Position numbers and translations under genes: made by a program. From Picosynechococcus sp. PCC 7003 (lineage in GTDB: Bacteria; Cyanobacteriota; Cyanobacteriia; Cyanobacteriales; MRBY01), in contig NZ_CP016474.1 of the NCBI RefSeq assembly GCF_001693255.1, positions 2,126,661 through 2,190,660 on the forward strand: 64,000 nucleotides of DNA, read 5' to 3'. Below the pieces are notes generated by a model. It saw only the letters and a list, made by a program, of their open reading frames with translations, was not told the origin of the DNA and did not search any database. Within the stretch, counting starts at the first letter, position 1. Each line of letters starts with the position of its first letter. Shown one piece after another: positions 1-64,000 of this stretch.

Positions 1-720
1 GCTGCCGTTAACGAAAAACTCAGCGAGGCCAATGCCGTCGAAGTTGTTCAGTGGGCCTCCCAAACCTTTCCCGAAGGGCTGATCATGAGTACCAGTTTCG
101 GGATTCAGTCGGCGGTGATGCTCCACCTCGTCACCCAGGTTATCCCGGATATTCCCGTCGTTTGGATTGACACTGGCTATCTACCAAACGCCACCTATCG
201 CTTTGCCGAAGAATTAGGCGATCGCCTCAACCTGAATTTAAAAGTTTACCAATCGCCCCTCAGTCCTGCGCGGATGGAAGCCCTCTACGGCAAACTCTGG
301 GAACAAGACAATATTGAAGCCTTTAACCGCTACGATTACATCCGCAAAGTCGAACCCATGCAACGGGCCCTCAAGGAGTTAAACGCCAAAGCCTGGCTTG
401 CTGGACTCCGCAAAGGCCAAACCGACCACCGCAAGACCCTCGGTTACGTAGCAAAACAGGGCAAACAGTATAAAATCCACCCGATTTTGACTTGGACATC
501 CAAGGACGTTTATGAGTATCTAATGGCCCACGATCTCCCCTACCATCCCTATTTCGATAAAGGCTATGTCACCGTAGGCGATTGGCATTCTAGTCGGCCC
601 TTGATGGCTGGTGATGAAAGCGAGCGAGATACCCGTTTCCGGGGCCTGAAACAAGAATGTGGCCTGCATCTTCCCAGCACCTCCGAAGAAGCCCAGAGTC
701 TAGACTCCAGCGGCCTCTAG
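1..720 (+). CDS. cysH: Phosphoadenylyl-sulfate reductase, 5' end outside window
   Basis: Reduces PAPS to sulfite with thioredoxin during assimilatory sulfate reduction in the cytoplasm. The frame is open from base 1, so the start lies upstream and 239 codons are visible. Seen: the nucleotide-binding segment [11 protein letters not shown], the substrate-binding stretch [13 protein letters not shown], and the C-terminal KQECGLH with the redox-active Cys. The paired Cys-Cys and CxxC motifs that bind the [4Fe-4S] cluster in APS reductases are absent, so a PAPS-specific thioredoxin-dependent enzyme is more likely. PAPS would also be the donor for the sulfotransferase at 16454, but that metabolic link is only inferred. 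Confidence 0.95.
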
Positions 721-760
721 GAACATTTGCCGGGTCTTTGTTGTAGCGTCCTAGGACAAT

Positions 761-788
761 AAAAAAGCGGATCAATGATGATCCGCTT
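761..788 (-). terminator. Intrinsic terminator of rplI
   Basis: A perfect 10-bp stem (765-774 pairs with 779-788, loop 775-778) is followed, read on the minus strand, by a run of six T. It lies just past the rplI stop codon and between convergent cysH and rplI. Its T-run is on the rplI side only. Confidence 0.9.
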
Positions 789-814
789 GCTAAATTTTTG
801 ATTGAAGAGCAATT

Positions 815-1273
815 CTAGAGGGCAATCACGTCGAACTGAACCGTTGCGATCACTTCGGGGTGCAGTTTAACCTGGGCTTCGTAGCTACCAGTTTTGCCAA
901 TTTCAGGGAGCGTAATGCCACGACGATCCACATCTTGGCCTGCTCTTTCTTTGATGGCGTCTGCCACATCCTGGGTTGTTACGGTACCGAAAATTTGATT
1001 TTCTTCACCAACTTGCTTGCGGATAATTAGTTTACCCACAGTTTTGAGAGCAACTTTACGCGCTTCGGCGTCCTGGAGTTCTGCAAGCAGACGTTGACGT
1101 TCTTTTTCGCGGCGCTGTTCAACTTGGCGAAGAATGCCGGGGGTGGCGAGGGAGGCAATGCCTTGGGGGAGGAGGTAGTTACGGGCATAGCCGGGGGCAA
1201 CTTCAACGAGGTCACCATTGTTGCCTAGCTTGCGCACGTCCTGATTAAGGACTACCTGTAAACGCTTACTCAT
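815..1273 (-). CDS. rplI: 50S ribosomal protein L9
   Basis: L9 binds 23S rRNA at the base of the L1 stalk of the large ribosomal subunit. The 152-residue product has the family's usual length. The N-terminal RNA-binding domain carries the signature [20 protein letters not shown], including the GYARNYLLP block, followed by the long connecting helix (about residues 42-75) and the C-terminal domain. It is transcribed alone here and ends in the hairpin at 761-788. Confidence 0.97.
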
Positions 1274-1330
1274 AATATTGACAGAATAATTTTTTCTATA
1301 GAAATCTGTTAGCTTCCAGAACTTTAAATT

Positions 1331-2896
1331 CTACAAGTTAAGGGATTGTTTAGGCAAATAGTCCGGATCTCTGTTCTGTTTTGTGGTATTGGAAAGAGGG
1401 CTGTCGTCACAGGCAGATTGTCGCCCTTGTTTCCGACGCTGCTTATCTCGATACATTTTTTCGTCGGCCTGTCTCAACAGGGTGCGGAGGGACGCATCGG
1501 CTGGAAATTCTGCGTAACTCGTGTAGCCAGTGCTGATTGAAAGTTGGTAGGGGCGCTGTTGTTGTTGGTTGAAGGTGGCGATCGCCGTTTGTAGTCGTTG
1601 GTAAATCAGCTGTGCCTCTGTTTGATTCACCGGCGCAAAACAGGTAAATTCATCACCCCCCAGACGTGCCAGAATATCCGCCTTTCGGAAACAGTCCCGC
1701 AGGATTTGGGCGGCATCGACAATGACGCGATCGCCCGTCGCATGGCCCAGGCGATCATTGATCACCTTCAGATTATCCACATCAAAGAAGAAGAGCGAAA
1801 AAGGCAACTTTTGGCGCTCTAGCAAGGATAATTCCTGTTCGACGAGCATAAAGAAACCCCGACGATTGTAAACGCCCGTCAACTCATCCGTGAGAGACAG
1901 TTGACGAATGCGATGTTCGGCTTTTTTTCGCTCTTGGACTTCCTGACGCAGTTTTTGATTGAGGCGATCCAGTTCCCGGGTGCGCTCTTGGATTTGCTGC
2001 TCTAAAAAGCTCACAAGCCCGTACATCTCATTTTGGTTCATCGCCTCTAGTAGATTCGATTGAGTCACCAACCCCAGGAGCTCATGGTGCTCCCCAACGA
2101 CGATCAAACGGTGGGTTTGGTGCTGTTCCATTAGTTGTTTGGCCTCAATCAAAGAACGGTGCACCGCAATTTTGGTCGGCCGGGTCATGGTCTGTTCCGC
2201 TGTGATCTTTTCTAAATCCACATCCAGGGAGCGCAAATGTAAAATATCCTGCTCTGTGACGATCCCCAGGGGAAACCAAGCCTGTTCGAGGGTCGGATGG
2301 GGTTTAACAATCACAATGGAACCCACGCGATGTTCCATCATCAGCTTGGCCAAATGCCACATGGATTGTTGAGGCGCACCGTAGACCACGCGACTCACCA
2401 TTACTTCTGTGACAAATCGCAAGCGCAGTAAATGCACCGGTTCAATAACACCGCGCAGTAAACGGTGGGTGATTAAGCCAAATAGCTGACCTTCGGTATC
2501 CAACACCGGTAGGTGACGAATCCGATGTTTTTGCAGCAGTTGGGAAATATGCAGGGGCGTTAAAGACTGATCCCAAGTCAGGGAGATGACGGGGGTCGTC
2601 ATAATTTGCTTTAGGGTGATCCGCTGCCAATTTTGATCCAGGATGACCCATTTCAAGAGGTCTCGCTCGGTCACAATCCCTTTTAATTGCCGACCCGCCA
2701 TCACGAGAATACAACTGGCCCGGCTACTATTGATCTCCAGGGCGTCGCTTATTTTGTCTTGTAACTCACAGGTGCGCTTTAAATCCGCCATGGTGTTTGC
2801 GGCTTCCAGCAAGGTGGTCTCCGCTGCGAGCACAATTGGGTCTTTAATAAGGCATTTTTCAACGGATTTGTAGGAAGTGAGATCAAGCATAAGCAA
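1331..2896 (-). CDS. CBS-domain GGDEF protein, probable diguanylate cyclase
   Basis: Probably makes the second messenger c-di-GMP in response to a ligand. Two tandem CBS pairs fill about residues 10-285 (nucleotide-sensing modules, e.g. ITERDLLKW and VTEQDILHLRS). A short coiled coil follows (about 295-340), then a GGDEF domain with an intact RLGGDEF active site near residue 415. An RxxD (RKAD) lies five residues before it and matches the inhibitory I-site. No membrane segment or EAL domain is visible. It is monocistronic. C-di-GMP often controls exopolysaccharide and export genes lie next door, but a functional link is not shown. Confidence 0.9.
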   Translation of the reverse strand: MLMLDLTSYKSVEKCLIKDPIVLAAETTLLEAANTMADLKRTCELQDKISDALEINSSRASCILVMAGRQLKGIVTERDLLKWVILDQNWQRITLKQIMTTPVISLTWDQSLTPLHISQLLQKHRIRHLPVLDTEGQLFGLITHRLLRGVIEPVHLLRLRFVTEVMVSRVVYGAPQQSMWHLAKLMMEHRVGSIVIVKPHPTLEQAWFPLGIVTEQDILHLRSLDVDLEKITAEQTMTRPTKIAVHRSLIEAKQLMEQHQTHRLIVVGEHHELLGLVTQSNLLEAMNQNEMYGLVSFLEQQIQERTRELDRLNQKLRQEVQERKKAEHRIRQLSLTDELTGVYNRRGFFMLVEQELSLLERQKLPFSLFFFDVDNLKVINDRLGHATGDRVIVDAAQILRDCFRKADILARLGGDEFTCFAPVNQTEAQLIYQRLQTAIATFNQQQQRPYQLSISTGYTSYAEFPADASLRTLLRQADEKMYRDKQRRKQGRQSACDDSPLSNTTKQNRDPDYLPKQSLNL

Positions 2897-3224
2897 AACG
2901 CGACGAGGGTTTGATCTAAGAGGAAATGACCGAAGAGACTCAAAATTAAGATTAAGTGTCTAAAAAAAATGATGGCTCTCTTCCTTATCATAGAAGGGTC
3001 TTAGATCGGTTGGGACTTGTCAGCAACGAATCTTGAGCGTGACCGGCCAATGCAGTGTCTTATGGATTTGTCTGCTGGGGTGTTGACTCATTCAAAGATG
3101 AAATTTCTTCAGCCTAAACTTTTTCCCAGAAAAAGCTGCAAAAACGAATTTCCTCTCCTGGTGGGAGAGGGTCAGTGTAGAAATCAACGATCAACGGGCG
3201 ATCGCCTAGGGACGCAAATGAGGA
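2897..3224. other. Intergenic region between CBS-GGDEF gene and wzc-like gene
   Basis: About 330 bases without a convincing gene. It holds the upstream region of the CBS-GGDEF gene's neighbour side and a hairpin (3152-3158 pairs with 3164-3170). A short ORF at 3017-3277 runs into the wzc 3' end and lacks protein-like character. Confidence 0.6.
3152..3170 (-). terminator. Possible terminator hairpin downstream of wzc-like gene
   Basis: A 7-bp GC-rich stem with a 5-base loop lies about 55 bases past the wzc-like stop. Read on the minus strand it is followed by a T-run only after seven other bases, so it is a weak candidate for an intrinsic terminator. Confidence 0.4.
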
Positions 3225-5495
3225 TTAGCCGTTTTTGGACTGGGAGCCGTAGTAGGAATAGGCATAAGAACTGCTAGATGTACCTTTTGTTTGACTGTTA
3301 GCAACGAGTCCTAAAATCGGAATATTGGCTTGTTTAAAGGTGGCGATCGCCTGGGAAACGGCTGAACGCGTAGTTTTATTTAGAGTGACCACTAAAATCA
3401 CACCATCGGCATGGGAAGCCAGAAGACTGGTGTCCGCAAGTCCAAGTACCGGCGGCGTATCATAGACAACGAGGTCAAACGTGCGCTCAAAGTCCTCAAC
3501 CAAATGTTTCATCTTTTGAGACGCGAGTAATTTTGCCGGGTCAGGGGGCAGATCACCCGCTGGCAACACCGAAAAATCCACCAAGGGCATCGGTTTCTGC
3601 AAATAGTCTGCGATTTCAGTCTCGCTGCTATTGTTTGTAATCACAGTACTGAGACCCTGTTTTTGGTTTAAATTGAGACGTTGAGCGACCTGGGGACGCC
3701 GCATATCAGAATCAACCAGCAATACTTTCTGGCCGAGAATCGCTGCCGTTGGCGCTAAGTTTAGGGCAATTGTTGACTTCCCATCCCCCGGCAAAGCTGA
3801 AGCAATAATCACAGAACGTAAAGGGCAATCGGCACTCAATAATTTTAGATTGGTATGGAGCACCCGTAGGGATTCAGAAAACGCAGACGCACCATAATAT
3901 CCGTAAGAGCCATAGGACTGATCCCCACTGGTCATTTTCCGCCATGTCCGAGCCGTTGAAGCCGGCAGGAAAGAGCCTAGCCAACGTTGGAAACGCAGCA
4001 GCGGTGGCAATGATGACTCTGCTGTCCCAGTAATCCCATGTTGTTCCTCGTAGGGAATATTGGCTAACAATGGTAGCTTTGTACGATTCTTGAGGTCGTC
4101 TGAAGAGTAGTAAACGTCAGTGAGTTTGTCAAGCAGTAAAGCTGCGCCGACGCCCAAAACAGAACTGGCAATGAAGCCCAACATCAAGCTCCGTTGAATA
4201 TTAGGGGAGATTGGTAAATTAGGACGGGTGGAACCTTCAATGATCTCCCACGGAATCTCCGTTTGGGCGGCTTGTACTTGTAGAGCTTGGCGTCTTGCCA
4301 GGAGCTCCGTTAAGGCTTCGGTTGAAATCCCTAGCCGTCGCTGGAGATCGGTATATAGCCGATTCAAGACAGCGAGATTCTGAAAAGATTGCTCGACTTC
4401 AGCTTGGGCTTGATTGAGAGATGGAATCCGAGCTTGCAAAATGCGGAGCTGATTGGCTGCATCTGTCACTTGGGTTGCCCCTACCCGTTCGGCCTCCTGT
4501 TGCAGAATGGGTAGTAAATTCTGACGTTCTTCCCTCAACACTTGAATATTTAAGCTGTCAGCTTGGAAACGTGTCGATTCTTTGGCAATGTTAGCCTCAA
4601 CTGATCGCAGTTGACCAAGGACTTGCTGATAGGTTTCTGAATTTTCGAGGGCAGCTAAGGCCCCACTGTCTCCTTGGAGGGATTGAAGGCGAGTTTGGGC
4701 TTGGGCCATTTCTTGCTGGAGTTGGAAGCGCTGCTCCTCTAGTGTTGCTGCTTTTTGGGCTAGCTGATTGAAATGAATCTCTGGCTCGGTGAAATTATAG
4801 TCTTGGCGAAATTGCTGAAGCTCTGCCTGCAGGGTATCCACTTCCTGTTGGAGGTTGGGCAATTGCTCATCGATAAACTGAAGGCCTTGTCTAACGTTGG
4901 TTTGGCGATCAGCCAAGCTGTACTCCAGATAGACCGAAGCAAGTTGTTCTAGCACCGCTTCAATTTGATCGGGATCGGAATTTTGATAGCTGACTTCGAG
5001 AATTTTTGTCTCTCCCGGTCGGCTAATACTGAGATTACTGAGGAGAGTATTGTAGTTGAGATCCGGATATTGTTGCTGCAGTGGTTGAATCACTTTTTGC
5101 AGCAATTCGGGACTGCGTAAAACCTGAATTTGCGTCGCGTAGTCTAATTCACCTGATCCGCTACCAAAGTTTCCGGGCAAGCTCCGGGCTAGGTCAGACA
5201 CACTATTGTTGGAATTAACAGGTTCGACCAATAAACGAAACTTCGATAAGTATATTTTTTCTTGGGAAAACGTATTAAAAGTAACCGCCCCCATGCTAAC
5301 GGTTATCACTCCTAGAATTAACCATGCCCGACGCCGAATAACAGATAAGAACTGACGCAAATCGAAGTCGTCACCATAGTCTGCTGGTTGTAAGAGGGGA
5401 GAAACGGGATACGGTATTGGGGCGATCGCCCCATTTTTTTTATGGCCGTTATTTTGATACTCGAGAACAGCGTTATTGGTGTCTTGCTTATCCAT
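3225..5495 (-). CDS. wzc: Wzc-like polysaccharide co-polymerase and tyrosine autokinase
   Basis: Inner-membrane protein that controls chain length and export of exopolysaccharide through cycles of tyrosine phosphorylation. N-terminal Wzz domain with a membrane segment near residues 52-72, a long periplasmic coiled-coil part (about 160-400), a second membrane segment near 435-460, and a cytoplasmic BY-kinase domain. The kinase shows Walker A PGDGKST (about 570), Walker A' LLVDSDMRRP (about 592) and Walker B VVYDTPP (about 677). The Tyr-rich tail (SSSSYAYSYYG) is the usual autophosphorylation cluster. It follows the Wza-like gene by 60 bases on the same strand. Confidence 0.92.
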   Translation of the reverse strand: MDKQDTNNAVLEYQNNGHKKNGAIAPIPYPVSPLLQPADYGDDFDLRQFLSVIRRRAWLILGVITVSMGAVTFNTFSQEKIYLSKFRLLVEPVNSNNSVSDLARSLPGNFGSGSGELDYATQIQVLRSPELLQKVIQPLQQQYPDLNYNTLLSNLSISRPGETKILEVSYQNSDPDQIEAVLEQLASVYLEYSLADRQTNVRQGLQFIDEQLPNLQQEVDTLQAELQQFRQDYNFTEPEIHFNQLAQKAATLEEQRFQLQQEMAQAQTRLQSLQGDSGALAALENSETYQQVLGQLRSVEANIAKESTRFQADSLNIQVLREERQNLLPILQQEAERVGATQVTDAANQLRILQARIPSLNQAQAEVEQSFQNLAVLNRLYTDLQRRLGISTEALTELLARRQALQVQAAQTEIPWEIIEGSTRPNLPISPNIQRSLMLGFIASSVLGVGAALLLDKLTDVYYSSDDLKNRTKLPLLANIPYEEQHGITGTAESSLPPLLRFQRWLGSFLPASTARTWRKMTSGDQSYGSYGYYGASAFSESLRVLHTNLKLLSADCPLRSVIIASALPGDGKSTIALNLAPTAAILGQKVLLVDSDMRRPQVAQRLNLNQKQGLSTVITNNSSETEIADYLQKPMPLVDFSVLPAGDLPPDPAKLLASQKMKHLVEDFERTFDLVVYDTPPVLGLADTSLLASHADGVILVVTLNKTTRSAVSQAIATFKQANIPILGLVANSQTKGTSSSSYAYSYYGSQSKNG

Positions 5496-5555
5496 GTTAG
5501 TTTCGCGCTTAATTTATAACTTAATTTAAAAATTCATCTTTAAAAATTCATCTTT

Positions 5556-6959
5556 TTAAAATAAGAAACCGAAAGGTAAAAGATTTCGTAGTGGACTTAA
5601 AATGCGTGAGAGTCCATCTGTAAAGCTAGCTGTCGCATTCCGATCCACAATAATGACATCGTTGTTCCACAAGATTGGGTTGGATTCGGCATTGACGCTT
5701 TGAGAAAAATCAATTTCGAACTGCTGCTGGACAATGGTGCCATTGGGATTCAAACGAATTAATTCCACATTTTCACGGGAGCGGTCTGTAAATCCTCCAG
5801 CGGCGAGCACAGCTTGGTTTAACGTCGTATTGGCAGGAACTTGGACACTACCAGGATTCTCGACTTCGCCTACCACGTTAACCAAAATTCTATCGGGTGA
5901 TAGGTTAGTGGAAACGATTTGGGCGGCTTCGGCATCGGATAGAGCGTCAGCCGTGGCGATAGAAATGGTATCTCCTTGTTGTAGAGCTAGGTCTTGGGTT
6001 AAATCCCCCGCTTGAAACAGTTCCCAGAAATCAATGTCGATGGTTTGGGGGGTACCGCTGCGGGTGAGACGTCGCACTTGAATCTTGCGAATATCGGCGG
6101 AGGGTTTGATCCCACCGGCTTCCCGAATGGCTTGGGAGACGGTGGGATTAGTCTGGGATTCGCTGCCGGTTAATCGATAGATACCCGGACGAAACACTTC
6201 GCCAACAACACCAATATCTAGGGTCGCAGGGGTACCAATCAGGTTAGACGCCGCTAGTTGAGCCGACTCCGTTAAGTTTACCGTTTCTATTGCGGGCACA
6301 AAAACGGCATCTCCATCCCGCAGGGCAATGTTTTGGCTCGCATCGCCATTTTGTAACAGTTCCCAGAGGTCAACGGCGACGGTTTGTCTTGCTCCAGATG
6401 GGTTGAGGCGGCGAATTTGCACTTGTCGTAAATCGGCGGCATAGGTGAGGCCCCCTGAGGCTTGAATGGCTTGTACAAGGGTGGGAAACTCACCTCCATC
6501 TAGAGTATAGGCACCAGGACTATTGACTTCTCCGGAGAGGGTTACTTGGAAGGAACGAGGCTGCAGCAGGACAAGGGTGATTTTGGGATAGCGTAATTCT
6601 GACCGGTAGCGGGTGGCGATCGCCGCTTCTGCTGCTTCAATGGTTAGGCCTGCAACCGGCACTTTACCAATGGCCGGGAGGTTAAGGGAACCATCGGCCA
6701 ACACCCGTTGACTACCGCTGTATTCAGGCACATTGAAGACCTCAATCTCTAACTGGTCGCCTACACCAAGGATGTAAGTCCGATCAGCACCCATTGCTGG
6801 CAAAGCGTTAGACGATAGGTTTATCCGTTGTGGGTTTTGCGTTTGTACCACCCCATCCTTTGAATCAGGCTTGCCAGAGGGCGTGACAGCAGCGGCAGTG
6901 CTTAAACTACCAGGAATGAGGATGAGGACTGACGTACAAAACAGGATGAAAAATTGCAT
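5556..6959 (-). CDS. wza: Wza-like polysaccharide export outer-membrane protein
   Basis: Forms the outer-membrane/periplasmic channel for exopolysaccharide. A signal peptide occupies about residues 1-25. A poly-export domain follows (ILGVGDQLEIEVFNVPEYSG, from about 62), then three SLBB repeats starting at GEVNSPGAY, GEVFRPGIY and GEVENPGS. No lipobox Cys is visible, unlike E. coli Wza. Three SLBB units suit the longer cyanobacterial form. It is the first gene of the two-gene export operon with the Wzc-like kinase. Confidence 0.9.
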   Translation of the reverse strand: MQFFILFCTSVLILIPGSLSTAAAVTPSGKPDSKDGVVQTQNPQRINLSSNALPAMGADRTYILGVGDQLEIEVFNVPEYSGSQRVLADGSLNLPAIGKVPVAGLTIEAAEAAIATRYRSELRYPKITLVLLQPRSFQVTLSGEVNSPGAYTLDGGEFPTLVQAIQASGGLTYAADLRQVQIRRLNPSGARQTVAVDLWELLQNGDASQNIALRDGDAVFVPAIETVNLTESAQLAASNLIGTPATLDIGVVGEVFRPGIYRLTGSESQTNPTVSQAIREAGGIKPSADIRKIQVRRLTRSGTPQTIDIDFWELFQAGDLTQDLALQQGDTISIATADALSDAEAAQIVSTNLSPDRILVNVVGEVENPGSVQVPANTTLNQAVLAAGGFTDRSRENVELIRLNPNGTIVQQQFEIDFSQSVNAESNPILWNNDVIIVDRNATASFTDGLSRILSPLRNLLPFGFLF

Positions 6960-7090
6960 TGAGCAAGGCTCCTGGAATTTATATCTGATCCAAGGATTCA
7001 GAATCTACTAACACAGCTACCTACAGATGATCCCAGCATAGGAGTGGGATGGTGTCTATCTGAAGAAATAAAAAATTATCTAAAGCCTAT

Positions 7091-7109
7091 TGTAAAGTTG
7101 CTGTAAAGT
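7091..7109. promoter_or_regulatory. Direct repeats upstream of wza-like gene, one helical turn apart
   Basis: The octamer TGTAAAGT occurs at 7091-7098 and 7102-7109, a pitch of 11 bases and about 130 bases upstream of the wza-like start. Such spacing is typical of binding sites for OmpR/PhoB-type response regulators. The regulator is unknown and no promoter is mapped. Confidence 0.4.
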
Positions 7110-7263
7110 GTCATTACCATAGGGCACAGATTTAAAAGTAAGCAACCCATGACAGAGGAAAGTGAATCCAAATCTAGACGCCAGACATTATAGGTGCTTA
7201 TTTTGGGATTGTCAGTATAACCATATAACCATTGAATGAGCAAAGTTGATGTCAATGCTTGAG

Positions 7264-7320
7264 ACCCATATTAATCCTTAAACCAGACACTTAGGAATAG
7301 TGTCGGTGGGTAATATGGGT
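7264..7320. other. Long two-part stem-loop in the wza upstream region
   Basis: A perfect 10-bp outer stem (7264-7273 with 7311-7320) encloses an inner stem (7286-7291 with 7299-7304, extended by three pairs past a bulged base) with a 7-base loop. There is no T-run on either side, so it does not look like a standard terminator. It may be a small RNA, an untranslated-leader element or an operator. Confidence 0.4.
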
Positions 7321-7402
7321 AAACGACAAACAATCACTATCTAGTGAGCGCTGCGTTTGCCATCGAGCTGTCTCGGCAGTTGAGTCTATTCAAATCTGTG
7401 CC

Positions 7403-7894
7403 ATGAAACCGATAAACCGGAATTTTCATCCTGCCTCCCTGAACCATAGAAGTTCAGGCAAGCCATCATCGATCAAGCGTCGCGATCGCCCCCGCAGGCG
7501 TTCCAAGCGCCGCGCTATTTTTTGTCCCATGCATCAGTGCTACCTAGACAGTGCGAGCCAGAAACACCGAATCTACGCCGATCGGCCGGATCTTCTCCAA
7601 AGCCGGGGCCTTAGTCGACGCAAGGCGCTTCTCGTTGTCGCAACAAAAGGAACTGTGCCTTTGGATGGAGAATGGCTAGAAGCTTTTTGGTGTAAGTGTT
7701 GCCAAGAAACGAAATGGTACCATGTCCGCAAATGCGATCGCGAGTATCAGTTATCATTGGCTTCCCCTGAACTGTGGCAACAGGCAACGGGGGTAATTTC
7801 CGTCCAGGGCAATCCTTCTGTGAGTGAATTTACCCGTCGCCAATCGCAATGCCAGGGGCACACTGCCGTCAAAGATTTCCGCTTTGTCAATTGA
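7403..7894 (+). CDS. Hypothetical Cys-rich basic protein
   Basis: A 163-residue protein I do not recognise. The first 35 residues are very basic (RRDRPRRRSKRR), suggesting nucleic-acid contact. A CPMHQC motif (about residues 41-46) and a CKCC cluster (about 98-101) could form a zinc-ribbon. Codon use and two HIP1-type sites match the core genome, so it looks like a resident gene. It is divergent from the wza-wzc operon and monocistronic. Confidence 0.65.
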   Translation: MKPINRNFHPASLNHRSSGKPSSIKRRDRPRRRSKRRAIFCPMHQCYLDSASQKHRIYADRPDLLQSRGLSRRKALLVVATKGTVPLDGEWLEAFWCKCCQETKWYHVRKCDREYQLSLASPELWQQATGVISVQGNPSVSEFTRRQSQCQGHTAVKDFRFVN

Positions 7895-8317
7895 CCTCGA
7901 CTAATTGTCACAGACAAGCTAAGGTATGTAGAAATCAAAAAGAGTATGAAGAAGTCATGAAGACTTCTGATTGTAGAGTGAGCTTCGATGGTCTATTTGA
8001 TCTCAGTTTCTCTACCCTGCTTCTGCTACTGACACCGCCATCGGTTCGGCGTCTAGGGTAGAACAGTCACAGGATTCGTCTGTCTATTTTTTTACAACCC
8101 AAGCTTGCTGCCTTGAAACGTAATAATTTACCAGCTGTTAGGGAAATTATTTAAAACGTTGCATAAGTTGCATAAAAATATTTGCGTGTAAGGCGATCGC
8201 CTTTCTGGCTAGTGGTGAGCGATCGCCCTAGGGTGAAGATTGAGCAAAATTTTACGGGTTCATTGCTTTGCCTATCCAGTACTTAGCTTTATCTCCCCTT
8301 CCTTTAAAAGTTTATCG
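7895..8317. other. Intergenic region before glycosyltransferase
   Basis: About 420 bases. Two HIP1 octamers sit close together near 8190 and 8220. A 70-codon ORF (7849-8061) overlaps the previous gene and has no recognisable features. I see no RNA gene or clear promoter. Confidence 0.5.
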
Positions 8318-9625
8318 ATGTTATTCGTCCATTACCTAAAGCGCTTGGTTTTTAAACATTCTCGGCCAACTGTTAAGGGGCTTTCTGAGCCCAAGCATGA
8401 ACCCCAACTCCGCTTAACGGTGTTCACGCACTTTTTTCCCCCTGATTTTGCCCCAACAGGACAACTCATCGAGGAATTAACGCGGCACCTGAGCCAACAA
8501 GGACTAGAGGTTGATATCTTTACCGGACAACCAGGGTACGCCTTTCAGTCTACGGAGGCACCACCGATTGAACAAAAGGCGGGCCTGAGGATAAAGCGAT
8601 CGCGGACGGCCCAGCTCTGGCCCCAGCGGATTCGGGGCAAGGCGATCAACGGAATTTTGTTTTTATTGCGGTCAGTGCTCCATCTCGCGGGATGTTGGCG
8701 CAAAACCGAACTACTGTTGATTACGACGGCCCCTCCCTTTTTACCCGTCGTGGGTTACTTTGCGAACCTAATTTTCCGCGTGCCCTATGTCTGCTTGCTG
8801 TACGATCTCTATCCTGAGATTGCCGTTGAGCTTGGGGTGATCTCGGAACAGCATTGGTTGGCGCGATTTTGGCAAAACATGAATATCCGGGTGTGGCGGC
8901 GAGCCAAGGCCATTGTGGTGTTAAGTCCAGCCAAAAAGCAACACATTACCCAACTCTGCCCGGAGATCGAGGCAAAGGTCAGCGTCATTCACAGTTGGGC
9001 GAATCCGGACTTGATCGTGCCGATCCCCAAGCAAGAAAATTGGTTTGCCCTGCGGTACAAACTGATTCAGCCATTTACGGTGCTTTATTCTGGCAATATG
9101 GGGCGTTGCCATGATGTTGAAACATTCCTCGAAGCAGCTATTTTACTGGAGGATGAACCGATTAAGTTTGTTTGTATTGGCAATGGTGCCAAGCGACAAC
9201 TATTAATGCAAAAAAGTGAGCAGTTGGGATTATCAAACCTCCTCTTGCTGCCTTACCAGGATAAAGAGGTGCTGCCCTACTCTTTAACGGCCTGTGATTT
9301 GTCGTTGGTGAGTTTGAGCCCAGGTATGGAACGCTTGTTAGCACCGAGTAAGCTCTATTCGGCATTGGCAGCTGGTCGGCCGATCGCCGTAGTTTGTCCG
9401 CCCAAGAGCTATTTAAAAGATCTAGTCCAGGAGGCAAATTGTGGCCGGGCGATCGCCAACGGGGATGGTCAAGGGCTAGCGGATTTCATTCGTCAATTGG
9501 CGGGCGATCGCGCTTTGGCAGAGGGCATGGGCCAGGCGGGACGCCGATATTTAGAGGAACACTTCACCCCCCGGCGGATTGCGGCGCAATATTTAGAGGT
9601 GCTGCAAAATGCTGTGGAGCAGTAA
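8318..9625 (+). CDS. WcaI-like glycosyltransferase family 4
   Basis: Probably transfers a sugar from a nucleotide donor onto a lipid-linked glycan at the inner membrane. GT-B fold with the N-terminal signature LTVFTHFFPPDFAPTGQ and the C-terminal donor site (VLYSGNMGRCHDVETF, then LLAPSKLYSALAAGRPI). It resembles the colanic-acid enzyme WcaI. The frame is open from a TTG at 8240; I prefer the ATG at 8318, 26 codons in, because family homology begins after it. The short hydrophobic patch LFVHYLKRLVF could anchor the protein. Confidence 0.85.
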   Translation: MLFVHYLKRLVFKHSRPTVKGLSEPKHEPQLRLTVFTHFFPPDFAPTGQLIEELTRHLSQQGLEVDIFTGQPGYAFQSTEAPPIEQKAGLRIKRSRTAQLWPQRIRGKAINGILFLLRSVLHLAGCWRKTELLLITTAPPFLPVVGYFANLIFRVPYVCLLYDLYPEIAVELGVISEQHWLARFWQNMNIRVWRRAKAIVVLSPAKKQHITQLCPEIEAKVSVIHSWANPDLIVPIPKQENWFALRYKLIQPFTVLYSGNMGRCHDVETFLEAAILLEDEPIKFVCIGNGAKRQLLMQKSEQLGLSNLLLLPYQDKEVLPYSLTACDLSLVSLSPGMERLLAPSKLYSALAAGRPIAVVCPPKSYLKDLVQEANCGRAIANGDGQGLADFIRQLAGDRALAEGMGQAGRRYLEEHFTPRRIAAQYLEVLQNAVEQ

Positions 9626-9671
9626 ATGTGTCAGTTCAGAACAGTCCGGGATGATGATCTCAAAAAACAGC

Positions 9672-9710
9672 GGCGATCGCCCCGTGAGTCACCCGTTAAA
9701 ATGAAATTAC
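9672..9710 (+). promoter_or_regulatory. Conserved leader of nested-ORF module A1
   Basis: A HIP1 octamer followed by CCCCGTGAGT and CCCGTTAAAATGAAATTA, ending shortly before the module's first ATG. The block recurs before A2 (10161-10198), A3 (10863-10900) and A4 (11393-11430, HIP1 mutated), and in shortened form before B2 and B4. TTAAAAT could be a -10 element, so each unit may have its own promoter. This is inferred from recurrence only. Confidence 0.5.
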
Positions 9711-9726
9711 CTCTACCTTGCCTGAG

Positions 9727-10158
9727 ATGTGGCTAAACTTTCTGGCCCTATTGCCATCAACCGTCTTAACGGTGTTATTGATTGCGATCGCCTTCTTGAG
9801 GTTCTATGACCAAACCGACTTTGAATTCCTCGGATACATCACCCAGCCGAGAAGCTGGAGCAACGGATGCACTGTGGCAGCCCTCCTGGCTACATTGGCT
9901 AATTTCGGCGTTGAGTGGAACCGTCGAAATCGAGAAACAAACCGCTTGGCTGAAGAAAAGCAATGCCGAAGCGAGGATCGCGCACGAGCAGAGACTGAAA
10001 AAGCTGAAAGCAGAGAACGCGAGACTCGCCGAACTCGAATCGAAACTCGATGCCGTATTGCCGAAATACAGTTCCAGCTTGACCCCTCCGAGCGAAACCG
10101 ACGGGCATTAAGGGAAGCTTTGGCTCTCCTCGCCGAATATGGGGAGCTATTTTCGTAA
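9727..10158 (+). CDS. Nested-ORF family module A1, outer frame: small membrane coiled-coil protein
   Basis: No family recognised. The 143-residue outer product has two predicted membrane segments (FLALLPSTVLTVLLIAIAFL, about 4-23, and VAALLATLANFGVEW, about 45-60). A highly charged Arg/Glu coiled coil follows (about 62-105), then a conserved tail RTRIETRCRIAEIQFQL and LLAEYGELF. The ATG at 9727 is shared with A2-A4; a TTG at 9718 is in frame. No good ribosome-binding site precedes it. Most of this gene overlaps, in the +1 frame, the inner ORF at 9806-10111. It is the first of four tandem copies. Confidence 0.6.
   Translation: MWLNFLALLPSTVLTVLLIAIAFLRFYDQTDFEFLGYITQPRSWSNGCTVAALLATLANFGVEWNRRNRETNRLAEEKQCRSEDRARAETEKAESRERETRRTRIETRCRIAEIQFQLDPSERNRRALREALALLAEYGELFS
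9806..10111 (+). CDS. Nested-ORF family module A1, inner +1-frame coiled-coil protein
   Basis: A 101-residue ORF wholly inside the outer gene. Its ATG follows GAGG by four bases (TTGAGGTTCTATG), a ribosome-binding site kept in nearly all copies. The product has a Ser/Thr-rich N-terminus, a Trp-rich amphipathic patch (WQPSWLHWLISALSGTVEIE), a Lys/Glu coiled coil, the leucine-repeat motif ENARLAELESKLD and a polar tail ending ETDGH. No Cys or lipobox is present. Between copies this frame changes mostly silently, which argues that it is translated. Function unknown. Confidence 0.55.
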   Translation: MTKPTLNSSDTSPSREAGATDALWQPSWLHWLISALSGTVEIEKQTAWLKKSNAEARIAHEQRLKKLKAENARLAELESKLDAVLPKYSSSLTPPSETDGH

Positions 10159-10214
10159 GGGCGATCGCCCCGTGAGCCACCCATTAAAATGAAATTATCT
10201 TTCCCTTGCTTTAG

Positions 10215-10406
10215 ATGTGGCTAAACTTTCTGGCCCTATTGCCATCAACCGTTTTAACGGTATTACTGATTGCGATCGCCTTCTTGAGATTCTATGACCA
10301 AACCGACTTTGAATTCATCGGACTCATTGCCAACCCCCGACAGTGGAGCAACGGATTTACGGTGGCAGCCCTCTTGGCTACATTGGCTAATTTCGGCGTT
10401 GAGTGA
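10215..10406 (+). pseudogene. Nested-ORF module A2, outer frame truncated by stop
   Basis: Nearly identical to A1/A3/A4 through both membrane segments, then a TGA (10404-10406) replaces the codon for the Trp of VEW, leaving 63 residues without coiled coil or tail. Sequence beyond the inner-frame SALS block no longer resembles the family, so the module lost its 3' half, probably by deletion or recombination. Confidence 0.65.
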
Positions 10407-10482
10407 AACCCTCGAACCAAAAAACTATTTAGGAAATGTTGCCTTTCGCTATCTAGGAATCCTCGGAGATGTGTTGCAATGA
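10294..10482 (+). CDS. Nested-ORF module A2, inner frame with replaced C-terminus
   Basis: A 62-residue inner frame that keeps the Trp-rich segment (WQPSWLHWLISALSETLE) but then runs into unrelated sequence (YLGNVAFRYLGILGDVLQ). The coiled coil and LESK motif are gone. Its stop overlaps the start of the next gene as ATGA (10479-10482), so it could couple translation to that gene. The ribosome-binding site is weakened to GAGA. It may be a remnant. Confidence 0.4.
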   Translation: MTKPTLNSSDSLPTPDSGATDLRWQPSWLHWLISALSETLEPKNYLGNVAFRYLGILGDVLQ

Positions 10483-10793
10483 ATCCTTTGTTAAAGTTTT
10501 ATGCGGATAGTTTAGACTATCCCGAAGTAAGCGGCGCGGAACTGCTCGAACTTTTAACCATTCGGGATCAGCTTGCCCAACTTATTGATCGCTTCAATGC
10601 CTTAGATCAAACCCTACTGCTTAAGGCAGATTTGAAATTGCTTTTAAATGCTTCAGTAATTTATCCAGAAATTTCTCGTTTTATTAACTTAGAAACTTAC
10701 CGTAAGGAGAATCAAATTACACCAGAAAAGTGGTGGTGGTACATCGATGTTCTCGATCATCTCCCGCTTTCCAGTCTGCAAACAGCGGCTTGA
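10479..10793 (+). CDS. Hypothetical 104-residue protein
   Basis: Not recognised. A soluble, Leu-rich helical protein (LLELLTIRDQLAQLIDRFNALDQ) ending in a Trp triplet region (EKWWWYIDVLDHL). No membrane segment or signal peptide. GGAG lies ten bases before the ATG. It overlaps the stop of the A2 inner frame by four bases and lies between nested-ORF modules A2 and A3, so it may have arrived when the A2 3' half was replaced. Confidence 0.55.
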   Translation: MNPLLKFYADSLDYPEVSGAELLELLTIRDQLAQLIDRFNALDQTLLLKADLKLLLNASVIYPEISRFINLETYRKENQITPEKWWWYIDVLDHLPLSSLQTAA

Positions 10794-10916
10794 TTTAACA
10801 GAATGTTAACAGGTCGTATATTTCATCCCTTAATATGTCCTTAATATGTAAGTAATCCTGAGGCGATCGCCCCGTGAGTGACCCGTTAAAATGAAATTAT
10901 CTTTCCCTAGTCTGAA

Positions 10917-11390
10917 ATGTGGCTAAACTTTCTGGCGTTACTGCCATCGACGACCTTAACGGTATTACTGATTGCGATCGCCTTCTTGAGGTTCTATGAC
11001 CAAACCGACTTTGAATTCCTCGGATACATTGCCAACCCCCGACAGTGGAGCAACGGATTCACTGTGGCAGCCCTCTTGGCTACATTGGCTAATTTCGGCG
11101 TTGAGTGGAACCGTCGAAATCGAGAAACAAACCGCTTGGTTGAAGAAGCACAACGAAGAGCTAAGGAAGAGCAACGCAGAATTCGAGAAGAGCAACGCAG
11201 AGTGGCTCAGGAAAGAGCAGATGAGTCTCGAAGAACTGAGGAGAGAGAACGCCAAATTGCGCGAACTCGAATCGAAACTCGATGCCGTATTGCCGAAATA
11301 CAATTCCAGCTTGACCCCTCCGAGCGAAACCGACGGGCATTAAAGGCGGCTCTGGCGGTGTTGGCGGAATATGGGGAGCTATTTCCGTAA
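10917..11390 (+). CDS. Nested-ORF module A3, outer frame
   Basis: 157 residues, the longest A copy. Membrane segments and the tail ending AEYGELFP match A1. The coiled coil is 14 residues longer and built of short Glu/Arg units (EEQRRIREEQRRVAQE). Length differences from A1 and A4 are exact multiples of three bases, so both frames stay open through the variable part. Confidence 0.6.
   Translation: MWLNFLALLPSTTLTVLLIAIAFLRFYDQTDFEFLGYIANPRQWSNGFTVAALLATLANFGVEWNRRNRETNRLVEEAQRRAKEEQRRIREEQRRVAQERADESRRTEERERQIARTRIETRCRIAEIQFQLDPSERNRRALKAALAVLAEYGELFP
10996..11343 (+). CDS. Nested-ORF module A3, inner frame
   Basis: 115 residues, start preceded by TTGAGGTTCT. Core segments WLHWLISALSGTVEIE and ENAKLRELESKLD are as in A4, with ENAKL encoded by different synonymous codons (GCC and TTG against GCG and CTC). 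The outer frame there changes from ERETRR to ERQIAR. The middle is expanded with KSNAE-type units. Confidence 0.55.
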   Translation: MTKPTLNSSDTLPTPDSGATDSLWQPSWLHWLISALSGTVEIEKQTAWLKKHNEELRKSNAEFEKSNAEWLRKEQMSLEELRRENAKLRELESKLDAVLPKYNSSLTPPSETDGH

Positions 11391-11446
11391 GGGCAATCGC
11401 CTAGTGAGCTACCCGTTAAAATGAAATTACCTCTATCTTGCTTGAG

Positions 11447-11821
11447 ATGTGGCTAAACTTTCTGGCCCTATTGCCATCAACCGTCTTAACGGTTTTATTG
11501 ATTGCGATCGCCTTCTTGAGGTTCTATGACCAAACCGACTTTGAATTCATCGGACTCATTGCCAACCCCCGACAGTGGAGCAACGGATTCACTGTGGCAG
11601 CCCTCTTGGCTACATTGGCTAATTTCGGCGTTGAGTGGAACCGTCGAAATCGAGAAACAAACCGCTTGGCTGAGGCAAGAGAACGCGAAACTCGCCGAAC
11701 TCGAATCGAAACTCGATGCCGTATTGCCGAAATACAGTTCCAGCTTGACCCCTCCGAGCGAAACCGACGGGCATTAAGGGAAGCGTTGGCTCTCCTCGCC
11801 GAATATGGGGATTTGTTTTAG
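11447..11821 (+). CDS. Nested-ORF module A4, outer frame
   Basis: 124 residues, the shortest intact copy. The charged coiled coil is reduced to about ten residues between NRRNRETNRL and RTRIETRC, while both membrane segments and the tail AEYGDLF are kept. This defines the minimal module. The start ATG follows the A-type leader, whose HIP1 octamer is mutated here. Confidence 0.6.
   Translation: MWLNFLALLPSTVLTVLLIAIAFLRFYDQTDFEFIGLIANPRQWSNGFTVAALLATLANFGVEWNRRNRETNRLAEARERETRRTRIETRCRIAEIQFQLDPSERNRRALREALALLAEYGDLF
11526..11777 (+). CDS. Nested-ORF module A4, inner frame
   Basis: 83 residues. Trp-rich segment, then directly AWLRQENAKLAELESKLD and the tail ending ETDGH. With the variable coiled coil nearly absent it shows which inner-frame parts are constant: the start context, the WLISALSGTVEIE block and the LESKLD block. 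Confidence 0.55.
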   Translation: MTKPTLNSSDSLPTPDSGATDSLWQPSWLHWLISALSGTVEIEKQTAWLRQENAKLAELESKLDAVLPKYSSSLTPPSETDGH

Positions 11822-11857
11822 AACAATACTGTGACTAGGAAGTTGGGGATTAGTACC

Positions 11858-12298
11858 ATGAATGCTTCACTATATGACACTGATTTTTATACATGGACAG
11901 CACAGCAATGCGAGTTACTGCGTCACAAAAAATTTCACGAATTAGATTTAGGTCACTTGATTGAAGAGTTGGATGATTTGGGGAAGCGACACTATGATCA
12001 ACTGGAATCAAGGTTAGTCCAACTGATTGCCCATCTCCTCAAATGGCAAATTCAACATTGGCGACGTTCTAATAGTTGGCGCGCCAACATTCGTGTGCAA
12101 CGCACCTCCATCGAAAAACTATTACGGCGTAATCCTGGTCTCAAGTCTCGTTTGGATGAAGCAATGGCAGAAAGTTGGTCGGAAGCGCGGGATCTGGCGA
12201 TCGCCGAAACGGATTTACCGGATGAGCAATTTCCAGAAATTTGTCCGTTTACCCTCGTCGAAGTCTTATTGCCTGAGTTTTGGCCGGATCTCGCCTAA
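11858..12298 (+). CDS. DUF29 family protein
   Basis: 146 residues matching the DUF29 family common in cyanobacteria, of unknown molecular function. Signature features seen: YDTDFYTWTAQQCELLR near the start, then IEELDDLGKRHYDQLESRLVQLIAHLLKWQIQ and RANIRVQR. I chose the ATG at 11858 (MNASLYDTDF) rather than the GTG at 11831 because DUF29 proteins begin with this block. DUF29 genes are often found in variable regions next to toxin-antitoxin genes, as here. Confidence 0.85.
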   Translation: MNASLYDTDFYTWTAQQCELLRHKKFHELDLGHLIEELDDLGKRHYDQLESRLVQLIAHLLKWQIQHWRRSNSWRANIRVQRTSIEKLLRRNPGLKSRLDEAMAESWSEARDLAIAETDLPDEQFPEICPFTLVEVLLPEFWPDLA

Positions 12299-12356
12299 GA
12301 ATTTTGACAGTCTAACTCTGACTCAGTTAGGTAGACGCAATGAAATAAGTTATTGC

Positions 12357-12424
12357 TTGTTTAAATTGTCTGACCTTCTTGTCATCAGTTGCTTTAATGG
12401 TATTATTGATGGCGATCGCCTTCA
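12357..12424 (+). pseudogene. Relic of a fifth nested-ORF module (A5)
   Basis: About 65 bases align with the start of A2 (10218-10282 region) at most positions, including TTAATGGTATTATTGAT and the HIP1-containing GCGATCGCCTTC. No frame continues, and the sequence beyond 12424 is unrelated. It marks a once longer array interrupted by the DUF29 and toxin-antitoxin genes. Confidence 0.6.
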
Positions 12425-12506
12425 GTGCGGTCTGAAGGGCCTAAACACCTTGACTATAATTAGAGAACATATCAAAAATGCTCTCAGAAAAGGGGACATA
12501 CAGATA

Positions 12507-12740
12507 ATGAGTCAACGTACCCTACAGCTTAATTTTCCCGATGCCGTTGAACAAAGCGACCAAGAACTAAAGGTCTTAATCGCCGCTAAATTGTATGAAA
12601 ATGGGACTCTCACCGCTGCTCAAGGGACAGAGTTAGCTGGTTTAAGCAAAAAAGCTTTCCTTGAAACAATGGGACAATTCCATGTTTCTGTCTTTAGTCA
12701 CTCAGTGGCAGACTTAGATAACGACCGCAAAAATGCCTAA
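12507..12740 (+). CDS. UPF0175 family antitoxin
   Basis: 77-residue protein matching UPF0175 (AAKLYENGTLTAAQGTELAGLSKKAFLETMGQFHVSVF), a small DNA-binding-like antitoxin family usually paired with DUF3368 PIN-like toxins. The frame is open far upstream, but the ATG at 12507 gives the family N-terminus. Its stop overlaps the ATG of the toxin gene at 12733 by eight bases, the usual coupled arrangement. The antitoxin is intact while the toxin is broken. Confidence 0.85.
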   Translation: MSQRTLQLNFPDAVEQSDQELKVLIAAKLYENGTLTAAQGTELAGLSKKAFLETMGQFHVSVFSHSVADLDNDRKNA

Positions 12741-13197
12741 AGTTGTCATTGCCGACTCCAGTTGCTTGATCATTCTCAGTAAAATCGAGGAGTTAGCGGT
12801 TCTTCAGTGGCTATACTAAACTATCTACATCACACTAGAAATTGCGGTGGAGTTTGGTGAAGCTTTCCCCCCTTGGATTTGTGTAAAAGCTGCTCAAAAT
12901 AAACATTTTTAGGCAATCCTTGCCACCAAACTTGATCGTGGTGAGGCTAAGGCGATCGCCTTAGCCCAAGAGAAAGAAAATGCATTGATCATTTTGGATG
13001 ATCTCAAAGGCCGAAAAGTTGCTCAAGAACAAGGCCTCATCTATACAGGTACTCTGGGCGTGATTAGTCGGGCCACGGAAAAAGGCTACTACCAGGCGAT
13101 CAAACCCATTCTCCAAAAGATTATGCAGACAAATTTCCGTATTTCCCAGAATATTATTGACGCTTTACTGAGCTATCACGGCGAGCTTCTTGATTAG
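12733..13197 (+). pseudogene. DUF3368 (PIN-like) toxin, inactivated by two in-frame stops
   Basis: The frame starts MPKVVIADSSCLIILSKIEE, the usual DUF3368 opening with the PIN-type Asp. It then hits TAA at 12817-12819 and TAG at 12910-12912, and resumes in the same frame as LDRGEAKAIALAQEKENA and LIILDDLKGRKVA to the normal end. No frameshift is needed, so these are point changes in a full-length gene. The product cannot be made unless both stops are read through. Confidence 0.85.
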
Positions 13198-13292
13198 ACT
13201 AAGGCAAGGGCTTTCGGTTTTATCGGCGATCGCCTTAGCAATGGAATAATTGTACTGTTAAAAAAACTGTTGAAAAAGTAATCCAAGTCAGT

Positions 13293-14138
13293 ATGGGTGA
13301 GCGAATGAAAGCTTCAGAGTTTAATCTAGTCATCGAAGCGGGACGAACGGAAAAGCAGTATTGGCAGGACATTTGGCGCTATCGAGAATTGTTTTACTTC
13401 CTAGCGTGGCGCGATATCCTAGTCCGTTACAAACAAACGGCGATTGGGGTGGCCTGGGCACTGATTCGACCGTTTTTAACGATGGTGGTGTTTACGGTGG
13501 TGTTTGGGAACTTAGCTAAACTGCCGTCTGAGGGGGGAGCGCCCTATCCGATTTTGGTCTTTTCGGCGATGTTACCCTGGCAATTCTTTGCGAATTCGTT
13601 ATCGGAATGTAGTAATAGTTTGATTTCCAATGCGAATCTTTTATCGAAGATCTATTTTCCGCGGTTGGTGATCCCGACCAGTGCGGTGGTAGTCAGCTTT
13701 GTGGATTTTATGATTTCGGGCAGTATTTTGCTGGCTTTAATGGCTTGGTATGATTTTGTACCGAGTTGGCGGATTGTGACTTTACCCTTTTTTGTGGCGA
13801 TCGCCTTTGCGGCGGCAATGGGGACGGGGTTATGGTTGGCCTCGTTGAACGTGCAGTACCGCGATTTTCGCTATATCGTGCCATTTATGGTTCAGTTCGG
13901 CCTGTATGTGTCGCCAGTGGGTTTCAGTAGTGCAATTGTGCCGGAGAAATGGCGATTTCTCTATTCGCTCAATCCGATGGTGGGGGTGATTGACGGGTTT
14001 CGCTGGGCGATTATTGGTGGTGATATCCAGATCTACATTCCTGGGTTTTTGCTGTCGTTGCTGATTGTGTTGCTGGTATTTGTGAGTGGAATTTGGTATT
14101 TCCGGAAGATGGAACGAACGTTTGCGGATATGATCTAG
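13293..14138 (+). CDS. wzm: Wzm-type ABC transporter permease for polysaccharide export
   Basis: Membrane subunit that moves lipid-linked polysaccharide across the inner membrane with Wzt. 281 residues, ABC-2 type, with about six membrane segments and the family blocks YRELFYFLAWRDILVRYKQT and FRYIVPFMVQFGLYVSPVGF. Base composition and a HIP1 site match the core genome, unlike the island to the right. Its partner wzt begins about 1 kb downstream, separated by a toxin-antitoxin pair, which is unusual because the two genes are normally adjacent. Confidence 0.92.
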   Translation: MGERMKASEFNLVIEAGRTEKQYWQDIWRYRELFYFLAWRDILVRYKQTAIGVAWALIRPFLTMVVFTVVFGNLAKLPSEGGAPYPILVFSAMLPWQFFANSLSECSNSLISNANLLSKIYFPRLVIPTSAVVVSFVDFMISGSILLALMAWYDFVPSWRIVTLPFFVAIAFAAAMGTGLWLASLNVQYRDFRYIVPFMVQFGLYVSPVGFSSAIVPEKWRFLYSLNPMVGVIDGFRWAIIGGDIQIYIPGFLLSLLIVLLVFVSGIWYFRKMERTFADMI

Positions 14139-14216
14139 GGTAGGAATAGAGAACTGGATAGCCGATCGTTAATTTCTTACCATGGACAAATTTGGTTTAT
14201 TGATCGATATTTTTTA

Positions 14217-14621
14217 ATGATGGGTAGTTCACAAGCCGATACTGATTATTTTGCCTATTGGCAACGGGAGAAGCAACGGCGGGCGGCGATCGCCCAACAA
14301 CTGCAGCAACAAGCCCGGGCAATGTTGCCTGAGTTGGTCAGTATTTTAGTCACGCAATTTCAGGTCACAAGAATTATTTTGTTCGGTTCCCTCGTTAGGG
14401 GCAATTTTGACGAGCAGTCTGATTTGGATTTGGCGGTGGCGGGTTTAGCTCCCCAAGACTTTTTTCGGGCCTATGCAATGGTTAATGACCACAGTCCTTT
14501 TCCGGTGGATTTAAAACCTTTAGAGGCTGTGGACGATTCGTTTCGCGCTAAAGTAGAGCGGATGGGAGAATGCCTATATGAGAGCAATCACACCAGCGGC
14601 GATCGCCGAGATTATCATTGA
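14217..14621 (+). CDS. MNT-domain nucleotidyltransferase antitoxin
   Basis: 134 residues with the minimal nucleotidyltransferase motif GSX10DXD: FGSLVRGNFDEQSDLDL, Gly57-Ser58 and Asp69/Asp71. In MntA/HepT systems this protein AMPylates and silences the HEPN ribonuclease encoded next to it. It overlaps the following HEPN-like gene by 44 bases. The ATG codon pair at 14217 leaves the exact start uncertain by one residue. Confidence 0.85.
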   Translation: MMGSSQADTDYFAYWQREKQRRAAIAQQLQQQARAMLPELVSILVTQFQVTRIILFGSLVRGNFDEQSDLDLAVAGLAPQDFFRAYAMVNDHSPFPVDLKPLEAVDDSFRAKVERMGECLYESNHTSGDRRDYH

Positions 14622-15099
14622 CTTAGAAAACGAACTCTATCGCCTAGAACGCTTAGAGACCCAGATGCACGCCGTGAAAACAGAAATCGCAAGTTCTCCC
14701 CATCTACAGGAGATGTTGGCAGAAAGTTTAGCTTTGAAATTACATAATTTTTATACGGGTTGCGAGCGTATTTTCCAAATTATCGCCTCGGAACTCAATG
14801 GTGGTAAACCCTCTAGTTATGATTGGCATCGCCGCTTACTAGAGCGCATGAGCTTACCGCAAGACTATCGCCCGCCTGTCGTTACTGCACAAACTGCCAC
14901 TCAGCTGCGAGAGTATTTGGGATTTCGGCATATTGTTCGCAATATCTATGGGTTTGAACTGGACTTCGGGCGCATTGAAGAGTTAGTAGAAAAGTACTTT
15001 CAGGTTCACCAAGACTTTGTTAGCGATATCCGTCAGTTCATTCAGTGGCTACAAGAATTTAAACGAACATTGAGGGAAGAATCAGAACCGCCCGGATGA
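14578..15099 (+). CDS. HEPN/HepT-like ribonuclease toxin, variant catalytic motif
   Basis: 173-residue helical protein partnered with the MNT gene. The segment LGFRHIVRNIYGFELD aligns with the catalytic RX4HXY motif of HepT toxins but reads Arg117-X4-Asn122-Ile-Tyr124, so the usual His is Asn. The Tyr, which is the AMPylation site in characterised systems, is retained. The toxin may be weak, inactive or use His118. HepT membership is judged from context and this motif. Confidence 0.75.
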   Translation: MRAITPAAIAEIIIDLENELYRLERLETQMHAVKTEIASSPHLQEMLAESLALKLHNFYTGCERIFQIIASELNGGKPSSYDWHRRLLERMSLPQDYRPPVVTAQTATQLREYLGFRHIVRNIYGFELDFGRIEELVEKYFQVHQDFVSDIRQFIQWLQEFKRTLREESEPPG

Positions 15100-15182
15100 A
15101 GTTGGAAGTTGTTAATCTGGGTAAAATCCTCTAACGGATTGTTGTTTCTTCTAAAATATTTCCGCACGCTAGCAAATCTAAC

Positions 15183-16430
15183 ATGTCTGATACGGTCATT
15201 CGGGTTGAAAACCTCGGGAAAAAATACATCATCGGTCACCAGCAACAGCGGGAACGGTACACGGCGCTGCGGGATGTGTTGACGAATAGTGCGAAGGGGT
15301 TGGCGAAGCGCTTTAATCCTCGTGCTCGGGTGGTAAATCCCAATTTTGAGGAGTTTTGGGCGCTGAAGGATGTCTCTTTTGAGGTGAAGCGAGGAGACCG
15401 GATTGGGATCATTGGCCGCAATGGGGCGGGGAAATCGACGTTATTAAAGATTCTGAGCCGGATCACGGAGCCGACGGAGGGCCGGGTTTCGATTAAGGGT
15501 CGGGTCGCCAGTTTGCTGGAGGTGGGGACGGGATTTCATCCGGAGTTGACGGGGCGGGAGAATATTTATCTAAATGGCGCAATCCTGGGGATGAGTAAGC
15601 GGGAGATTCGCCGGAAGTTTGATGAGATTGTGGCGTTTGCGGAAATTGAGCGGTTTTTGGATACACCGGTAAAGCGGTATTCGTCGGGGATGTATGTGCG
15701 CTTGGCGTTTGCGGTGGCGGCTCATTTGGAGCCAGAGATTTTGATTGTGGATGAGGTTTTGGCGGTGGGGGATGCTCAGTTTCAAAAGAAGTGTTTAGGG
15801 AAGATGGAGAATGTGGGCAAGGAGGGTAGGACTGTTTTATTTGTTAGTCATAATATGGGGGCAATCAAATCACTTTGTGATCGAAGTATTGTACTACGAA
15901 ATGGGAAAATAATTTACAGTGGCAATATTTCGGAAGGAATTAATCAATATAACTCTGTTAGGGATAGCACGATTTCTAATTACTATAAACGAAAGGAATC
16001 TCATATAAAAGCAACAAAACCATATTTTAAAGAAATCAAGGTTTTTCAAAACGAGAACAATGATGAACATTTTAAAATGCACTTACCGATTTATATCTAT
16101 TGTGAATTTGAACCCAGAGAATTTACAGATTTTGTGGTTACTGTCGTTGTTCGGAATAGTCAAGGTGATTGGTTAATACATAGTACTGATGAGTTTTCAG
16201 AATATCCCTATGACAAAATTTGCACAAGGAAAGCAACTATACCTAGTTATCTTTTAACGGAAGGTACTTACTATATGATATTTGCTTTAGGTAGTAGAAA
16301 AGATGGTTTGCATCAAAAATTGGAAGACATCGTTAAATTTAACGTTGAATTTTCTGGTAGAATGTCGGACAAAACAACAGGTAGCCAATGGAAAGGTTAT
16401 TTAGCTCCTGGCATTATAAAATGGGACTAA
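15183..16430 (+). CDS. wzt: Wzt-type ABC transporter ATPase with glycan-binding C-terminal domain
   Basis: Energises polysaccharide export with Wzm and, through its C-terminal domain, recognises the glycan end. Walker A GRNGAGKST (about 78-86), signature YSSGM (about 167) and Walker B ILIVDEVLAVGD (about 183) are intact, followed by VSHN. Residues about 285-415 form the Wzt C-terminal beta-sandwich. Composition changes sharply near 15,830-15,850: the ATPase domain is GC-rich like the core, the rest AT-rich like the island. The gene therefore appears to be a recombinant joining a resident ATPase domain to an imported specificity domain. Confidence 0.93.
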   Translation: MSDTVIRVENLGKKYIIGHQQQRERYTALRDVLTNSAKGLAKRFNPRARVVNPNFEEFWALKDVSFEVKRGDRIGIIGRNGAGKSTLLKILSRITEPTEGRVSIKGRVASLLEVGTGFHPELTGRENIYLNGAILGMSKREIRRKFDEIVAFAEIERFLDTPVKRYSSGMYVRLAFAVAAHLEPEILIVDEVLAVGDAQFQKKCLGKMENVGKEGRTVLFVSHNMGAIKSLCDRSIVLRNGKIIYSGNISEGINQYNSVRDSTISNYYKRKESHIKATKPYFKEIKVFQNENNDEHFKMHLPIYIYCEFEPREFTDFVVTVVVRNSQGDWLIHSTDEFSEYPYDKICTRKATIPSYLLTEGTYYMIFALGSRKDGLHQKLEDIVKFNVEFSGRMSDKTTGSQWKGYLAPGIIKWD

Positions 16431-16453
16431 CACGTATTTTTAAAGGATGAGCA

Positions 16454-17233
16454 ATGTTAGATAAATTAAAGTCAACTTTAGGTTTATACAAGTCATTTAA
16501 CAACAACAATGATCTTCATTATGAAGATATATTTTTCGTATCTTATCCAAAATCAGGTACTACATGGTTACAATTCATCATCGCTAATTTACTAAAGAAA
16601 GATGATAAGGAAATTATTGACTTCAATACCGTTCTGAAATATGTTTACGCTACAAAAACTCGTGATCGCCTTTTATCTAAGAATCCTGGGGAGAGGATTA
16701 TCAAAAGTCATGATGTATTTCTATCAAAACACCACAAAAAATATAGAAAAATTATATATTTAGTAAGAGATGCCAGAGATGTTTATGTGTCTTATTATCA
16801 TTATTTAAGAAAGCATTTATCCTCAGACATGACTTTTTCTGAATTTTTGAGAAAAGAAGATATTTACCCTAGCAGATGGCATACTCATGTGGAATCTTGG
16901 ATTGAACAACCAAATGTAGTTTTAATTATAAAATACGAAAATCTTTTAAAAAATACATATGAAGAAGTTTGTAAGGTAGCTGATGTTTTCGGAAAAGGAA
17001 GATTTAATGAAGAGAAAATCAGAAAAGCAATTGAAGACTCTTCTTTTGAAAATATGCAACTTTTGGAAAAAGAAAGAGGTCGTCCATTTTTAACGGAAGA
17101 TGCTGCTAAAAAATCTACAACTTTTGTCAGAAAAGGAATAGAAGGCGATTGGAAAAATTATTTCTCAAAATCTGATGAGGAGTACTTGCTTTCAGAAGCA
17201 TCAAGTACCTTAAAACGTTTTGATTATATATAG
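16454..17233 (+). CDS. PAPS-dependent sulfotransferase
   Basis: Likely adds sulfate from PAPS to a hydroxyl of the glycan. Sulfotransferase_1-type protein of 259 residues with the 5'-phosphosulfate loop YPKSGTTW (31-38), the 3'-phosphate region YLVRDARDVYVSYYHY, and the C-terminal block RKGIEGDWKNYF. No membrane anchor is seen, so it may act on a cytoplasmic lipid-linked intermediate. It starts 23 bases after wzt. The acceptor is unknown. Confidence 0.88.
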   Translation: MLDKLKSTLGLYKSFNNNNDLHYEDIFFVSYPKSGTTWLQFIIANLLKKDDKEIIDFNTVLKYVYATKTRDRLLSKNPGERIIKSHDVFLSKHHKKYRKIIYLVRDARDVYVSYYHYLRKHLSSDMTFSEFLRKEDIYPSRWHTHVESWIEQPNVVLIIKYENLLKNTYEEVCKVADVFGKGRFNEEKIRKAIEDSSFENMQLLEKERGRPFLTEDAAKKSTTFVRKGIEGDWKNYFSKSDEEYLLSEASSTLKRFDYI

Positions 17234-17528
17234 TAGACATCTCCATAAATCAAAAATTAAATCAATTTTGATACAAAAATCGTTGAATTAGGATACTTTA
17301 TTGTTCTTTCAATCGTGTTAAAATATTTTTTTTTGAGAAGTCTAGTGCAGATAGTCGTAAATAACTTACCAGTTTATTAATCAAAATAAATTAAATTCTA
17401 GTATATAAAACTGATGTTTAAGTGGTCAATTACTTTCACCCTCTTGCACTAGTGTGTTTTTTAATCGAAAACAGCTACACATTTACATAAATGCTTTAAT
17501 GCTTTAACGAAAAAACTTATTTTAATCT
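17234..17528. other. AT-rich intergenic region in the island
   Basis: 295 bases of very AT-rich sequence with no ORF or stable hairpin that I can see. It is the largest gap inside the island, so an internal promoter may lie here, but no -35/-10 pair is clear enough to call. Confidence 0.4.
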
Positions 17529-18368
17529 ATGCTGAATCTCAAAAATTACCTGAAAGAGAATCTCAATCAAAATACCTTATCAGAAATAAAAAGACTTTAT
17601 TTGCTTAAAAACAGTACTTTTCAAAAAATTTTTAATTTTGTTCTAGGCGTACACCCTAACAACAGTATATTTTCTTTTAATTATCATAATGTTTCTCATA
17701 TTAATAATTTTCTTATTAGGTCAAAAAAAAACCTCGAAAGAAAAAAAAATACATTAATAGATATAGGGGCTGGTGCTAGTCCTTACTATTACATTTTTGA
17801 GGAAAAAGTATCAAGATATATTGCGGTTGATGTCCCAGATAGTTTACCAAAAAATGAACAAAGACCCATAGAACAAATACCTAGTTTTGCAGAAAGTATT
17901 CCCTTAGAAGAATCAATATGTGATTTAGTTTTGTGCAATCAAGCACTAGAACATATTCAGAATCCTTCAAAAGCTGTTAGTGAAATATACAGAATTTTAA
18001 AACCTGGGGGAAGGTTTATTGGTTCAGTGCCTCATGTGAGTCCAGTCCATTTAGAACCTTATGATTTTCGTAGATATACAGACCTAGGAGTAAAAAAATT
18101 ATTAGAAGAAGCAGGATTTATAAATATAGAAGTTGAGGGTAATGGTGGTGTTTACTCCACAGTAGCTTTAATAGTTGCGATGGATTGGATGTTAACAACC
18201 AGAAAAGAAGGACAAGCTCAAGGTTTTTCAGCATCAAGAGCATTATTATTATCTCCTTTAGTTGGATTAATGAATATTATGGGTATTATTCTCGATAAAA
18301 TTTTAGGAAACAAAGGAAGAACTCCAGCTAATTTATGTTGGATTGCAACTAAACCCAATAATATCTAA
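17529..18368 (+). CDS. Class I SAM-dependent methyltransferase
   Basis: 279-residue protein with SAM-binding motif I LIDIGAGASPYYYIF (about residues 77-91) and the Methyltransf_11-type block DLVLCNQALEHIQNPSKAV followed by LKPGGRFIGSVPH. A hydrophobic helix near 220-245 could associate with membrane. In this setting it probably methylates a sugar or lipid-linked glycan, possibly as a chain-terminating cap, which Wzt C-terminal domains can recognise. Substrate not deducible. Confidence 0.85.
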   Translation: MLNLKNYLKENLNQNTLSEIKRLYLLKNSTFQKIFNFVLGVHPNNSIFSFNYHNVSHINNFLIRSKKNLERKKNTLIDIGAGASPYYYIFEEKVSRYIAVDVPDSLPKNEQRPIEQIPSFAESIPLEESICDLVLCNQALEHIQNPSKAVSEIYRILKPGGRFIGSVPHVSPVHLEPYDFRRYTDLGVKKLLEEAGFINIEVEGNGGVYSTVALIVAMDWMLTTRKEGQAQGFSASRALLLSPLVGLMNIMGIILDKILGNKGRTPANLCWIATKPNNI

Positions 18369-18396
18369 ATTCTAACTAATATAAACATTTTAAATT

Positions 18397-20682
18397 ATGT
18401 ATATTCCTATCAAACAAAAACTAAAATCTAACTTGAGTGAAAAACAAATTGATTTGATCAGAAAAATAATTTCTTTAAGTCAACTTGCTTACGAGGATAT
18501 TAGAGTTAACATACTAGGTCAGGTTTTTCCGATGAAACCCACTGCTATTAGTATGATGGCTAATGATGTTTGTAATTCACGCTGTCAAATGTGTTTAATT
18601 TGGCAACAAAAAAAAGATTTTGAAGTTAGTCCTGAAGATTTAGCTCAAATTTTTTCAGATCCTCTATTCACTCACGTTCAAAATATCGGAATTACTGGGG
18701 GAGAGCCTACTTTACGCACCGATTTACCTGAACTGTTTAAGGTTGCTTGTACGACCTTACCTCAACTATCTTCAGCATCAATGATCACCAATGCGATTAT
18801 CGAAGATATCGTTAAACAGAGAGTTTTAGAATGTGCAGATATTTGTAATCATTATGGTAAAGGTTTCAGTGTTTCCGTTTCCCTTGATGGCATAGGAGAA
18901 GTTCATGATACAGTAAGGGGAAGGAAAAATAATTTTGATTCAGCAATTAATGTAATTCAGTATTTACGAGATCAAGGAATAAAAGTTACTTTCGGTTGTA
19001 CAATTACTCACTCTAATGCTCCCTATATAGATGAACTCTTAGACTATGCAAAACAAGAAGAAATTACAGGAACTTTTAGAGTTGCAGAATACATAGATCG
19101 TCTATACAACAGTAATCAAACGAATTTTATTCGGAATTTTGATAAAAAAACGGCTTATCATCTGGGCTTATTTTTCTTTCGGGCTGAACATGATTTTCAA
19201 ACCAATACAGCGATACAAAAAACCTATCGTAGTATTAGAAGAATGTTAACAGAGGGAAAACCCAGAACGACAGGATGCCCTTATCACACTAGAACGGTGA
19301 TATTAACATCTCGTGGTGATTTACTATATTGCTCTCCAAAATCTCCTATTATTGGTAATACATTGAAGGAGTCAGCCGCCCAACTTTACTACCAGAATTT
19401 GAATAAACGTCAAGAAATTATCAAAAACCATTGTGATGATTGTATTCATGATTATCATGTTCCAGTAACATTTCGGGAAAAAATATCTTTCTTTTTAAAG
19501 TGTAATAGCATACACAAAAAATATAACTGTTCAGACTTAGTTAAAAAATCGGCACAAGTCTTGAAGCAAGTAAAAAACATTTCAGATACATCAACTATAA
19601 CGACTCAAAAGGTATTGATTGTAGGGTGGTATGGTACAGAGACAGTAGGTGATAAGGCGATTTTATGGACAATTATTAAAAGATTGCGTTCTCGTTCTCA
19701 ACCACCAATCACTATCTATCTATCTAGTATGCACCCTTTTATTTGTGAATACACAGTAAAGGAAATGGGATTAGAAAATATCATCATTGTCGAAACTTGG
19801 ACACAAGAATTTGAAAAGGCATGTGACGAAGTAGAAGAAATTATTGTTGGTGGAGGTCCTCTAATGGATTTAGAAGGATTAAATCACATTCTTTACGCCT
19901 TTATTCAAGGGGCAAAATCGGGGGCAATTAATAGAATTGAAGGTTGTGGTATTGGTCCGCTAGTTAACCCTTTATATGTTAAAGTAGTCAATGAAATTTG
20001 TCGTTTATCAGATCATATAACTCTCAGAGATCAGACATCAACGAATCGGTGTTTGAATGAATTTGAAAGTTCAGCTATTACTGTCGCTGATCCTGCAACC
20101 GAATACATTGATTATTTAAAATCAAAGCCTGAACTTTTACAACAGACTAAACCAGTTTTGGGAAACAAAAATAATGTTTCTTGCTTTTTGAGGGAATGGT
20201 TAACAAATTATTCAGAGGATAGAGATGAATCATCCTATCGATCGATTAAGGAAAAATTTGAAGATCAATTAGTTGGGATGTTAACCTTTATTGCTGAAAC
20301 AAAAAACTTAGACATACATCTATTACCAATGCACACTTTTTATGAGGGGGGAGACGATCGAGTTTTTAACCGTTATTTAGCGAAAAAAGTATCCGTTGCT
20401 ATTCAAGAAAAAGAACCTGAATCAAGAGTCCGTTTTGCTCGTCTTCCTGTTTCTCCATTAGAAATAGTTCACAGTATGCATCATGCAAATTTTAATATTT
20501 GTATGCGTTTTCATTCTGTTTTGTTTGCGGAGACATTGGGAATTCCTTATCTGGCTATAGACTATACTGGAGGGGGGAAAATCAAGGCATTTTTAGAGGA
20601 AAAGGGCAAATTAGATCGATTAATTTCTCTCTCTGATTTTGCAGATGGAAAATGGAGAAATTATTTAGAAAAATTACTGTAA
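18397..20682 (+). CDS. Fusion of radical SAM enzyme and polysaccharide pyruvyltransferase
   Basis: 761 residues with two enzymatic halves. N-terminal radical SAM domain with Cys59-X3-Cys63-X2-Cys66 (CNSRCQMC) binding the [4Fe-4S] cluster, the GGEPTLR motif and Cys residues near 375-378 (HCDDCIHD) suggesting an auxiliary cluster. From about residue 405 a CsaB-like pyruvyltransferase domain begins (VLIVGWYGTETVGDKAIL, then VGGGPLMDLEG and FHSVLFAETLGIPYLAIDY). The second half would put a pyruvate ketal on a sugar; the first half's reaction is unknown. One continuous frame with no sign of a joining error. Confidence 0.85.
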   Translation: MYIPIKQKLKSNLSEKQIDLIRKIISLSQLAYEDIRVNILGQVFPMKPTAISMMANDVCNSRCQMCLIWQQKKDFEVSPEDLAQIFSDPLFTHVQNIGITGGEPTLRTDLPELFKVACTTLPQLSSASMITNAIIEDIVKQRVLECADICNHYGKGFSVSVSLDGIGEVHDTVRGRKNNFDSAINVIQYLRDQGIKVTFGCTITHSNAPYIDELLDYAKQEEITGTFRVAEYIDRLYNSNQTNFIRNFDKKTAYHLGLFFFRAEHDFQTNTAIQKTYRSIRRMLTEGKPRTTGCPYHTRTVILTSRGDLLYCSPKSPIIGNTLKESAAQLYYQNLNKRQEIIKNHCDDCIHDYHVPVTFREKISFFLKCNSIHKKYNCSDLVKKSAQVLKQVKNISDTSTITTQKVLIVGWYGTETVGDKAILWTIIKRLRSRSQPPITIYLSSMHPFICEYTVKEMGLENIIIVETWTQEFEKACDEVEEIIVGGGPLMDLEGLNHILYAFIQGAKSGAINRIEGCGIGPLVNPLYVKVVNEICRLSDHITLRDQTSTNRCLNEFESSAITVADPATEYIDYLKSKPELLQQTKPVLGNKNNVSCFLREWLTNYSEDRDESSYRSIKEKFEDQLVGMLTFIAETKNLDIHLLPMHTFYEGGDDRVFNRYLAKKVSVAIQEKEPESRVRFARLPVSPLEIVHSMHHANFNICMRFHSVLFAETLGIPYLAIDYTGGGKIKAFLEEKGKLDRLISLSDFADGKWRNYLEKLL

Positions 20683-20686
20683 CAAT

Positions 20687-21904
20687 ATGAAAACCCTGCA
20701 AATTAACGTTTTAGATAGTGGCGGCGGTGCGAATGCGGTAAACAGATTACATCAAGGTTTACTAAACAAGGGTATTGATTCTCGTTTACTTGTAGGTAGT
20801 TCCAAAATTCAGAGCGATCGCATTAAAAACACACCGTCAAGGAATCGTTTAGATAAACTAATCTGCTCTATGACTTGGAGATTGGGATTAAACTATGTTG
20901 ATACTATTACCAGTTTTAACATTCCTCAACATCCTTTTTTCCAAGAGGCGGAAATTATTAATTTTCATAACTTACATGGTGGATACTTCAACTATTTAGC
21001 TATCCCCAAGCTAACAGAATATAAACCCACTGTTTGGACTCTTCATGATATGTGGAGTTTTACGGGACATTGTGTTTATAGTTATGATTGCGATCGATGG
21101 AAAATAGGCTGTGGTAAATGTCCTTATCCAGATACCTATCCGGGAGTCCAGATGGATAACACATATTTAGAATGGAGATTAAAAAATTGGGTTTATAGTC
21201 GTTCTAATTTAGTGATTGTCACTTTAACCAAATGGTTAACGGAGGAGGCGAAACAAAGTATCTTGAATCGTTTTCCTATTCATCACATTCCTAATGGTAT
21301 TGATTCACAAGCCTATCAGCCCATTGAATCAGAATTATGTAAACAAATACTAGATATTCCTAAAAATAAAAAAGTTTTAATGTTTGCTGCTCAGAATTTA
21401 CAGGATAGTCGTAAAGGAGGTGATTTGCTATATCAGATTTTGGTTAAATTACCTGAATCTCTCAAATCAGACTGTGTGTTATTGATCTTAGGAAATGGTG
21501 GAGAAGAAATTTCTCAGTTAGTAGGGATTCCATCGATCAATTTGGGTTATGTAACGGGCGATCGCATGAAATCTATTGCTTATTCCGCTTCTGATTTATT
21601 TCTTTGTCCAACTCGTGCGGATAACCTACCGATGGTATTGCAAGAAAGTATGGCTTGTGGAACACCTATGGTTAGTTTTGATATTGGAGGCGTTCCAGAC
21701 TTAGTTCGTCCCAATATTACTGGATATTTGGCTAAAGCCGAAGATCCAAATGATTTCCGTAATGGTATTATTCAACTATTAGAGGATATGAATCTTCGAG
21801 AAAAAATGGGTCAGAACAGTCGTAAGATAGCTACCGAAGAATATTCATTGGAATTACAAGCCCAGAGATACATTGAACTCTATCAACAAACACTAAATCT
21901 ATGA
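20687..21904 (+). CDS. Glycosyltransferase family 4 (WcaC-like)
   Basis: 405-residue GT-B glycosyltransferase. The N-terminal GGGANAVNRLHQGL and the block TVWTLHDMWSFTGHCVYSYD with Cys-rich WKIGCGKCPYP are typical of WcaC-like enzymes. The donor-site block LQESMACGTPMVSFDIGGVPDLV is intact. It starts four bases after the radical SAM fusion gene and overlaps the next gene's ATG (ATGA), so translation is probably coupled. Confidence 0.87.
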   Translation: MKTLQINVLDSGGGANAVNRLHQGLLNKGIDSRLLVGSSKIQSDRIKNTPSRNRLDKLICSMTWRLGLNYVDTITSFNIPQHPFFQEAEIINFHNLHGGYFNYLAIPKLTEYKPTVWTLHDMWSFTGHCVYSYDCDRWKIGCGKCPYPDTYPGVQMDNTYLEWRLKNWVYSRSNLVIVTLTKWLTEEAKQSILNRFPIHHIPNGIDSQAYQPIESELCKQILDIPKNKKVLMFAAQNLQDSRKGGDLLYQILVKLPESLKSDCVLLILGNGGEEISQLVGIPSINLGYVTGDRMKSIAYSASDLFLCPTRADNLPMVLQESMACGTPMVSFDIGGVPDLVRPNITGYLAKAEDPNDFRNGIIQLLEDMNLREKMGQNSRKIATEEYSLELQAQRYIELYQQTLNL

Positions 21905-23106
21905 ACAAAAAAATAGTTGTTATCGGCACTGGATATGTCGGATTACCAGCAGCGTTAATGTGGGCAAAGTCTGGAGCCACAGTGGTGGGAGTTGACATTA
22001 ACGAAAACGTAGTTCGAGCTATCAACGAAAGAACTATGTTGATCAATGAAATAGAATTGCAACAATTAATGGAAGAACCTCAAGTTAGATCAAATCTAGT
22101 TGCTCAAACTCATCCAGCATCAGGAGACGTTTTTGTGATCGCAGTTCCCACACCTGTTCATCCTCTCAAAAAAGTTGCTGATATTACCTATGTTGAATCA
22201 GCAATTAAATCAATCTGTCCTTATCTAAAAAAAGGCAATTTGGTTATTGTCGAAAGCACAATTCCACCAATGACTTGTCGTAACACCGTAAAACCGATCA
22301 TCGAAGAAATAACTGGTTTATCAGTCCCAAATGATATTTTAGTCGCGCACTGTCCAGAAAGAATACTACCCGGAAATATTTTTCAAGAAATCATTTTCAA
22401 TGATCGTTTGATCGGGGGCATGAACGAAGAATCTAGTCAATTAGCATCACAAATTTACTCTATGTTTGTTAAAGGTAATCTTTACCTTACCGATGATTTA
22501 ACAGCAGAGTTATCTAAATTAATGGAAAATACTTATCGGGATGTAAATATTGCTCTAGCTAACGAATTTTCAATGATTTGTGAGGATTTAGGGGTAGATG
22601 CCAAAAATGTTATTAATTATGCAAACAAGCACCCTAGAGTAAATATTCTAAATCCCGGTATTGGTGTCGGTGGTCACTGTATTCCTGTTGATCCTTGGTT
22701 TTTGAAAGAAATTGCCCCTTATAATTCTCGTTTAATTACTACAGCTAGGTTAATTAATGATGAAATGCCCAGTCGTATTGCTAGTAAAATTCGTCATGGG
22801 GTTAGTAATATAGATAATCCAAAGATTATTGCCCTTGGTGCGACTTATAAGAAAAACTGTGAAGATATAAGAGAAAGTCCCGCCCTAGAAGTGGTTAAGA
22901 TATTAAAACAAGATGGGTATTCTATTAAACATTTTGATCCGTTAGTTCCAACAATGCAATACGATAATCTAATGAGTGCTTTAAAAAATGCTGATTTATT
23001 GGTTATTCTTGTTGCTCATACTATCTTATTCCAAGAATTGGAAAATAACCAAGAGCAAATTAAAAATCTGATGCGTAACTATAATATACTCATTTTCGAT
23101 CAATAA
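21901..23106 (+). CDS. UDP-sugar 6-dehydrogenase (WecC-like)
   Basis: Oxidises a UDP-sugar C6 hydroxyl to a carboxylate in two NAD steps, giving a uronic-acid donor. 401 residues with the N-terminal NAD loop GTGYVGLPAA, the catalytic Cys near 260 in GVGGHCIPVDPWFL, and the C-terminal UDP-binding domain (GATYKKNCEDIRESP). It resembles UDP-ManNAc dehydrogenases (WecC) more than UDP-glucose dehydrogenases, but the exact sugar cannot be told. It implies an acidic polysaccharide. Confidence 0.9.
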   Translation: MNKKIVVIGTGYVGLPAALMWAKSGATVVGVDINENVVRAINERTMLINEIELQQLMEEPQVRSNLVAQTHPASGDVFVIAVPTPVHPLKKVADITYVESAIKSICPYLKKGNLVIVESTIPPMTCRNTVKPIIEEITGLSVPNDILVAHCPERILPGNIFQEIIFNDRLIGGMNEESSQLASQIYSMFVKGNLYLTDDLTAELSKLMENTYRDVNIALANEFSMICEDLGVDAKNVINYANKHPRVNILNPGIGVGGHCIPVDPWFLKEIAPYNSRLITTARLINDEMPSRIASKIRHGVSNIDNPKIIALGATYKKNCEDIRESPALEVVKILKQDGYSIKHFDPLVPTMQYDNLMSALKNADLLVILVAHTILFQELENNQEQIKNLMRNYNILIFDQ

Positions 23107-23139
23107 TTAAATTCAAATTAGTTTTCAAGGAGTAAAACA

Positions 23140-24102
23140 ATGAGCAAAAATATTCTTGTTACTGGCGGTTTAGGTGCAGTCGGATCTTATTTGACTAAGG
23201 AATTAAGAAATAGAGGTCATAATGTTTTCGTCTGTGATCTTAGGCATCATCATGATCCTTACTATGCAAGATGTGATGTTGGTCAATTTCACCAAGTAGA
23301 GCGATTATGGACCGGAGGAGGATGGCAAAATGGTTATTGCCCCGAAGGAAAAAAATTTGATGTGGTTTATCACCTTGCTGCTGAATTTGGTCGTTGGAAT
23401 GGGGAAGATTACTATGAAAACTTATGGCAAACTAATGCCGTTGGAACAAAAAATATCCTAAGAATGCAAGAGAAAGAGGGTTTTCAAGCAATTTACTTTT
23501 CCTCTTCTGAAGTCTATGGAGACTATGAGGGAGTAATGAAAGAAGATGTAATGGATAAGATAGAGATTAAACAAATGAACGATTATGCCCTCTCTAAATG
23601 GGTTAACGAAATGCAGGTACTTAATTCTGCTACTCAATTTGGTACAGAATCAGTGAGGGTACGTTTATTCAATACCTACGGACCGGGAGAATACTATAGT
23701 CTCTATCGTTCTGTGATTTGTCTTTTCTGTTATCGAGCTTTACATAATATTCCCTATACCGTTTATCAAGGGCATAAAAGAACTAGCACCTATATAACCG
23801 ATATGGCGAGAACTTTGGCTAATATAACTGATAATTTTAAACAGGGGGAAGTATATAACATCGCAGGGGAAGATTATCATTCTATAGAAGATGCTTCAGA
23901 TATTATTTTACGTCAACTTGGCAAAAAAGATCGAGAGGCTGAATTAGTCACTTTTAAGGAAAGTGAACCAATGACGACTAAGCAGAAATTGGTTGATTTC
24001 ACTAAAGCTAAAGAAGATCTAGATCATAAAACAACAGTGTCATTAGAAGAAGGTATCGCCAATACTTTAGCTTGGATGAAGGAAGTTTATGGAATCTCTT
24101 AA
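23140..24102 (+). CDS. NAD-dependent sugar epimerase/dehydratase
   Basis: 320-residue extended short-chain dehydrogenase. Rossmann loop GGLGAVGSYL at residues 8-17, SSSEVYG as the catalytic Ser region, and YALSK near residue 149 with the catalytic Tyr and Lys. It follows the UDP-sugar dehydrogenase, so it may epimerise or decarboxylate the uronic acid made there. The exact reaction is open. AAGGAG lies before the ATG. Confidence 0.87.
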   Translation: MSKNILVTGGLGAVGSYLTKELRNRGHNVFVCDLRHHHDPYYARCDVGQFHQVERLWTGGGWQNGYCPEGKKFDVVYHLAAEFGRWNGEDYYENLWQTNAVGTKNILRMQEKEGFQAIYFSSSEVYGDYEGVMKEDVMDKIEIKQMNDYALSKWVNEMQVLNSATQFGTESVRVRLFNTYGPGEYYSLYRSVICLFCYRALHNIPYTVYQGHKRTSTYITDMARTLANITDNFKQGEVYNIAGEDYHSIEDASDIILRQLGKKDREAELVTFKESEPMTTKQKLVDFTKAKEDLDHKTTVSLEEGIANTLAWMKEVYGIS

Positions 24103-25288
24103 AATGATAGAAAACAAAGACTTGCCACGCTTACTCTATATTGCTGATGTTCCAGTGGAATGCTCCTATCATGGTTCGGCTTTAGTTTATAGACTTTTAG
24201 AAGAGTATCCAGCCCATAAACTTCTGATCGTTGAAACTGATTTATCAATCTCTGAACCAAAAAGAAGATTGCAGGATGTTAATTACAAACAATTATCCAT
24301 CGGAAACCAACGCTGGCTTAATACCAGATTTCATTCTTATGTCAGTTCGTGGCTATCTTTAACTGCCAAGAATAATATTTCTCAAATCCCCAAATTACTG
24401 GGCGATTTTCAACCTGAAGCAGTGTTAACCGTCACTCACGGTTATTCTTGGCGGATAGCGGCACAATGGGCAAAAGAAAATAATTTGCCATTACACCTAA
24501 TCCTCCATGATGATTGGATTCCTATAGCCCCGATCCTAGAACCAGTGAGAAAATGGCTCGATCGCCAGTTTAAAAATATCTATCATCAAGCCCAATCCCG
24601 TTTTTGTGTTTCTCCATTTATGGTAGAAGAATATGAAAAACGTTATGGTATATCTGGTAAAGTTCTTTATCCTTCCCGTGCTAAAAATGTTGTCTCAGCC
24701 ACAGAACCAGTAATCAAAATTAACGATAAAAATAAACCATTCACTGTTGCTTATGGGGGAAGTATTAATAGTAATGGTTATGTTCGTGCTTTGCAAGACA
24801 TGGCAGAAGCCCTAGAAAAAGTTAATGGGCAATTAATTATTTATGGTACTTTAACCAAAGAACAAGCTAAGTCACAGGGGCTCGATCGTCCAAATATCCT
24901 TATAGGAGGTTTAATACCTTCTGATCAGTTTATCGAACGAATACGCCAAGAAGCCGAAGTTTTATTTTTGCCCATGTCTTTTGAACAAAAAGATAAAGTA
25001 AATATGCAGGTTAGTTTCCCTAGTAAATTAACTGACTATACAGCAACAGGTTTACCAATACTAATATATGGACCTTTCTACTGTTCGGCGGTTCGCTGGG
25101 CAAAGGAAAATCCGGGGGTTGCTGAAGTGGTAGAAATAGAAGATAGTCAATTACTTTTAAATAGTCTGAAAAAGTTACAACGTGGGGAATATCGGAAAAG
25201 TCTAGCTCAAAAGTCTATAATTACAGGAAATAATTATTTTGATTATTCTGTTGCTAATGAACTACTCTGGAAATCTCTAATTTCTTGA
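24089..25288 (+). CDS. Putative glycosyltransferase, GT-B type
   Basis: 399 residues with weak GT4 features: YIADVPVECSYHGSALVYRLLE at the N-terminus and the C-terminal donor region FPSKLTDYTATGLPILIYGP. I keep the ATG at 24089, which overlaps the preceding gene by 14 bases, because AAGGAAG sits just before it; a second ATG is at 24104. Specificity unknown. The single-letter context LILHDDWIP suggests an active-site acid region. Confidence 0.75.
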   Translation: MESLKMIENKDLPRLLYIADVPVECSYHGSALVYRLLEEYPAHKLLIVETDLSISEPKRRLQDVNYKQLSIGNQRWLNTRFHSYVSSWLSLTAKNNISQIPKLLGDFQPEAVLTVTHGYSWRIAAQWAKENNLPLHLILHDDWIPIAPILEPVRKWLDRQFKNIYHQAQSRFCVSPFMVEEYEKRYGISGKVLYPSRAKNVVSATEPVIKINDKNKPFTVAYGGSINSNGYVRALQDMAEALEKVNGQLIIYGTLTKEQAKSQGLDRPNILIGGLIPSDQFIERIRQEAEVLFLPMSFEQKDKVNMQVSFPSKLTDYTATGLPILIYGPFYCSAVRWAKENPGVAEVVEIEDSQLLLNSLKKLQRGEYRKSLAQKSIITGNNYFDYSVANELLWKSLIS

Positions 25289-25314
25289 TTTTTTTACATA
25301 TAAACTTCCAAGCG

Positions 25315-26265
25315 ATGAAAATACTCCAAAATTTTTTTGAAACCATCTTGATTAAGATACTAGACATAGCACCTAGTAAATTCATTAAACATTGTCTTTT
25401 TCTTATCAAACAACATCCTAATTTGACAGATAAACTCGGTTATCATATTAGACCAATTCATTACTACGAACCATTACCGAATTTTCAAAAGATTACTTCA
25501 GAACAAATCAAGAGAAAGAGAAACCTATCTCACATTAATTTCAATATAGAATCTCAGCTAAAAAACATTACTCAACTAGGTGCTAAATATAAACCTGAAT
25601 TAGATGTGTTAGCAATAACCAAAGAACCGATTAAGTTTGATTTTCAGAATAATTATTTTTCTAGTTTAGATGCTTGTTTATACTATGCGTTAATCAGAAA
25701 TTTAAAACCCAATAAAATAATTGAAATTGGTTCAGGATATTCGACTCAAATTGCGGCAAAAGCACTCACCCAAAATAAAATGGAAGGCTACTCCTATGAT
25801 TTATCCTGTATTGAGCCTTATCCTCAGCCTCGGCTCACAGATGCTAAAATTGAAATCAATTTAATTGAAAAATGTGTTGAGGATGTCAATCTTGATTTGT
25901 TTACAAGTCTTGAAGCTAATGACATTCTTTTTATCGATTCCAGCCATACTGTTTCTTTTAATAATGATGTATTTTATGAATTTTTTGAAATTCTCCCAAA
26001 CATCAAATCAGGAGTATGGATTCATATCCATGATATTTTCTTTCCCCATGACTATCCTGCTGAGTGGCTAACTGAAAAGAGGATTGCATTTAATGAACAA
26101 TATTTTTTAGAAGCATTCTTGATTTTCAATGACTGTTTTTCAGTAAAATTTGCTAACTATTGGCTTCAGTTAAAACATCAAGATATTGTACTCTCTCTTT
26201 GTCCTCAAGAAGTAATAAGGCAAGGTTATTTAGGAGGCAGTAGTTTTTGGATGTTAAGAAATTAA
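25315..26265 (+). CDS. Putative class I methyltransferase (Methyltransf_24-like)
   Basis: 316 residues. SAM-binding motif I reads IIEIGSGYSTQIAA and a downstream acidic block DILFIDSSHT matches Methyltransf_24-type enzymes, as does VWIHIHDIFFPHDYP. The frame also opens at a TTG (25285) overlapping the preceding stop; I prefer the ATG at 25315. It is the second of three methyltransferases in the island, so the glycan may be methylated at several positions. Confidence 0.75.
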   Translation: MKILQNFFETILIKILDIAPSKFIKHCLFLIKQHPNLTDKLGYHIRPIHYYEPLPNFQKITSEQIKRKRNLSHINFNIESQLKNITQLGAKYKPELDVLAITKEPIKFDFQNNYFSSLDACLYYALIRNLKPNKIIEIGSGYSTQIAAKALTQNKMEGYSYDLSCIEPYPQPRLTDAKIEINLIEKCVEDVNLDLFTSLEANDILFIDSSHTVSFNNDVFYEFFEILPNIKSGVWIHIHDIFFPHDYPAEWLTEKRIAFNEQYFLEAFLIFNDCFSVKFANYWLQLKHQDIVLSLCPQEVIRQGYLGGSSFWMLRN

Positions 26266-26318
26266 CAACTTAGCAGTGCAATCAATTAATATTAAATTTT
26301 ATTGATAACTAATGCGTT

Positions 26319-27260
26319 ATGTATCCTCAAAAAATTAGTGCGATCATACCAACCATTGGTCGTCCCAAATCTTTATCTCAGCTATTAGGATCATTAGCTA
26401 TTCAAACCCAAAAACCCGATGAAATTATTGTTGCCGATGGCAGTAACACAGATGAGATAAAAAACATAATCGAAGATACTATGTGGTCGGCTAAATCCTT
26501 GACAATAAAACATATTAAGGTTCAACCACCTAATGCAGTTCGTCAACGTCAAGCTGCGATCGCACAATCCCAAGGGGAATTTTTACTTTTGCTTGATGAT
26601 GATGTTGTTTTAGAGCAAAACTGTGTTGCGGAAATGCTTAAAATAGTTACAGATGATCAAGAAGTGGTAGGAGTGATGGCTGATTTTAATAATCAAAACT
26701 GGTCAATGCCTACAACTGCATGGAAACTATACCTAAAATATGTTTGCAAACTAAAAGAAGATCAATGGCAAGGTAAAGTGGTTGGTCCACTCTTGCGGTT
26801 TGGATATAATCCCTCTCCAAATAGTCCAATGCCGATAGAATGGCTTGGGGCTGGAAATAGTATGATCAGACGTTCAGCCTATGACAAATCAGGAGGATTT
26901 TCCGATTTTTTTCTCCATCGTTGTACCATGAATGAGGATGTAGATTTAGGTATCAAACTTTCAAAAACAGGAAAGATTATTTTTTGTCCTTCTGCTCGTT
27001 TAGCTCACTTTCATGCACCGAGTGGTCGAGTCTCTCCAATGGTTGCCGCCGAAGATGATTTATATAACAGATTCATGATTCTTAATAACACTGTTAAATA
27101 TTCGGGACTAACTGCATTATGGCAAGTTTTAACTTTTTTTGTTATTGAATCAATAAGTAATTTTGTTGGGGGGGCGAAAAGATTTGATTTCAAGAGCTTT
27201 TCAAACTTACTCATTGGTAGATTAAATGGCATTAAGCTGATTATTAATTATTTAACTTAA
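26319..27260 (+). CDS. Glycosyltransferase family 2
   Basis: 313-residue GT-A enzyme. N-terminal IIPTIGRPKSLSQLLGSLAIQT and the metal-binding LLLDDDVVL, then LGAGNSMIRRSAY and NEDVDLGIKLSKTG for acceptor and catalytic regions. A hydrophobic stretch near 265-285 may be a membrane anchor. Probably elongates the repeat unit on the cytoplasmic face of the membrane. Confidence 0.87.
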   Translation: MYPQKISAIIPTIGRPKSLSQLLGSLAIQTQKPDEIIVADGSNTDEIKNIIEDTMWSAKSLTIKHIKVQPPNAVRQRQAAIAQSQGEFLLLLDDDVVLEQNCVAEMLKIVTDDQEVVGVMADFNNQNWSMPTTAWKLYLKYVCKLKEDQWQGKVVGPLLRFGYNPSPNSPMPIEWLGAGNSMIRRSAYDKSGGFSDFFLHRCTMNEDVDLGIKLSKTGKIIFCPSARLAHFHAPSGRVSPMVAAEDDLYNRFMILNNTVKYSGLTALWQVLTFFVIESISNFVGGAKRFDFKSFSNLLIGRLNGIKLIINYLT

Positions 27261-27268
27261 TTTGACAT

Positions 27269-28105
27269 ATGAAAATCAAGCATTATTTATCTGTAATTAA
27301 AAAACATCCAAAACCGATTAAATTCATAGTTGCCAAACTGCTATATCATACAAAAATTTGTCGTTTACTTGTAATTAATCAGGACGGATATAAGTTGAGG
27401 TTTCATCCATCTAACCTTGCTTGTCAACTTTGGATTAACCCAGAACAAAGAAAAAATGATTTAGCTTTCTTTAACGCTTACTTAAAATCAGGAGATTATG
27501 TAATAGATGTGGGTGCTAACATAGGAGATACAGTTTTAACTGCATCTAATCTGGTAGGAAAAAATGCTACGGTAATAGCAATTGAAGCACATCCTCGAAC
27601 TTTTTCTTTTTTGATAGACAATCTGAAATTAAATAATATTGGCAATGTTATAACATTCAATAGTGCCATTGGTGACATGGTTGGGGAATTAGAATTTTCG
27701 GATAATTGGCGAGATGATATGAATAGAGTTGGCAAGGGTTCTTTGAAAGTATCAGTAAATACACTAAATAACTTAATTACTAATGAAGATGAGGTTGCAT
27801 TACTAAAAATTGATGTAGAGGGATACGAGAAATTTGTAATTGATGGAGCTAATAAAATTCTTAAAAATGTCAAGTGTATTTATTTTGAGGTAGGAGAGCA
27901 ACATTTTTCCATGTATAATTATTCGATTAAAGATTTATTAGATTTACTGGAAAAACACGAATTCAGACTATTCAAGATTGTTGATTTCAAGCAATTATCT
28001 CCTATAAATTCTATGTATAAAACAGATAGAGTAGAAAACTTGATAGCTTTACGAGAACTAGAAGATTTTGTTATACGAACTGCATGGGAAATTATTGACT
28101 CATAG
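27269..28105 (+). CDS. FkbM family methyltransferase
   Basis: 278 residues with the FkbM pattern: SAM motif I VIDVGANIGDTVL near residue 79 and LLKIDVEGYE near 175. FkbM enzymes are O-methyltransferases often found in polysaccharide loci. It starts nine bases after the preceding glycosyltransferase stop. Substrate unknown, probably a sugar hydroxyl. Confidence 0.87.
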   Translation: MKIKHYLSVIKKHPKPIKFIVAKLLYHTKICRLLVINQDGYKLRFHPSNLACQLWINPEQRKNDLAFFNAYLKSGDYVIDVGANIGDTVLTASNLVGKNATVIAIEAHPRTFSFLIDNLKLNNIGNVITFNSAIGDMVGELEFSDNWRDDMNRVGKGSLKVSVNTLNNLITNEDEVALLKIDVEGYEKFVIDGANKILKNVKCIYFEVGEQHFSMYNYSIKDLLDLLEKHEFRLFKIVDFKQLSPINSMYKTDRVENLIALRELEDFVIRTAWEIIDS

Positions 28106-28171
28106 AAATTAATTAATATTAATAGTCAATATATCTTTTTGGAAATCATTATTTTTTATTAAAAATGGCTA

Positions 28172-29050
28172 ATGGATAGTATTAATATAACAGCTATAGT
28201 TACGGCATATAATCAACCTGATAAAACCATTGAGACTCTAAATAAATTTAAACAGTGTAACCCTTCTCCGAGTGAAATTATAGTTCATGTTGATGGAGGT
28301 AAGGTGGAATTACAGTCACTCCTTCAAAAAGAGTTTCCTGATATAAAAATTATTCTCAGTCAAGAAAATATAGGACCTGGTGGAGGACGTAATAAACTGA
28401 TAAAAATGGCTCAGTATGATTTAATTGCGAGTTTTGATGATGACTCTTATCCCCTTGACATAGATTATTTTGATCGTCTTTTAAAATTATTTACTGGTTT
28501 CCCTGATGCTTCCATTATTACCGCTAAGTTGTATCATCAAAATGAATTAATTGAAGATGCAACCGAGCAATCATATTGGGTAGCTGATTTTGCTGGATGT
28601 GCTTGTGCTTATCGCAAGAGTATTTTTTTTAATACTACGGGTTATATCCCCCTGCCTATAGCATACGGAATGGAAGAAGTGGATTTAGCGTTAAGATTGC
28701 ACGCTCAAGGATATAGAATTTTACAAACTGATTTTATTCGAGTCTTTCATAACACCGATCGCAAGCGCCATAGCAATCATCGTGTTACTTCCTCAAGTCT
28801 TGCCAATATAGCTCTGTTGGCTTTTCTACGTTATCCAATTTTGTGTTGGTTTATAGGTTTGCTTCAACTCATAAGTCGTATTATATGGCTTATTAAAAAT
28901 CAAAGGTATCAGGGTATCGCAACAGGTATCATAATGATTCCTCAACATTTATGGACTCATCGTCAATTTCGGCAAACTGTTTCTGCCTCCGTATTATTAT
29001 CATATCTTTCATTAAAGCGAAAACCTCTCCTGATTGAATCTATAATCTAA
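28172..29050 (+). CDS. Glycosyltransferase family 2
   Basis: 292 residues. GT-A features: AIVTAYNQPDKTIETLNKF, GGGRNKLIKMA, the metal-binding SFDDDSYPLD, and MEEVDLALRLHAQGY. A hydrophobic C-terminal segment (LLAFLRYPILCWFIGLLQLI) is a likely membrane helix. It is separated from the preceding gene by 66 AT-rich bases. Confidence 0.86.
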   Translation: MDSINITAIVTAYNQPDKTIETLNKFKQCNPSPSEIIVHVDGGKVELQSLLQKEFPDIKIILSQENIGPGGGRNKLIKMAQYDLIASFDDDSYPLDIDYFDRLLKLFTGFPDASIITAKLYHQNELIEDATEQSYWVADFAGCACAYRKSIFFNTTGYIPLPIAYGMEEVDLALRLHAQGYRILQTDFIRVFHNTDRKRHSNHRVTSSSLANIALLAFLRYPILCWFIGLLQLISRIIWLIKNQRYQGIATGIIMIPQHLWTHRQFRQTVSASVLLSYLSLKRKPLLIESII

Positions 29051-29054
29051 ATTA

Positions 29055-30293
29055 ATGACAGAAAATTTATCCTCTTGGATTTGTTGTCAAATAGGAGCTA
29101 GAGAACATTATGCGATACCTAGAACCTTAGCCAAGTCCAATCAATTAATATCTCTAATTACTGATAGCTGGGTTACGCCGACTTCTATATGGAATAAATT
29201 ACCCATTAAACGTTTACAAAACCTCACCGAAAGATTTCACCCTGATTTATCTGAAGTTAGAGTCTGGAGTTTTACCAATTCATTAATCGCTTTTGAAATC
29301 AGGCAAAAATTAGAAAAAAAAGAAGGTTGGGAAAAAATCATCGCTAGAAATCAATGGTTTCAAGAAAAAACAGTTAACTTATTGAAACAACAACATAAAG
29401 TCTTATCTCATCTTGATCATCAACCTTATCTTTTCGCTTATAGTTACGCCGCCTTAGATATTTTTCGTTATGCTAAATCTCAAGGATGGAAAACTATTTT
29501 AGGACAAATAGATCCGGGTATTACTCATGAGAAAATCGTTTTACAAGAATACAATAAATATTCTGAATATGAATCTTATACAAAGAAAGCACCATCTTGT
29601 TATTGGGAAAAATGGTATCAAGAATGTACCTTAGCAGATCAGATCATCGTTAATTCTAAATGGTCAAGTACAGCTTTACACGAAGCGGGAATTGATCAAA
29701 ATAAAGTTAAGATAATTCCTCTGGCTTATGAAAGATCACAAAAAAACATATCATCTCAAAGACAATATCCTATTAGCTTTTCTCATCATCGTCCTTTGAA
29801 AGTTCTTTTCTTAGGAAATGTTGTATTAAATAAAGGTATTTTTTATTTACTTCAAGCAGTTCAATTATTGAAAGATCAACCGATCAAATTTATTATCGTT
29901 GGTTCTTTAGGAATTAAGAAACCGAGCCGAGAAGAGTATCCTAATGTAAAATGGATTGGTTCAGTGCCTCGTAGTATCACCGCCCAGTATTATCAAGAGG
30001 CGGATGTTTTTATTTTTCCTACCTTATCCGATGGTTTTGGGTTAACACAACTGGAAGCCCAATCATGGCAATTACCGATTATTGCCTCTCAATATTGCGG
30101 AGAGGTGGTTAACCATGGCGTTAATGGTTTAGTTTTGTCTGAGGTTACAGGGGAAACTATTGCTCAAGCCTTAAAGTTTTGCCTTGATAATCCACAAGAA
30201 TTACAAAACTTTGCTAACAATGCACAAAATTATTTTGAAAACTTCAGTCTGGTGAATTTACAAAAAGAATTATCAAAAATAACTTTAGAATAA
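29055..30293 (+). CDS. Glycosyltransferase family 4
   Basis: 412-residue GT-B enzyme that follows the preceding gene by four bases. Linker and donor-site features are clear: VNSKWSSTALHEAGI, VLFLGNVVLNKGIFYLLQAV, and FPTLSDGFGLTQLEAQSWQLPII with the catalytic Glu. The N-terminal part is less typical (CCQIGAREHYAIPRTLAKS). Adds one sugar of unknown identity. Confidence 0.87.
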   Translation: MTENLSSWICCQIGAREHYAIPRTLAKSNQLISLITDSWVTPTSIWNKLPIKRLQNLTERFHPDLSEVRVWSFTNSLIAFEIRQKLEKKEGWEKIIARNQWFQEKTVNLLKQQHKVLSHLDHQPYLFAYSYAALDIFRYAKSQGWKTILGQIDPGITHEKIVLQEYNKYSEYESYTKKAPSCYWEKWYQECTLADQIIVNSKWSSTALHEAGIDQNKVKIIPLAYERSQKNISSQRQYPISFSHHRPLKVLFLGNVVLNKGIFYLLQAVQLLKDQPIKFIIVGSLGIKKPSREEYPNVKWIGSVPRSITAQYYQEADVFIFPTLSDGFGLTQLEAQSWQLPIIASQYCGEVVNHGVNGLVLSEVTGETIAQALKFCLDNPQELQNFANNAQNYFENFSLVNLQKELSKITLE

Positions 30294-30319
30294 AAACATC
30301 AAACTTAATTAGTTAGTTA

Positions 30320-31750
30320 ATGACGATCTTATCTTCTCCACATCCTAAAAATCCAAGTGATAGTCTTTTACGAGAAAAATACCCTATTTATCCTACTTTG
30401 GGAATAGTAAGTGTTTGGATTGGTGCAATCTCCGCTTTATCCTTAATGCCCATAGATCCCTTTCCAGCCGGGGCGTTATTTGATTCGGCGGTGGCTTTGA
30501 CTATTGGTATTGCCTTTCCACCGATTTTGGGTTTTTTTCGTAATCCTCAAACGATTTTAAGAATTGAAAATATTTTAGTTTTATCTCCCATTTATTGGTT
30601 ACTACTAGATTTATTACAGGGCAGTTATGACTTAGTTCCTGTGAGTCGAGAAGGCATTGAAGGCGCTTTTATTGCGATCGCACTTTTTGTGAGTGGTGTT
30701 TGGTTGGCTTCTAATTCTAAATCATGGCAATTACCCCAACCATTATTGAAATCTACTAATTATTCCTTAGATGAAAAAATTACTTTTAAACTAATTCTGA
30801 TTTTTTTCTCTTTGGGAATTTTCAAATATGCTTATGCCTGTGGATTTAATCCCATGACAATGTTATTTTATGTGGGACAAAGTCGCTGGAATGCCCCTTG
30901 GAGTAGAGGAATGTTGGGAGGATGGGACGCTTTTTTAGATCATTTAAGTTATTTCGGTTATTTATTGCCAACGCTAAATTTAATACTCTTTTTGCAATAT
31001 AAAAAACTAAATTTTCAAGTAATTTTTTCTATTATCTTATCCGTGATTATGGTGGCTTTTCTTAGTCACGGAGGAGGAAGAAGAATTATCGGAGTAGTAA
31101 TCGGTTCAGCTTTAATTTACGGATTTATTCAATTAAAAAAGGTAAAAATATGGCACTTTTTTCTTGCCCTATCAATGACAGGATTGCTATTATTTTTTAT
31201 GCAACTTATGGTGGAATATAGAGGTGTTGGGTTTCAACAAATATATAACACGGGAAAAATTGAATTAAGAAGAGATAAGCTGCATGTCGACGATAATTTT
31301 CTCCGTCTTTCACAAATTATTGATCTTGTTCCTGCGAAATATTCTTTTGTCTATCATAAACAGATAGTATATGTGATAGTTCGCCCTATTCCTCGAGTTT
31401 TTTGGCCTAGTAAACCTATCGATGCTGGCTTTGATTTAACGAGTGCTGTCGGTAAAAGTGGAGTGTCTTTATCTTCTTCTGTAATAGGAGAATTATACCT
31501 AACTTGGGGATATATATTTGTTTTCATTGGAGGTTGCTTGTATGGCATATTAGCAAAAATGACCAGTCCTTTGCTTTTAAAAGAACAGAATTCTGCAAGA
31601 TTAGTTTATTCTCTATCTTCTATGACTTTATTTGCTGGAATACGCTCCATGCTAGATTTGGTTTTAATGAGTTATGCCTTGATAGCCTGGGTTTTAATTG
31701 CCAATGTTGTTGTATTAAGACAGCAGAAAAACATGGAAATCACTGACTAA
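30320..31750 (+). CDS. Wzy-like O-antigen/capsule polymerase
   Basis: 476-residue integral membrane protein with about ten hydrophobic segments and a large loop bearing Arg-rich motifs (GGGRRIIG and PIPRVFWPSKPID), a pattern seen in O-antigen polymerases. Such enzymes join repeat units in the periplasm. That fits a Wzx/Wzy pathway rather than the Wzm/Wzt exporter next door, and no Wzx flippase is visible in the window. Assignment rests on topology and the RxFWPxKP-like motif. Confidence 0.75.
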   Translation: MTILSSPHPKNPSDSLLREKYPIYPTLGIVSVWIGAISALSLMPIDPFPAGALFDSAVALTIGIAFPPILGFFRNPQTILRIENILVLSPIYWLLLDLLQGSYDLVPVSREGIEGAFIAIALFVSGVWLASNSKSWQLPQPLLKSTNYSLDEKITFKLILIFFSLGIFKYAYACGFNPMTMLFYVGQSRWNAPWSRGMLGGWDAFLDHLSYFGYLLPTLNLILFLQYKKLNFQVIFSIILSVIMVAFLSHGGGRRIIGVVIGSALIYGFIQLKKVKIWHFFLALSMTGLLLFFMQLMVEYRGVGFQQIYNTGKIELRRDKLHVDDNFLRLSQIIDLVPAKYSFVYHKQIVYVIVRPIPRVFWPSKPIDAGFDLTSAVGKSGVSLSSSVIGELYLTWGYIFVFIGGCLYGILAKMTSPLLLKEQNSARLVYSLSSMTLFAGIRSMLDLVLMSYALIAWVLIANVVVLRQQKNMEITD

Positions 31751-31769
31751 AATAACTAAAACTAGATTC

Positions 31770-32873
31770 ATGAACTCAATCAAAGTGTTGATTTTTACAG
31801 ATATACCTTCACCTTATCAAGTAGAATTATTTAACTTTATTGTCGAGCAAATAGATTTGGATTTGACGATCGCCTATATTCAAGGTCAAAGTCCTAATAG
31901 AAAATGGAAAAATGAATCTTTAAATCATAATCATATCATTTTAGATAATAATTTCGATAAATATCAACAATTAAGAAATTCAGCCAGTGATTTTGATCTA
32001 ATTATTTTTGGATACTATCAACATCCAGAGGTCTTAAAAATCATGAGAGATCGACATAAAAGTAAAAAGCCTTGGTGTTTTTGGGGCGAACCACCGGGGT
32101 ATAATTATCGTCGCTTTAGTTGGTTGGGAAAAATCTATCGTTACTGGAAATTAAATATATTGCACAGGTCAAATGCACCAATTTGGGGAATTGGTAATTG
32201 GGCTGTGGAAAGGTATAAAAAAGAGTTTGGGAATCAAAGATTATATTTTAATTTTCCTTATTTTTCTAATCTCGATCGATTTGTGGCATTAAATGAAGGC
32301 AAATTTAAGCAAAGAGACACTCTCAAGTTTCTTTTTTCTGGTTCATTAATTCATCGTAAAGGAGTCGATTTGTTAGCTTCAGCTTTTGCCCGATTAGCCA
32401 AAGAATTTGACCATATAGAGCTGATTTTATTGGGGGAAGGAGATTTAAGACAAAAATTGGAACAACAATTATCCCCATATAGTAATCAAGTTAAATTTTT
32501 AGGGTTTCAACCATGGGAAAAGTTACCAGAATTTTATCAACAAGCAGACATTTTTTGTTTTCCCTCTCGGTATGATGGTTGGGGATTAGTTGTACCAGAG
32601 GCTTTAGCTAGTGGGCTTCCTGTCATTGGTACAGATAAAACAGGTTCGGCTTTACAGTTTATTCAGAATGGATATAATGGTTGGTTAATAGAAGCAGGAA
32701 ATGAAGATTGTTTATATCAAGCTATGAGGAGTGCGATCGAGCTTTCAACAGAGAAATTAGACAATTATAGTGACTCAGCTAAACAAAGTATCAGTGAGCA
32801 TTCTCTTAATGATGGTCTAGATAAATTCCAAGAATATGTTGTGAAAACCATTAAATATTTTACTAATTTTTAA
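31770..32873 (+). CDS. Glycosyltransferase family 4
   Basis: 367 residues, GT-B. N-terminal FTDIPSPYQVELFNFI, then KFLFSGSLIHRKGVDLLASAF and the donor block FPSRYDGWGLVVPEALASGLPVIGTD. It is close in pattern to bacterial capsule rhamnosyl/galactosyl transferases, but specificity cannot be read. Twenty bases separate it from the polymerase gene. Confidence 0.87.
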   Translation: MNSIKVLIFTDIPSPYQVELFNFIVEQIDLDLTIAYIQGQSPNRKWKNESLNHNHIILDNNFDKYQQLRNSASDFDLIIFGYYQHPEVLKIMRDRHKSKKPWCFWGEPPGYNYRRFSWLGKIYRYWKLNILHRSNAPIWGIGNWAVERYKKEFGNQRLYFNFPYFSNLDRFVALNEGKFKQRDTLKFLFSGSLIHRKGVDLLASAFARLAKEFDHIELILLGEGDLRQKLEQQLSPYSNQVKFLGFQPWEKLPEFYQQADIFCFPSRYDGWGLVVPEALASGLPVIGTDKTGSALQFIQNGYNGWLIEAGNEDCLYQAMRSAIELSTEKLDNYSDSAKQSISEHSLNDGLDKFQEYVVKTIKYFTNF

Positions 32874-32890
32874 TTAAATGGAGAAGAAAA

Positions 32891-34216
32891 ATGATTTTGA
32901 ATTACATTCGCTATTTAAGAAATATTGATTTAATACCTATGGTAAAAAAAAATCAAGAATTATATAATGTTGATTTAACCTCCAATGATATTCTTAATTG
33001 GCAATTAGATCAGTTTAATTATAATTGGCAAAATATTCAGCAAAACGTTTCCTATTTTTTTAATCTTATCGAAAATCAAAAATTACCTAGATCTTTTTCT
33101 TCATGGCAAGAATTTCAAGAATTAATGCCCATAATGACAAGAAAAGTAATACAAAATCATTATGATCAATTAATAGATCAGTCAAAAAAAACAGACTTAT
33201 TTTTAACAACCGGAGGATCAACTTCTGAGCCAATTAGTTTGCCATCATGGAATTCAGAAGTCAAGTATGATGAAGCGAATCGTTGGTATGCAAGAAGTTG
33301 GTATAATGTCACCCCAGCCGATAAATTGTTTTTAATCTGGGGCCATAGTCATTTATTGGGGAATGGCGTTCAAGGCTGGGTTAATTCCAGAAAAAGAATG
33401 ATAAAAGATAGATTGTTGGGATATTACCGTATATCTGCATATAATTTAACTACGGAAGCTTTAGAAGAAGCTGGTCAGAAACTAATTGATTTTAAGGCAA
33501 ACTATATCCTTGCATATTCTGGAGTACTTGATCGATTTGCTCGTGTGAATGCACACCGAAAATCAGAATTTCATCAATTAAAATTAAAGGTTGCAATTGG
33601 TACATCTGAATGTTTTCCTAGAACTGATAGTATACAAGTTATTTCTGATACTTTTGGATGTCCTGTAGCAATGGAATATGGGGCTGTTGAAACAGGAAAT
33701 ATTGCTCATCAAACTCCCCAAAATATATTTCACGTTTTTTGGAGAGATTACTTAATAGAGGTAAAGAAAAACAAGTATCAGCCTGATCAACATGAAATCC
33801 TTTTAACTACACTATATCCAAAATGCTTTCCTTTGATTAGATATGAAATTGGAGATATGCTCATTACGAATGAACTTCGTTCTCCATTTGTTCATACGTT
33901 TGACAAGATAATTGGGCGCACCAATGATTTCATCATCTTGGATGATGGTAGTTCCATCTCGATTGCTACTTCAGCTTTTATGCAAGCAATCAAAGGAATA
34001 AAACGAATTACAGACTATCAAATTATTCAATCAAAAGACTGTACAATAAAGTTGAATTATGTTTCAAGTTCTCCGTTAATCCCAGAAGAAATAAAAGAAA
34101 TCAGAAGACGTTTACAGGAAATTAATCCTCGACTAGAAAAAACCTTAATAGAGAATGTTGAAGCTCTTGAAATGACAGTTGCAGGAAAAAATAAGCGACT
34201 CATTAGAGAAAAATAA
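32891..34216 (+). CDS. PaaK/CapK-like adenylate-forming enzyme
   Basis: 441 residues resembling the phenylacetate-CoA ligase/coenzyme F390 synthetase family, whose CapK members occur in capsule loci. ATP-binding loop TTGGSTSEPISLP (about residues 110-122), then MEYGAVETGNIAH and the conserved YEIGDM and GRTNDF blocks. It likely activates an acid (amino acid or acyl group) for attachment to a sugar. AGGAGAAG-like GGAGAAG precedes the ATG. It is the last intact gene of the AT-rich island. Confidence 0.82.
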   Translation: MILNYIRYLRNIDLIPMVKKNQELYNVDLTSNDILNWQLDQFNYNWQNIQQNVSYFFNLIENQKLPRSFSSWQEFQELMPIMTRKVIQNHYDQLIDQSKKTDLFLTTGGSTSEPISLPSWNSEVKYDEANRWYARSWYNVTPADKLFLIWGHSHLLGNGVQGWVNSRKRMIKDRLLGYYRISAYNLTTEALEEAGQKLIDFKANYILAYSGVLDRFARVNAHRKSEFHQLKLKVAIGTSECFPRTDSIQVISDTFGCPVAMEYGAVETGNIAHQTPQNIFHVFWRDYLIEVKKNKYQPDQHEILLTTLYPKCFPLIRYEIGDMLITNELRSPFVHTFDKIIGRTNDFIILDDGSSISIATSAFMQAIKGIKRITDYQIIQSKDCTIKLNYVSSSPLIPEEIKEIRRRLQEINPRLEKTLIENVEALEMTVAGKNKRLIREK

Positions 34217-34302
34217 GATTTCAAAAATACCTTTGATAATTTTGAATTTTCACAAAGCCCTAACATCTACTAGAAAATATGGCTTCATGACTTAAGTCCT
34301 GA

Positions 34303-34740
34303 TCATCCCATTATTTTGACTATCCTGCGTCAAAAATAACGATTAAGGATTTAAACTCGGAAAATTACGTTACTCTAGCTGGCTTTATCCCCGATGAAGA
34401 ACTGGCTGATCACTATAATCTCTGTGATGTTTTCGCCGTGCCCAGTAAAGGGGAAGGCTTTGGCATCGTTTACCTAGAAGCCCTGGCCTGCGGAAAACCG
34501 ACTATTGGTGGCAATCAAGACGGGGCGATCGACGCCCTATGCAATGGCGAACTGGGAGTTTTAGTGGACCCTGACGATCTCACAGAAATTAGCACTGTAA
34601 TTACAGAAATTCTGCAAAAAACCTATCCTTTGCCAATTCTCTATCAACCAGAGACTCTCCGGCAAACAGTCATTGAAATCTACGGCTTTGAGCAATTCAA
34701 GCAAAATTTAGCGCAACTTTTGTCCACTCAATTTTCATAA
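34303..34740 (+). pseudogene. Truncated glycosyltransferase family 4, C-terminal fragment
   Basis: Only the donor-binding half remains: VTLAGFIPDEELADHYNLCD, then VPSKGEGFGIVYLEALACGKPTIGG to the normal end. The frame is closed upstream by stops near 34288 and 34300, and the N-terminal half is absent. A GTG at 34438 could start a 100-residue stub, but it lacks a plausible function. Composition switches from AT-rich to core-like near 34,330, so the gene was cut when the island replaced its 5' part. Confidence 0.8.
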
Positions 34741-34807
34741 TTAACATGAAGATTTTGCTGAGTCATTTCAAACAAATGGCTAGATTGGCGCAGGTTACAA
34801 TAAAACT

Positions 34808-35272
34808 ATGGTAAGCTTCCTGGCGCTGCTGCCCCGTACCCTCACCACCTTTCTCTATGCCGTTGCTGCCCTCCTGAGGTTCTATGCCGACACCGACACC
34901 ACCCCAATCCAATTCCTCCCCCTCACCATCTGACCGTGGAGCTTCCTGGCGTTCGCGTTGGGGACAGCGGCTCTCCTGGCTAATCTCGGCCTTGAGTGGC
35001 ACACTGGAAATCGAAGCCGCGCACAAGCAGAAGATGAAAGACTACGAGCAGAGGAAGAAAGAAGACGAACAAGCGATCGCGAAACTCGACGCGATGATCT
35101 TGCAAACCAAGAAAGAAACCGAGCAGCTGAAGAAAGAGAACGAGCGGCTGGCCGTGCTCGAATCCAAAATCGATTCTTCCTTCTCCAAACACGGCATCAA
35201 CTTACCCCTAGCCCAGACACCCGAGCAGCCTTAGCCGATTTCCTCAGCTTCCTCCAGGAATATGGGGAATAG
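34808..35272 (+). pseudogene. Nested-ORF module B1, outer frame interrupted by TGA
   Basis: Reads MVSFLALLPRTLTTFLYAVA and on to PIQFLPLTI, then TGA at 34931-34933 where B2-B4 have Leu-Gln codons; the frame continues to EYGE at 35272. The change turns the inner frame's Phe-Ser into Asp-Arg without stopping it. A TTACAAT element lies ten bases before the ATG, as in B3. Confidence 0.7.
34884..35234 (+). CDS. Nested-ORF module B1, inner frame
   Basis: 116 residues, intact although the outer frame is broken. Pro/Ser-rich N-terminus (PTPTPPQSNSSPSPS), RLSWLISALSGTLEIE, a Lys/Gln/Glu coiled coil and KKENERLAVLESKIDSSF. The start is preceded by CTGAGGTTCT, matching the A modules. Survival of this frame alone is the best single argument that it is a gene. 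Confidence 0.6.
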   Translation: MPTPTPPQSNSSPSPSDRGASWRSRWGQRLSWLISALSGTLEIEAAHKQKMKDYEQRKKEDEQAIAKLDAMILQTKKETEQLKKENERLAVLESKIDSSFSKHGINLPLAQTPEQP

Positions 35273-35276
35273 GTAG

Positions 35277-35304
35277 GCGATCGCCCCTTGAGTAAAATGA
35301 AAAC
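35277..35304 (+). promoter_or_regulatory. Conserved leader of nested-ORF module B2
   Basis: A HIP1 octamer, CCCCTTGAGT and AAAATGAAAAC directly before the ATG. It is the shortened form of the A leader and recurs almost unchanged at 38972-38999 before B4. If GTAAAAT is the -10 element, transcripts would be leaderless or nearly so. Confidence 0.45.
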
Positions 35305-35832
35305 ATGACGAGTTTTCTGGCCCTACTGCCCCGTACCCTCACCACCTTTCTCTATGCCGTTGCTGCTCTCCTGAGGTTCTATGCCGACACCGACACCACC
35401 CCAATCCAATTCCTCCCCCTCACCATCCTTCAGTGGAGCTTCCTGGCGTTCACGTTGGGGACAGCGGCTCTCCTGGCTAATCTCGGCCTTGAGTGGCACA
35501 CTGGAAATCGAAGCCGAGCTCAGGCAGATGAAGCAAGAAGACGAACAGAAGAGGAAAGACTACGAGCAGAGAAAGATAGAAGACGAGCAGAGGAAGAGAG
35601 AATACGAGCAGAGGAAGAGAGAATACGAGCAGAGAAAGATAGAAGACGAGCAAGCGATCGCGAAACTCGACGCGATGATCTTGCAAACCAAGAAAGAGAA
35701 CGAGCGGCTGGCCGTGCTCGAATCCAAAATCGATTCTTCCTTCTCCAAACACGGCATCAACTTGCCCCTAGCCCAGACACCAGAGCAGCCCTAGTAGATT
35801 TCCTCAGCTTCCTCCAGGAATATGGGGAATAA
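35305..35832 (+). CDS. Nested-ORF module B2, outer frame
   Basis: 175 residues, the longest copy. Two membrane segments (FLYAVAALLRFYA, about 13-25, and WSFLAFTLGTAALLANLGLEW, about 41-61), a 70-residue Arg/Glu coiled coil of repeated seven-residue units such as AEEERIR, then GRARIQNRFFLLQTRHQL and the tail FLQEYGE. It aligns with the A outer frame along its full length (LLP-T---L---A-LRFY, LLANLGLEW, EYGE), so A and B are distant paralogues. Confidence 0.6.
   Translation: MTSFLALLPRTLTTFLYAVAALLRFYADTDTTPIQFLPLTILQWSFLAFTLGTAALLANLGLEWHTGNRSRAQADEARRRTEEERLRAEKDRRRAEEERIRAEEERIRAEKDRRRASDRETRRDDLANQERERAAGRARIQNRFFLLQTRHQLAPSPDTRAALVDFLSFLQEYGE
35381..35794 (+). CDS. Nested-ORF module B2, inner frame
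   Basis: 137 residues. Same layout as B1, with the coiled coil enlarged by seven-residue units (YEQRKRE, YEQRKIE). Compared with A4, the WLISALSGT segment differs at ATT/ATC, GCG/GCC, GGA/GGC and ACC/ACA, all silent here, while the outer frame changes Phe to Leu, Val to Leu, Asn to His and Arg to Thr at the same places. Confidence 0.6.
   Translation: MPTPTPPQSNSSPSPSFSGASWRSRWGQRLSWLISALSGTLEIEAELRQMKQEDEQKRKDYEQRKIEDEQRKREYEQRKREYEQRKIEDEQAIAKLDAMILQTKKENERLAVLESKIDSSFSKHGINLPLAQTPEQP
35541..35645 (+). repeat. Five tandem 21-bp units encoding heptads in two frames
   Basis: Units begin ACGAGCAGAG (first one ACGAACAGAA) at 35541, 35562, 35583, 35604 and 35625; units three and four are identical. 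Twenty-one bases equal one coiled-coil heptad, so adding or losing a unit keeps both frames open and in phase. It lies in the shared coiled-coil part of B2 and is expanded relative to B1, B3 and B4. Confidence 0.85.
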
Positions 35833-35886
35833 GTCTCGCTTTCACCAAAAACATTACAAATCCGTCAAGTTCTCCGACCTTAAAAC

Positions 35887-37083
35887 ATGAAGGTTTTACA
35901 CATTATTCCCTCGATCGCCGCTGTGAGAGGTGGGCCAAGTAAAGCAGTGATTGAAATGGTCAAAAGCCTCCAGAATGCAAATTGTGAAGTCACAATTGCG
36001 ACCACCAACGATAACGGAGAAACATTGCTAGATGTGCCGTTAACAGAATTACAAGAATATCAAGGAGTTCCCGTCAGATTTTTTACGAGATTTTCTCCTA
36101 AGATTAGTGCGATTCGGGAATTCGCCTTTTCTGCCTCCTTTACCCGTTGGCTTTGGCAAAACATTGATTACTATGACCTGCTTCATGTCCATGCCATTTT
36201 TTCCTACACATCGACCGCTACCATGGCGATCGCCCGCTTGAAAAACGTGCCTTACATCGTTCGTCCTCTTGGGCAACTTTGCCAATGGTCACTCCAACAG
36301 AGCCAGCGCAAAAAACAGTTTTATTTAAGGATCATCGAACAAGCAAATCTGAATCAAGCTAAGGCGATTCACTTTACGACTAAGGCTGAATATGATGAAG
36401 CGCAAGAGTTAGGGCTAAAAGCACCGGAGGTTATTATTCCCCACGGTTTAACAATTGCCCCAAAGGTTGCCTCTGCTTCCCTTCAGCTTCGCCAATGGCT
36501 GCATTTACCTGATGATGAACCTATTGTTCTATTTTTGTCTCGGATTCATCCAAAGAAGGGCCTAGAAATTCTGATCCAGGCTCTAGCACGACTGGTAGAT
36601 CAACGATTTACCTTTGTCATTGCTGGCAGTGGTGATCCCAATCATGAAAATGAAATTCATGCTTGTCTTCAACAGTCGGGAATCGGCGATCGCACTCGAA
36701 TGCTGGGTTTCATCGAAGGAGAAAAAAAAGATCTACTCTTGCAAGGCGCTGATCTATTTGCCCTCACGTCTTACTCTGAAAACTTTGGCGTTGCCGTGCT
36801 AGAAGCCCTTGCCGCAGGACTTCCCTGTGTCGTTACACCTGGCGTTGCCCTCTCAGTAGTTGTTAAACAACAGGATCTTGGGATTGTTCCAGAGATGGAC
36901 GAGGCGGCGATCGCCACTGCGATTTGTACCTGTTTAAATCAACCGGATATGACGAAGAAAATAGGCGATCGCGCGCGCCAGTTTATTTTTGAAAACTACA
37001 CTTGGGACAACATTGCCACTAATTTAGTCGAGATATACAACGCCATTATCCAGAACCAACCCTTGCCCCATTTCCATGCTTGA
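35887..37083 (+). CDS. Glycosyltransferase family 4
   Basis: 398-residue GT-B enzyme with core-like composition and several HIP1 sites. N-terminal HIIPSIAAVRGGPSKAVIEMV, central IVLFLSRIHPKKGLEILIQAL, and the donor site ALTSYSENFGVAVLEALAAGLPCVV with the EX7E-type glutamates. It overlaps the next gene by eight bases. With the following genes it forms a resident glycan module on the right of the island. Confidence 0.9.
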   Translation: MKVLHIIPSIAAVRGGPSKAVIEMVKSLQNANCEVTIATTNDNGETLLDVPLTELQEYQGVPVRFFTRFSPKISAIREFAFSASFTRWLWQNIDYYDLLHVHAIFSYTSTATMAIARLKNVPYIVRPLGQLCQWSLQQSQRKKQFYLRIIEQANLNQAKAIHFTTKAEYDEAQELGLKAPEVIIPHGLTIAPKVASASLQLRQWLHLPDDEPIVLFLSRIHPKKGLEILIQALARLVDQRFTFVIAGSGDPNHENEIHACLQQSGIGDRTRMLGFIEGEKKDLLLQGADLFALTSYSENFGVAVLEALAAGLPCVVTPGVALSVVVKQQDLGIVPEMDEAAIATAICTCLNQPDMTKKIGDRARQFIFENYTWDNIATNLVEIYNAIIQNQPLPHFHA

Positions 37084-37876
37084 GTCAATCACACCACTGA
37101 TCCTCACCTATAACGAAGCCCCAAATATCGAGCGCACCCTGCAACAGCTCCAGTGGGCCAGTCGCATCGTCGTCATTGATAGCTTTAGCACCGATACAAC
37201 CCTCGACATTCTGAACACTTATCCGCCAGTCGAAACCATTCAGCGAAAGTTTGACACCCACGCTAACCAATGGAATTTTGGCCTTGAACAGGTCCAATCT
37301 GAATGGGTACTTTCCCTTGATGCCGATTATGTCCTAACCGATGCCCTCATTACTGAACTAAAAACCCTGTCTCCCTCCCCAGAGATTGACGGTTATTTTG
37401 TTCCCTTCAAATATTGCGTGTTTGGAAAACCATTGCGCGGAACCATTCTTCCCCCTCGTCAAGCCCTCTTTCGTAAAACACGGTCACATTACATTGACGA
37501 TGGACATACCCAGCTTTTAGTGGTCAAAGGGCAATCTAAGTCCTTATCAAACCCCATTCATCACGATGATCGCAAACCGCTCAGCCGTTGGCTCTGGGCT
37601 CAGGAGCGCTATATGGTGCTCGAAGTTAAAAAGCTTCAGGAAACTCCTCTATCAGAATTGAGTTGGGGCGATCGCATTCGTAAGCGAAAAATCCTCGCGC
37701 CTATCATCATCTTCTTCTATTGCCTTATCCTTAAAGGCGGCATTTTCGACGGTTGGCACGGTTGGTACTATGCCTTTCAGCGCGTCTTTGCCGAAACCCT
37801 GCTCAGCCTACGCCTCATCGAAGCCGAACTGTTTGACCCATCTACGACGACTCAAGCCCCGCAAAAGCTAGACTAG
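37076..37876 (+). CDS. Glycosyltransferase family 2 (WaaE/KdtX-like)
   Basis: 266 residues. GT-A features: PLILTYNEAPNIERTLQQL, the metal-binding SLDADYVLT, and IHHDDRKPLSRWLWAQERY near the C-terminal half. The layout resembles lipopolysaccharide core beta-glucosyltransferases of the WaaE type. A hydrophobic patch (IIIFFYCLILKGGIF) may bind membrane. Translationally coupled to the preceding gene by an 8-base overlap. Confidence 0.88.
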   Translation: MLESITPLILTYNEAPNIERTLQQLQWASRIVVIDSFSTDTTLDILNTYPPVETIQRKFDTHANQWNFGLEQVQSEWVLSLDADYVLTDALITELKTLSPSPEIDGYFVPFKYCVFGKPLRGTILPPRQALFRKTRSHYIDDGHTQLLVVKGQSKSLSNPIHHDDRKPLSRWLWAQERYMVLEVKKLQETPLSELSWGDRIRKRKILAPIIIFFYCLILKGGIFDGWHGWYYAFQRVFAETLLSLRLIEAELFDPSTTTQAPQKLD

Positions 37877-37912
37877 AGCGGCCTGCTGACCATCTTTATC
37901 AGCTAAAATTTG

Positions 37913-38542
37913 ATGCCTCTCCACCCAAAAATCTACCGCAAACTGTTGGTGGTCTTTGCCCTCATGACCCTAATTTTGCTCATTGGGTTCATTCCTGTCC
38001 GCTTAATTTTGGCACAGATTCAATCTCCAACACCCCAAGCCATCCTGACCCTTGGCGGCGGTTTAGGTCGGGAAGAATTTGCCGCTAACTTTGCCCAACA
38101 GCACCCAGCCTTAGACGTCTGGATCTCATCAGGCATTCCCGCGCCCCAAGCCAAAGCTATCTTCCAACATGCCGCTATTCCTGAAAATCGCATTCACCTC
38201 GATTATCGCGCTGTGGATACCGTCACCAACTTCACCACCCTCGTTAAAGACTTTGGCGATCGCCAGATCCAGCACGTTTACCTGATCACCTCGGACTTTC
38301 ACATGCGTCGCGCCCAGGCGATCGCCTTCTTTGTTTTCGGCAGTCGCGGCATCATCACGACACCTGTCCCCATTCCCTCCAATCAGCCCAACGAAACCCT
38401 GTGGCATGTGTCCCGGGACATTGGGCGCTCAATCCTCTGGATCATCACCGGCCGCACCGGGGCCAGCCTGCATTCCCAGTTGAATTCTCACAACCTCGAA
38501 CAAATAACTAAATCAGCAAAAGTTACAATGGAACAATGGTAA
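37913..38542 (+). CDS. YdcF/SanA-like DUF218 protein
   Basis: 209 residues: one N-terminal membrane helix (LVVFALMTLILLIGFIPVRLIL) followed by a DUF218 domain with the opening AILTLGGGLGREE, the DYRAVDT--N block and VYLITSDFHMRRA. Family members (SanA, YdcF, ElyC) affect envelope polymer synthesis, though their reaction is unclear. Start taken at the ATG at 37913; a TTG precedes it. Its stop overlaps the ATG of nested module B3 by seven bases. Confidence 0.88.
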   Translation: MPLHPKIYRKLLVVFALMTLILLIGFIPVRLILAQIQSPTPQAILTLGGGLGREEFAANFAQQHPALDVWISSGIPAPQAKAIFQHAAIPENRIHLDYRAVDTVTNFTTLVKDFGDRQIQHVYLITSDFHMRRAQAIAFFVFGSRGIITTPVPIPSNQPNETLWHVSRDIGRSILWIITGRTGASLHSQLNSHNLEQITKSAKVTMEQW

Positions 38543-38967
38543 GCCTTCTGGCCCTATTGCCCCGTGGCCTCACCACCTTTCTCTATGCCGTTGCTGCCCT
38601 CCTGAGGTTTTATGCCGACACCGACACCACCCCAATCCAACTCATCCCCCTCACTATCCTCCAATGGAGCTTCCTGGCGTTCGCATTGGGGACAGCGGCT
38701 CTCCTGGCTAATCTCGGCCTTGAGTGGCACGCTGGAAATCAAAGCCGAAACCGAGAGATTGAAGCAAGAGAACGCGAAACTCGACGCGATGATCTTGCAA
38801 ACCAAGAAAGAAACCGAGCAGCTGAAGAAAGAGAACGAGCGGCTCGCCGTGCTCGAATCCAAAATCGATTCTTCCTTCTCCAGACACGGCATCAACTTGC
38901 CCCTAGCCGAGAAACCGAAGCAGCCCTAGCCGATTTCCTCAGTTTCCTTCAGGAATATGGAGATTAA
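38536..38967 (+). CDS. Nested-ORF module B3, outer frame
   Basis: 143 residues. Same start type as B1 (TTACAAT upstream, ATGGTAAGC), two membrane segments, a short coiled coil (REIEARERETRRDDLANQERNR) and EYGD at the end. Its ATG lies inside the last codons of the YdcF-like gene, so it may be translated from that operon as well as from its own promoter. Confidence 0.6.
   Translation: MVSLLALLPRGLTTFLYAVAALLRFYADTDTTPIQLIPLTILQWSFLAFALGTAALLANLGLEWHAGNQSRNREIEARERETRRDDLANQERNRAAEERERAARRARIQNRFFLLQTRHQLAPSRETEAALADFLSFLQEYGD
38612..38929 (+). CDS. Nested-ORF module B3, inner frame
   Basis: 105 residues. Start context CTGAGGTTTTATG. Segment RLSWLISALSGTLEIK, then ERLKQENAKLDAMILQTKKE with regular Leu spacing, and RLAVLESKIDSSFSRHGINLP. 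The QENAKL motif matches A4 exactly, linking the A and B inner frames. Confidence 0.55.
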   Translation: MPTPTPPQSNSSPSLSSNGASWRSHWGQRLSWLISALSGTLEIKAETERLKQENAKLDAMILQTKKETEQLKKENERLAVLESKIDSSFSRHGINLPLAEKPKQP

Positions 38968-38999
38968 AAAGGCGATCGCCCCCTGAGTAAAATGAAAAC

Positions 39000-39452
39000 A
39001 TGACGAGTTTTCTGGCCCTATTGCCCCGTGGCCTCACCACCTTTCTCTATGCCGTTGCCGCCCTCCTGAGGTTTTATGCCGACACCGACACCATCCCAAT
39101 CCAACTCCTCCCCCTCACCATCCTTCAGTGGAGCTTCCTGGCGTTCGCATTGGGGACAGCGGCTCTCCTGGCTAATCTCGGCCTTGAGTGGCACGCTGGA
39201 AATCAAAGCCGAAACCGAGAGATTGAAGCAAGAGAACGCGAAACTCGACGCGATGATCTTGCGGACGAAGAACGAGCGAAAGCAGATCGAGAACGAGACC
39301 GAGCAGCTCAAGAAAGAGAACGAGCGGCTGGCCGTGCTCGAATCCAAAATCGATTCTTCCTTCTCCAAACACGGCATCAACTTGCCCCTAGCCCAGACAC
39401 CAGAGCAGCCCTAGCCGATTTCCTCAGTTTCCTCCAGGAATATGGTGATTAA
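39000..39452 (+). CDS. Nested-ORF module B4, outer frame
   Basis: 150 residues, start type as B2 (ATGACGAG after the HIP1 leader). Seven residues longer than B3 through the insertion DEERAKADRERDRAAQE, which keeps both frames. Ends EYGD; its last codons contain the ATG from which the WcaF-like frame is open. Confidence 0.6.
   Translation: MTSFLALLPRGLTTFLYAVAALLRFYADTDTIPIQLLPLTILQWSFLAFALGTAALLANLGLEWHAGNQSRNREIEARERETRRDDLADEERAKADRERDRAAQERERAAGRARIQNRFFLLQTRHQLAPSPDTRAALADFLSFLQEYGD
39076..39414 (+). CDS. Nested-ORF module B4, inner frame
   Basis: 112 residues, with MPTPTPSQSNSSPSPS, the shared WLISALSGTLEIK core, and a coiled coil enlarged by RTKNERKQIENE relative to B3. C-terminus KHGINLPLAQTPEQP is identical to B1 and B2, whereas B3 ends EKPKQP. 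Confidence 0.55.
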   Translation: MPTPTPSQSNSSPSPSFSGASWRSHWGQRLSWLISALSGTLEIKAETERLKQENAKLDAMILRTKNERKQIENETEQLKKENERLAVLESKIDSSFSKHGINLPLAQTPEQP

Positions 39453-39470
39453 AAAGGCGATCGCCTTTTT
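39451..39470 (+). terminator. HIP1-centred palindrome after module B4, possible terminator
   Basis: A perfect 20-bp palindrome with a HIP1 core, A-run on the left and T-run on the right, directly after the B4 outer stop. As RNA it could form a short stem with a U-tail in either direction. It lies inside the longest reading of the WcaF-like gene, which argues for a later start of that gene. Confidence 0.4.
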
Positions 39471-39516
39471 GTTTTCATCAATAGTCCCGGCACCACCCCC
39501 ACCCTTAATTTCTGCT

Positions 39517-40095
39517 GTGAGTTTTATCCACCTCGACCGCTACACCACCGGAGGCTACACTCCCGGCGCCTCATTTCTGCGGCAACTCTTATGGTTTTTC
39601 ATCGGTGACGTTTTGGTGCGAACTCGGTTAATGCCCCTATCCTCCTTTAAAGTTTGGGTATTGCGCCGCTTTGGTGCCACCATCGGTCAAGGGGTGCGCA
39701 TTAAACCCGGCGTGCGCGTTAAATTTCCCTGGCGACTGACCATCGGTGACCATTGCTGGATCGGCGAAAACACTTGGTTTGATAATCTGGCGCCAATCAC
39801 CCTTGCTGACCACGTTTGTATTTCTCAAGAGGTCTATCTCTGCACCGGCAACCACGATTGGAGCGACCCCACCTTTAAACTAATCACCCACTCTATCCAC
39901 ATTGAACAGGGTAGTTGGTTGGGGGCTCGGAGCAGCATTGCTCCCGGTGTCACCATCGGTGAAGGGGCTGTGCTTTGTCTAGGAAGCGTTGCGGTGCGAT
40001 CGCTCGACCCGATGACTATCTATGGTGGCAATCCGGCGATCGCCCTCAAACCCCGCATCATTCAGATGAAAGGCGAAGACGTTCAAGATCCATGA
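39517..40095 (+). CDS. WcaF-like hexapeptide-repeat acetyltransferase
   Basis: Likely O-acetylates a sugar of the exopolysaccharide using acetyl-CoA. Left-handed beta-helix protein with hexapeptide repeats (IGQGVRIKPGVRVKF, IGDHCWIGENTWFDN, APGVTIGEGAVLCLGS) and the WcaF opening DRYTTGGYTPGASFLRQLLWF. The frame is open from ATG 39442, but the first 25 residues cross the palindrome and look non-conserved, so I prefer the GTG at 39517. It converges on obg with a 13-base overlap. Confidence 0.88.
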   Translation: MSFIHLDRYTTGGYTPGASFLRQLLWFFIGDVLVRTRLMPLSSFKVWVLRRFGATIGQGVRIKPGVRVKFPWRLTIGDHCWIGENTWFDNLAPITLADHVCISQEVYLCTGNHDWSDPTFKLITHSIHIEQGSWLGARSSIAPGVTIGEGAVLCLGSVAVRSLDPMTIYGGNPAIALKPRIIQMKGEDVQDP

Positions 40096-41123
40096 CTGAG
40101 GTTTTCCGCTACTTCATTCCGGCCTAGCTCTTTGAGATGATCTAAAATGTCCCAAATTTCCTGTAGTAACTGTTCCAAGCCTGTTCGGGATACCGCCGAA
40201 ATGGTCAGAATTTTGTCGTCGGTCAGCTGCCGCAATTCTTCTGTGATGAAATCAGCAAATTCGCGATCGCCGGCATCGAGTTTATTGAGGGCAATGATCT
40301 GGGGAAGTTCTGGCAAACCGCGACCATAGGCTTCTAATTCCCCCTGGATCGTTTCGTAATTTTTGATCGGATCTTCTGCATTGAGATCAACGAGATGCAC
40401 CAAAACCTTTGTACGCTCGATGTGGCGCAAAAACTCGTGACCCAAGCCCACTCCTTGGTGCGCCCCCTCAATTAACCCCGGAATGTCCGCAAAGACCGTA
40501 CCGTCCCCCGTCGGTCGTTTCACCACCCCTAAATTGGGGATTAGAGTCGTAAACGGATAGGCACCGATTTTAGGCCGGGCCGCTGACAGCGCAGAGATCA
40601 AGGTCGATTTCCCGGCATTGGGGAGGCCAATAATGCCCACTTCCGCCAGTAATTTTAGTTCTAGACGTAGTTGCTTGATTTCTCCTTCCAGGCCGGGGAG
40701 GGCATATTCTGGCGCGCGGTTTTTATTACTGAGAAAATGTTTGTTGCCTAGTCCTCCCTTACCGCCCTTGGCGACGCAGAAGGTTTGCCCATGGAAGACT
40801 AAATCACCAATTTCTTCGTCGGTTTCTCGGTCGTAAATCACCGTGCCACAGGGCACATCCACAATCAGATCTTCCCCAGAAGCGCCAGTGCAGTTGTTGG
40901 GGCCGCCCCGTTCGCCGTCCTGGGCTTTAAAGGTACGGGCATAGCGAAAATCGAGGAGGGTTTGGAGGTTTTCTTCTGCCCGGAAGATCACCGAGCCACC
41001 CCAGCCGCCATTACCTCCCGCCGGCCCACCGGCAGGCACATATTTCTCGCGACGAAAGGCAACAATTCCATCTCCCCCTTTTCCGGCGATAACTTCAATT
41101 TCAGCGTGGTCAATAAATTGCAT
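40083..41123 (-). CDS. obg: Obg family GTPase
   Basis: Essential GTPase associated with the 50S subunit and ribosome assembly. 346 residues with the glycine-rich Obg fold (GKGGDGIVAFRREKYVPAGGP), then the G domain: G1 GLPNAGKST near residue 168, G3 DIPGLIEGA, G4 NKLD and G5 SAVS. The variable C-terminal extension is short, as in many cyanobacteria. Transcribed away from the core block to its right. Confidence 0.96.
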   Translation of the reverse strand: MQFIDHAEIEVIAGKGGDGIVAFRREKYVPAGGPAGGNGGWGGSVIFRAEENLQTLLDFRYARTFKAQDGERGGPNNCTGASGEDLIVDVPCGTVIYDRETDEEIGDLVFHGQTFCVAKGGKGGLGNKHFLSNKNRAPEYALPGLEGEIKQLRLELKLLAEVGIIGLPNAGKSTLISALSAARPKIGAYPFTTLIPNLGVVKRPTGDGTVFADIPGLIEGAHQGVGLGHEFLRHIERTKVLVHLVDLNAEDPIKNYETIQGELEAYGRGLPELPQIIALNKLDAGDREFADFITEELRQLTDDKILTISAVSRTGLEQLLQEIWDILDHLKELGRNEVAENLSHGS

Positions 41124-41276
41124 GGGAAACAGAATCTGGTGATTTTGGGCAATCAGTTATTATACTCTGCTTTTTCGCTATCTGATGCGCTGGATTGGAA
41201 CTGTCATCTGGTGAAAGTCTTGGGAAAAAAATAGAATTGTTATGCTAGAGGAAATTTTCGACATTGAAGGAAATCC

Positions 41277-41735
41277 ATGGAACGACGCAGCATCATCGTA
41301 AGCTTTCTCACGGGATGTTTATGGCTTTGTTTGGGACTATTCCCCTTTAGCCAAGCCTTGGCCCTCACCCCGATTCAGTTGTCCGATTTAAGTTATGAGC
41401 GCTGTCCAGCGGAAATGCAGGGGATTGTGACCAGTGGCTCCAATGAGGATGCAAACTGTTTCATGATTAAAGGCAAAGCGACAAACACATCGGGTAAATA
41501 TATTGTTGATGCGGATGTATTTGGTCGTATTTATGATGCGAATGGTTCACCGACCTTTGAGAATCGCGGTCGTGTCGGCACGATTTTAGAAGTGCCACCG
41601 GGGATTAGTGAGTTTCAAATTCCGGTATCGGTCGCCGCCAACCAACCGGAACCCCTCCAACTGAAAAAATTCAAGGCGTCTGGGTTCACGTCCCGCGTTC
41701 GTCCTTTCTATTACGATAACGAGGATGTGGAATAA
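41277..41735 (+). CDS. Hypothetical secreted protein
   Basis: 152 residues with a clear signal peptide (IIVSFLTGCLWLCLGLFPFSQALA, cleavage near 30) and a beta-rich mature part with Cys in YERCPAEMQG and EDANCFMIKG that may form a disulfide. The pattern KGKATNTSGKYIVDADVFGRIYD resembles extracellular FxLYD-like domains, but I cannot name the family. Its end overlaps the permease gene start by eleven bases, so they are probably one transcript. Confidence 0.7.
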   Translation: MERRSIIVSFLTGCLWLCLGLFPFSQALALTPIQLSDLSYERCPAEMQGIVTSGSNEDANCFMIKGKATNTSGKYIVDADVFGRIYDANGSPTFENRGRVGTILEVPPGISEFQIPVSVAANQPEPLQLKKFKASGFTSRVRPFYYDNEDVE

Positions 41736-42600
41736 GACGCGCAGTTGGCAACGGTTTCGCCGCAATCGTTTGGCAGTGCTTGGGGGGATCGTTCTGGGGG
41801 CGATCGCCTTACTCATTTTTGGTCTACCGCTGATTTATCAGACCCCCATCGATGGCATTGACTTTGCTAGAAGTGCCCTTGCGCCGAGTTGGGAGCATCC
41901 CTTTGGCACCGATGATCTCGGCCAGGATCAATTGGCGAGGGTGTTATTCGGAGGAAAGGTTTCCCTAACGGTCGGGCTGGCAGCGATGGCCGTAGCGATT
42001 AGTTTAGGCTCTGTCATCGGGGCGATCGCCGGCTTTTATGGTGGCTGGCTCGATCAACTGTTGATGCGCTTGACGGATCTGTTTTTGTCCCTCCCCCAAC
42101 TCCCGGTGTTACTCCTGGTGGTCTATCTGTTTCGGGAATCCCTGCGGGCGATCGCCGGAGCAGAATGGGGCACCTTTCTCCTTGTGGTGCTGGTGATTGG
42201 GAGTCTGAATTGGATGGCGATCGCCCGGTTAGTCCGTGCCCAATGCTTAACCCTCAAAAACCGAGAATTTGTGACCGCCGCCCAGGCCATGGGGGCCAAT
42301 CCCCTCCGCACCCTCAGGACACATCTTCTGCCGAATTTGGTCAGCCTTATTGCCGTCGCCGCCACCCTGTCCGTGAGCAATGCAATCATCACCGAATCGA
42401 CCCTCAGTTTCCTCGGTTTAGGGTTTCCACCGGACATTCCAACTTGGGGACGGATGCTTTACGATGCCCAAAATTTCGTCACCACAGCCCCCCACATGGC
42501 GCTATTTCCTGGGTTAGCGATTTTTCTGACGGTGCTCAGTTTAAATTACCTTGGTGATGGCCTCCGGGATGCCTTTGATCCGAAAAGCTCCTCCCACTAA
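41725..42600 (+). CDS. DppC-like peptide/nickel ABC transporter permease
   Basis: 291 residues with about six membrane segments, an OppC-type N-terminus (RFRRNRLAVLGGIVL), FGTDDLGQDQLARVLFGGK, and the EAA-loop VTAAQAMGANPLRTLRTHLLPN that docks to the ATPase. It needs a second permease, ATPases and a binding protein, none of which is nearby; cyanobacterial Dpp genes are often scattered. Substrate probably oligopeptides, not certain. Confidence 0.88.
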   Translation: MWNKTRSWQRFRRNRLAVLGGIVLGAIALLIFGLPLIYQTPIDGIDFARSALAPSWEHPFGTDDLGQDQLARVLFGGKVSLTVGLAAMAVAISLGSVIGAIAGFYGGWLDQLLMRLTDLFLSLPQLPVLLLVVYLFRESLRAIAGAEWGTFLLVVLVIGSLNWMAIARLVRAQCLTLKNREFVTAAQAMGANPLRTLRTHLLPNLVSLIAVAATLSVSNAIITESTLSFLGLGFPPDIPTWGRMLYDAQNFVTTAPHMALFPGLAIFLTVLSLNYLGDGLRDAFDPKSSSH

Positions 42601-42651
42601 GCTAGAATAAACGACCCCGATTTCAAGGCGTGAGAGACCATAAATTCAGCC

Positions 42652-42921
42652 ATGGCGAAGAAACAAAAACAACGCTTTCCCCATCTCCTTGGGTCTAAAT
42701 GGACTGCAACCCAAAAGACGTTTGGTTGGCGTCACTTTCAGGTGATGAACCGTCGCAATGAGGGGAAATGGGTGTTTGCCGAATTGGTTTCCTCCTGTGA
42801 CCCTGACACCCGATTTTGGATCAATGCCAAACAACTAAAAGATCAAAAACTCTGGGAAGCGGGCTGGAAAACCCTCGAAGAGATGAATCAGCCCCCCGAA
42901 GTCCCATTTTGGCAAGATTAA
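42652..42921 (+). CDS. Trp-rich conserved protein (TIGR02450 family)
   Basis: 89 residues, small soluble protein with seven Trp (GSKWTATQKTFGWRHF, GKWVFAELVSSCDPDTRFW, LWEAGW) matching the TIGR02450 family. Function unknown. Stands alone 50 bases after the permease gene. The start ATG is the family start. Confidence 0.85.
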   Translation: MAKKQKQRFPHLLGSKWTATQKTFGWRHFQVMNRRNEGKWVFAELVSSCDPDTRFWINAKQLKDQKLWEAGWKTLEEMNQPPEVPFWQD

Positions 42922-43148
42922 TCATGGCCCATGAAATTCGCTGGGAAATGGGCGATCGCCTTGGAATCTTGATCCCCACAGGAGCTGTCCATGGACGCTA
43001 GACGCCGGTGAACAAACATAATAAAATCCAAAAGTTATAATTTTCGCTAAAGATCCGCCGACACAAGACATCGATGTTCATCATCATGTAAATGTGTTCA
43101 AGGTTCGAAACCAGCTCAACACACAGCAGATAAGGGGTCAGCGTACAA

Positions 43149-44198
43149 GTGGGTTTATTTAGTCGCTTTTCATTTTCACGGGACATGGGTATCGATCTCG
43201 GTACCGCCAATACCCTTGTATACGTCTCTGGTAAAGGGATTGTTCTCCAAGAGCCGTCTGTTGTGGCCATCAACAAAAATAACCAAGAAGTCCTGGCCGT
43301 TGGCCTAGAAGCAAAGCGAATGTTAGGGCGTACCCCCGACAATGTCATTGCCATTCGCCCTCTTCGGGATGGCGTGATTGCGGACTTTGACACCGCTGAG
43401 GCAATGCTGAAGCACTTTATTAAACGCGTCCACGATAACCGTAACCCCCTGATTCGTCCCCGGATGGTAATCGGGATCCCCAGTGGCGTTACGGGGGTAG
43501 AGCGGCGGGCCGTCGAAGAAGCGGCCAAAGAAGCTGGAGCCAGTGATGTCTATCTCATTGATGAACCCGTTGCCGCCGCCATTGGTGCGGGATTACCTGT
43601 TTCTGAACCCACCGGCAACATGATCATTGATATCGGTGGTGGTACCACAGAAGTGGCTGTTTTGAGCTTACAGGGCACTGTTTTGAGCGAATCAGTACGG
43701 GTTGCAGGGGATGAACTCAGCGACTCGATTATGCTCTATATGAAGAAAGTCCACAATTTGGTCATTGGGGAACGCACCGCCGAAGATATCAAAATTCAAC
43801 TGGGGTCTGCTTATCCCACCGATGAAGAAGAGCCGATCATGGAAGTGCGCGGCTTACATTTACTTTCCGGCTTACCCCGCACCGTCACCATCAAGGCCCC
43901 TGAAATCCGTGAGAGCATGTCCGAACCGCTCTCGATCATTGTTGAAGCCGTGAAGCGCACCCTTGAGCGGATTCCGCCGGAATTAGCCGCTGATATTATT
44001 GACCGGGGGATTATGCTCGCCGGTGGTGGTGCCCTACTAAAGGGACTCGATACCCTAATCAGTCACGAAACGGGCATTGTTACCCATGTGGCGGCAAATG
44101 CCGAAAGCTGTGTTGCTTTAGGCACAGGCCGTGTGTTGGAAAACTTCAAAGATAAGGATATGGAGCGGGTATTTAAGAGCCATACTCGTTACGAATAG
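43149..44198 (+). CDS. mreB: Rod-shape protein MreB
   Basis: Actin-like ATPase that forms membrane-bound filaments guiding cell-wall synthesis. 349 residues with phosphate-1 motif MGIDLGTANTLVYV, phosphate-2 IIDIGGGTTEVAVLS and the adenosine motif GIMLAGGGALLKGLD. A short amphipathic N-terminus (GLFSRFSFSR) fits membrane attachment. The start is GTG at 43149; the first internal ATG would delete that helix. First gene of mreBCD. Confidence 0.96.
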   Translation: MGLFSRFSFSRDMGIDLGTANTLVYVSGKGIVLQEPSVVAINKNNQEVLAVGLEAKRMLGRTPDNVIAIRPLRDGVIADFDTAEAMLKHFIKRVHDNRNPLIRPRMVIGIPSGVTGVERRAVEEAAKEAGASDVYLIDEPVAAAIGAGLPVSEPTGNMIIDIGGGTTEVAVLSLQGTVLSESVRVAGDELSDSIMLYMKKVHNLVIGERTAEDIKIQLGSAYPTDEEEPIMEVRGLHLLSGLPRTVTIKAPEIRESMSEPLSIIVEAVKRTLERIPPELAADIIDRGIMLAGGGALLKGLDTLISHETGIVTHVAANAESCVALGTGRVLENFKDKDMERVFKSHTRYE

Positions 44199-44230
44199 CC
44201 TAGGATGGATCACATCGTTTTTTTGAGTGA

Positions 44231-45031
44231 ATGTTAATGTTCCGCCGTTGGTGGCAACGCTATGGGATGACCTTGGTTTTTATCGGGGTTGGCCTTTCGG
44301 CTGCTTTATTTTTGCGCCAGACCCAGGGGAGCGCAATTCAAGAATTTTATGGGCTTTTCTTCCGGCGTCAAGGCAATCTCACTGCCGCTGAAACGGAAAT
44401 TTTGCTCCAGAATAGTAAGCTGCGGGAACTGCAAAATCGGGTCGAGGAACTCGAAGCCCAGAACCAACAGCTACAAGATTTATTGGATTATCGCCAGACG
44501 CTCCAAACAGAGGCGATCGCCGCCCCAGTGATTGGTCGCAGTGCCGATGCTTGGTGGCAGCAGATTATCATCGGTCAGGGAAGTCAAGCCGGGATCAAAA
44601 TTGGGGACACCGTGACCGGCATCGGTGGGTTGGTGGGCAGAGTGGTGCAAGTTACCCCCCATAGTAGTCGCGTCGCGCTAGTCAGTGATCTCAACCAACA
44701 AGTCGGTGTGATGTTGTCCCGGAGCCGTTTCCAAGGCTATCTCCGGGGCCAGAACGATCCCCAACAGGCCCAGATGGTTTTCTATGAGAAAGTACCGGAT
44801 GTCAAGGTAGGGGATATGGTCACCACTTCAAATCTCAGTACCCTCTACGCGCCGGGTCTCCCCATTGGTCGCATTGCGGCAATTGATTTCAATGCGGGGC
44901 CAGCCCCCATCGCGACGGTGGAGCTAACGGTTCCGCTTGGGTCATTGGAGTGGGTCTTGGTTGCCCCTTTTGAGCCGAAGCCTTTGAATTTTGAGCTGCA
45001 ACCGGAGCAAGATGTTTCGCAAACTCCCTAG
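44231..45031 (+). CDS. mreC: Rod-shape protein MreC
   Basis: Periplasmic scaffold of the elongasome, anchored by one helix. 266 residues: membrane segment near 13-30 (MTLVFIGVGLSAALFL), coiled coil about 55-90 (SKLRELQNRVEELEAQNQQLQDLL), and two beta-barrel domains (VIGRSADAWWQQIIIGQGS, GLPIGRIAAID). Thirty-two bases after mreB. A second in-frame ATG lies two codons in. Confidence 0.93.
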   Translation: MLMFRRWWQRYGMTLVFIGVGLSAALFLRQTQGSAIQEFYGLFFRRQGNLTAAETEILLQNSKLRELQNRVEELEAQNQQLQDLLDYRQTLQTEAIAAPVIGRSADAWWQQIIIGQGSQAGIKIGDTVTGIGGLVGRVVQVTPHSSRVALVSDLNQQVGVMLSRSRFQGYLRGQNDPQQAQMVFYEKVPDVKVGDMVTTSNLSTLYAPGLPIGRIAAIDFNAGPAPIATVELTVPLGSLEWVLVAPFEPKPLNFELQPEQDVSQTP

Positions 45032-45554
45032 AGGGGCCTTGCCCTGGATAAATGCTTTGGTGACCCTTGGCTCACTGCTGCTGTGTACCCAGCTCTTGTT
45101 ACTCCGCATCCCTGGGATGACGATTCTGGGTTTTAGTCCCCAGTGGCTCTTGATGTGGGTGATTGCTTGGAGTGTGAAGCGGGAGATGATTTATGCCCTC
45201 TTGGGGGCGATCGCCGCTGCTTGGATCCATGACAGTTTAATGGTCACTGCCTTGCCCTCCCATCTCCCAGGCTTCGTGGTAGTCGCCTATTTTGTGTCCC
45301 GCTGGCGACAACAACGCTATCTCCAAGAAGACTTTATTATCCTGGCGCTGCTGGTTTTTGTGATGACCCTAGCTGCAGAAGTGATTATGGCGTTTCAATA
45401 TCTGCTTTGGGGATTGGGTTCTCCGGGGATGATCTGGGGTGAACTGCAACGGATCGGCCTAGCGACGGCGATTTTGAGCAGCCTATGGGCACCGCTGCTT
45501 TGTACGCCCCTAGTGCGTTGGTGGGATTATGTGAGAATGCTCGACAGGCAGTAG
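45012..45554 (+). CDS. mreD: Rod-shape protein MreD
   Basis: 180-residue membrane protein with about five hydrophobic helices, the third gene of mreBCD. It overlaps mreC by 20 bases. I chose ATG 45012 (MFRKLPRGALPW) over the upstream TTG. Family similarity is low, as usual for MreD, so position carries much of the weight. It ends 28 bases into the convergent HAD gene. Confidence 0.88.
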   Translation: MFRKLPRGALPWINALVTLGSLLLCTQLLLLRIPGMTILGFSPQWLLMWVIAWSVKREMIYALLGAIAAAWIHDSLMVTALPSHLPGFVVVAYFVSRWRQQRYLQEDFIILALLVFVMTLAAEVIMAFQYLLWGLGSPGMIWGELQRIGLATAILSSLWAPLLCTPLVRWWDYVRMLDRQ

Positions 45555-46357
45555 TGATGGCCCTGGGGCTTGGGGGAATGACCATAGCGTTCCGCCAGGA
45601 AATGGGCGACAGACAGCAGATCGCTGCAATAATGATCGGGCTGATAGGTTTCGAGGTAGGCCGTATCACGAATGCCGCAGGTCACGGCGATCGCCGGAAT
45701 GTTCATATTTTTTGCAGCAATGATGTCAGCTTCGGTATCCCCGACCATTAGCCATTGGTCGCTTAGTTCTCCCTGTTCGGCGATCGCTTCCTTAAGGAGG
45801 GCTGTTTTCACATCTACATTATTTACATAGGCCGTGTGGCGATCGTCGCTGCCGTAGATGCCACTAAATAAGCGCTTCAGGCCATATTGGTCGAGCATTT
45901 TGCGCACCTGCTGTTCTTCCCGAAGCGTCACTAGTACTAGTTTTACTCCATAGGAATGAAGCAAGGCCAAAGACCAGTTCACGCCCCCCTGCATCTTGTC
46001 GAGGTGGAGTAATGATTCGTCGTTGACGATTGTGCGGACATGGTCAAGGAAAAAGGCGATTTGCTCTTCCTGGAGCCCGGACTGCATGGCAATTTCAATA
46101 TCACTGACCCGTTGGCGCTTCATTTGCCAAAATTGGTCTTTGCCGAGGTATTTGAGGGGAATAGGGATGCCCTGTTGGGCGTAAATCTGCTGAGTATACT
46201 GGAGAGCCGCTTGGTAGGTACCATAGTATCGCTCCGAAACATCGACCAGTGGCCCATCGAAGTCACAAAATAGCGTCAAACGGAGACGTCTTGCGGTGGG
46301 AGATTTCATAGTTTGCAAGCGGGCAGCGGTTCTCTGGAACAAGCCTGGGATACTCAT
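45527..46357 (-). CDS. HAD family hydrolase
   Basis: 276 residues. Motif I LFCDFDGPLVD with the nucleophilic Asp, motif II LVLVTLREE (Thr), and motif IV VGDTEADIIAAKN. Cap region of the phosphoglycolate-phosphatase-like subfamily. Substrate unknown. The start ATG at 46357 adds 16 residues before MKSPTARRLR, where a second ATG lies (46309). Tail-to-tail overlap of 28 bases with mreD. Confidence 0.88.
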   Translation of the reverse strand: MSIPGLFQRTAARLQTMKSPTARRLRLTLFCDFDGPLVDVSERYYGTYQAALQYTQQIYAQQGIPIPLKYLGKDQFWQMKRQRVSDIEIAMQSGLQEEQIAFFLDHVRTIVNDESLLHLDKMQGGVNWSLALLHSYGVKLVLVTLREEQQVRKMLDQYGLKRLFSGIYGSDDRHTAYVNNVDVKTALLKEAIAEQGELSDQWLMVGDTEADIIAAKNMNIPAIAVTCGIRDTAYLETYQPDHYCSDLLSVAHFLAERYGHSPKPQGHHYCLSSILT

Positions 46358-46662
46358 GGTGCTTCTGTGTCAATGCTCTATCTTTAGCATGATTTACTTT
46401 TGCGGTTTTGTTGTCTGCGTCACACATTTATTGGTGATTTGTAGACTTGTTATAAATTTGGATAACTTACTTAAACTTTCTTTACAATAGCAAATTTTTA
46501 TCGAAACAGCGGTAGAAAAAACCGTCGGAATGATGAAAAGATTAAGGGTTGATCATAAAGGATACTGAATAGTGATGGCGATCGCCTTTTTGGGGCCGGA
46601 GGAAAAATCCCAGGGAATGCCACAATAAACAGAGATTTTTAAGGATAGAGGCCCAAAGCACC
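46358..46662. other. Divergent intergenic region with possible promoters
   Basis: 305 bases between the HAD gene and a small membrane-protein gene. TTTACAATAG near 46480-46490 could be a -10 region for rightward transcription, and a HIP1 site lies near 46580. A 64-codon ORF at 46296-46490 overlaps the HAD start and has no homologue I recognise. Confidence 0.4.
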
Positions 46663-47070
46663 ATGGCTCAGCTAGAGAAACTGATTCAGATGGCGGAAAA
46701 TGAACTAACAGAATACAGTACCGACGCCCGCAAGATTGAAAAGTTGCGCCGTAAATTTGCGTTTATGTTGAATCCCCGACAACAGCAGCAGATCAAGGAC
46801 GAACTTTTAGCCCAGATGCCCCAGGGATTTTTCGGCAAAATGGTACTGGAAAATCGACAGACGGTGGCTTTACCTTTTTGGGGAATTGCGGGCTTAGGTT
46901 TACTGTTCGGCATTTCCCTCCAGCAGCCTTTAGATTTCCTTGCCCCGGCGATCGCCCTGCCCGCAGCCATCCAAATTCAACGGTGGGGCTGGCAACTAGA
47001 GGCAAAACGTTTAGTCTTGCAAACCCTTGCAGATCTCGAAGCCCGCGCCAAAAATCCGACTGCATCTTAA
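46663..47070 (+). CDS. Hypothetical membrane protein
   Basis: 135 residues, unrecognised. The first half is a charged helix (LIQMAENELTEYSTDARKIEKLRRKF); the second has two close membrane segments (FWGIAGLGLLFGISL and FLAPAIALPAAIQI) and ends in another charged helix. Core-like composition. It precedes menD by 80 bases, so they may share a promoter. Confidence 0.75.
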   Translation: MAQLEKLIQMAENELTEYSTDARKIEKLRRKFAFMLNPRQQQQIKDELLAQMPQGFFGKMVLENRQTVALPFWGIAGLGLLFGISLQQPLDFLAPAIALPAAIQIQRWGWQLEAKRLVLQTLADLEARAKNPTAS

Positions 47071-47150
47071 ACGAAGCTTTCGAGACTACCGAAAATCAGT
47101 GCTTTAATTGTATCCTGGGCGATTTGGGAACATAATTCAGCACGACAGGT

Positions 47151-48887
47151 ATGGGTCTAGATTTTAGTAATCTGAATAGTCTTTGGGCAGGTGTGATGGT
47201 AGAAACCCTCGTTCGTTTAGGCTTGCGCTCGGCGGTGATTTGTCCCGGTTCACGCTCTACGCCCCTCACCGTTGCCCTAGCCCGTCACCCAAAAATTAAA
47301 ACGATCCCCATTTTAGATGAACGGTCGGCGGCATTTTTTGCCCTGGGTTTGGCGAAAAGTTCTGGTTTACCGACGGTGCTGGTTTGTACCTCCGGGACAG
47401 CGGGGGCTAATTTTTATCCGGCGGTGATTGAAGCCTACCAAAGTGCCGTGCCTTTGATTATTCTCACGGGCGATCGCCCCCCAGAATTGCGGGATTGTCA
47501 TTCGGGGCAAACCATTGATCAGATCAAGCTATTTGGGACTTTCGCCCAGTGGTTTAGTGAAATGGCGACGCCTTTGGGCACCGTTGAAATGTTGCGCTAT
47601 GCCCGGCAAACGATAGTGCAAGCTTGGCGGCGATCGCAATTTCCCCAAAAGGGCGTCGTGCATCTCAATTGTCCCTTTCGAGATCCCCTTGCGCCGACTC
47701 CCAATGATTCAGTCACGCACCTCAAACAGGTTATCAAGGCGGATTTTTTTGCCGGGATTCAGCCCCAGGAAAAGGCAGAATTTTCCTCGGATATTTTGCC
47801 CACAGAAGTCTGGAAAAATTATTCCCGGGGGCTAATTGTTGCTGGGGTGGATCAGCCCAGTGATCCTGATGATTATGCGGCGGCGATCGCCCAGTTGTCT
47901 GGGTATTTGAGTTTTCCGATTTTAGCTGAAGCCCTCTCCCCTGTGCGAAACTACGCCCATTATTTTCCCCAGGGTTTAGTGACCACCTACGATTTTATTC
48001 TGCGGGATCAAAAACTGGCGGAAACCCTCAAGCCGGAAATTGTGATTCAAATTGGCGCCTTACCCACCAGTAAAATTCTCCGGGCCTGGCTTGAAGCACA
48101 ACAGATTCAAACTTACATCTTGAGTGAGCGGGCCGATAACTTTGACCCCCTCCATCGTCCCCACCAACATCTGGCCGTTAATCTCCGTACCCTGAAATAT
48201 TTGGGGATCTTTTCCGACAACGAAAAAGGTTTGCCCTATTTCGATCTGTGGCAGACCCAGGAAGCAAAAATTCGCACGAAACTGGTAGCGGTTTTCCAGG
48301 CAGAACAAAATCTCAACGAAGCGGCGATCGCCTACTGTTTAGCCAGAGCGTTACCAGAGCAAACAGCTATTTTTTTCGCCAATAGTATGGTGGTTCGCTA
48401 TGGCGAATTTTTCTGGCAGTTAAATGACAAGCAAATTTTGCCCTACTTCAACCGAGGAGCTAATGGCATTGATGGCACCCTTTCGACGGCTTTGGGTGTT
48501 GCAGAGAATCATTCTCCCTGTGTCTTGCTCACGGGAGATCTGGCGCTCCTCCACGACACTAATGGTTTTTTGACATTATCAAAATTTACTGGTTCTCTCA
48601 CCATTATTGTGATCAATAATCAAGGTGGCGGCATCTTTGAAATGTTACCGATTGCCGGGGAAAAAGATATTTTTGAGGATTATTTTGCGACGCCCCAAAC
48701 GGTTCATTTTTCTCAACTATGTGATTTATATGGTGTTCAGTACCAAACCATTCGCACAAAAACAGAATTGATTCAAGCCTGCGAAAATTTACCGACCCAG
48801 GGCGTGCAATTACTGGAAATTAGAACAGACCGTCACCAAGACATTGCTTGGCTAAAAGAGCTATGCCAGAGTTTTTCAGCTAGCTGA
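47151..48887 (+). CDS. menD: SEPHCHC synthase MenD
   Basis: Thiamine-diphosphate enzyme that joins 2-oxoglutarate and isochorismate in the Men pathway; in cyanobacteria that pathway makes phylloquinone for photosystem I. 578 residues. ThDP-activating Glu in ILDERSAAFFALGLAK, SGTAGANFYPAVIEA, and the ThDP/Mg motif GDLALLHDTNGFLT--NN. Usual length. Converges on glgA with only two bases between stop codons. Confidence 0.96.
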   Translation: MGLDFSNLNSLWAGVMVETLVRLGLRSAVICPGSRSTPLTVALARHPKIKTIPILDERSAAFFALGLAKSSGLPTVLVCTSGTAGANFYPAVIEAYQSAVPLIILTGDRPPELRDCHSGQTIDQIKLFGTFAQWFSEMATPLGTVEMLRYARQTIVQAWRRSQFPQKGVVHLNCPFRDPLAPTPNDSVTHLKQVIKADFFAGIQPQEKAEFSSDILPTEVWKNYSRGLIVAGVDQPSDPDDYAAAIAQLSGYLSFPILAEALSPVRNYAHYFPQGLVTTYDFILRDQKLAETLKPEIVIQIGALPTSKILRAWLEAQQIQTYILSERADNFDPLHRPHQHLAVNLRTLKYLGIFSDNEKGLPYFDLWQTQEAKIRTKLVAVFQAEQNLNEAAIAYCLARALPEQTAIFFANSMVVRYGEFFWQLNDKQILPYFNRGANGIDGTLSTALGVAENHSPCVLLTGDLALLHDTNGFLTLSKFTGSLTIIVINNQGGGIFEMLPIAGEKDIFEDYFATPQTVHFSQLCDLYGVQYQTIRTKTELIQACENLPTQGVQLLEIRTDRHQDIAWLKELCQSFSAS

Positions 48888-48889
48888 CA

Positions 48890-50326
48890 CTAAATGGCGT
48901 GCTTTTTCACTAAATAGGTAATTTTTTCCGCTTCATCGGTCGTTAATTCCGGGGCTTCTTTAATGCTTTGGCGGTACATCTTGAGGTATTCTCCGGCAGA
49001 TTTGTACCAGCTAAAGTCGTGGCTCATTCCCCGTTTTTGCAGTTCGGCCCAGTCTTTTTTGTAGCGGAAACTTTCCCAGGCCCGCACCATGCAGGTGTAC
49101 ATATCCAGGGGTTCGTAGCGATCAAAGCTAAAGCCTGTCCCGGTTTGGGCAATGGGATCATGGAAGGAGACCGTATCGACCAAACCCCCGGTGCGCCGCA
49201 CAATGGGCACGGAACCATAGCGCATCGCCATCATTTGACTAATGCCACAGGGCTCAAAGCGCGACGGCATCAAAAACACATCGGAACCCGCATAGATGCG
49301 GCGGGAGAGGGCATCGTTATACAGCAGTTGTACGGACATCCGTCCCTTAAAGCGGTAGGCGGTTTGCCAGAGTTGGGTTTCGTAGTGGCGATCGCCAGTG
49401 CCGAGGACAATTAACTGGGCGTCAGTGTAGGCCATAAACTGCTCCAGGATATTCAGCAGCAGATCAATCCCTTTTTGTTCCACTAAGCGGGTGACCATTG
49501 CCATCAAAAATGCCTTAGAGTTGACCTCTAGTCCCGTTTCTTCCTGGATGATTACTTTGTTGGCGGCCCGATCCTCAAGATTAGTGGTCGAAAATTGCTT
49601 CACCAGGGCCTGGTCATTGGAAGGGTTATAAAGTTCTACGTCAATGCCGTTAACGATGCCACGACTTTTGCCGCTGATCCAAGACAATAAACCCTCTAAT
49701 TTTTCACCGTAGACTTTGGTTTGGATTTGTCGGGCATAGGTGGGAGATACGGTATTCACTTGATCGGCGAACATCAGCGCCGAGGCCATCACATTATCAC
49801 CATCCATATACCAAGGACACCAAGTATTGCGCTCCAAGAAACCCCGCCAAGGCCCCTGGTAGGCCAAGTTATGGATCGTAAACACCGTGCTAATATCCGG
49901 AGATTGGTGCATCCACACCGGGATCATGCCTGTGTGCCAGTCGTGACAGTGGGTGATCTGGGGTTTCCAGTGGTTCCACATAAATTCGGCGGCCCCATTG
50001 GCAAAAAAGGTAAAGCGCCAAAATTCATCCTGCCCGCCATAGATATGTCGTCCGTCAAAGGCGGGATGGCCAAACAGATAAAGGGGCACATCGGTGTTGG
50101 GTAATACGGTTTCATAAACGGCAAACGTATTGAACATCGCACTGCCCCACCAAACGGGTTCTGCAGGGATGTCGAGTTTGTCGTTGAGAAAGCCGTAATA
50201 GGGTAAGAAAATTCTCGCGTCATGTCCTAACTGCCGTAAAACTTTAGGCAGTGATCCCACCACATCTCCCATGCCTCCAGCTTTAGCGATGGGAGCAGCC
50301 TCGGCAGAAACAAACAAAATACGCAT
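48890..50326 (-). CDS. glgA: Glycogen synthase GlgA
   Basis: Elongates alpha-1,4-glucan from ADP-glucose (GT5 family), the cyanobacterial carbon store. 478 residues from the ATG at 50326 ([20 protein letters not shown]), which carries the ADP-glucose KxGG motif at the N-terminus. C-terminal [28 protein letters not shown] has the EPCG motif. The frame is open 15 codons upstream but the family start is here. Confidence 0.96.
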
Positions 50327-50397
50327 CAGAATTTTCTCGTCAATTTTTGATGTTCTGTTAGAGCGTATCATTCTTTGAGGGATCCCAAGAATAAATA

Positions 50398-51246
50398 CTA
50401 TCCGGGAATTTTGTCCCTGAGAAATTGCTGGATTTCCGCTTGGTAGAGGTGGGGATTTTCGAGCATCGGGAAGTGTCCCACCTGGGGAATTTCAATGTAT
50501 TGAAAGTTTGGGTTAAGGGCGATCGCCCTTTTCGCCATGGCTGCCGGAATAATTTGATCTTTTTCCCCGGCGAGGAGTAGGGTCGGACACTGGATATTGC
50601 GGAGTGCTTGGGGTAAACGGGTCACCATCATTTCATTGACCGAAGCCAGTAGAGTACCTGCAGCGGCGCGATTATCAGCCTTTAAAAAATCATCCAGGAA
50701 TTGCCGCCGTTCTGTTGGTGAAATCGGTTGCTGCAAAAAACGGGCGATCGCCAAGCGATCCATTCCCGGCACCTGGCGTAACCAAGGGAACCGTAAGCGT
50801 ACGATGGTGCCAGCAATTTTCTGGAAAGTGCCAAAGGCGCGGGCATCATATTCAAAAATCCCGTTGCAGTTCAAAATCGCCCGGTCTAGGCGCTGGGGGA
50901 ACTGCTCTGCAAAAATCGCCCCGATCGAAGCCCCCATGGAATGGGCATTGAGGATAATTTTGTCGTTGATGTCTAACTGCCGCAGCAGTGCCTCTAGATC
51001 TAGAGCATAATCGTCTAGGGCATAGTCGCCGCTGTAATCGACGGGAAGCTCAGAACGACCAAAGCCCCGCAGGTCATAGATCAGACAATTGAAATGTTCA
51101 CTGAAGGCCGTGGCAGTGCTGCGCCAATAGTGACTTGATCCCCCCCAACCATGGACAAATAGCATCGTGGGTTTGTGGAGATCGCGGCCCCCGCGACAAA
51201 TCCATTCGTAATAGTGGGGGACTCCCCGCACCTGGGCGATCGCCAT
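50398..51246 (-). CDS. Alpha/beta hydrolase
   Basis: 282 residues with the nucleophile elbow AHSMGAS (GxSxG variant) near residue 103, oxyanion [13 protein letters not shown], the Asp in [11 protein letters not shown] and His in VGHFPM. Substrate unknown. It starts five bases after clpX on the same strand, so it is the third gene of a clpP-clpX-hydrolase transcript, an association I have no functional explanation for. Confidence 0.9.
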
Positions 51247-51251
51247 TGTCC

Positions 51252-52583
51252 CTAAGCGGATTCCGGTTTGGGTAAGGAGGACGGATGTAGTAGCAACTCA
51301 GCTGTGGAGCGTTTTTCGACCATTTCTGGCGTAATCGTGCAGCGGTTGACATCCTTACGGGAAGGCAGTTCGTACATCACATCGAGCATTAATTCTTCGA
51401 CAATGCCCCGTAGCGCCCTGGCTCCCGTCTTGCGGCGGTAAGCTTCCTGGGCGATCGCCCGGATGGCGGTGGGTTCAAACTCCAACTGCACGCTGTCCAT
51501 CTTCAGGAGTTTTTTGTACTGCTTGACGAGGGCATTTTTCGGTTGGGTCAAAATTTCCACCAGAGCTTCCTCATCTAAGGGACTCAAAGAAGCAATCACC
51601 GGAATCCGCCCAATAAACTCTGGAATCATCCCGTACTTAACGAGATCCTCTGGAGAAAGATGCTGGAGTAATTCAGCAGTGCGTTGTTCCTTGGCGCTGC
51701 CCTCTTCCCCAGGCCGCACAAAGCCCATACTTTTTTTGCCGACCCGCCGCTCGATCACCTTATCGAGACCCACAAAGGCCCCACCACAAATAAATAAAAT
51801 GTTGCGGGTATCAATTTGAATGCAGTCCTGGTACGGGTGCTTTCGGCCTCCCTGGGGCGGCACATTGGCGACAGTGCCTTCCAGCATTTTCAACAGGGCT
51901 TGTTGTACCCCTTCTCCCGACACGTCACGGGTAATGGAGGGGTTTTCACTTTTGCGGGCAATTTTATCGATTTCGTCAATGTAGATAATTCCCCGCTGGG
52001 CTTCTGCCACATCGAGATCGGCCACCTGCAAAAGGCGCAGAAGGATATTTTCGACATCTTCTCCCACATAGCCTGCCTCGGTGAGGGTCGTGGCATCAGC
52101 CACCGCAAAGGGTACATCAAGGATCTTCGCGAGGGTCTGGGCGAGGAGGGTTTTACCGCATCCCGTCGGCCCAATCAAGAGAATATTAGATTTGTGGAGT
52201 TCAATGCCGTCGGCGATGGGATTGGCGTCGTCCTCTTCCATCAAACTCAGGCGCTTGTAATGGTTATAGACAGCCACGGAAAGGACTTTTTTCGCTTCGT
52301 CTTGACCGATGACGTGCTCATCGAGGTAATGCTTAATTTCCCTGGGTTTGGGGATATCTTCAAAGTTGATCTTTTCGGGGGGATCCTTGGGGGGATTTTT
52401 CTCTGGCGATCGCCCCATGCCCATGCCCGCTGCATTTTCCATGAGCTCCTCATCGAGGATTTCATTACACAACTCGACACATTCATCACAAATATAGACC
52501 CCCGGCCCGGCGATGAGCTTTCTCACCTGTTCTTGGGACTTACCACAAAAGGAGCATTTGAGATGGGAGTCGTATTTAGACAT
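51252..52583 (-). CDS. clpX: ATP-dependent Clp protease ATP-binding subunit ClpX
   Basis: AAA+ unfoldase feeding the ClpP protease. 443 residues. N-terminal zinc finger Cys10, Cys13, Cys32, Cys35; Walker A GPTGCGKT (138-145); Walker [12 protein letters not shown]; pore loop GYVGED; and the sensor region [22 protein letters not shown]. Lies 42 bases after clpP. Confidence 0.97.
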
Positions 52584-52625
52584 GGGTTTTGAAGTAGGGC
52601 CTATGGATAACGTGAGCGATGGGAG

Positions 52626-53282
52626 TTAAGCAGCGTTCGGGGCGATCACTTTGTCGATCAAACCATACTGGCAAGCCTCTTCGGCGGACATATAGAAGTC
52701 CCGCTCGGTATCTTCTGCCACCTTATCAAAGGGTTGACCCGTATGGTCGGCGATCAATGTATTTAATTTATCTTTGATGTAGAGGATTTCCTTGGCTTGA
52801 ATTTCGATATCCACCGCTTGGCCCTGGGCGCCGCCGAGGGGCTGGTGAATCATAATCCGGGAACTGGGGAGGGCCATCCGCTTACCCTTGGTGCCCCCCG
52901 ATAGGAGAAAGGCCCCCATACTGGCAGCGATGCCGTAGCAAATGGTCACCACATTGGGGCGAATCTGTTGCATGGTGTCGTAGATCGCCATCCCCGCGTA
53001 AACGGAACCACCGGGAGAATTGATATAGAGTTGGATATCTTTATCGGCATCCTCAGCGTCTAAAAAGAGCAACTGGGCCACCACAGAATCAGCAACGGTG
53101 TCATCAATGGCGGTACCGAGGAACACAATCCGTTCCCGTAGCAGGCGGGAGTAAATATCGAAGGCCCGTTCTCCCATGCCAGATTGTTCGACAACCATCG
53201 GCACCACCGCCCCGCCCATGGAATAGCTGTAGGGGACGGCTTGGCTAGAAAGGTGTTGATAGGAGGTAGTTGATTGAACCAT
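52626..53282 (-). CDS. clpP: Clp protease proteolytic subunit
   Basis: Serine protease ring that degrades proteins with ClpX. 218 residues with catalytic Ser121 (GIAASMGAF), His146 ([10 protein letters not shown]) and Asp195 (DTERD). Its place before clpX is that of cyanobacterial ClpP2. In several cyanobacteria tig precedes clpP2-clpX; here it does not, the next gene being a metallo-beta-lactamase-fold protein. Confidence 0.96.
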
Positions 53283-53478
53283 GGAAGCTCGATGCTAATG
53301 TTTTGGGGATGGACAGGGAAAAAATCAGGGAAAATTCAAGGGCAGACCTTCAGGATCGCTGGGTAAGGTTAGGCCATGATTTTCCACATAGCCTTTATTA
53401 TATAGTCGCATTGCCTGAGATGGGAGCCATGGGCAAAGGGCGATCGCCTCTGGGTTAATTTCACCGAGATGAAGGGCT

Positions 53479-54144
53479 TTAGAGATGCACAAGGGGTTGG
53501 GCCTGGGACAGGGCGATCGCCTGTTGTAATTTTGGGTAAGCCCCCGCCAGATAACCCGTTCCCCGGAGAAAACCCGTATTTGCAGCGGGCAGGAGATATT
53601 CCAGGGGCTGACTTTTAAAGGTTTCGATTAGCTTTTCAATGCCCTTGAGTTGGCGGCCCCAGTGGAAGGTTTTGGCGGTGCGCAGGGCGAGAATTTCGCC
53701 CTTTTGATTGGGGAGGAGATGCCGCCCTGTAAACAGACAGCCCCCCAGTTGGTCATAATAGAGACAGGAAGCACCGGGAGAAAACCCTGGTGTCCAAATC
53801 CCCCGAAAATCGCCTTCTTGCCAATCATCCCGAAAGGGAGTCACGTCGGCCTCTGGCATCAGGTAGGCTTCTTGCTCCTGGATCACAATGGCACAACCGA
53901 GGGCCTGTTGAATCTTGGCGACTTGGTTGCTAATGGCGGCCCGCTGGGTGATGTAGAGGGTTTTGACGCCGCCCTGGGCCTGCAAAAAGTTGAGGGTCTC
54001 TGGGTGCCAGGGGGGGCAATCAACCAACAGACCACCACCGGGTTTTGCGATAAAGTAGGCTGTGCCACCGAGGGTCTCTCGATTGGGAGCGAAGGCGTAG
54101 ATGTCTTCAAAAAGGTTGCGGGGCGGTTTGGGGGGAGTCTGCAC
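53479..54144 (-). CDS. Metallo-beta-lactamase-fold protein lacking metal ligands
   Basis: 221 residues. The fold is suggested by the strand-loop order GTAYFIAKPGGGLLVDCPP and the HTPG-like TPGFSPGASCLYY. The HxHxDH metal motif is replaced by TQRAAISN, and the later His/Asp positions are also not standard (TGRHLLPN). The protein is thus unlikely to be a zinc hydrolase and may have a binding role. Reading frame and composition are core-like. Confidence 0.75.
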   Translation of the reverse strand: MQTPPKPPRNLFEDIYAFAPNRETLGGTAYFIAKPGGGLLVDCPPWHPETLNFLQAQGGVKTLYITQRAAISNQVAKIQQALGCAIVIQEQEAYLMPEADVTPFRDDWQEGDFRGIWTPGFSPGASCLYYDQLGGCLFTGRHLLPNQKGEILALRTAKTFHWGRQLKGIEKLIETFKSQPLEYLLPAANTGFLRGTGYLAGAYPKLQQAIALSQAQPLVHL

Positions 54145-54305
54145 GGGGGGAGTCCCTACTCATGTTGAAATGTTAAACAGTCGCTACCATTGTTGCATTG
54201 GGGTGAGGTTTCGACAATTTTCCCGCTAGGGGCGATCGCCACAAAGCAGGGGCAATTATTTTGCTTGTGCCACACATTTTTTAGCAAGGATTCAATTGAA
54301 AGTTC

Positions 54306-55820
54306 ATGGAAGTTTGGCTGCTTTTCTTTGTTATGGGGGTATTGACCTACGCCCTCATTCGCCGCACTGTACCGCCGGAAAATAAAGCACCATTGGGCTT
54401 ACTCTGGCTGGTGATGATGTTGCCTGCTTCCGCCTGGCTGGTTTGGATTTTGATTTTTGGGGCCACCCAACCAATGCCCCTGTTGGTGATGTTGCCGCTG
54501 TTGATCCTTTCGCCGTTTATGTATTGGAGTTTATTGGACTGGGGGAAACCCAAACCCGACGAATCTGCGGATCCCAGCTCGCCACCGACTGCGCCCCAGA
54601 CCCCAAGCCTGGATTTAGAAAAATTAGACCAAGCTGCTGCCCTGAAAAAGGAAGACTCTAAGCTCCGCCCCATTAGCACCAAGGAAGAAAAAGCGCTCCG
54701 GGATTGTTTCCCTTGGGGGGTTTATTATCTCCAGAATATTGATTACTATCCCCAGGCGATCCTCTGTCGGGGCAAACTGCGCGCAGTCCCCCAGGAAGCC
54801 TACAAAACAATTCGGGACAACATTGAACAACTTTTTGGCGATCGCTTTATTGTGGTCTTCCAGGAAAGTCTCCGGGGTCAACCGTTTTTTGCCCTCGTCC
54901 CCAACCCATGGAAAGTGGTCCAGCAGTCCCAAAAGCAAGAGGAACCCCTCACGCGCCCAGATTTGGCGATCGCCTTGGCCTTGATTACTTTGTTTACCAC
55001 CACCGTAATGGGTTTGGAATTGCAGGGGGTGGCCCCGGATGTCATCCAACAAAATCCAAGTATTCTTTGGCAGGGTTTACCCTATGGTCTGCTCTTGGTG
55101 GGGATTCTCGGCTGCCATGAATTGGGCCATTATGGCGCAGCAGCCTATTACAAAATTAAGACGACGCTCCCCTATTTCGTCCCCATTCCTTTCTTTATCG
55201 GTACCCTAGGAGCCTATACCCAGCGGAAATCCCCTATTCCCCATCGCCAAGCCCTATTTGATTTTGCGGTGGCGGGTTCCTGGATCGGGATGCTCCTGAC
55301 CCTGCCTTGCTTATGGGTGGGCCTGGGCCTTTCTCAAGTGGTGCCCTTGCCAGAAGAATCAACGCTGTTGGCCTTTAATGAATTTAATCCGAGGTTTTCC
55401 CTCCTTCTGGGCCTGATGAGTCGTTTGGCTTTGGGGAGTCAGTTCACCCCAGATATGGCCCTGGATTTACACCCGGTGGCGATCGCCGGTTATGTGGCCC
55501 TGATGTTGGGGGGCTTGCAACTCTTACCCATTGGTCAATTGGATGGTGGTTTGATGACCCATGCTGTTTTCGGCCAGCGGACGGCGGGGATTATTGCCCA
55601 GGTAACGCGGATTTGTATGATTGCGATCGCCTTTGTGCAGCCAAATTTTCTCTTCCTGGCGATTTTCGCCCTGCTGATGCCCATCGCGAACCAACCCGCC
55701 CTCAACGATGTAACGGATTTGGATAATCGCCGTGATCTGTTAGGGATGGTTACCTTGGTTTTTGTGGCGTTGATTTTTCTGCCGTTACCCGCTGGTCTGA
55801 GTAATTGGCTGAATTTCTAG
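54306..55820 (+). CDS. Site-2 protease family M50 (EGY-like)
   Basis: Intramembrane zinc protease, 504 residues. N-terminal membrane segments and a soluble region (about 80-215), then HELGH in GCHELGHYGAAAYY (zinc ligands and catalytic Glu) and the third-ligand motif LPIGQLDGG. Resembles the EGY proteases of plastids and cyanobacteria. Substrate unknown, perhaps a regulator or thylakoid protein. Confidence 0.9.
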   Translation: MEVWLLFFVMGVLTYALIRRTVPPENKAPLGLLWLVMMLPASAWLVWILIFGATQPMPLLVMLPLLILSPFMYWSLLDWGKPKPDESADPSSPPTAPQTPSLDLEKLDQAAALKKEDSKLRPISTKEEKALRDCFPWGVYYLQNIDYYPQAILCRGKLRAVPQEAYKTIRDNIEQLFGDRFIVVFQESLRGQPFFALVPNPWKVVQQSQKQEEPLTRPDLAIALALITLFTTTVMGLELQGVAPDVIQQNPSILWQGLPYGLLLVGILGCHELGHYGAAAYYKIKTTLPYFVPIPFFIGTLGAYTQRKSPIPHRQALFDFAVAGSWIGMLLTLPCLWVGLGLSQVVPLPEESTLLAFNEFNPRFSLLLGLMSRLALGSQFTPDMALDLHPVAIAGYVALMLGGLQLLPIGQLDGGLMTHAVFGQRTAGIIAQVTRICMIAIAFVQPNFLFLAIFALLMPIANQPALNDVTDLDNRRDLLGMVTLVFVALIFLPLPAGLSNWLNF

Positions 55821-55823
55821 GGG

Positions 55824-58331
55824 TTAATTGTCCGTCTCAAGGGCTGCATAGAGGCTTTCCCGTAGGGGCTGCAATTGCAAGTCAAAGCGAGGCTCATAGA
55901 CGACGGCGGGGAAAAATTCGCCGAACCAAGTAGTAATCGCAAGATTTTCGCTCACTGTCCAAAAATCCGTGGGGTTGTCTCCATCAATGTGACGACTATT
56001 CACATTAAATCCACTGCGCTGGCGACGATACTGGAGGGCTGGAGCATTAACGCGAATCCAAGTGGCAAAATCTGGGCTATTGGCCATGGTGGTTAAAAAC
56101 TCTTGCCGCTGTTGATCGCTGAGGGGCTGTTGGGGCGAAACCTCTGCCCAGGCTTCTTCTAAAAGTTCTAAGCGTTTTTCTGGGTTTTCCCAGGTGGCTT
56201 GCAGTTGGGCGATCGCCGTTTCCTGACTGAGAGCATCTCGATCGGGGAGTAAACCGAGGACTGTGGGGTCGAAATACTGCCGAAATTCTGTTTCTGCGAG
56301 GGCAAAATCCCCAATCCACCAAGCAATGCCGCCCCGACAGCGATGTAACAACGGATCGTCGGGGTATTGCTCAAGTAGCTGTTCGTAGTGACCCATCACC
56401 CGCGCCACCACCGCCGGATAAAGCTCCCCTAAGCCCCCGGCCCGCCAAATGGGACTGGTGATAAATTGGGGGTCCCGCAGAATTTCTAAAGCGATCGCCT
56501 CAACTGCGAGATCCGTTTTTTCCTCGGCCAGCAGACTTAAACCCAACCCATAGAAAACACCTCGTTTCGCGGGCACAAGCTGGGCCGATTCGTAAAATTC
56601 CGCCGTCGCTAAATCGGGTTCATTGTTCGCGATGTGGAGCCAGGCGACGTTGCTGCGGCCAAATTCCCGGTAGGGGGAAGCCTGGTTGCCCCGGTCAAAC
56701 CATTGGATCGCTTCCTGGAGATAGCGTTGCCGTTGTTCTAAATCTGCGGTTTGGAGGGCCAATTCGCCTAGGTTCCAGCCTAGTTGATAGCTGTAGTAAG
56801 GCTCCCAGGGGGCGAGATCATGGGCTGCAGTCAAATTTTCGACAAACCGATCGTAATCAGGAGTTTCCTGGCGCAACGCTAAAAATCCCGTACTGGATCG
56901 CTCCCAGGCGGCTTGGATTGGCGCTAACCAGATGGCAACGGCACCGTAGACCCCCACTAGACCGAGGGCGACGAGCCGGGGCTTGCCTAAAAATTTTTCT
57001 GGATTTGGCTGGGACGGGAGAGACCTTTGGGGGTGATCTTGACGGGCGATCGCCGCCAGTAACGCCACCAGAATTGTAATGATGCCACTAATGGCCACGT
57101 TATCTAGTTGGTAATCCGTCCAACTCAAGGCCCAATAGCCGATTAGCCCGGTGTAGATACTGCCCAACAAAATGCGGTCTTCTCGCACCATCGCTTTAAC
57201 ATCGCCCCGCAGTCGCCAAAGGATTACCCCTAAAAAAATAATGGAGCCAAAGAACAGGCCCAAGCCCCAGATGCCCATTTCGGCCCAGAGTTGTACCGGC
57301 GTGCTGTGGAGTTGGTAGATAATTTCCGAGAGGCGACCTGCCGTGATCGGGCGGTAGTTTTGATACAACAGGAACGCATTCCCTAAACCGGCCCCCGTCC
57401 ACCAATGGTCGAGACCCATGGCCCCACCCACCTGGGCATTGACCCAACGGTAATTTAATTCCCCAAATTCCCCCTGCAAAATCGGCACCACGAGATTGTA
57501 GAGGCGGTTATTGGTCAGCACAAAAATCCCCAAAACCCCCGTGGAAATAACCCCCGCCAGCACCAAATAAAACTTGCGAATCTGACTAAACCCCCAGGCA
57601 AAGCCAAAGGCCACCACTGAGGCGATCGCCAATCCGAGCCAACCTCCCCGAGAGCTTGTGGTATACAGATCTACCGCACCAATCACCACCCCCGTCAGCC
57701 AAAGCCAGCGCCGCCAATCCCGATGTAAGATCGCCAAGCCCAGGAGAGTCGGTAAACACAGAATTAAATAACCGGCCACATAATTTTGGTGACCCAAGGG
57801 AGCCCAATTGCGCAGTTCCAGCAGCGAAAAATCGAACTGTTGCACTGCCCCATCAACACCCAAATCTCGGAGCCGTTCAATTTCTGGCAAAAATGTCCGA
57901 CTGAGCCACAGCGCCAAACTAAAGGCAACAAAGGCCAAACTTAAATATCCTTGTCCCAAAAACAACTGATAACGACCAGTCACACTATTGAGCCAACGGC
58001 TAATGGGATAAAGCGCTGCGATGAACCCGAAACAGGCCCAGGCTTGCCAGCGGGCTTGCTGGGGAAACTCGGTTCCCAGGGTAGAAACCCCCAAGCTGAC
58101 GACAATTGCGATTAAACCCAGATCAAACCCGTTGCCCAACAAATAGAGACGGCGGTTGTCCCACAGTTGCACCAAAAACCACAACAAAGGACAGAACAGA
58201 CCCACCTGCCACACAAACACCCAAGACCAGGCCACCATCATGCTATGACTATCGGGGATGAGGCTAAAAAGGATGTAAAAAAAAGCGGTGAAGTAGGCCA
58301 ATAAAGGGGCTGGAGACTTAGAAGCAGACAT
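55824..58331 (-). CDS. O-antigen ligase family (Wzy_C) membrane protein with TPR-like tail
   Basis: 835 residues. About ten to twelve membrane segments and the Wzy_C signature (TTSSRGGWLGLAIA, LGHQNYVAGYLILCLP, GLGNAFLLYQNYRP, HSTPVQLWAEMGIWG), then a soluble tail from about residue 490 rich in helix pairs of TPR type (YSYQLGWNLGELALQTADLEQRQ). Cyanobacterial relatives include IctB, but this length and tail suit a polymerase/ligase acting in the periplasm. May act on the glycan whose genes lie in 8-40 kb, without proof. Confidence 0.85.
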   Translation of the reverse strand: MSASKSPAPLLAYFTAFFYILFSLIPDSHSMMVAWSWVFVWQVGLFCPLLWFLVQLWDNRRLYLLGNGFDLGLIAIVVSLGVSTLGTEFPQQARWQAWACFGFIAALYPISRWLNSVTGRYQLFLGQGYLSLAFVAFSLALWLSRTFLPEIERLRDLGVDGAVQQFDFSLLELRNWAPLGHQNYVAGYLILCLPTLLGLAILHRDWRRWLWLTGVVIGAVDLYTTSSRGGWLGLAIASVVAFGFAWGFSQIRKFYLVLAGVISTGVLGIFVLTNNRLYNLVVPILQGEFGELNYRWVNAQVGGAMGLDHWWTGAGLGNAFLLYQNYRPITAGRLSEIIYQLHSTPVQLWAEMGIWGLGLFFGSIIFLGVILWRLRGDVKAMVREDRILLGSIYTGLIGYWALSWTDYQLDNVAISGIITILVALLAAIARQDHPQRSLPSQPNPEKFLGKPRLVALGLVGVYGAVAIWLAPIQAAWERSSTGFLALRQETPDYDRFVENLTAAHDLAPWEPYYSYQLGWNLGELALQTADLEQRQRYLQEAIQWFDRGNQASPYREFGRSNVAWLHIANNEPDLATAEFYESAQLVPAKRGVFYGLGLSLLAEEKTDLAVEAIALEILRDPQFITSPIWRAGGLGELYPAVVARVMGHYEQLLEQYPDDPLLHRCRGGIAWWIGDFALAETEFRQYFDPTVLGLLPDRDALSQETAIAQLQATWENPEKRLELLEEAWAEVSPQQPLSDQQRQEFLTTMANSPDFATWIRVNAPALQYRRQRSGFNVNSRHIDGDNPTDFWTVSENLAITTWFGEFFPAVVYEPRFDLQLQPLRESLYAALETDN

Positions 58332-58448
58332 AGATCAAGGGTTAAAAAATGTTGGGAAATGGCAGCCTTTCCCATTAAATCCCATTTTCTAGAACTCCCA
58401 TGGCCATGGGCTAAAATAGATAGGATTTTTAAGTCACCCCCTCAACCC

Positions 58449-58901
58449 ATGCCTCTTTTTTCTGATCAAGCCGCCACAGGCAAACAAAAAAAACAGAAAT
58501 TTTGGACAAAAGTGATCCTGTTTATTGGTGCCGGCTCCTTTGCGGGAACTGCGATGGTGCCAGTGATCGGAGGCATCATTGACAGCGTCAGACAACCGAC
58601 AAATGAAGTCGCTCGGAATCCCCAGGCAGATCAAGAAGCCCAATTGAAACAACAGGAAGCTGGGTTTTTGGCGGTTTTGGAACGGGAGCCAGACAACACA
58701 AATGCGCTACAAGGTTTGGTGCAGGCTCGTTTAGCCTTAGGAGATTTAGAAGGGGCGCGTCCCCACTTACAACGGCTGGTGAAATTATATCCAGACGAAC
58801 AGGTGCTTAAGGATCTGTTAGCCCAGGTAGATCAGGCTTTGGAACGTACAGGCACAGCAACTCCGGCCCAATCTCCCACCGAAGAGCCGGAAACGCCCTA
58901 G
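58449..58901 (+). CDS. Membrane-anchored TPR protein
   Basis: 150 residues. One membrane segment (VILFIGAGSFAGTAMVPVIGG, about 25-45) then TPR-like helices (NALQGLVQARLALGDLEGARPHLQRLVKLYPDEQ). Start taken at ATG 58449 (MPLFSDQAATGK), not the longer reading from 58359 whose first 30 residues look like promoter region. Fourteen to twenty bases before the LapA-like gene, so likely co-transcribed. Confidence 0.8.
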   Translation: MPLFSDQAATGKQKKQKFWTKVILFIGAGSFAGTAMVPVIGGIIDSVRQPTNEVARNPQADQEAQLKQQEAGFLAVLEREPDNTNALQGLVQARLALGDLEGARPHLQRLVKLYPDEQVLKDLLAQVDQALERTGTATPAQSPTEEPETP

Positions 58902-58921
58902 GCGATCGCCCTTGATTGTTT

Positions 58922-59590
58922 ATGGAGTCTAGGTCGCCACTGTTATTTCTATTGCTACTCTTCCTGGGGGGAGGGGCGGTTCTGCTACTGCAAAATAGTC
59001 AGGCGCTGGGTCTCGTTTTATTTAACCGCACGATTCCTTGGCAGTTGCCCCTCAGCATTTGGTTTATCGCAGCGGTCTTGCTTGGGTTGCTTCTGAGTTT
59101 GCTCTTGCAGCTTTTTTTAAAAGGGACAAATCCGAGTTCCAATAGCCGAGGCAATCGCCCAAATCCTCGCCTCGAACGCCTGAAACAACGCCCTCCCCGC
59201 CAGCCCGATCGCCGCACCGGTCGTTCAGATTGGGAACGGAGCCGCGCTAATTATGATTGGACCGACAAGGAACTAGAAACCCAGGACGAAGAAACCTGGG
59301 ACATCGAATCACCCCCCAAACAGCCGACCCGTCCCCAGCCCCCCCAAACGGGTGAAGGGGAACCACAAATTCGCCCCCAACCCAAACCCCAGCGTCCCCG
59401 TCCTAGTCCCGGCCCAGAGGCGGCAATGCCAAAGCCACCGACGCCCAAACCGCCTGCAAAGTCTACCAATGCCCAGGATGACACAGGTACTGTCTATGAC
59501 GCCGACTATCGAATTTTGACGCCCCCCTATACTTCCGAAGAGGAAGCCTCCCCTAGGGTAGATCCCGACGAGGATGAGGAATGGATCTAG
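58922..59590 (+). CDS. LapA-like two-helix membrane protein with Pro-rich tail
   Basis: 222 residues. Two membrane segments (LLFLLLLFLGGGAVLLLQN and LPLSIWFIAAVLLGLLLSLLLQL) separated by a short loop as in LapA domain proteins, then a long Pro/Arg/Asp-rich disordered tail. ATG 58922 is chosen; a TTG two codons upstream is in frame. Function unknown. Confidence 0.75.
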   Translation: MESRSPLLFLLLLFLGGGAVLLLQNSQALGLVLFNRTIPWQLPLSIWFIAAVLLGLLLSLLLQLFLKGTNPSSNSRGNRPNPRLERLKQRPPRQPDRRTGRSDWERSRANYDWTDKELETQDEETWDIESPPKQPTRPQPPQTGEGEPQIRPQPKPQRPRPSPGPEAAMPKPPTPKPPAKSTNAQDDTGTVYDADYRILTPPYTSEEEASPRVDPDEDEEWI

Positions 59591-59639
59591 CCCCAGGGAT
59601 TCTGATAGGCTAAATCGAGCCTATTTTGTGACATAACCG

Positions 59640-60053
59640 ATGAGTATTTCCCCAGAGTTGACGGCGGCGATCGCCTTTTTGCAGCAAAAAAGTTGTGTGA
59701 CCACCCCTGTCCAAGAATCAGAAGCCGAACGGGAAACACTCCGGCAAAAGCTGCGCTTGGCTTGTCAGGCGGCGGACTGGGAAAATATCGGCATCTGTGC
59801 GGATAACGTTGCTGTGGCGACTGCAACGGTGCAACAGTATCTCCGGGGTTTGGGCTATGATGCGGCGATCGCCATTGATCCAGATGAATGGGGCGATCGC
59901 CCGGTGTATTTAAAATTTAATACCCAAAAAATGAGCCATTACCTCGATGACTATGTGGGGCAGTACCGGGGCGTTTTGGTGGCGCTGCAATCCCCTGAAC
60001 CGGAGTTGGCCGGCACCTATGGCCATTTCCCCCTTGATCTGTTTGCGGGATAG
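59640..60053 (+). CDS. DUF1824 family protein
   Basis: 137-residue soluble protein matching DUF1824, a family found mainly in cyanobacteria. Blocks seen: LACQAADWENIGICADNVA, YLRGLGYDAA, RPVYLKFNTQKMSHYLDDY and RGVLVALQSPEPE--GTYGHFPLDLF. Function unknown. Confidence 0.9.
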   Translation: MSISPELTAAIAFLQQKSCVTTPVQESEAERETLRQKLRLACQAADWENIGICADNVAVATATVQQYLRGLGYDAAIAIDPDEWGDRPVYLKFNTQKMSHYLDDYVGQYRGVLVALQSPEPELAGTYGHFPLDLFAG

Positions 60054-60096
60054 TCTAGGATAGGAAAAATATTTGTGGTGCTGGGGAGCGTTAACC

Positions 60097-60786
60097 TTGA
60101 GAAACGGATTATTCAACGTTGTGTTGGGCAGTGGTTTGGCGATCGCCTGTGCCCCTATGGGTCTAACCCAAACCCTTACCCCAGAGCAAATCGATTTACC
60201 CCCAGAAACCTTCGACAATAGCCCTGTGCTCCAACGGTGGAGTCAAGAAGGCATCCCCGATGTGCTCCACAGTATTCGCCACGAACCAAGTTTTCAAACC
60301 CGCTGGCGGCTTGGCTACGCCCAATTTCCCAGCAACGATCACCAGGGGGGCATCAGTGTCGGCGTCGAAGATATTTTTGTGCGGCCCGATTTCCCCCTGA
60401 CCCTCAGCGCCGAAGGTCACACCCTTTTTAGTGGCGATCGCACCCAGGTGGCCGCCCGGGCTAACTATTACTTACTCCCCCTCGGTAGCCGCCTTAATAT
60501 TGCCCCTAGTCTCGGCTATCAATCCTTTTCGGGTCAAGATTACCAACGGGAAGGCCTAGAGGTGGGTGCTAAGGTGCAGCTTAATCTGTCTCGGTCCGGG
60601 GCCTCGACCATTAGCCTGAGTCAACAGTTTGTTAATCTGGCCACCCCAGAGGAAATGGGGATCACAACCCTAGGGGCAGGCTATGCCTTCACATCCCACT
60701 GGCGGGCAGCGACAGAAATTCAAAAGCATAATTCGAGTGCCGCGAAAGAAAGTAAGGTGGGTTTTTTCCTGGAGTGGATGCCCTAA
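60097..60786 (+). CDS. Hypothetical exported beta-rich protein
   Basis: About 229 residues. A signal-like N-terminus (LFNVVLGSGLAIACAPMGLTQT) precedes alternating polar/hydrophobic strands (WRLGYAQF, GISVGVEDIFV, GAKVQLNLS, KVGFFLEWMP) with a final aromatic-like residue, suggesting an outer-membrane beta-structure. No ATG fits; TTG 60097 (start shown) or TTG 60073 are possible. Family not recognised. Confidence 0.65.
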   Translation: MRNGLFNVVLGSGLAIACAPMGLTQTLTPEQIDLPPETFDNSPVLQRWSQEGIPDVLHSIRHEPSFQTRWRLGYAQFPSNDHQGGISVGVEDIFVRPDFPLTLSAEGHTLFSGDRTQVAARANYYLLPLGSRLNIAPSLGYQSFSGQDYQREGLEVGAKVQLNLSRSGASTISLSQQFVNLATPEEMGITTLGAGYAFTSHWRAATEIQKHNSSAAKESKVGFFLEWMP

Positions 60787-60792
60787 TAGCAT

Positions 60793-60824
60793 AAAAAAAG
60801 AGGGAAGGTTGACTACTTCCCTCT
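60793..60824 (-). terminator. Intrinsic terminator of rnr
   Basis: A 9-bp stem (60799-60807 with 60816-60824, 8-base loop) is followed on the minus strand by a run of T (60793-60798). It lies just after the rnr stop codon and between convergent genes. Confidence 0.88.
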
Positions 60825-60861
60825 GGTGTTAAAGCGTATTAGTTAAGCAATCCGCTTGTGG

Positions 60862-63135
60862 CTATTCTTCTTCCCAATTTTCCGAAGCCGGATCATCTGG
60901 GTCTGAGTTGGTATTTTTGGCGATCGCCAGATCAATTTGTTGCCGATAATAATCGACACTCTTCACTTCCACATCGACGGTATTGCCGAGGCGATAGGCG
61001 GTGCGGTTTTTCCGACCCACCAAGCAACTGTGGCGAGCGCGATATTCGTACCAGTCATCCTTGAGGGAACTGACATGGACGAGGCCTTCCACGAGGAGAT
61101 CCTCAATTTCCACAAAGAAACCATAGGACTGCACTCCGGTGATCAACCCCTTAAAGGTATGTCCCGTATGGGCCTTCATTTTTTCAGCCTTTTGGAGTCC
61201 CTGGAGATCCTTTTCGGCGTCATCGGCCACTTTTTCTTGATCGTTGAGTTGCAAAATCAAGCTGGCAATGGTTTCTTCCAGTTCCGTTTGGATCGGCGTT
61301 GGCAATACCTTCCAATTGACTTGATTGTGGCAAGTACTACTGCCGAGGTTGACCCCGACTTTCACGCGACTGGATCGGCGATCGCGGCCCTCAGAGAAAA
61401 TAAGTTTTAGAATTCGCTGCATCACCAAGTCACCATAGCGTTGCCCCGGCGCACAGACACGGGTATAACCGTCCCGGTAGGCCAAGCCAAAGTGGGGGTG
61501 GGGGTGAGCGCCATAGCGGGGAACATCCAGGGTTTCCTGAAGCAGATAGTTCAGGATCTTTGTCATGTCCGTCTGGCTAAACTCCTGAATAAAGTGCTGA
61601 TAATCGTGGGGTAAAAGTTCTTCCTCCGATTCGAGCTTGAGCTTGAGGTTTAGATTGTTGCCCAATTTAATCAGATTTTCGAGGCTCTCAAAATCAGGAT
61701 TCGCTTGGTAGCAATAGATGGCCGGCAGTTCTAGGGCCAGCATGTGTTGGGCCACTGCTCGACCCGCCAGGATCATCACCTCTGCCAAGAGAGACCGCAC
61801 CGGCAAGCTTGGTGAGACAATCATCGTCCCAAAGCGCCCTTCATCCTTAAAGGCAGAAGTCACTTCGGGTAAGGAAATCTGGAAGCCGCCCCGTTGCAAG
61901 CGTTGGGCTTTGACCAAAGGACTGAGGTTAAAAATTAAATCATTCAACAGAGTTGCGGCATCGGCCAACTCAGCCTCTGCGGTTTCCCCACTGCTGAGGA
62001 GATGTTGGATTTTTTGGTAGCTCAGGCTGTGATCAACGCGGATCACACTGGGGGTAATTTCAAATTCTGCCACGTTCCCCTGGTCATCAAAGGTGAGGAG
62101 AATGGACATCGTGAGACGATCTGCCCCAGGACGCAGTTCTACTTTCTCTTTAAATTCTGGTGGAAATAGCGGAATGGTCATTTGACAGAGAAACACCGCC
62201 GTGCCATGTTTTTTCGCCCACCGATCCAGAACCCCCTGGGCCGGAACAAATTCTGCCACATCCGCCAGGTGGATTCCCAGTTGCCACTGTCCAGCTTCGG
62301 TTTTTTGGAGCGTAAATGCATTTTCAATAAAGGCTTGGTTCCCTGGGGTGAGGTGAATTTCATCCTCGATGGTGAGGGTCAATTGGTCGCGAAAATCCCG
62401 CCGCTTGGCGAGCATTTTTTTGGTTAGTTTTGTAGGAATGTCCTTAACGGCGGCCAAGACTTCCTCGGGAAATTGGCGCAGTAAATCATGCTTACAACAG
62501 ACAATATCTGTATCTGCGGCGGCCTCGGCATCACTTCCCAACACTTTCGTGACAGACCCCTGGGGGAGGTACTGGGCAATGGGATATTGCACCACGGAGA
62601 CATGGACGAGGTGATCAATGGCCTGCTGGAGCCGGTCCGCTTCGTCCTGGAGTTCAAGCTCAAACAAGAGGCGATCATCGAGGGGCACTGCCCGGAAACC
62701 TTCTTCTTTTTGCACGACTCGCGCTAGGAGGGAAGGATTAGCCCGTTCTAAAATTAAACGCACCACCCCTTCTGGCGATCGCCGCCGCGTTCCTTCTTTA
62801 ATAATCTTGACCAAAACGCGATCGCCGTTCCAAGCATTGCTGAGATAACTTTCACGAATGTAAATATCATCAGCGTCCTCAGAATCCTGGATCGCAAAAC
62901 AAAAACCCTTACTCGAACACCGTAGCTTTGCCTCGACCACATCCGCTTCCGGTACCCGGCGATATTTGCCCCGTTCCTTTACCAAAATATTCGAGCGCTC
63001 TAGGGCATCAAGAATAATCTGGAGCTGTTCTGTATCTTCCTCAGAGCGACACTCTAATTTCTTTTCGAGGAATTTACCGGCAACCAATTTGTCATCTGTA
63101 AAGAAAGACAGCAGTGTGGCGATTGAAAAATCCAT
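60862..63135 (-). CDS. rnr: Ribonuclease R/II family exoribonuclease
   Basis: 3'-5' RNA exonuclease. 757 residues: N-terminal helical and cold-shock-like domains, RNB catalytic domain beginning near 250 (LGIHLADVAEFVPAQGVLDRWAKKHGTAVF, catalytic Asp region) with RPGADRLTMSILLTFD, and a C-terminal S1 domain (GLITGVQSYGFFVEIEDLLVEGLVH, about 675-735). VacB/RNase R type, though shorter than E. coli RNase R. Confidence 0.93.
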   Translation of the reverse strand: MDFSIATLLSFFTDDKLVAGKFLEKKLECRSEEDTEQLQIILDALERSNILVKERGKYRRVPEADVVEAKLRCSSKGFCFAIQDSEDADDIYIRESYLSNAWNGDRVLVKIIKEGTRRRSPEGVVRLILERANPSLLARVVQKEEGFRAVPLDDRLLFELELQDEADRLQQAIDHLVHVSVVQYPIAQYLPQGSVTKVLGSDAEAAADTDIVCCKHDLLRQFPEEVLAAVKDIPTKLTKKMLAKRRDFRDQLTLTIEDEIHLTPGNQAFIENAFTLQKTEAGQWQLGIHLADVAEFVPAQGVLDRWAKKHGTAVFLCQMTIPLFPPEFKEKVELRPGADRLTMSILLTFDDQGNVAEFEITPSVIRVDHSLSYQKIQHLLSSGETAEAELADAATLLNDLIFNLSPLVKAQRLQRGGFQISLPEVTSAFKDEGRFGTMIVSPSLPVRSLLAEVMILAGRAVAQHMLALELPAIYCYQANPDFESLENLIKLGNNLNLKLKLESEEELLPHDYQHFIQEFSQTDMTKILNYLLQETLDVPRYGAHPHPHFGLAYRDGYTRVCAPGQRYGDLVMQRILKLIFSEGRDRRSSRVKVGVNLGSSTCHNQVNWKVLPTPIQTELEETIASLILQLNDQEKVADDAEKDLQGLQKAEKMKAHTGHTFKGLITGVQSYGFFVEIEDLLVEGLVHVSSLKDDWYEYRARHSCLVGRKNRTAYRLGNTVDVEVKSVDYYRQQIDLAIAKNTNSDPDDPASENWEEE

Positions 63136-63832
63136 GCAAAACTATCCTTTTCGTTAGAAAGTAAAGTGAAACGACAACAGTCCATCAGAAAAGCAGTATC
63201 AGCCTGCTGTTTATCGCTATCATTAAACCGAGACAGTCAACAGACCTGTATTTCTGATGGGAAACGCCACAAATTCCCCAGGAACCCCAAGGTTGACTGA
63301 TCAAAACAATGTCCTTTCCGAAAGGATGGCCTGTTTTACGAAGAAAACAAAGCCTTATGGGGGCGAGGCCGATAACACCTCAGGAAATGACAAGTTCGCA
63401 AGTACACAGTCGAAAAACTTGAGCAAACATCGAACAGGGGAGCTCCCGCGCCAACCCTTCTAGAGGTCATTACGTTTAGGAAACGGCTATGGCGGGGACT
63501 TGGTTCTGAAACTGACCCAAAAAGACGTGTTTCAGGAAAAGAGCAGGGACTGCCTGTGGCTAAGCAAACCCAACGGGAAAACAAGCAATGTGATTAAAGG
63601 AGGATCGTCCGATACAATCGTGGCCGGGACAATGGCAAAATCTAAATGACCTAGCCACTAGACGTACGTGTTGACTATCTAGTCACAATGCTTTTTCGAT
63701 ATTGTACCCTGTCAAGGGAATTCTCTCCATGGCTTCTGGGGAATTCACCATCACATTGCCCTGAATTAGGAAGAATAAGGGTACAATTGCACTCAACTAA
63801 TAAATTGAGTCAAACTTTTCCCATTGCGTTCC
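63136..63832. other. Long non-coding stretch before a partial gene
   Basis: About 700 bases with no convincing gene and no HIP1 octamer. Short palindromic stems occur, e.g. CCTTTCCGAAAGG near 63311 and a GAATTC-flanked hairpin near 63719-63752. ORFs of 60-82 codons on both strands lack protein-like features. A TACAAT at 63782-63787 may be a -10 box for the gene at 63833. It may hold a long leader, small RNA or a decayed gene. Confidence 0.5.
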
Positions 63833-64000
63833 ATGACACCAGAGATTTTTCGGCAGCGTTATCCCTACGGGGGCTTAATTAGTGAACTGGCAGCCATTGA
63901 ACATGGTCAGTTTATTGTGCGGGTTGTGGTGGAATTGGAAGGCAAAAAACTCGCCAGTGGTTTGGCGGCGGCCCCTTCCGTGGAACAGGCAGAAGATCAA
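63833..64000 (+). CDS. Hypothetical protein, 3' end outside window
   Basis: Fifty-six codons are visible from the ATG (MTPEIFRQRYPYGGLISELA, then a beta-rich FIVRVVVELEGKKLASGLAAA). The text resembles small conserved cyanobacterial proteins of unknown function. It runs off the window. No clear ribosome-binding site precedes the start. Confidence 0.6.
   Translation, partial: MTPEIFRQRYPYGGLISELAAIEHGQFIVRVVVELEGKKLASGLAAAPSVEQAEDQ

Follow-up and report, generated by a model that had tools for sequence, protein, structure and literature searches.

A probable dual-coding gene family carried in tandem copies on cyanobacterial chromosomes

Nested reading frames in Picosynechococcus

The window that we analyzed is a 64,000-nucleotide stretch of DNA from Picosynechococcus sp. 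PCC 7003 (GCF_001693255.1, NZ_CP016474.1, positions 2,126,661-2,190,660 of the forward strand). Eight gene copies, A1-A4 and B1-B4, lie in this stretch (Table 1), and the source genome carries about three more (a pair at 445 kb and a single copy at 459 kb). As an earlier note on this DNA had described, all eight window copies include an inner ORF of 62-137 codons, read in +1 relative to an outer ORF and starting at its own ATG. The inner ORF is on the same strand and lies wholly within the outer one, with the A2 and B1 outers being shortened. Other details of that description hold in part. The inner start is at outer codon 27 in the A copies, but it sits in outer codon 26 in the B copies. The GAGG said to be conserved before the inner ATG is present in seven of the eight copies, 4 bases upstream, but reads GAGA in A2. 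Both frames were said to be open in every copy, which is true of six outers, whereas those of A2 and B1 are cut by TGA. In 13 of 17 B copies (0.17 expected), a -10-like hexamer is positioned exactly 6 bases upstream of the ATG.

Table 1. Features of the nested gene copies (window coordinates; structural descriptions are predictions)
Copy	Feature	Coordinates	Strand	Codons	Remarks	Basis
A1	outer ORF	9727..10158	+	143	membrane hairpin of two helices, followed by a long helix rich in Arg/Glu	AlphaFold2 model, homologues
A1	inner ORF	9806..10111	+	101	+1 frame; S/T/P-rich N-terminus, Trp-rich segment, single long helix	AlphaFold2 model, homologues
A1	GAGG	9798..9801	+		Shine-Dalgarno-like, 4 bases 5' of inner ATG	
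A2	outer ORF	10215..10406	+	63	ended by TGA	
A2	inner ORF	10294..10482	+	62	family sequence limited to about the first 42 codons	
A3	outer ORF	10917..11390	+	157		
A3	inner ORF	10996..11343	+	115		
A4	outer ORF	11447..11821	+	124	counted from ATG	
A4	inner ORF	11526..11777	+	83		
B1	outer ORF	34808..34933	+	41	TGA at codon 42; outer homology picks up again in frame, reaching 35272	
B1	inner ORF	34884..35234	+	116	intact	
B1	TACAAT	34796..34801	+		-10-like, 6 bases 5' of outer ATG	
B2	outer ORF	35305..35832	+	175		
B2	inner ORF	35381..35794	+	137		
B2	TAAAAT	35293..35298	+		-10-like, 6 bases 5' of outer ATG	
B3	outer ORF	38536..38967	+	143		
B3	inner ORF	38612..38929	+	105		
B3	TACAAT	38524..38529	+		-10-like, 6 bases 5' of outer ATG	
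B4	outer ORF	39000..39452	+	150		
B4	inner ORF	39076..39414	+	112		
B4	TAAAAT	38988..38993	+		-10-like, 6 bases 5' of outer ATG	

Predicted proteins and database matches

Modeling suggests that two helices of the outer protein form a membrane hairpin, after which come a long helix rich in Arg and Glu and a short helix at the C-terminus. The inner protein is predicted to be disordered at its N-terminus and to include a segment rich in Trp and a helix that forms a coiled coil. None of the eight outer and inner window proteins matches Pfam or NCBIfam at the curated cut-off, and a Pfam scan of 50 outers yielded no family that matched more than two of them. No match was obtained between PDB sequences and the outer profile, and a fold search with the outer model returned nothing at E <0.001.

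Compared with the families of Pfam, NCBIfam, PHROGs, PADLOC, and PDB, the cyanobacterial proteins give weak and scattered matches only, mostly over helix or coil. Among the best of these are PHROG 24502 to the A3 outer (E 0.0004) and NCBIfam ASRP to the B4 inner (E 0.0002). PADLOC gave a single weak match (Cas12f, E 0.006, over helix), and one inner weakly matches an Rz-like PHROG over its coil (E 0.006). Cys is absent from all 26 members of one set of A/B inner proteins and from the first 40 residues of all 50 members of a further inner set. It does occur in the first 40 residues of 5 of 12 C/D inner proteins, where no signal peptide was apparent before it on reading. The window has no Rfam match.

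Distribution and genomic neighborhood

The outer is found in 29 of 386 genomes of the phylum Cyanobacteriota, with a patchy distribution and copies in tandem. The nested layout is common to four sequence subfamilies across cyanobacteria, and is both real and old. Searches of phage, plasmid, and viral contig (IMG/VR) sequences gave no matches. A Pfam scan of 20 of the 44 neighbors listed for 24 loci revealed varied chromosomal genes with no shared theme. Most of the recurrences uncovered by clustering the ORFs that flank 80 named loci are in seemingly orthologous groups. An ABC-type group recurs in 16 loci and one resembling DUF29 in five; several other families recur in three or four.

Open and broken frames

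A total of 151 anchors reduced to 133 distinct copies, a set that, like its frame count, mostly leaves aside the C- and D-type copies; 19 of the 133 (missing anchor or contig end) were omitted from the count. Usable A/B-type copies in the window, its source genome, and related genomes number 52. Of these, 42 are without an early stop in either frame; one of the 42 (L080) shows a frame swap and another (L068) an outer frameshift beyond the inner end. The remaining pattern, an outer that is cut and an inner that is open, occurs in 10 of the 52, indicating that some copies manage without the outer. The earlier note had named frequent breakage of the inner with an intact outer as evidence against its proposal. 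We looked for this pattern and found it in none of these 52 copies, and in 3 of a second set of 62 copies from other searches (two via an indel). This second set also has 7 copies with a cut outer, two of which (L192 and L164) are anchor artefacts. Single-frame cuts across copies are mostly in the outer. Among C/D-type copies, G445 appears broken in both frames, and the two frames of G040 (at 132 kb) each contain stops.

For 97 copies chosen as open in both frames, synonymous-codon redraws of the outer protein (window codon usage) keep the inner open in a median of 0.8% of draws, and simply permuting codons within the gene keeps it open in a median of 8%. The third sense frame is open in none of the 97. 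However, 65 of them have an open antisense frame, the one in phase with the outer codons. Composition alone can therefore keep long frames open, and openness is weak evidence on its own, so we do not use it as the chief evidence. The case for an inner gene is carried by how substitutions are distributed, by codon usage, and by conservation of the start codon.

Substitution pattern, codon usage, and the inner start

Selection was assessed in those 97 of the 133 copies, including three that are frame-shifted (L068, L080, and L196). In 238 copy pairs at 80-97% identity, differences per codon at outer positions 1/2/3 are 0.121/0.033/0.335 in the 5' outer-only zone, 0.138/0.082/0.118 in the overlap, and 0.157/0.093/0.439 in the 3' outer-only zone. 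Within the same pairs, the outer third position thus changes about three to four times more slowly in the overlap than it does in each of the two flanks. The first outer position, which is the inner wobble position, is also low in the overlap (0.138). Removing the three frame-shifted copies leaves the overlap values at 0.139/0.083/0.118 (227 pairs).

With each copy used once (39 pairs), the two outer-only flanks have outer omega values of 0.095 and 0.075. Within the overlap, dNN/dNS, the ratio for the inner, comes to 0.415 (0.319-0.533), and dNN/dSN, the ratio for the outer, to 0.436 (0.330-0.569). Control values for a pseudo-inner frame are 1.20 (dNN/dNS) and 0.76 (dSN/dSS) in the 3' outer-only zone, but they are also low in the 5' zone (0.51 and 0.24), which makes such ratios unspecific by themselves. 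Synonymous enrichment is 1.23 for the antisense frame, 1.32 for the inner, and 1.38 for the outer. As judged from these sequence comparisons, purifying selection acts on both frames, a result to be read together with the values for the 5' control zone and the antisense frame.

On the codon-usage score, real 100-codon ORF pieces have their 5th percentile at z = -1.95. In 13 copies, the outer has z values of -2.7 to -6.3 in the overlap and -1.8 to 1.4 outside it. Inner values (-2.3 to -7.3) are far from the window's usage and overlap the range of -3.8 to -7.3 obtained for the third frame, which is unused. Since both frames are distorted in the overlap, codon usage failed as a guide to which frame is older.

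Of 113 copies, 100 have the inner ATG at a Tyr codon. In all 13 copies that lack this usual ATG, the next codon is ATG, versus 18 of the other 100 (Fisher p 5e-9, in a test that ignores kinship of copies). The Arg codon at the Shine-Dalgarno-like site is AGG or AGA in 60 of 93 copies, versus 133 of 646 in long frames of the window. Both the inner start and the Arg codon context around it are conserved. We also considered a programmed +1 frameshift that yields a fused product. This is disfavored because a +1 stop occurs only three codons ahead of the inner ATG in 54 of 97 copies and because that ATG is conserved.

Weighing of alternative explanations

The earlier note offered two readings, a single locus that makes a two-protein module and a genuine inner gene lying within an outer frame that is open. 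The analysis supports the note's interpretation. The two-protein reading is favored because both frames are under purifying selection, and we consider it highly probable, on the sequence evidence, that this is a genuine dual-coding gene family on cyanobacterial chromosomes with two predicted proteins per copy. It is very unlikely that only the outer is a gene and that the inner is a by-product of repeat-rich, Arg/Glu-rich coding that seldom makes +1 stops. The often-open antisense frame, the within-copy permutation result, and inner codon usage that is not genome-like would all be expected of such a by-product. However, this explanation does not account for slowed third positions and distorted outer codon usage that are confined to the overlap, for an inner ATG that moves instead of vanishing, or for the lack of copies broken in the inner alone among the 52. 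The converse, in which the inner alone is the gene and the outer a passenger or leader, fits the bias of single-frame cuts toward the outer and the intact inner of B1, but is slightly less probable still. Both outer-only flanks evolve as outer-frame codons, as their low omega values reveal, and the inner wobble position changes far less (0.138 per codon) than the outer wobble position in the flanks (0.335-0.439). RNA structure in place of a second protein would be a most improbable source of the third-position constraint, which tracks codon phase and leaves outer positions 1 and 2 unslowed in the overlap; the Rfam result also speaks against it.

A candidate toxin-antitoxin unit, in which a toxin-like membrane outer is neutralized by the nested inner, is an unlikely alternative but a better one than those above. 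The patchy distribution, tandem copies, lack of a theme among the scanned neighbors, and retention of the inner where the outer is lost, as expected of an antitoxin, are consistent with it. However, the PADLOC scan gave only the weak Cas12f match over the helix, and the presence of many copies per genome would be unusual for a toxin. A spanin-like lysis pair domesticated from a phage would share the +1 embedded architecture and the membrane-anchored helical outer. The weak Rz-like PHROG match favors this origin, but it is to an inner and covers the coil. Given also the absence of Cys from the set of 26 A/B inner proteins, the negative phage, plasmid, and IMG/VR searches, and a set of 20 scanned neighbors without a lysis gene, we regard such an origin as scarcely credible.

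Comparison with known systems

In the phage lysis system Rz/Rz1, a gene for a membrane-anchored coiled-coil protein contains a second gene in its +1 frame, with Rz1 being an outer-membrane lipoprotein (PMC6139136). The cyanobacterial inner is likewise embedded in another frame of a predicted coiled-coil membrane protein gene. Unlike Rz1, it has no lipobox-like start that would mark a lipoprotein. Unlike Rz, the outer has two predicted membrane helices, and the family occurs as multi-copy chromosomal tandem arrays for which we found no phage context of the kind expected for a lysis gene. The pop, laoB, and ano genes of Escherichia coli O157:H7 also involve two coding frames at one bacterial chromosomal locus. 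Those are reported as antisense pairs in one species, whereas the cyanobacterial pairs are same-strand, in many copies, and in many genera.

Our search of the literature on cyanobacteria, which covered mostly papers outside subscription, found no such dual-coding family. To our knowledge, long same-strand nested genes with demonstrable selection in both frames are rare outside viruses. Under NCBI annotation rules, a gene that is embedded in a different frame of another is admitted only if it is justified individually (PMC8665328).

A possible mechanism and the matching of coil lengths

In the dual-coding model, each copy has its own promoter-like site and would produce a single short-leader mRNA whose 5' end is at or just ahead of the outer start codon. 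Initiation there would yield the membrane hairpin protein, with its long helix on the cytoplasmic side, and initiation at the internal ATG in the +1 frame would yield the coiled-coil inner partner. It is plausible that the two products form one complex. Packing of their long helices together at the membrane is possible, although we incline somewhat against it. If the proteins pair, overlapping coding might be a means of keeping partners size-matched, as the shared DNA would hold the two coil lengths in step.

The family might be well suited to the study of internal initiation on short-leader mRNAs and of the assembly of two products from one locus. With about 90 A/B copies whose frames are both open, four subfamilies, and copies in which the outer is naturally cut, it provides material for examining how overlaps evolve. 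More tentatively, and with greater doubt than attaches to helix packing, this could be an ancient class-wide family in which the overlap is a device, such that repeat-expanding DNA writes two locked coiled coils of equal length, a membrane-anchored helix and its partner, that always fit, growing and shrinking together in heptad and hendecad steps. In the 67 of 97 copies where coil length is measurable, every within-locus difference can be composed of steps of 7 and 11 codons.

Nested frames in the window and genome

The 3.35-Mb genome carries eight copies of the small gene in the window, two more at 445 kb and one at 459 kb. As the earlier note had it, each window copy contains a nested +1-frame ORF with its own ATG (8/8). 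Its further claim that both frames stay open in every copy holds for the inner frame throughout and for the outer frame in six copies, with a TGA cutting A2 and B1. The inner start, which had been placed at outer codon 27, lies in codon 26 or 27. The reported conserved GAGG is found in seven copies (GAGA in A2), and it lies 4 bases upstream of the inner ATG rather than five to eight. The inner ORF of A2 continues into an overlapping 104-codon ORF, which has no Pfam match.

Features in and around the two clusters of nested genes
Position	Feature	Remark
9727-11821	Copies A1-A4
10407-10793	Unrelated sequence fused to A2
11861-12298	DUF29 gene	Directly after A4
12340-12440	Similar to beginning of an A copy (TTCTTGTCATCAGTTGCTTTAATGGTATTATTGATGGCGATCGCCTTC), no intact frame	Judged by sequence, probably the remnant of a fifth A copy
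12508-13197	Possible toxin-antitoxin pair	Frame preceding the 70-codon piece seems interrupted
12985-13197	70-codon piece of this pair	Matches DUF3368
34.8-39.5 kb	Copies B1-B4
39018-39380	Long antisense ORF opposite B4	Probably arises as a side effect of opposite-strand coding

Loss of either frame

If the inner frame were incidental, it should often be broken where the outer frame is intact, and this was the pattern that the earlier note had named as refuting. The window, its genome and related genomes provide 52 usable copies of the A/B type. Of these, 42 lack an early stop in either frame (including one frame swap, copy L080, and one copy, L068, with an outer frameshift located past the inner end), ten have a cut outer and an open inner frame, and none has the inner frame alone broken. 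The other 62 copies, a set that leans toward the inner frame because most were found with an inner profile, comprise 51 with both frames open, seven with the outer cut (two being anchor artefacts), three with the inner broken and the outer open (L187, and L190 and L196 through indels) and one with both broken. In L080, L190 and L196, indels exchange the frames and join the outer N-terminus to the inner C-terminus, making natural frame-swap fusions. By our reading of the table, each genome of the first set with an outer-cut copy also has an intact one, and thus the inner protein of a cut copy may work with an outer protein supplied by another copy.

Selection on both frames

Selection was examined in the 97 of 133 distinct copies in which neither frame has an early stop; because these were picked as open, stop avoidance is uninformative here. 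Over 238 pairs, differences per outer codon at third positions number 0.335 before the overlap, 0.118 inside and 0.439 after, whereas first positions give 0.121, 0.138 and 0.157. Dropping three frame-shifted copies changes these counts little. Outer first positions are not raised in the overlap, as free inner wobble would do, which argues that the inner frame slows change in the overlap and that the outer frame still constrains it. When no copy enters more than one pair (39 pairs, many being paralogues within a locus), outer omega in the two outer-only flanks is 0.095 and 0.075, and the overlap ratios are 0.415 for the inner frame (dNN/dNS) and 0.436 for the outer (dNN/dSN). These dual-frame checks point to constraint on both frames, but some controls are also low and count against it: pseudo-inner ratios are 0.51 and 0.24 in the 5' flank (1.20 and 0.76 in the 3' flank), and synonymous enrichment is 1.23 for the antisense frame in outer register versus 1.32 for the inner and 1.38 for the outer frame. 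An antisense frame like that opposite B4 is open in 65 of the 97 copies. We consider it very probable from the sequences that both frames of the family encode protein.

In 13 copies (window, its genome and PCC 7117), the outer frame uses codons normally beyond the overlap, at z -1.8 to 1.4, and within it the usage is distorted (-2.7 to -6.3). The inner frame is also distorted (-2.3 to -7.3) and in this resembles the third frame, which is unused (-3.8 to -7.3); codon usage thus reflects the outer constraint and cannot by itself single out the inner frame. Among the 113 copies that carry the RFY motif, its Tyr codon forms the inner ATG in 100; three further copies lack the motif. Where that ATG is absent, the next codon provides one (13/13, versus 18/100 otherwise, uncorrected for kinship). 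At the Shine-Dalgarno-like site, 60 of 93 copies encode Arg with AGG or AGA and the other 33 with CGN, compared with 133/646 AGG or AGA in long window frames and 10/86 in the outer-only 3' part.

Distribution and surroundings

Among 120 related genomes, including the window's own, the outer protein of gene copy A3 is matched in 17 and its inner protein in 16. Across 386 genomes of the phylum, the A/B inner profile (profile A2) matches 24, the outer profile of subfamilies C and D (profile A3) 29, and their inner profile (profile A4) 27, including matches inside frames of 657 and 517 codons (genomes G033 and G093) that look like unrelated coiled coils. Either inner profile is matched in 27 of the 29 outer-match genomes; the remaining two have a +1 ORF of 106 codons (G347) and a +1 piece of 52 codons (G433).

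We divide the family, by our own reading, into four subfamilies. In either frame, A and B are about 35% identical to each other; C outers begin MPDFQTF or MFDLQTL, and D comes from genomes in another family of the class. C and D outers retain the membrane hairpin, Arg/Glu helix and C-terminal helix, and their inners the S/T/P-rich start, Trp-containing segment and coil, in an unchanged relative frame. Searching named genomes with the inner profile yielded 86 relatives, of which 80 were kept, including Nodosilinea, Leptolyngbya, Synechocystis salina, Snowella and Microcystis. No match was found in IMG/VR (outer profile), plasmids (A3-copy inner and B4 outer) or phages (A3-copy outer and B4 inner).

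Glycosyltransferase and DUF218 genes lie between the two B pairs, and a glycosyltransferase gene precedes A1. Elsewhere the neighbors vary (the 20 scanned include GlmS-like, CHAD, argininosuccinate synthase, PIG-L, Uma2 and DUF29), and the nested-gene unit looks self-contained. A DUF29-like group also flanks five of the 80 named loci, two of them Pfam-confirmed.

Relation to known pairs and possible role

Phage Rz/Rz1 has a similar architecture (PMC6139136), but the lipoprotein and phage characters that define Rz/Rz1 are lacking here. We therefore place the family among embedded same-strand gene pairs, as a new variant that is chromosomal and multi-copy; no description of such a family turned up in the papers searched. 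Its features would best suit a membrane-associated two-protein complex, with a toxin-antitoxin unit ranked second.

AlphaFold2 predicts A1 outer helices at residues 3-7, 11-26, 29-32, 41-118 and 122-142 (mean pLDDT 83) and a single A1 inner helix at 27-89 (pLDDT 74). Since a run of Arg follows the second membrane helix, the positive-inside rule would put the long outer helix in the cytoplasm. Within loci, coils differ by 7, 14, 18, 21, 25, 28, 32, 35, 42, 49, 50, 57, 108 or 115 codons (47 non-independent comparisons), all sums of 7s and 11s, which is trivial above 59; steps of 7 and 11 codons preserve coiled-coil register. Outer and inner lengths change together because the DNA is shared. Perhaps the two products pair physically, a suggestion we make tentatively.

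Of 17 distinct regions upstream of B copies, 13 have a -10-like hexamer (TANRHT) exactly six bases 5' of the outer ATG, with 0.17 expected from shuffles. In A copies (95 upstream regions), the commonest gaps between hexamer and anchor codon are 22 (48 regions) and 27 (15). These positions suggest that each copy would produce its own leaderless or short-leader mRNA, on which a putative internal site would serve the inner start.
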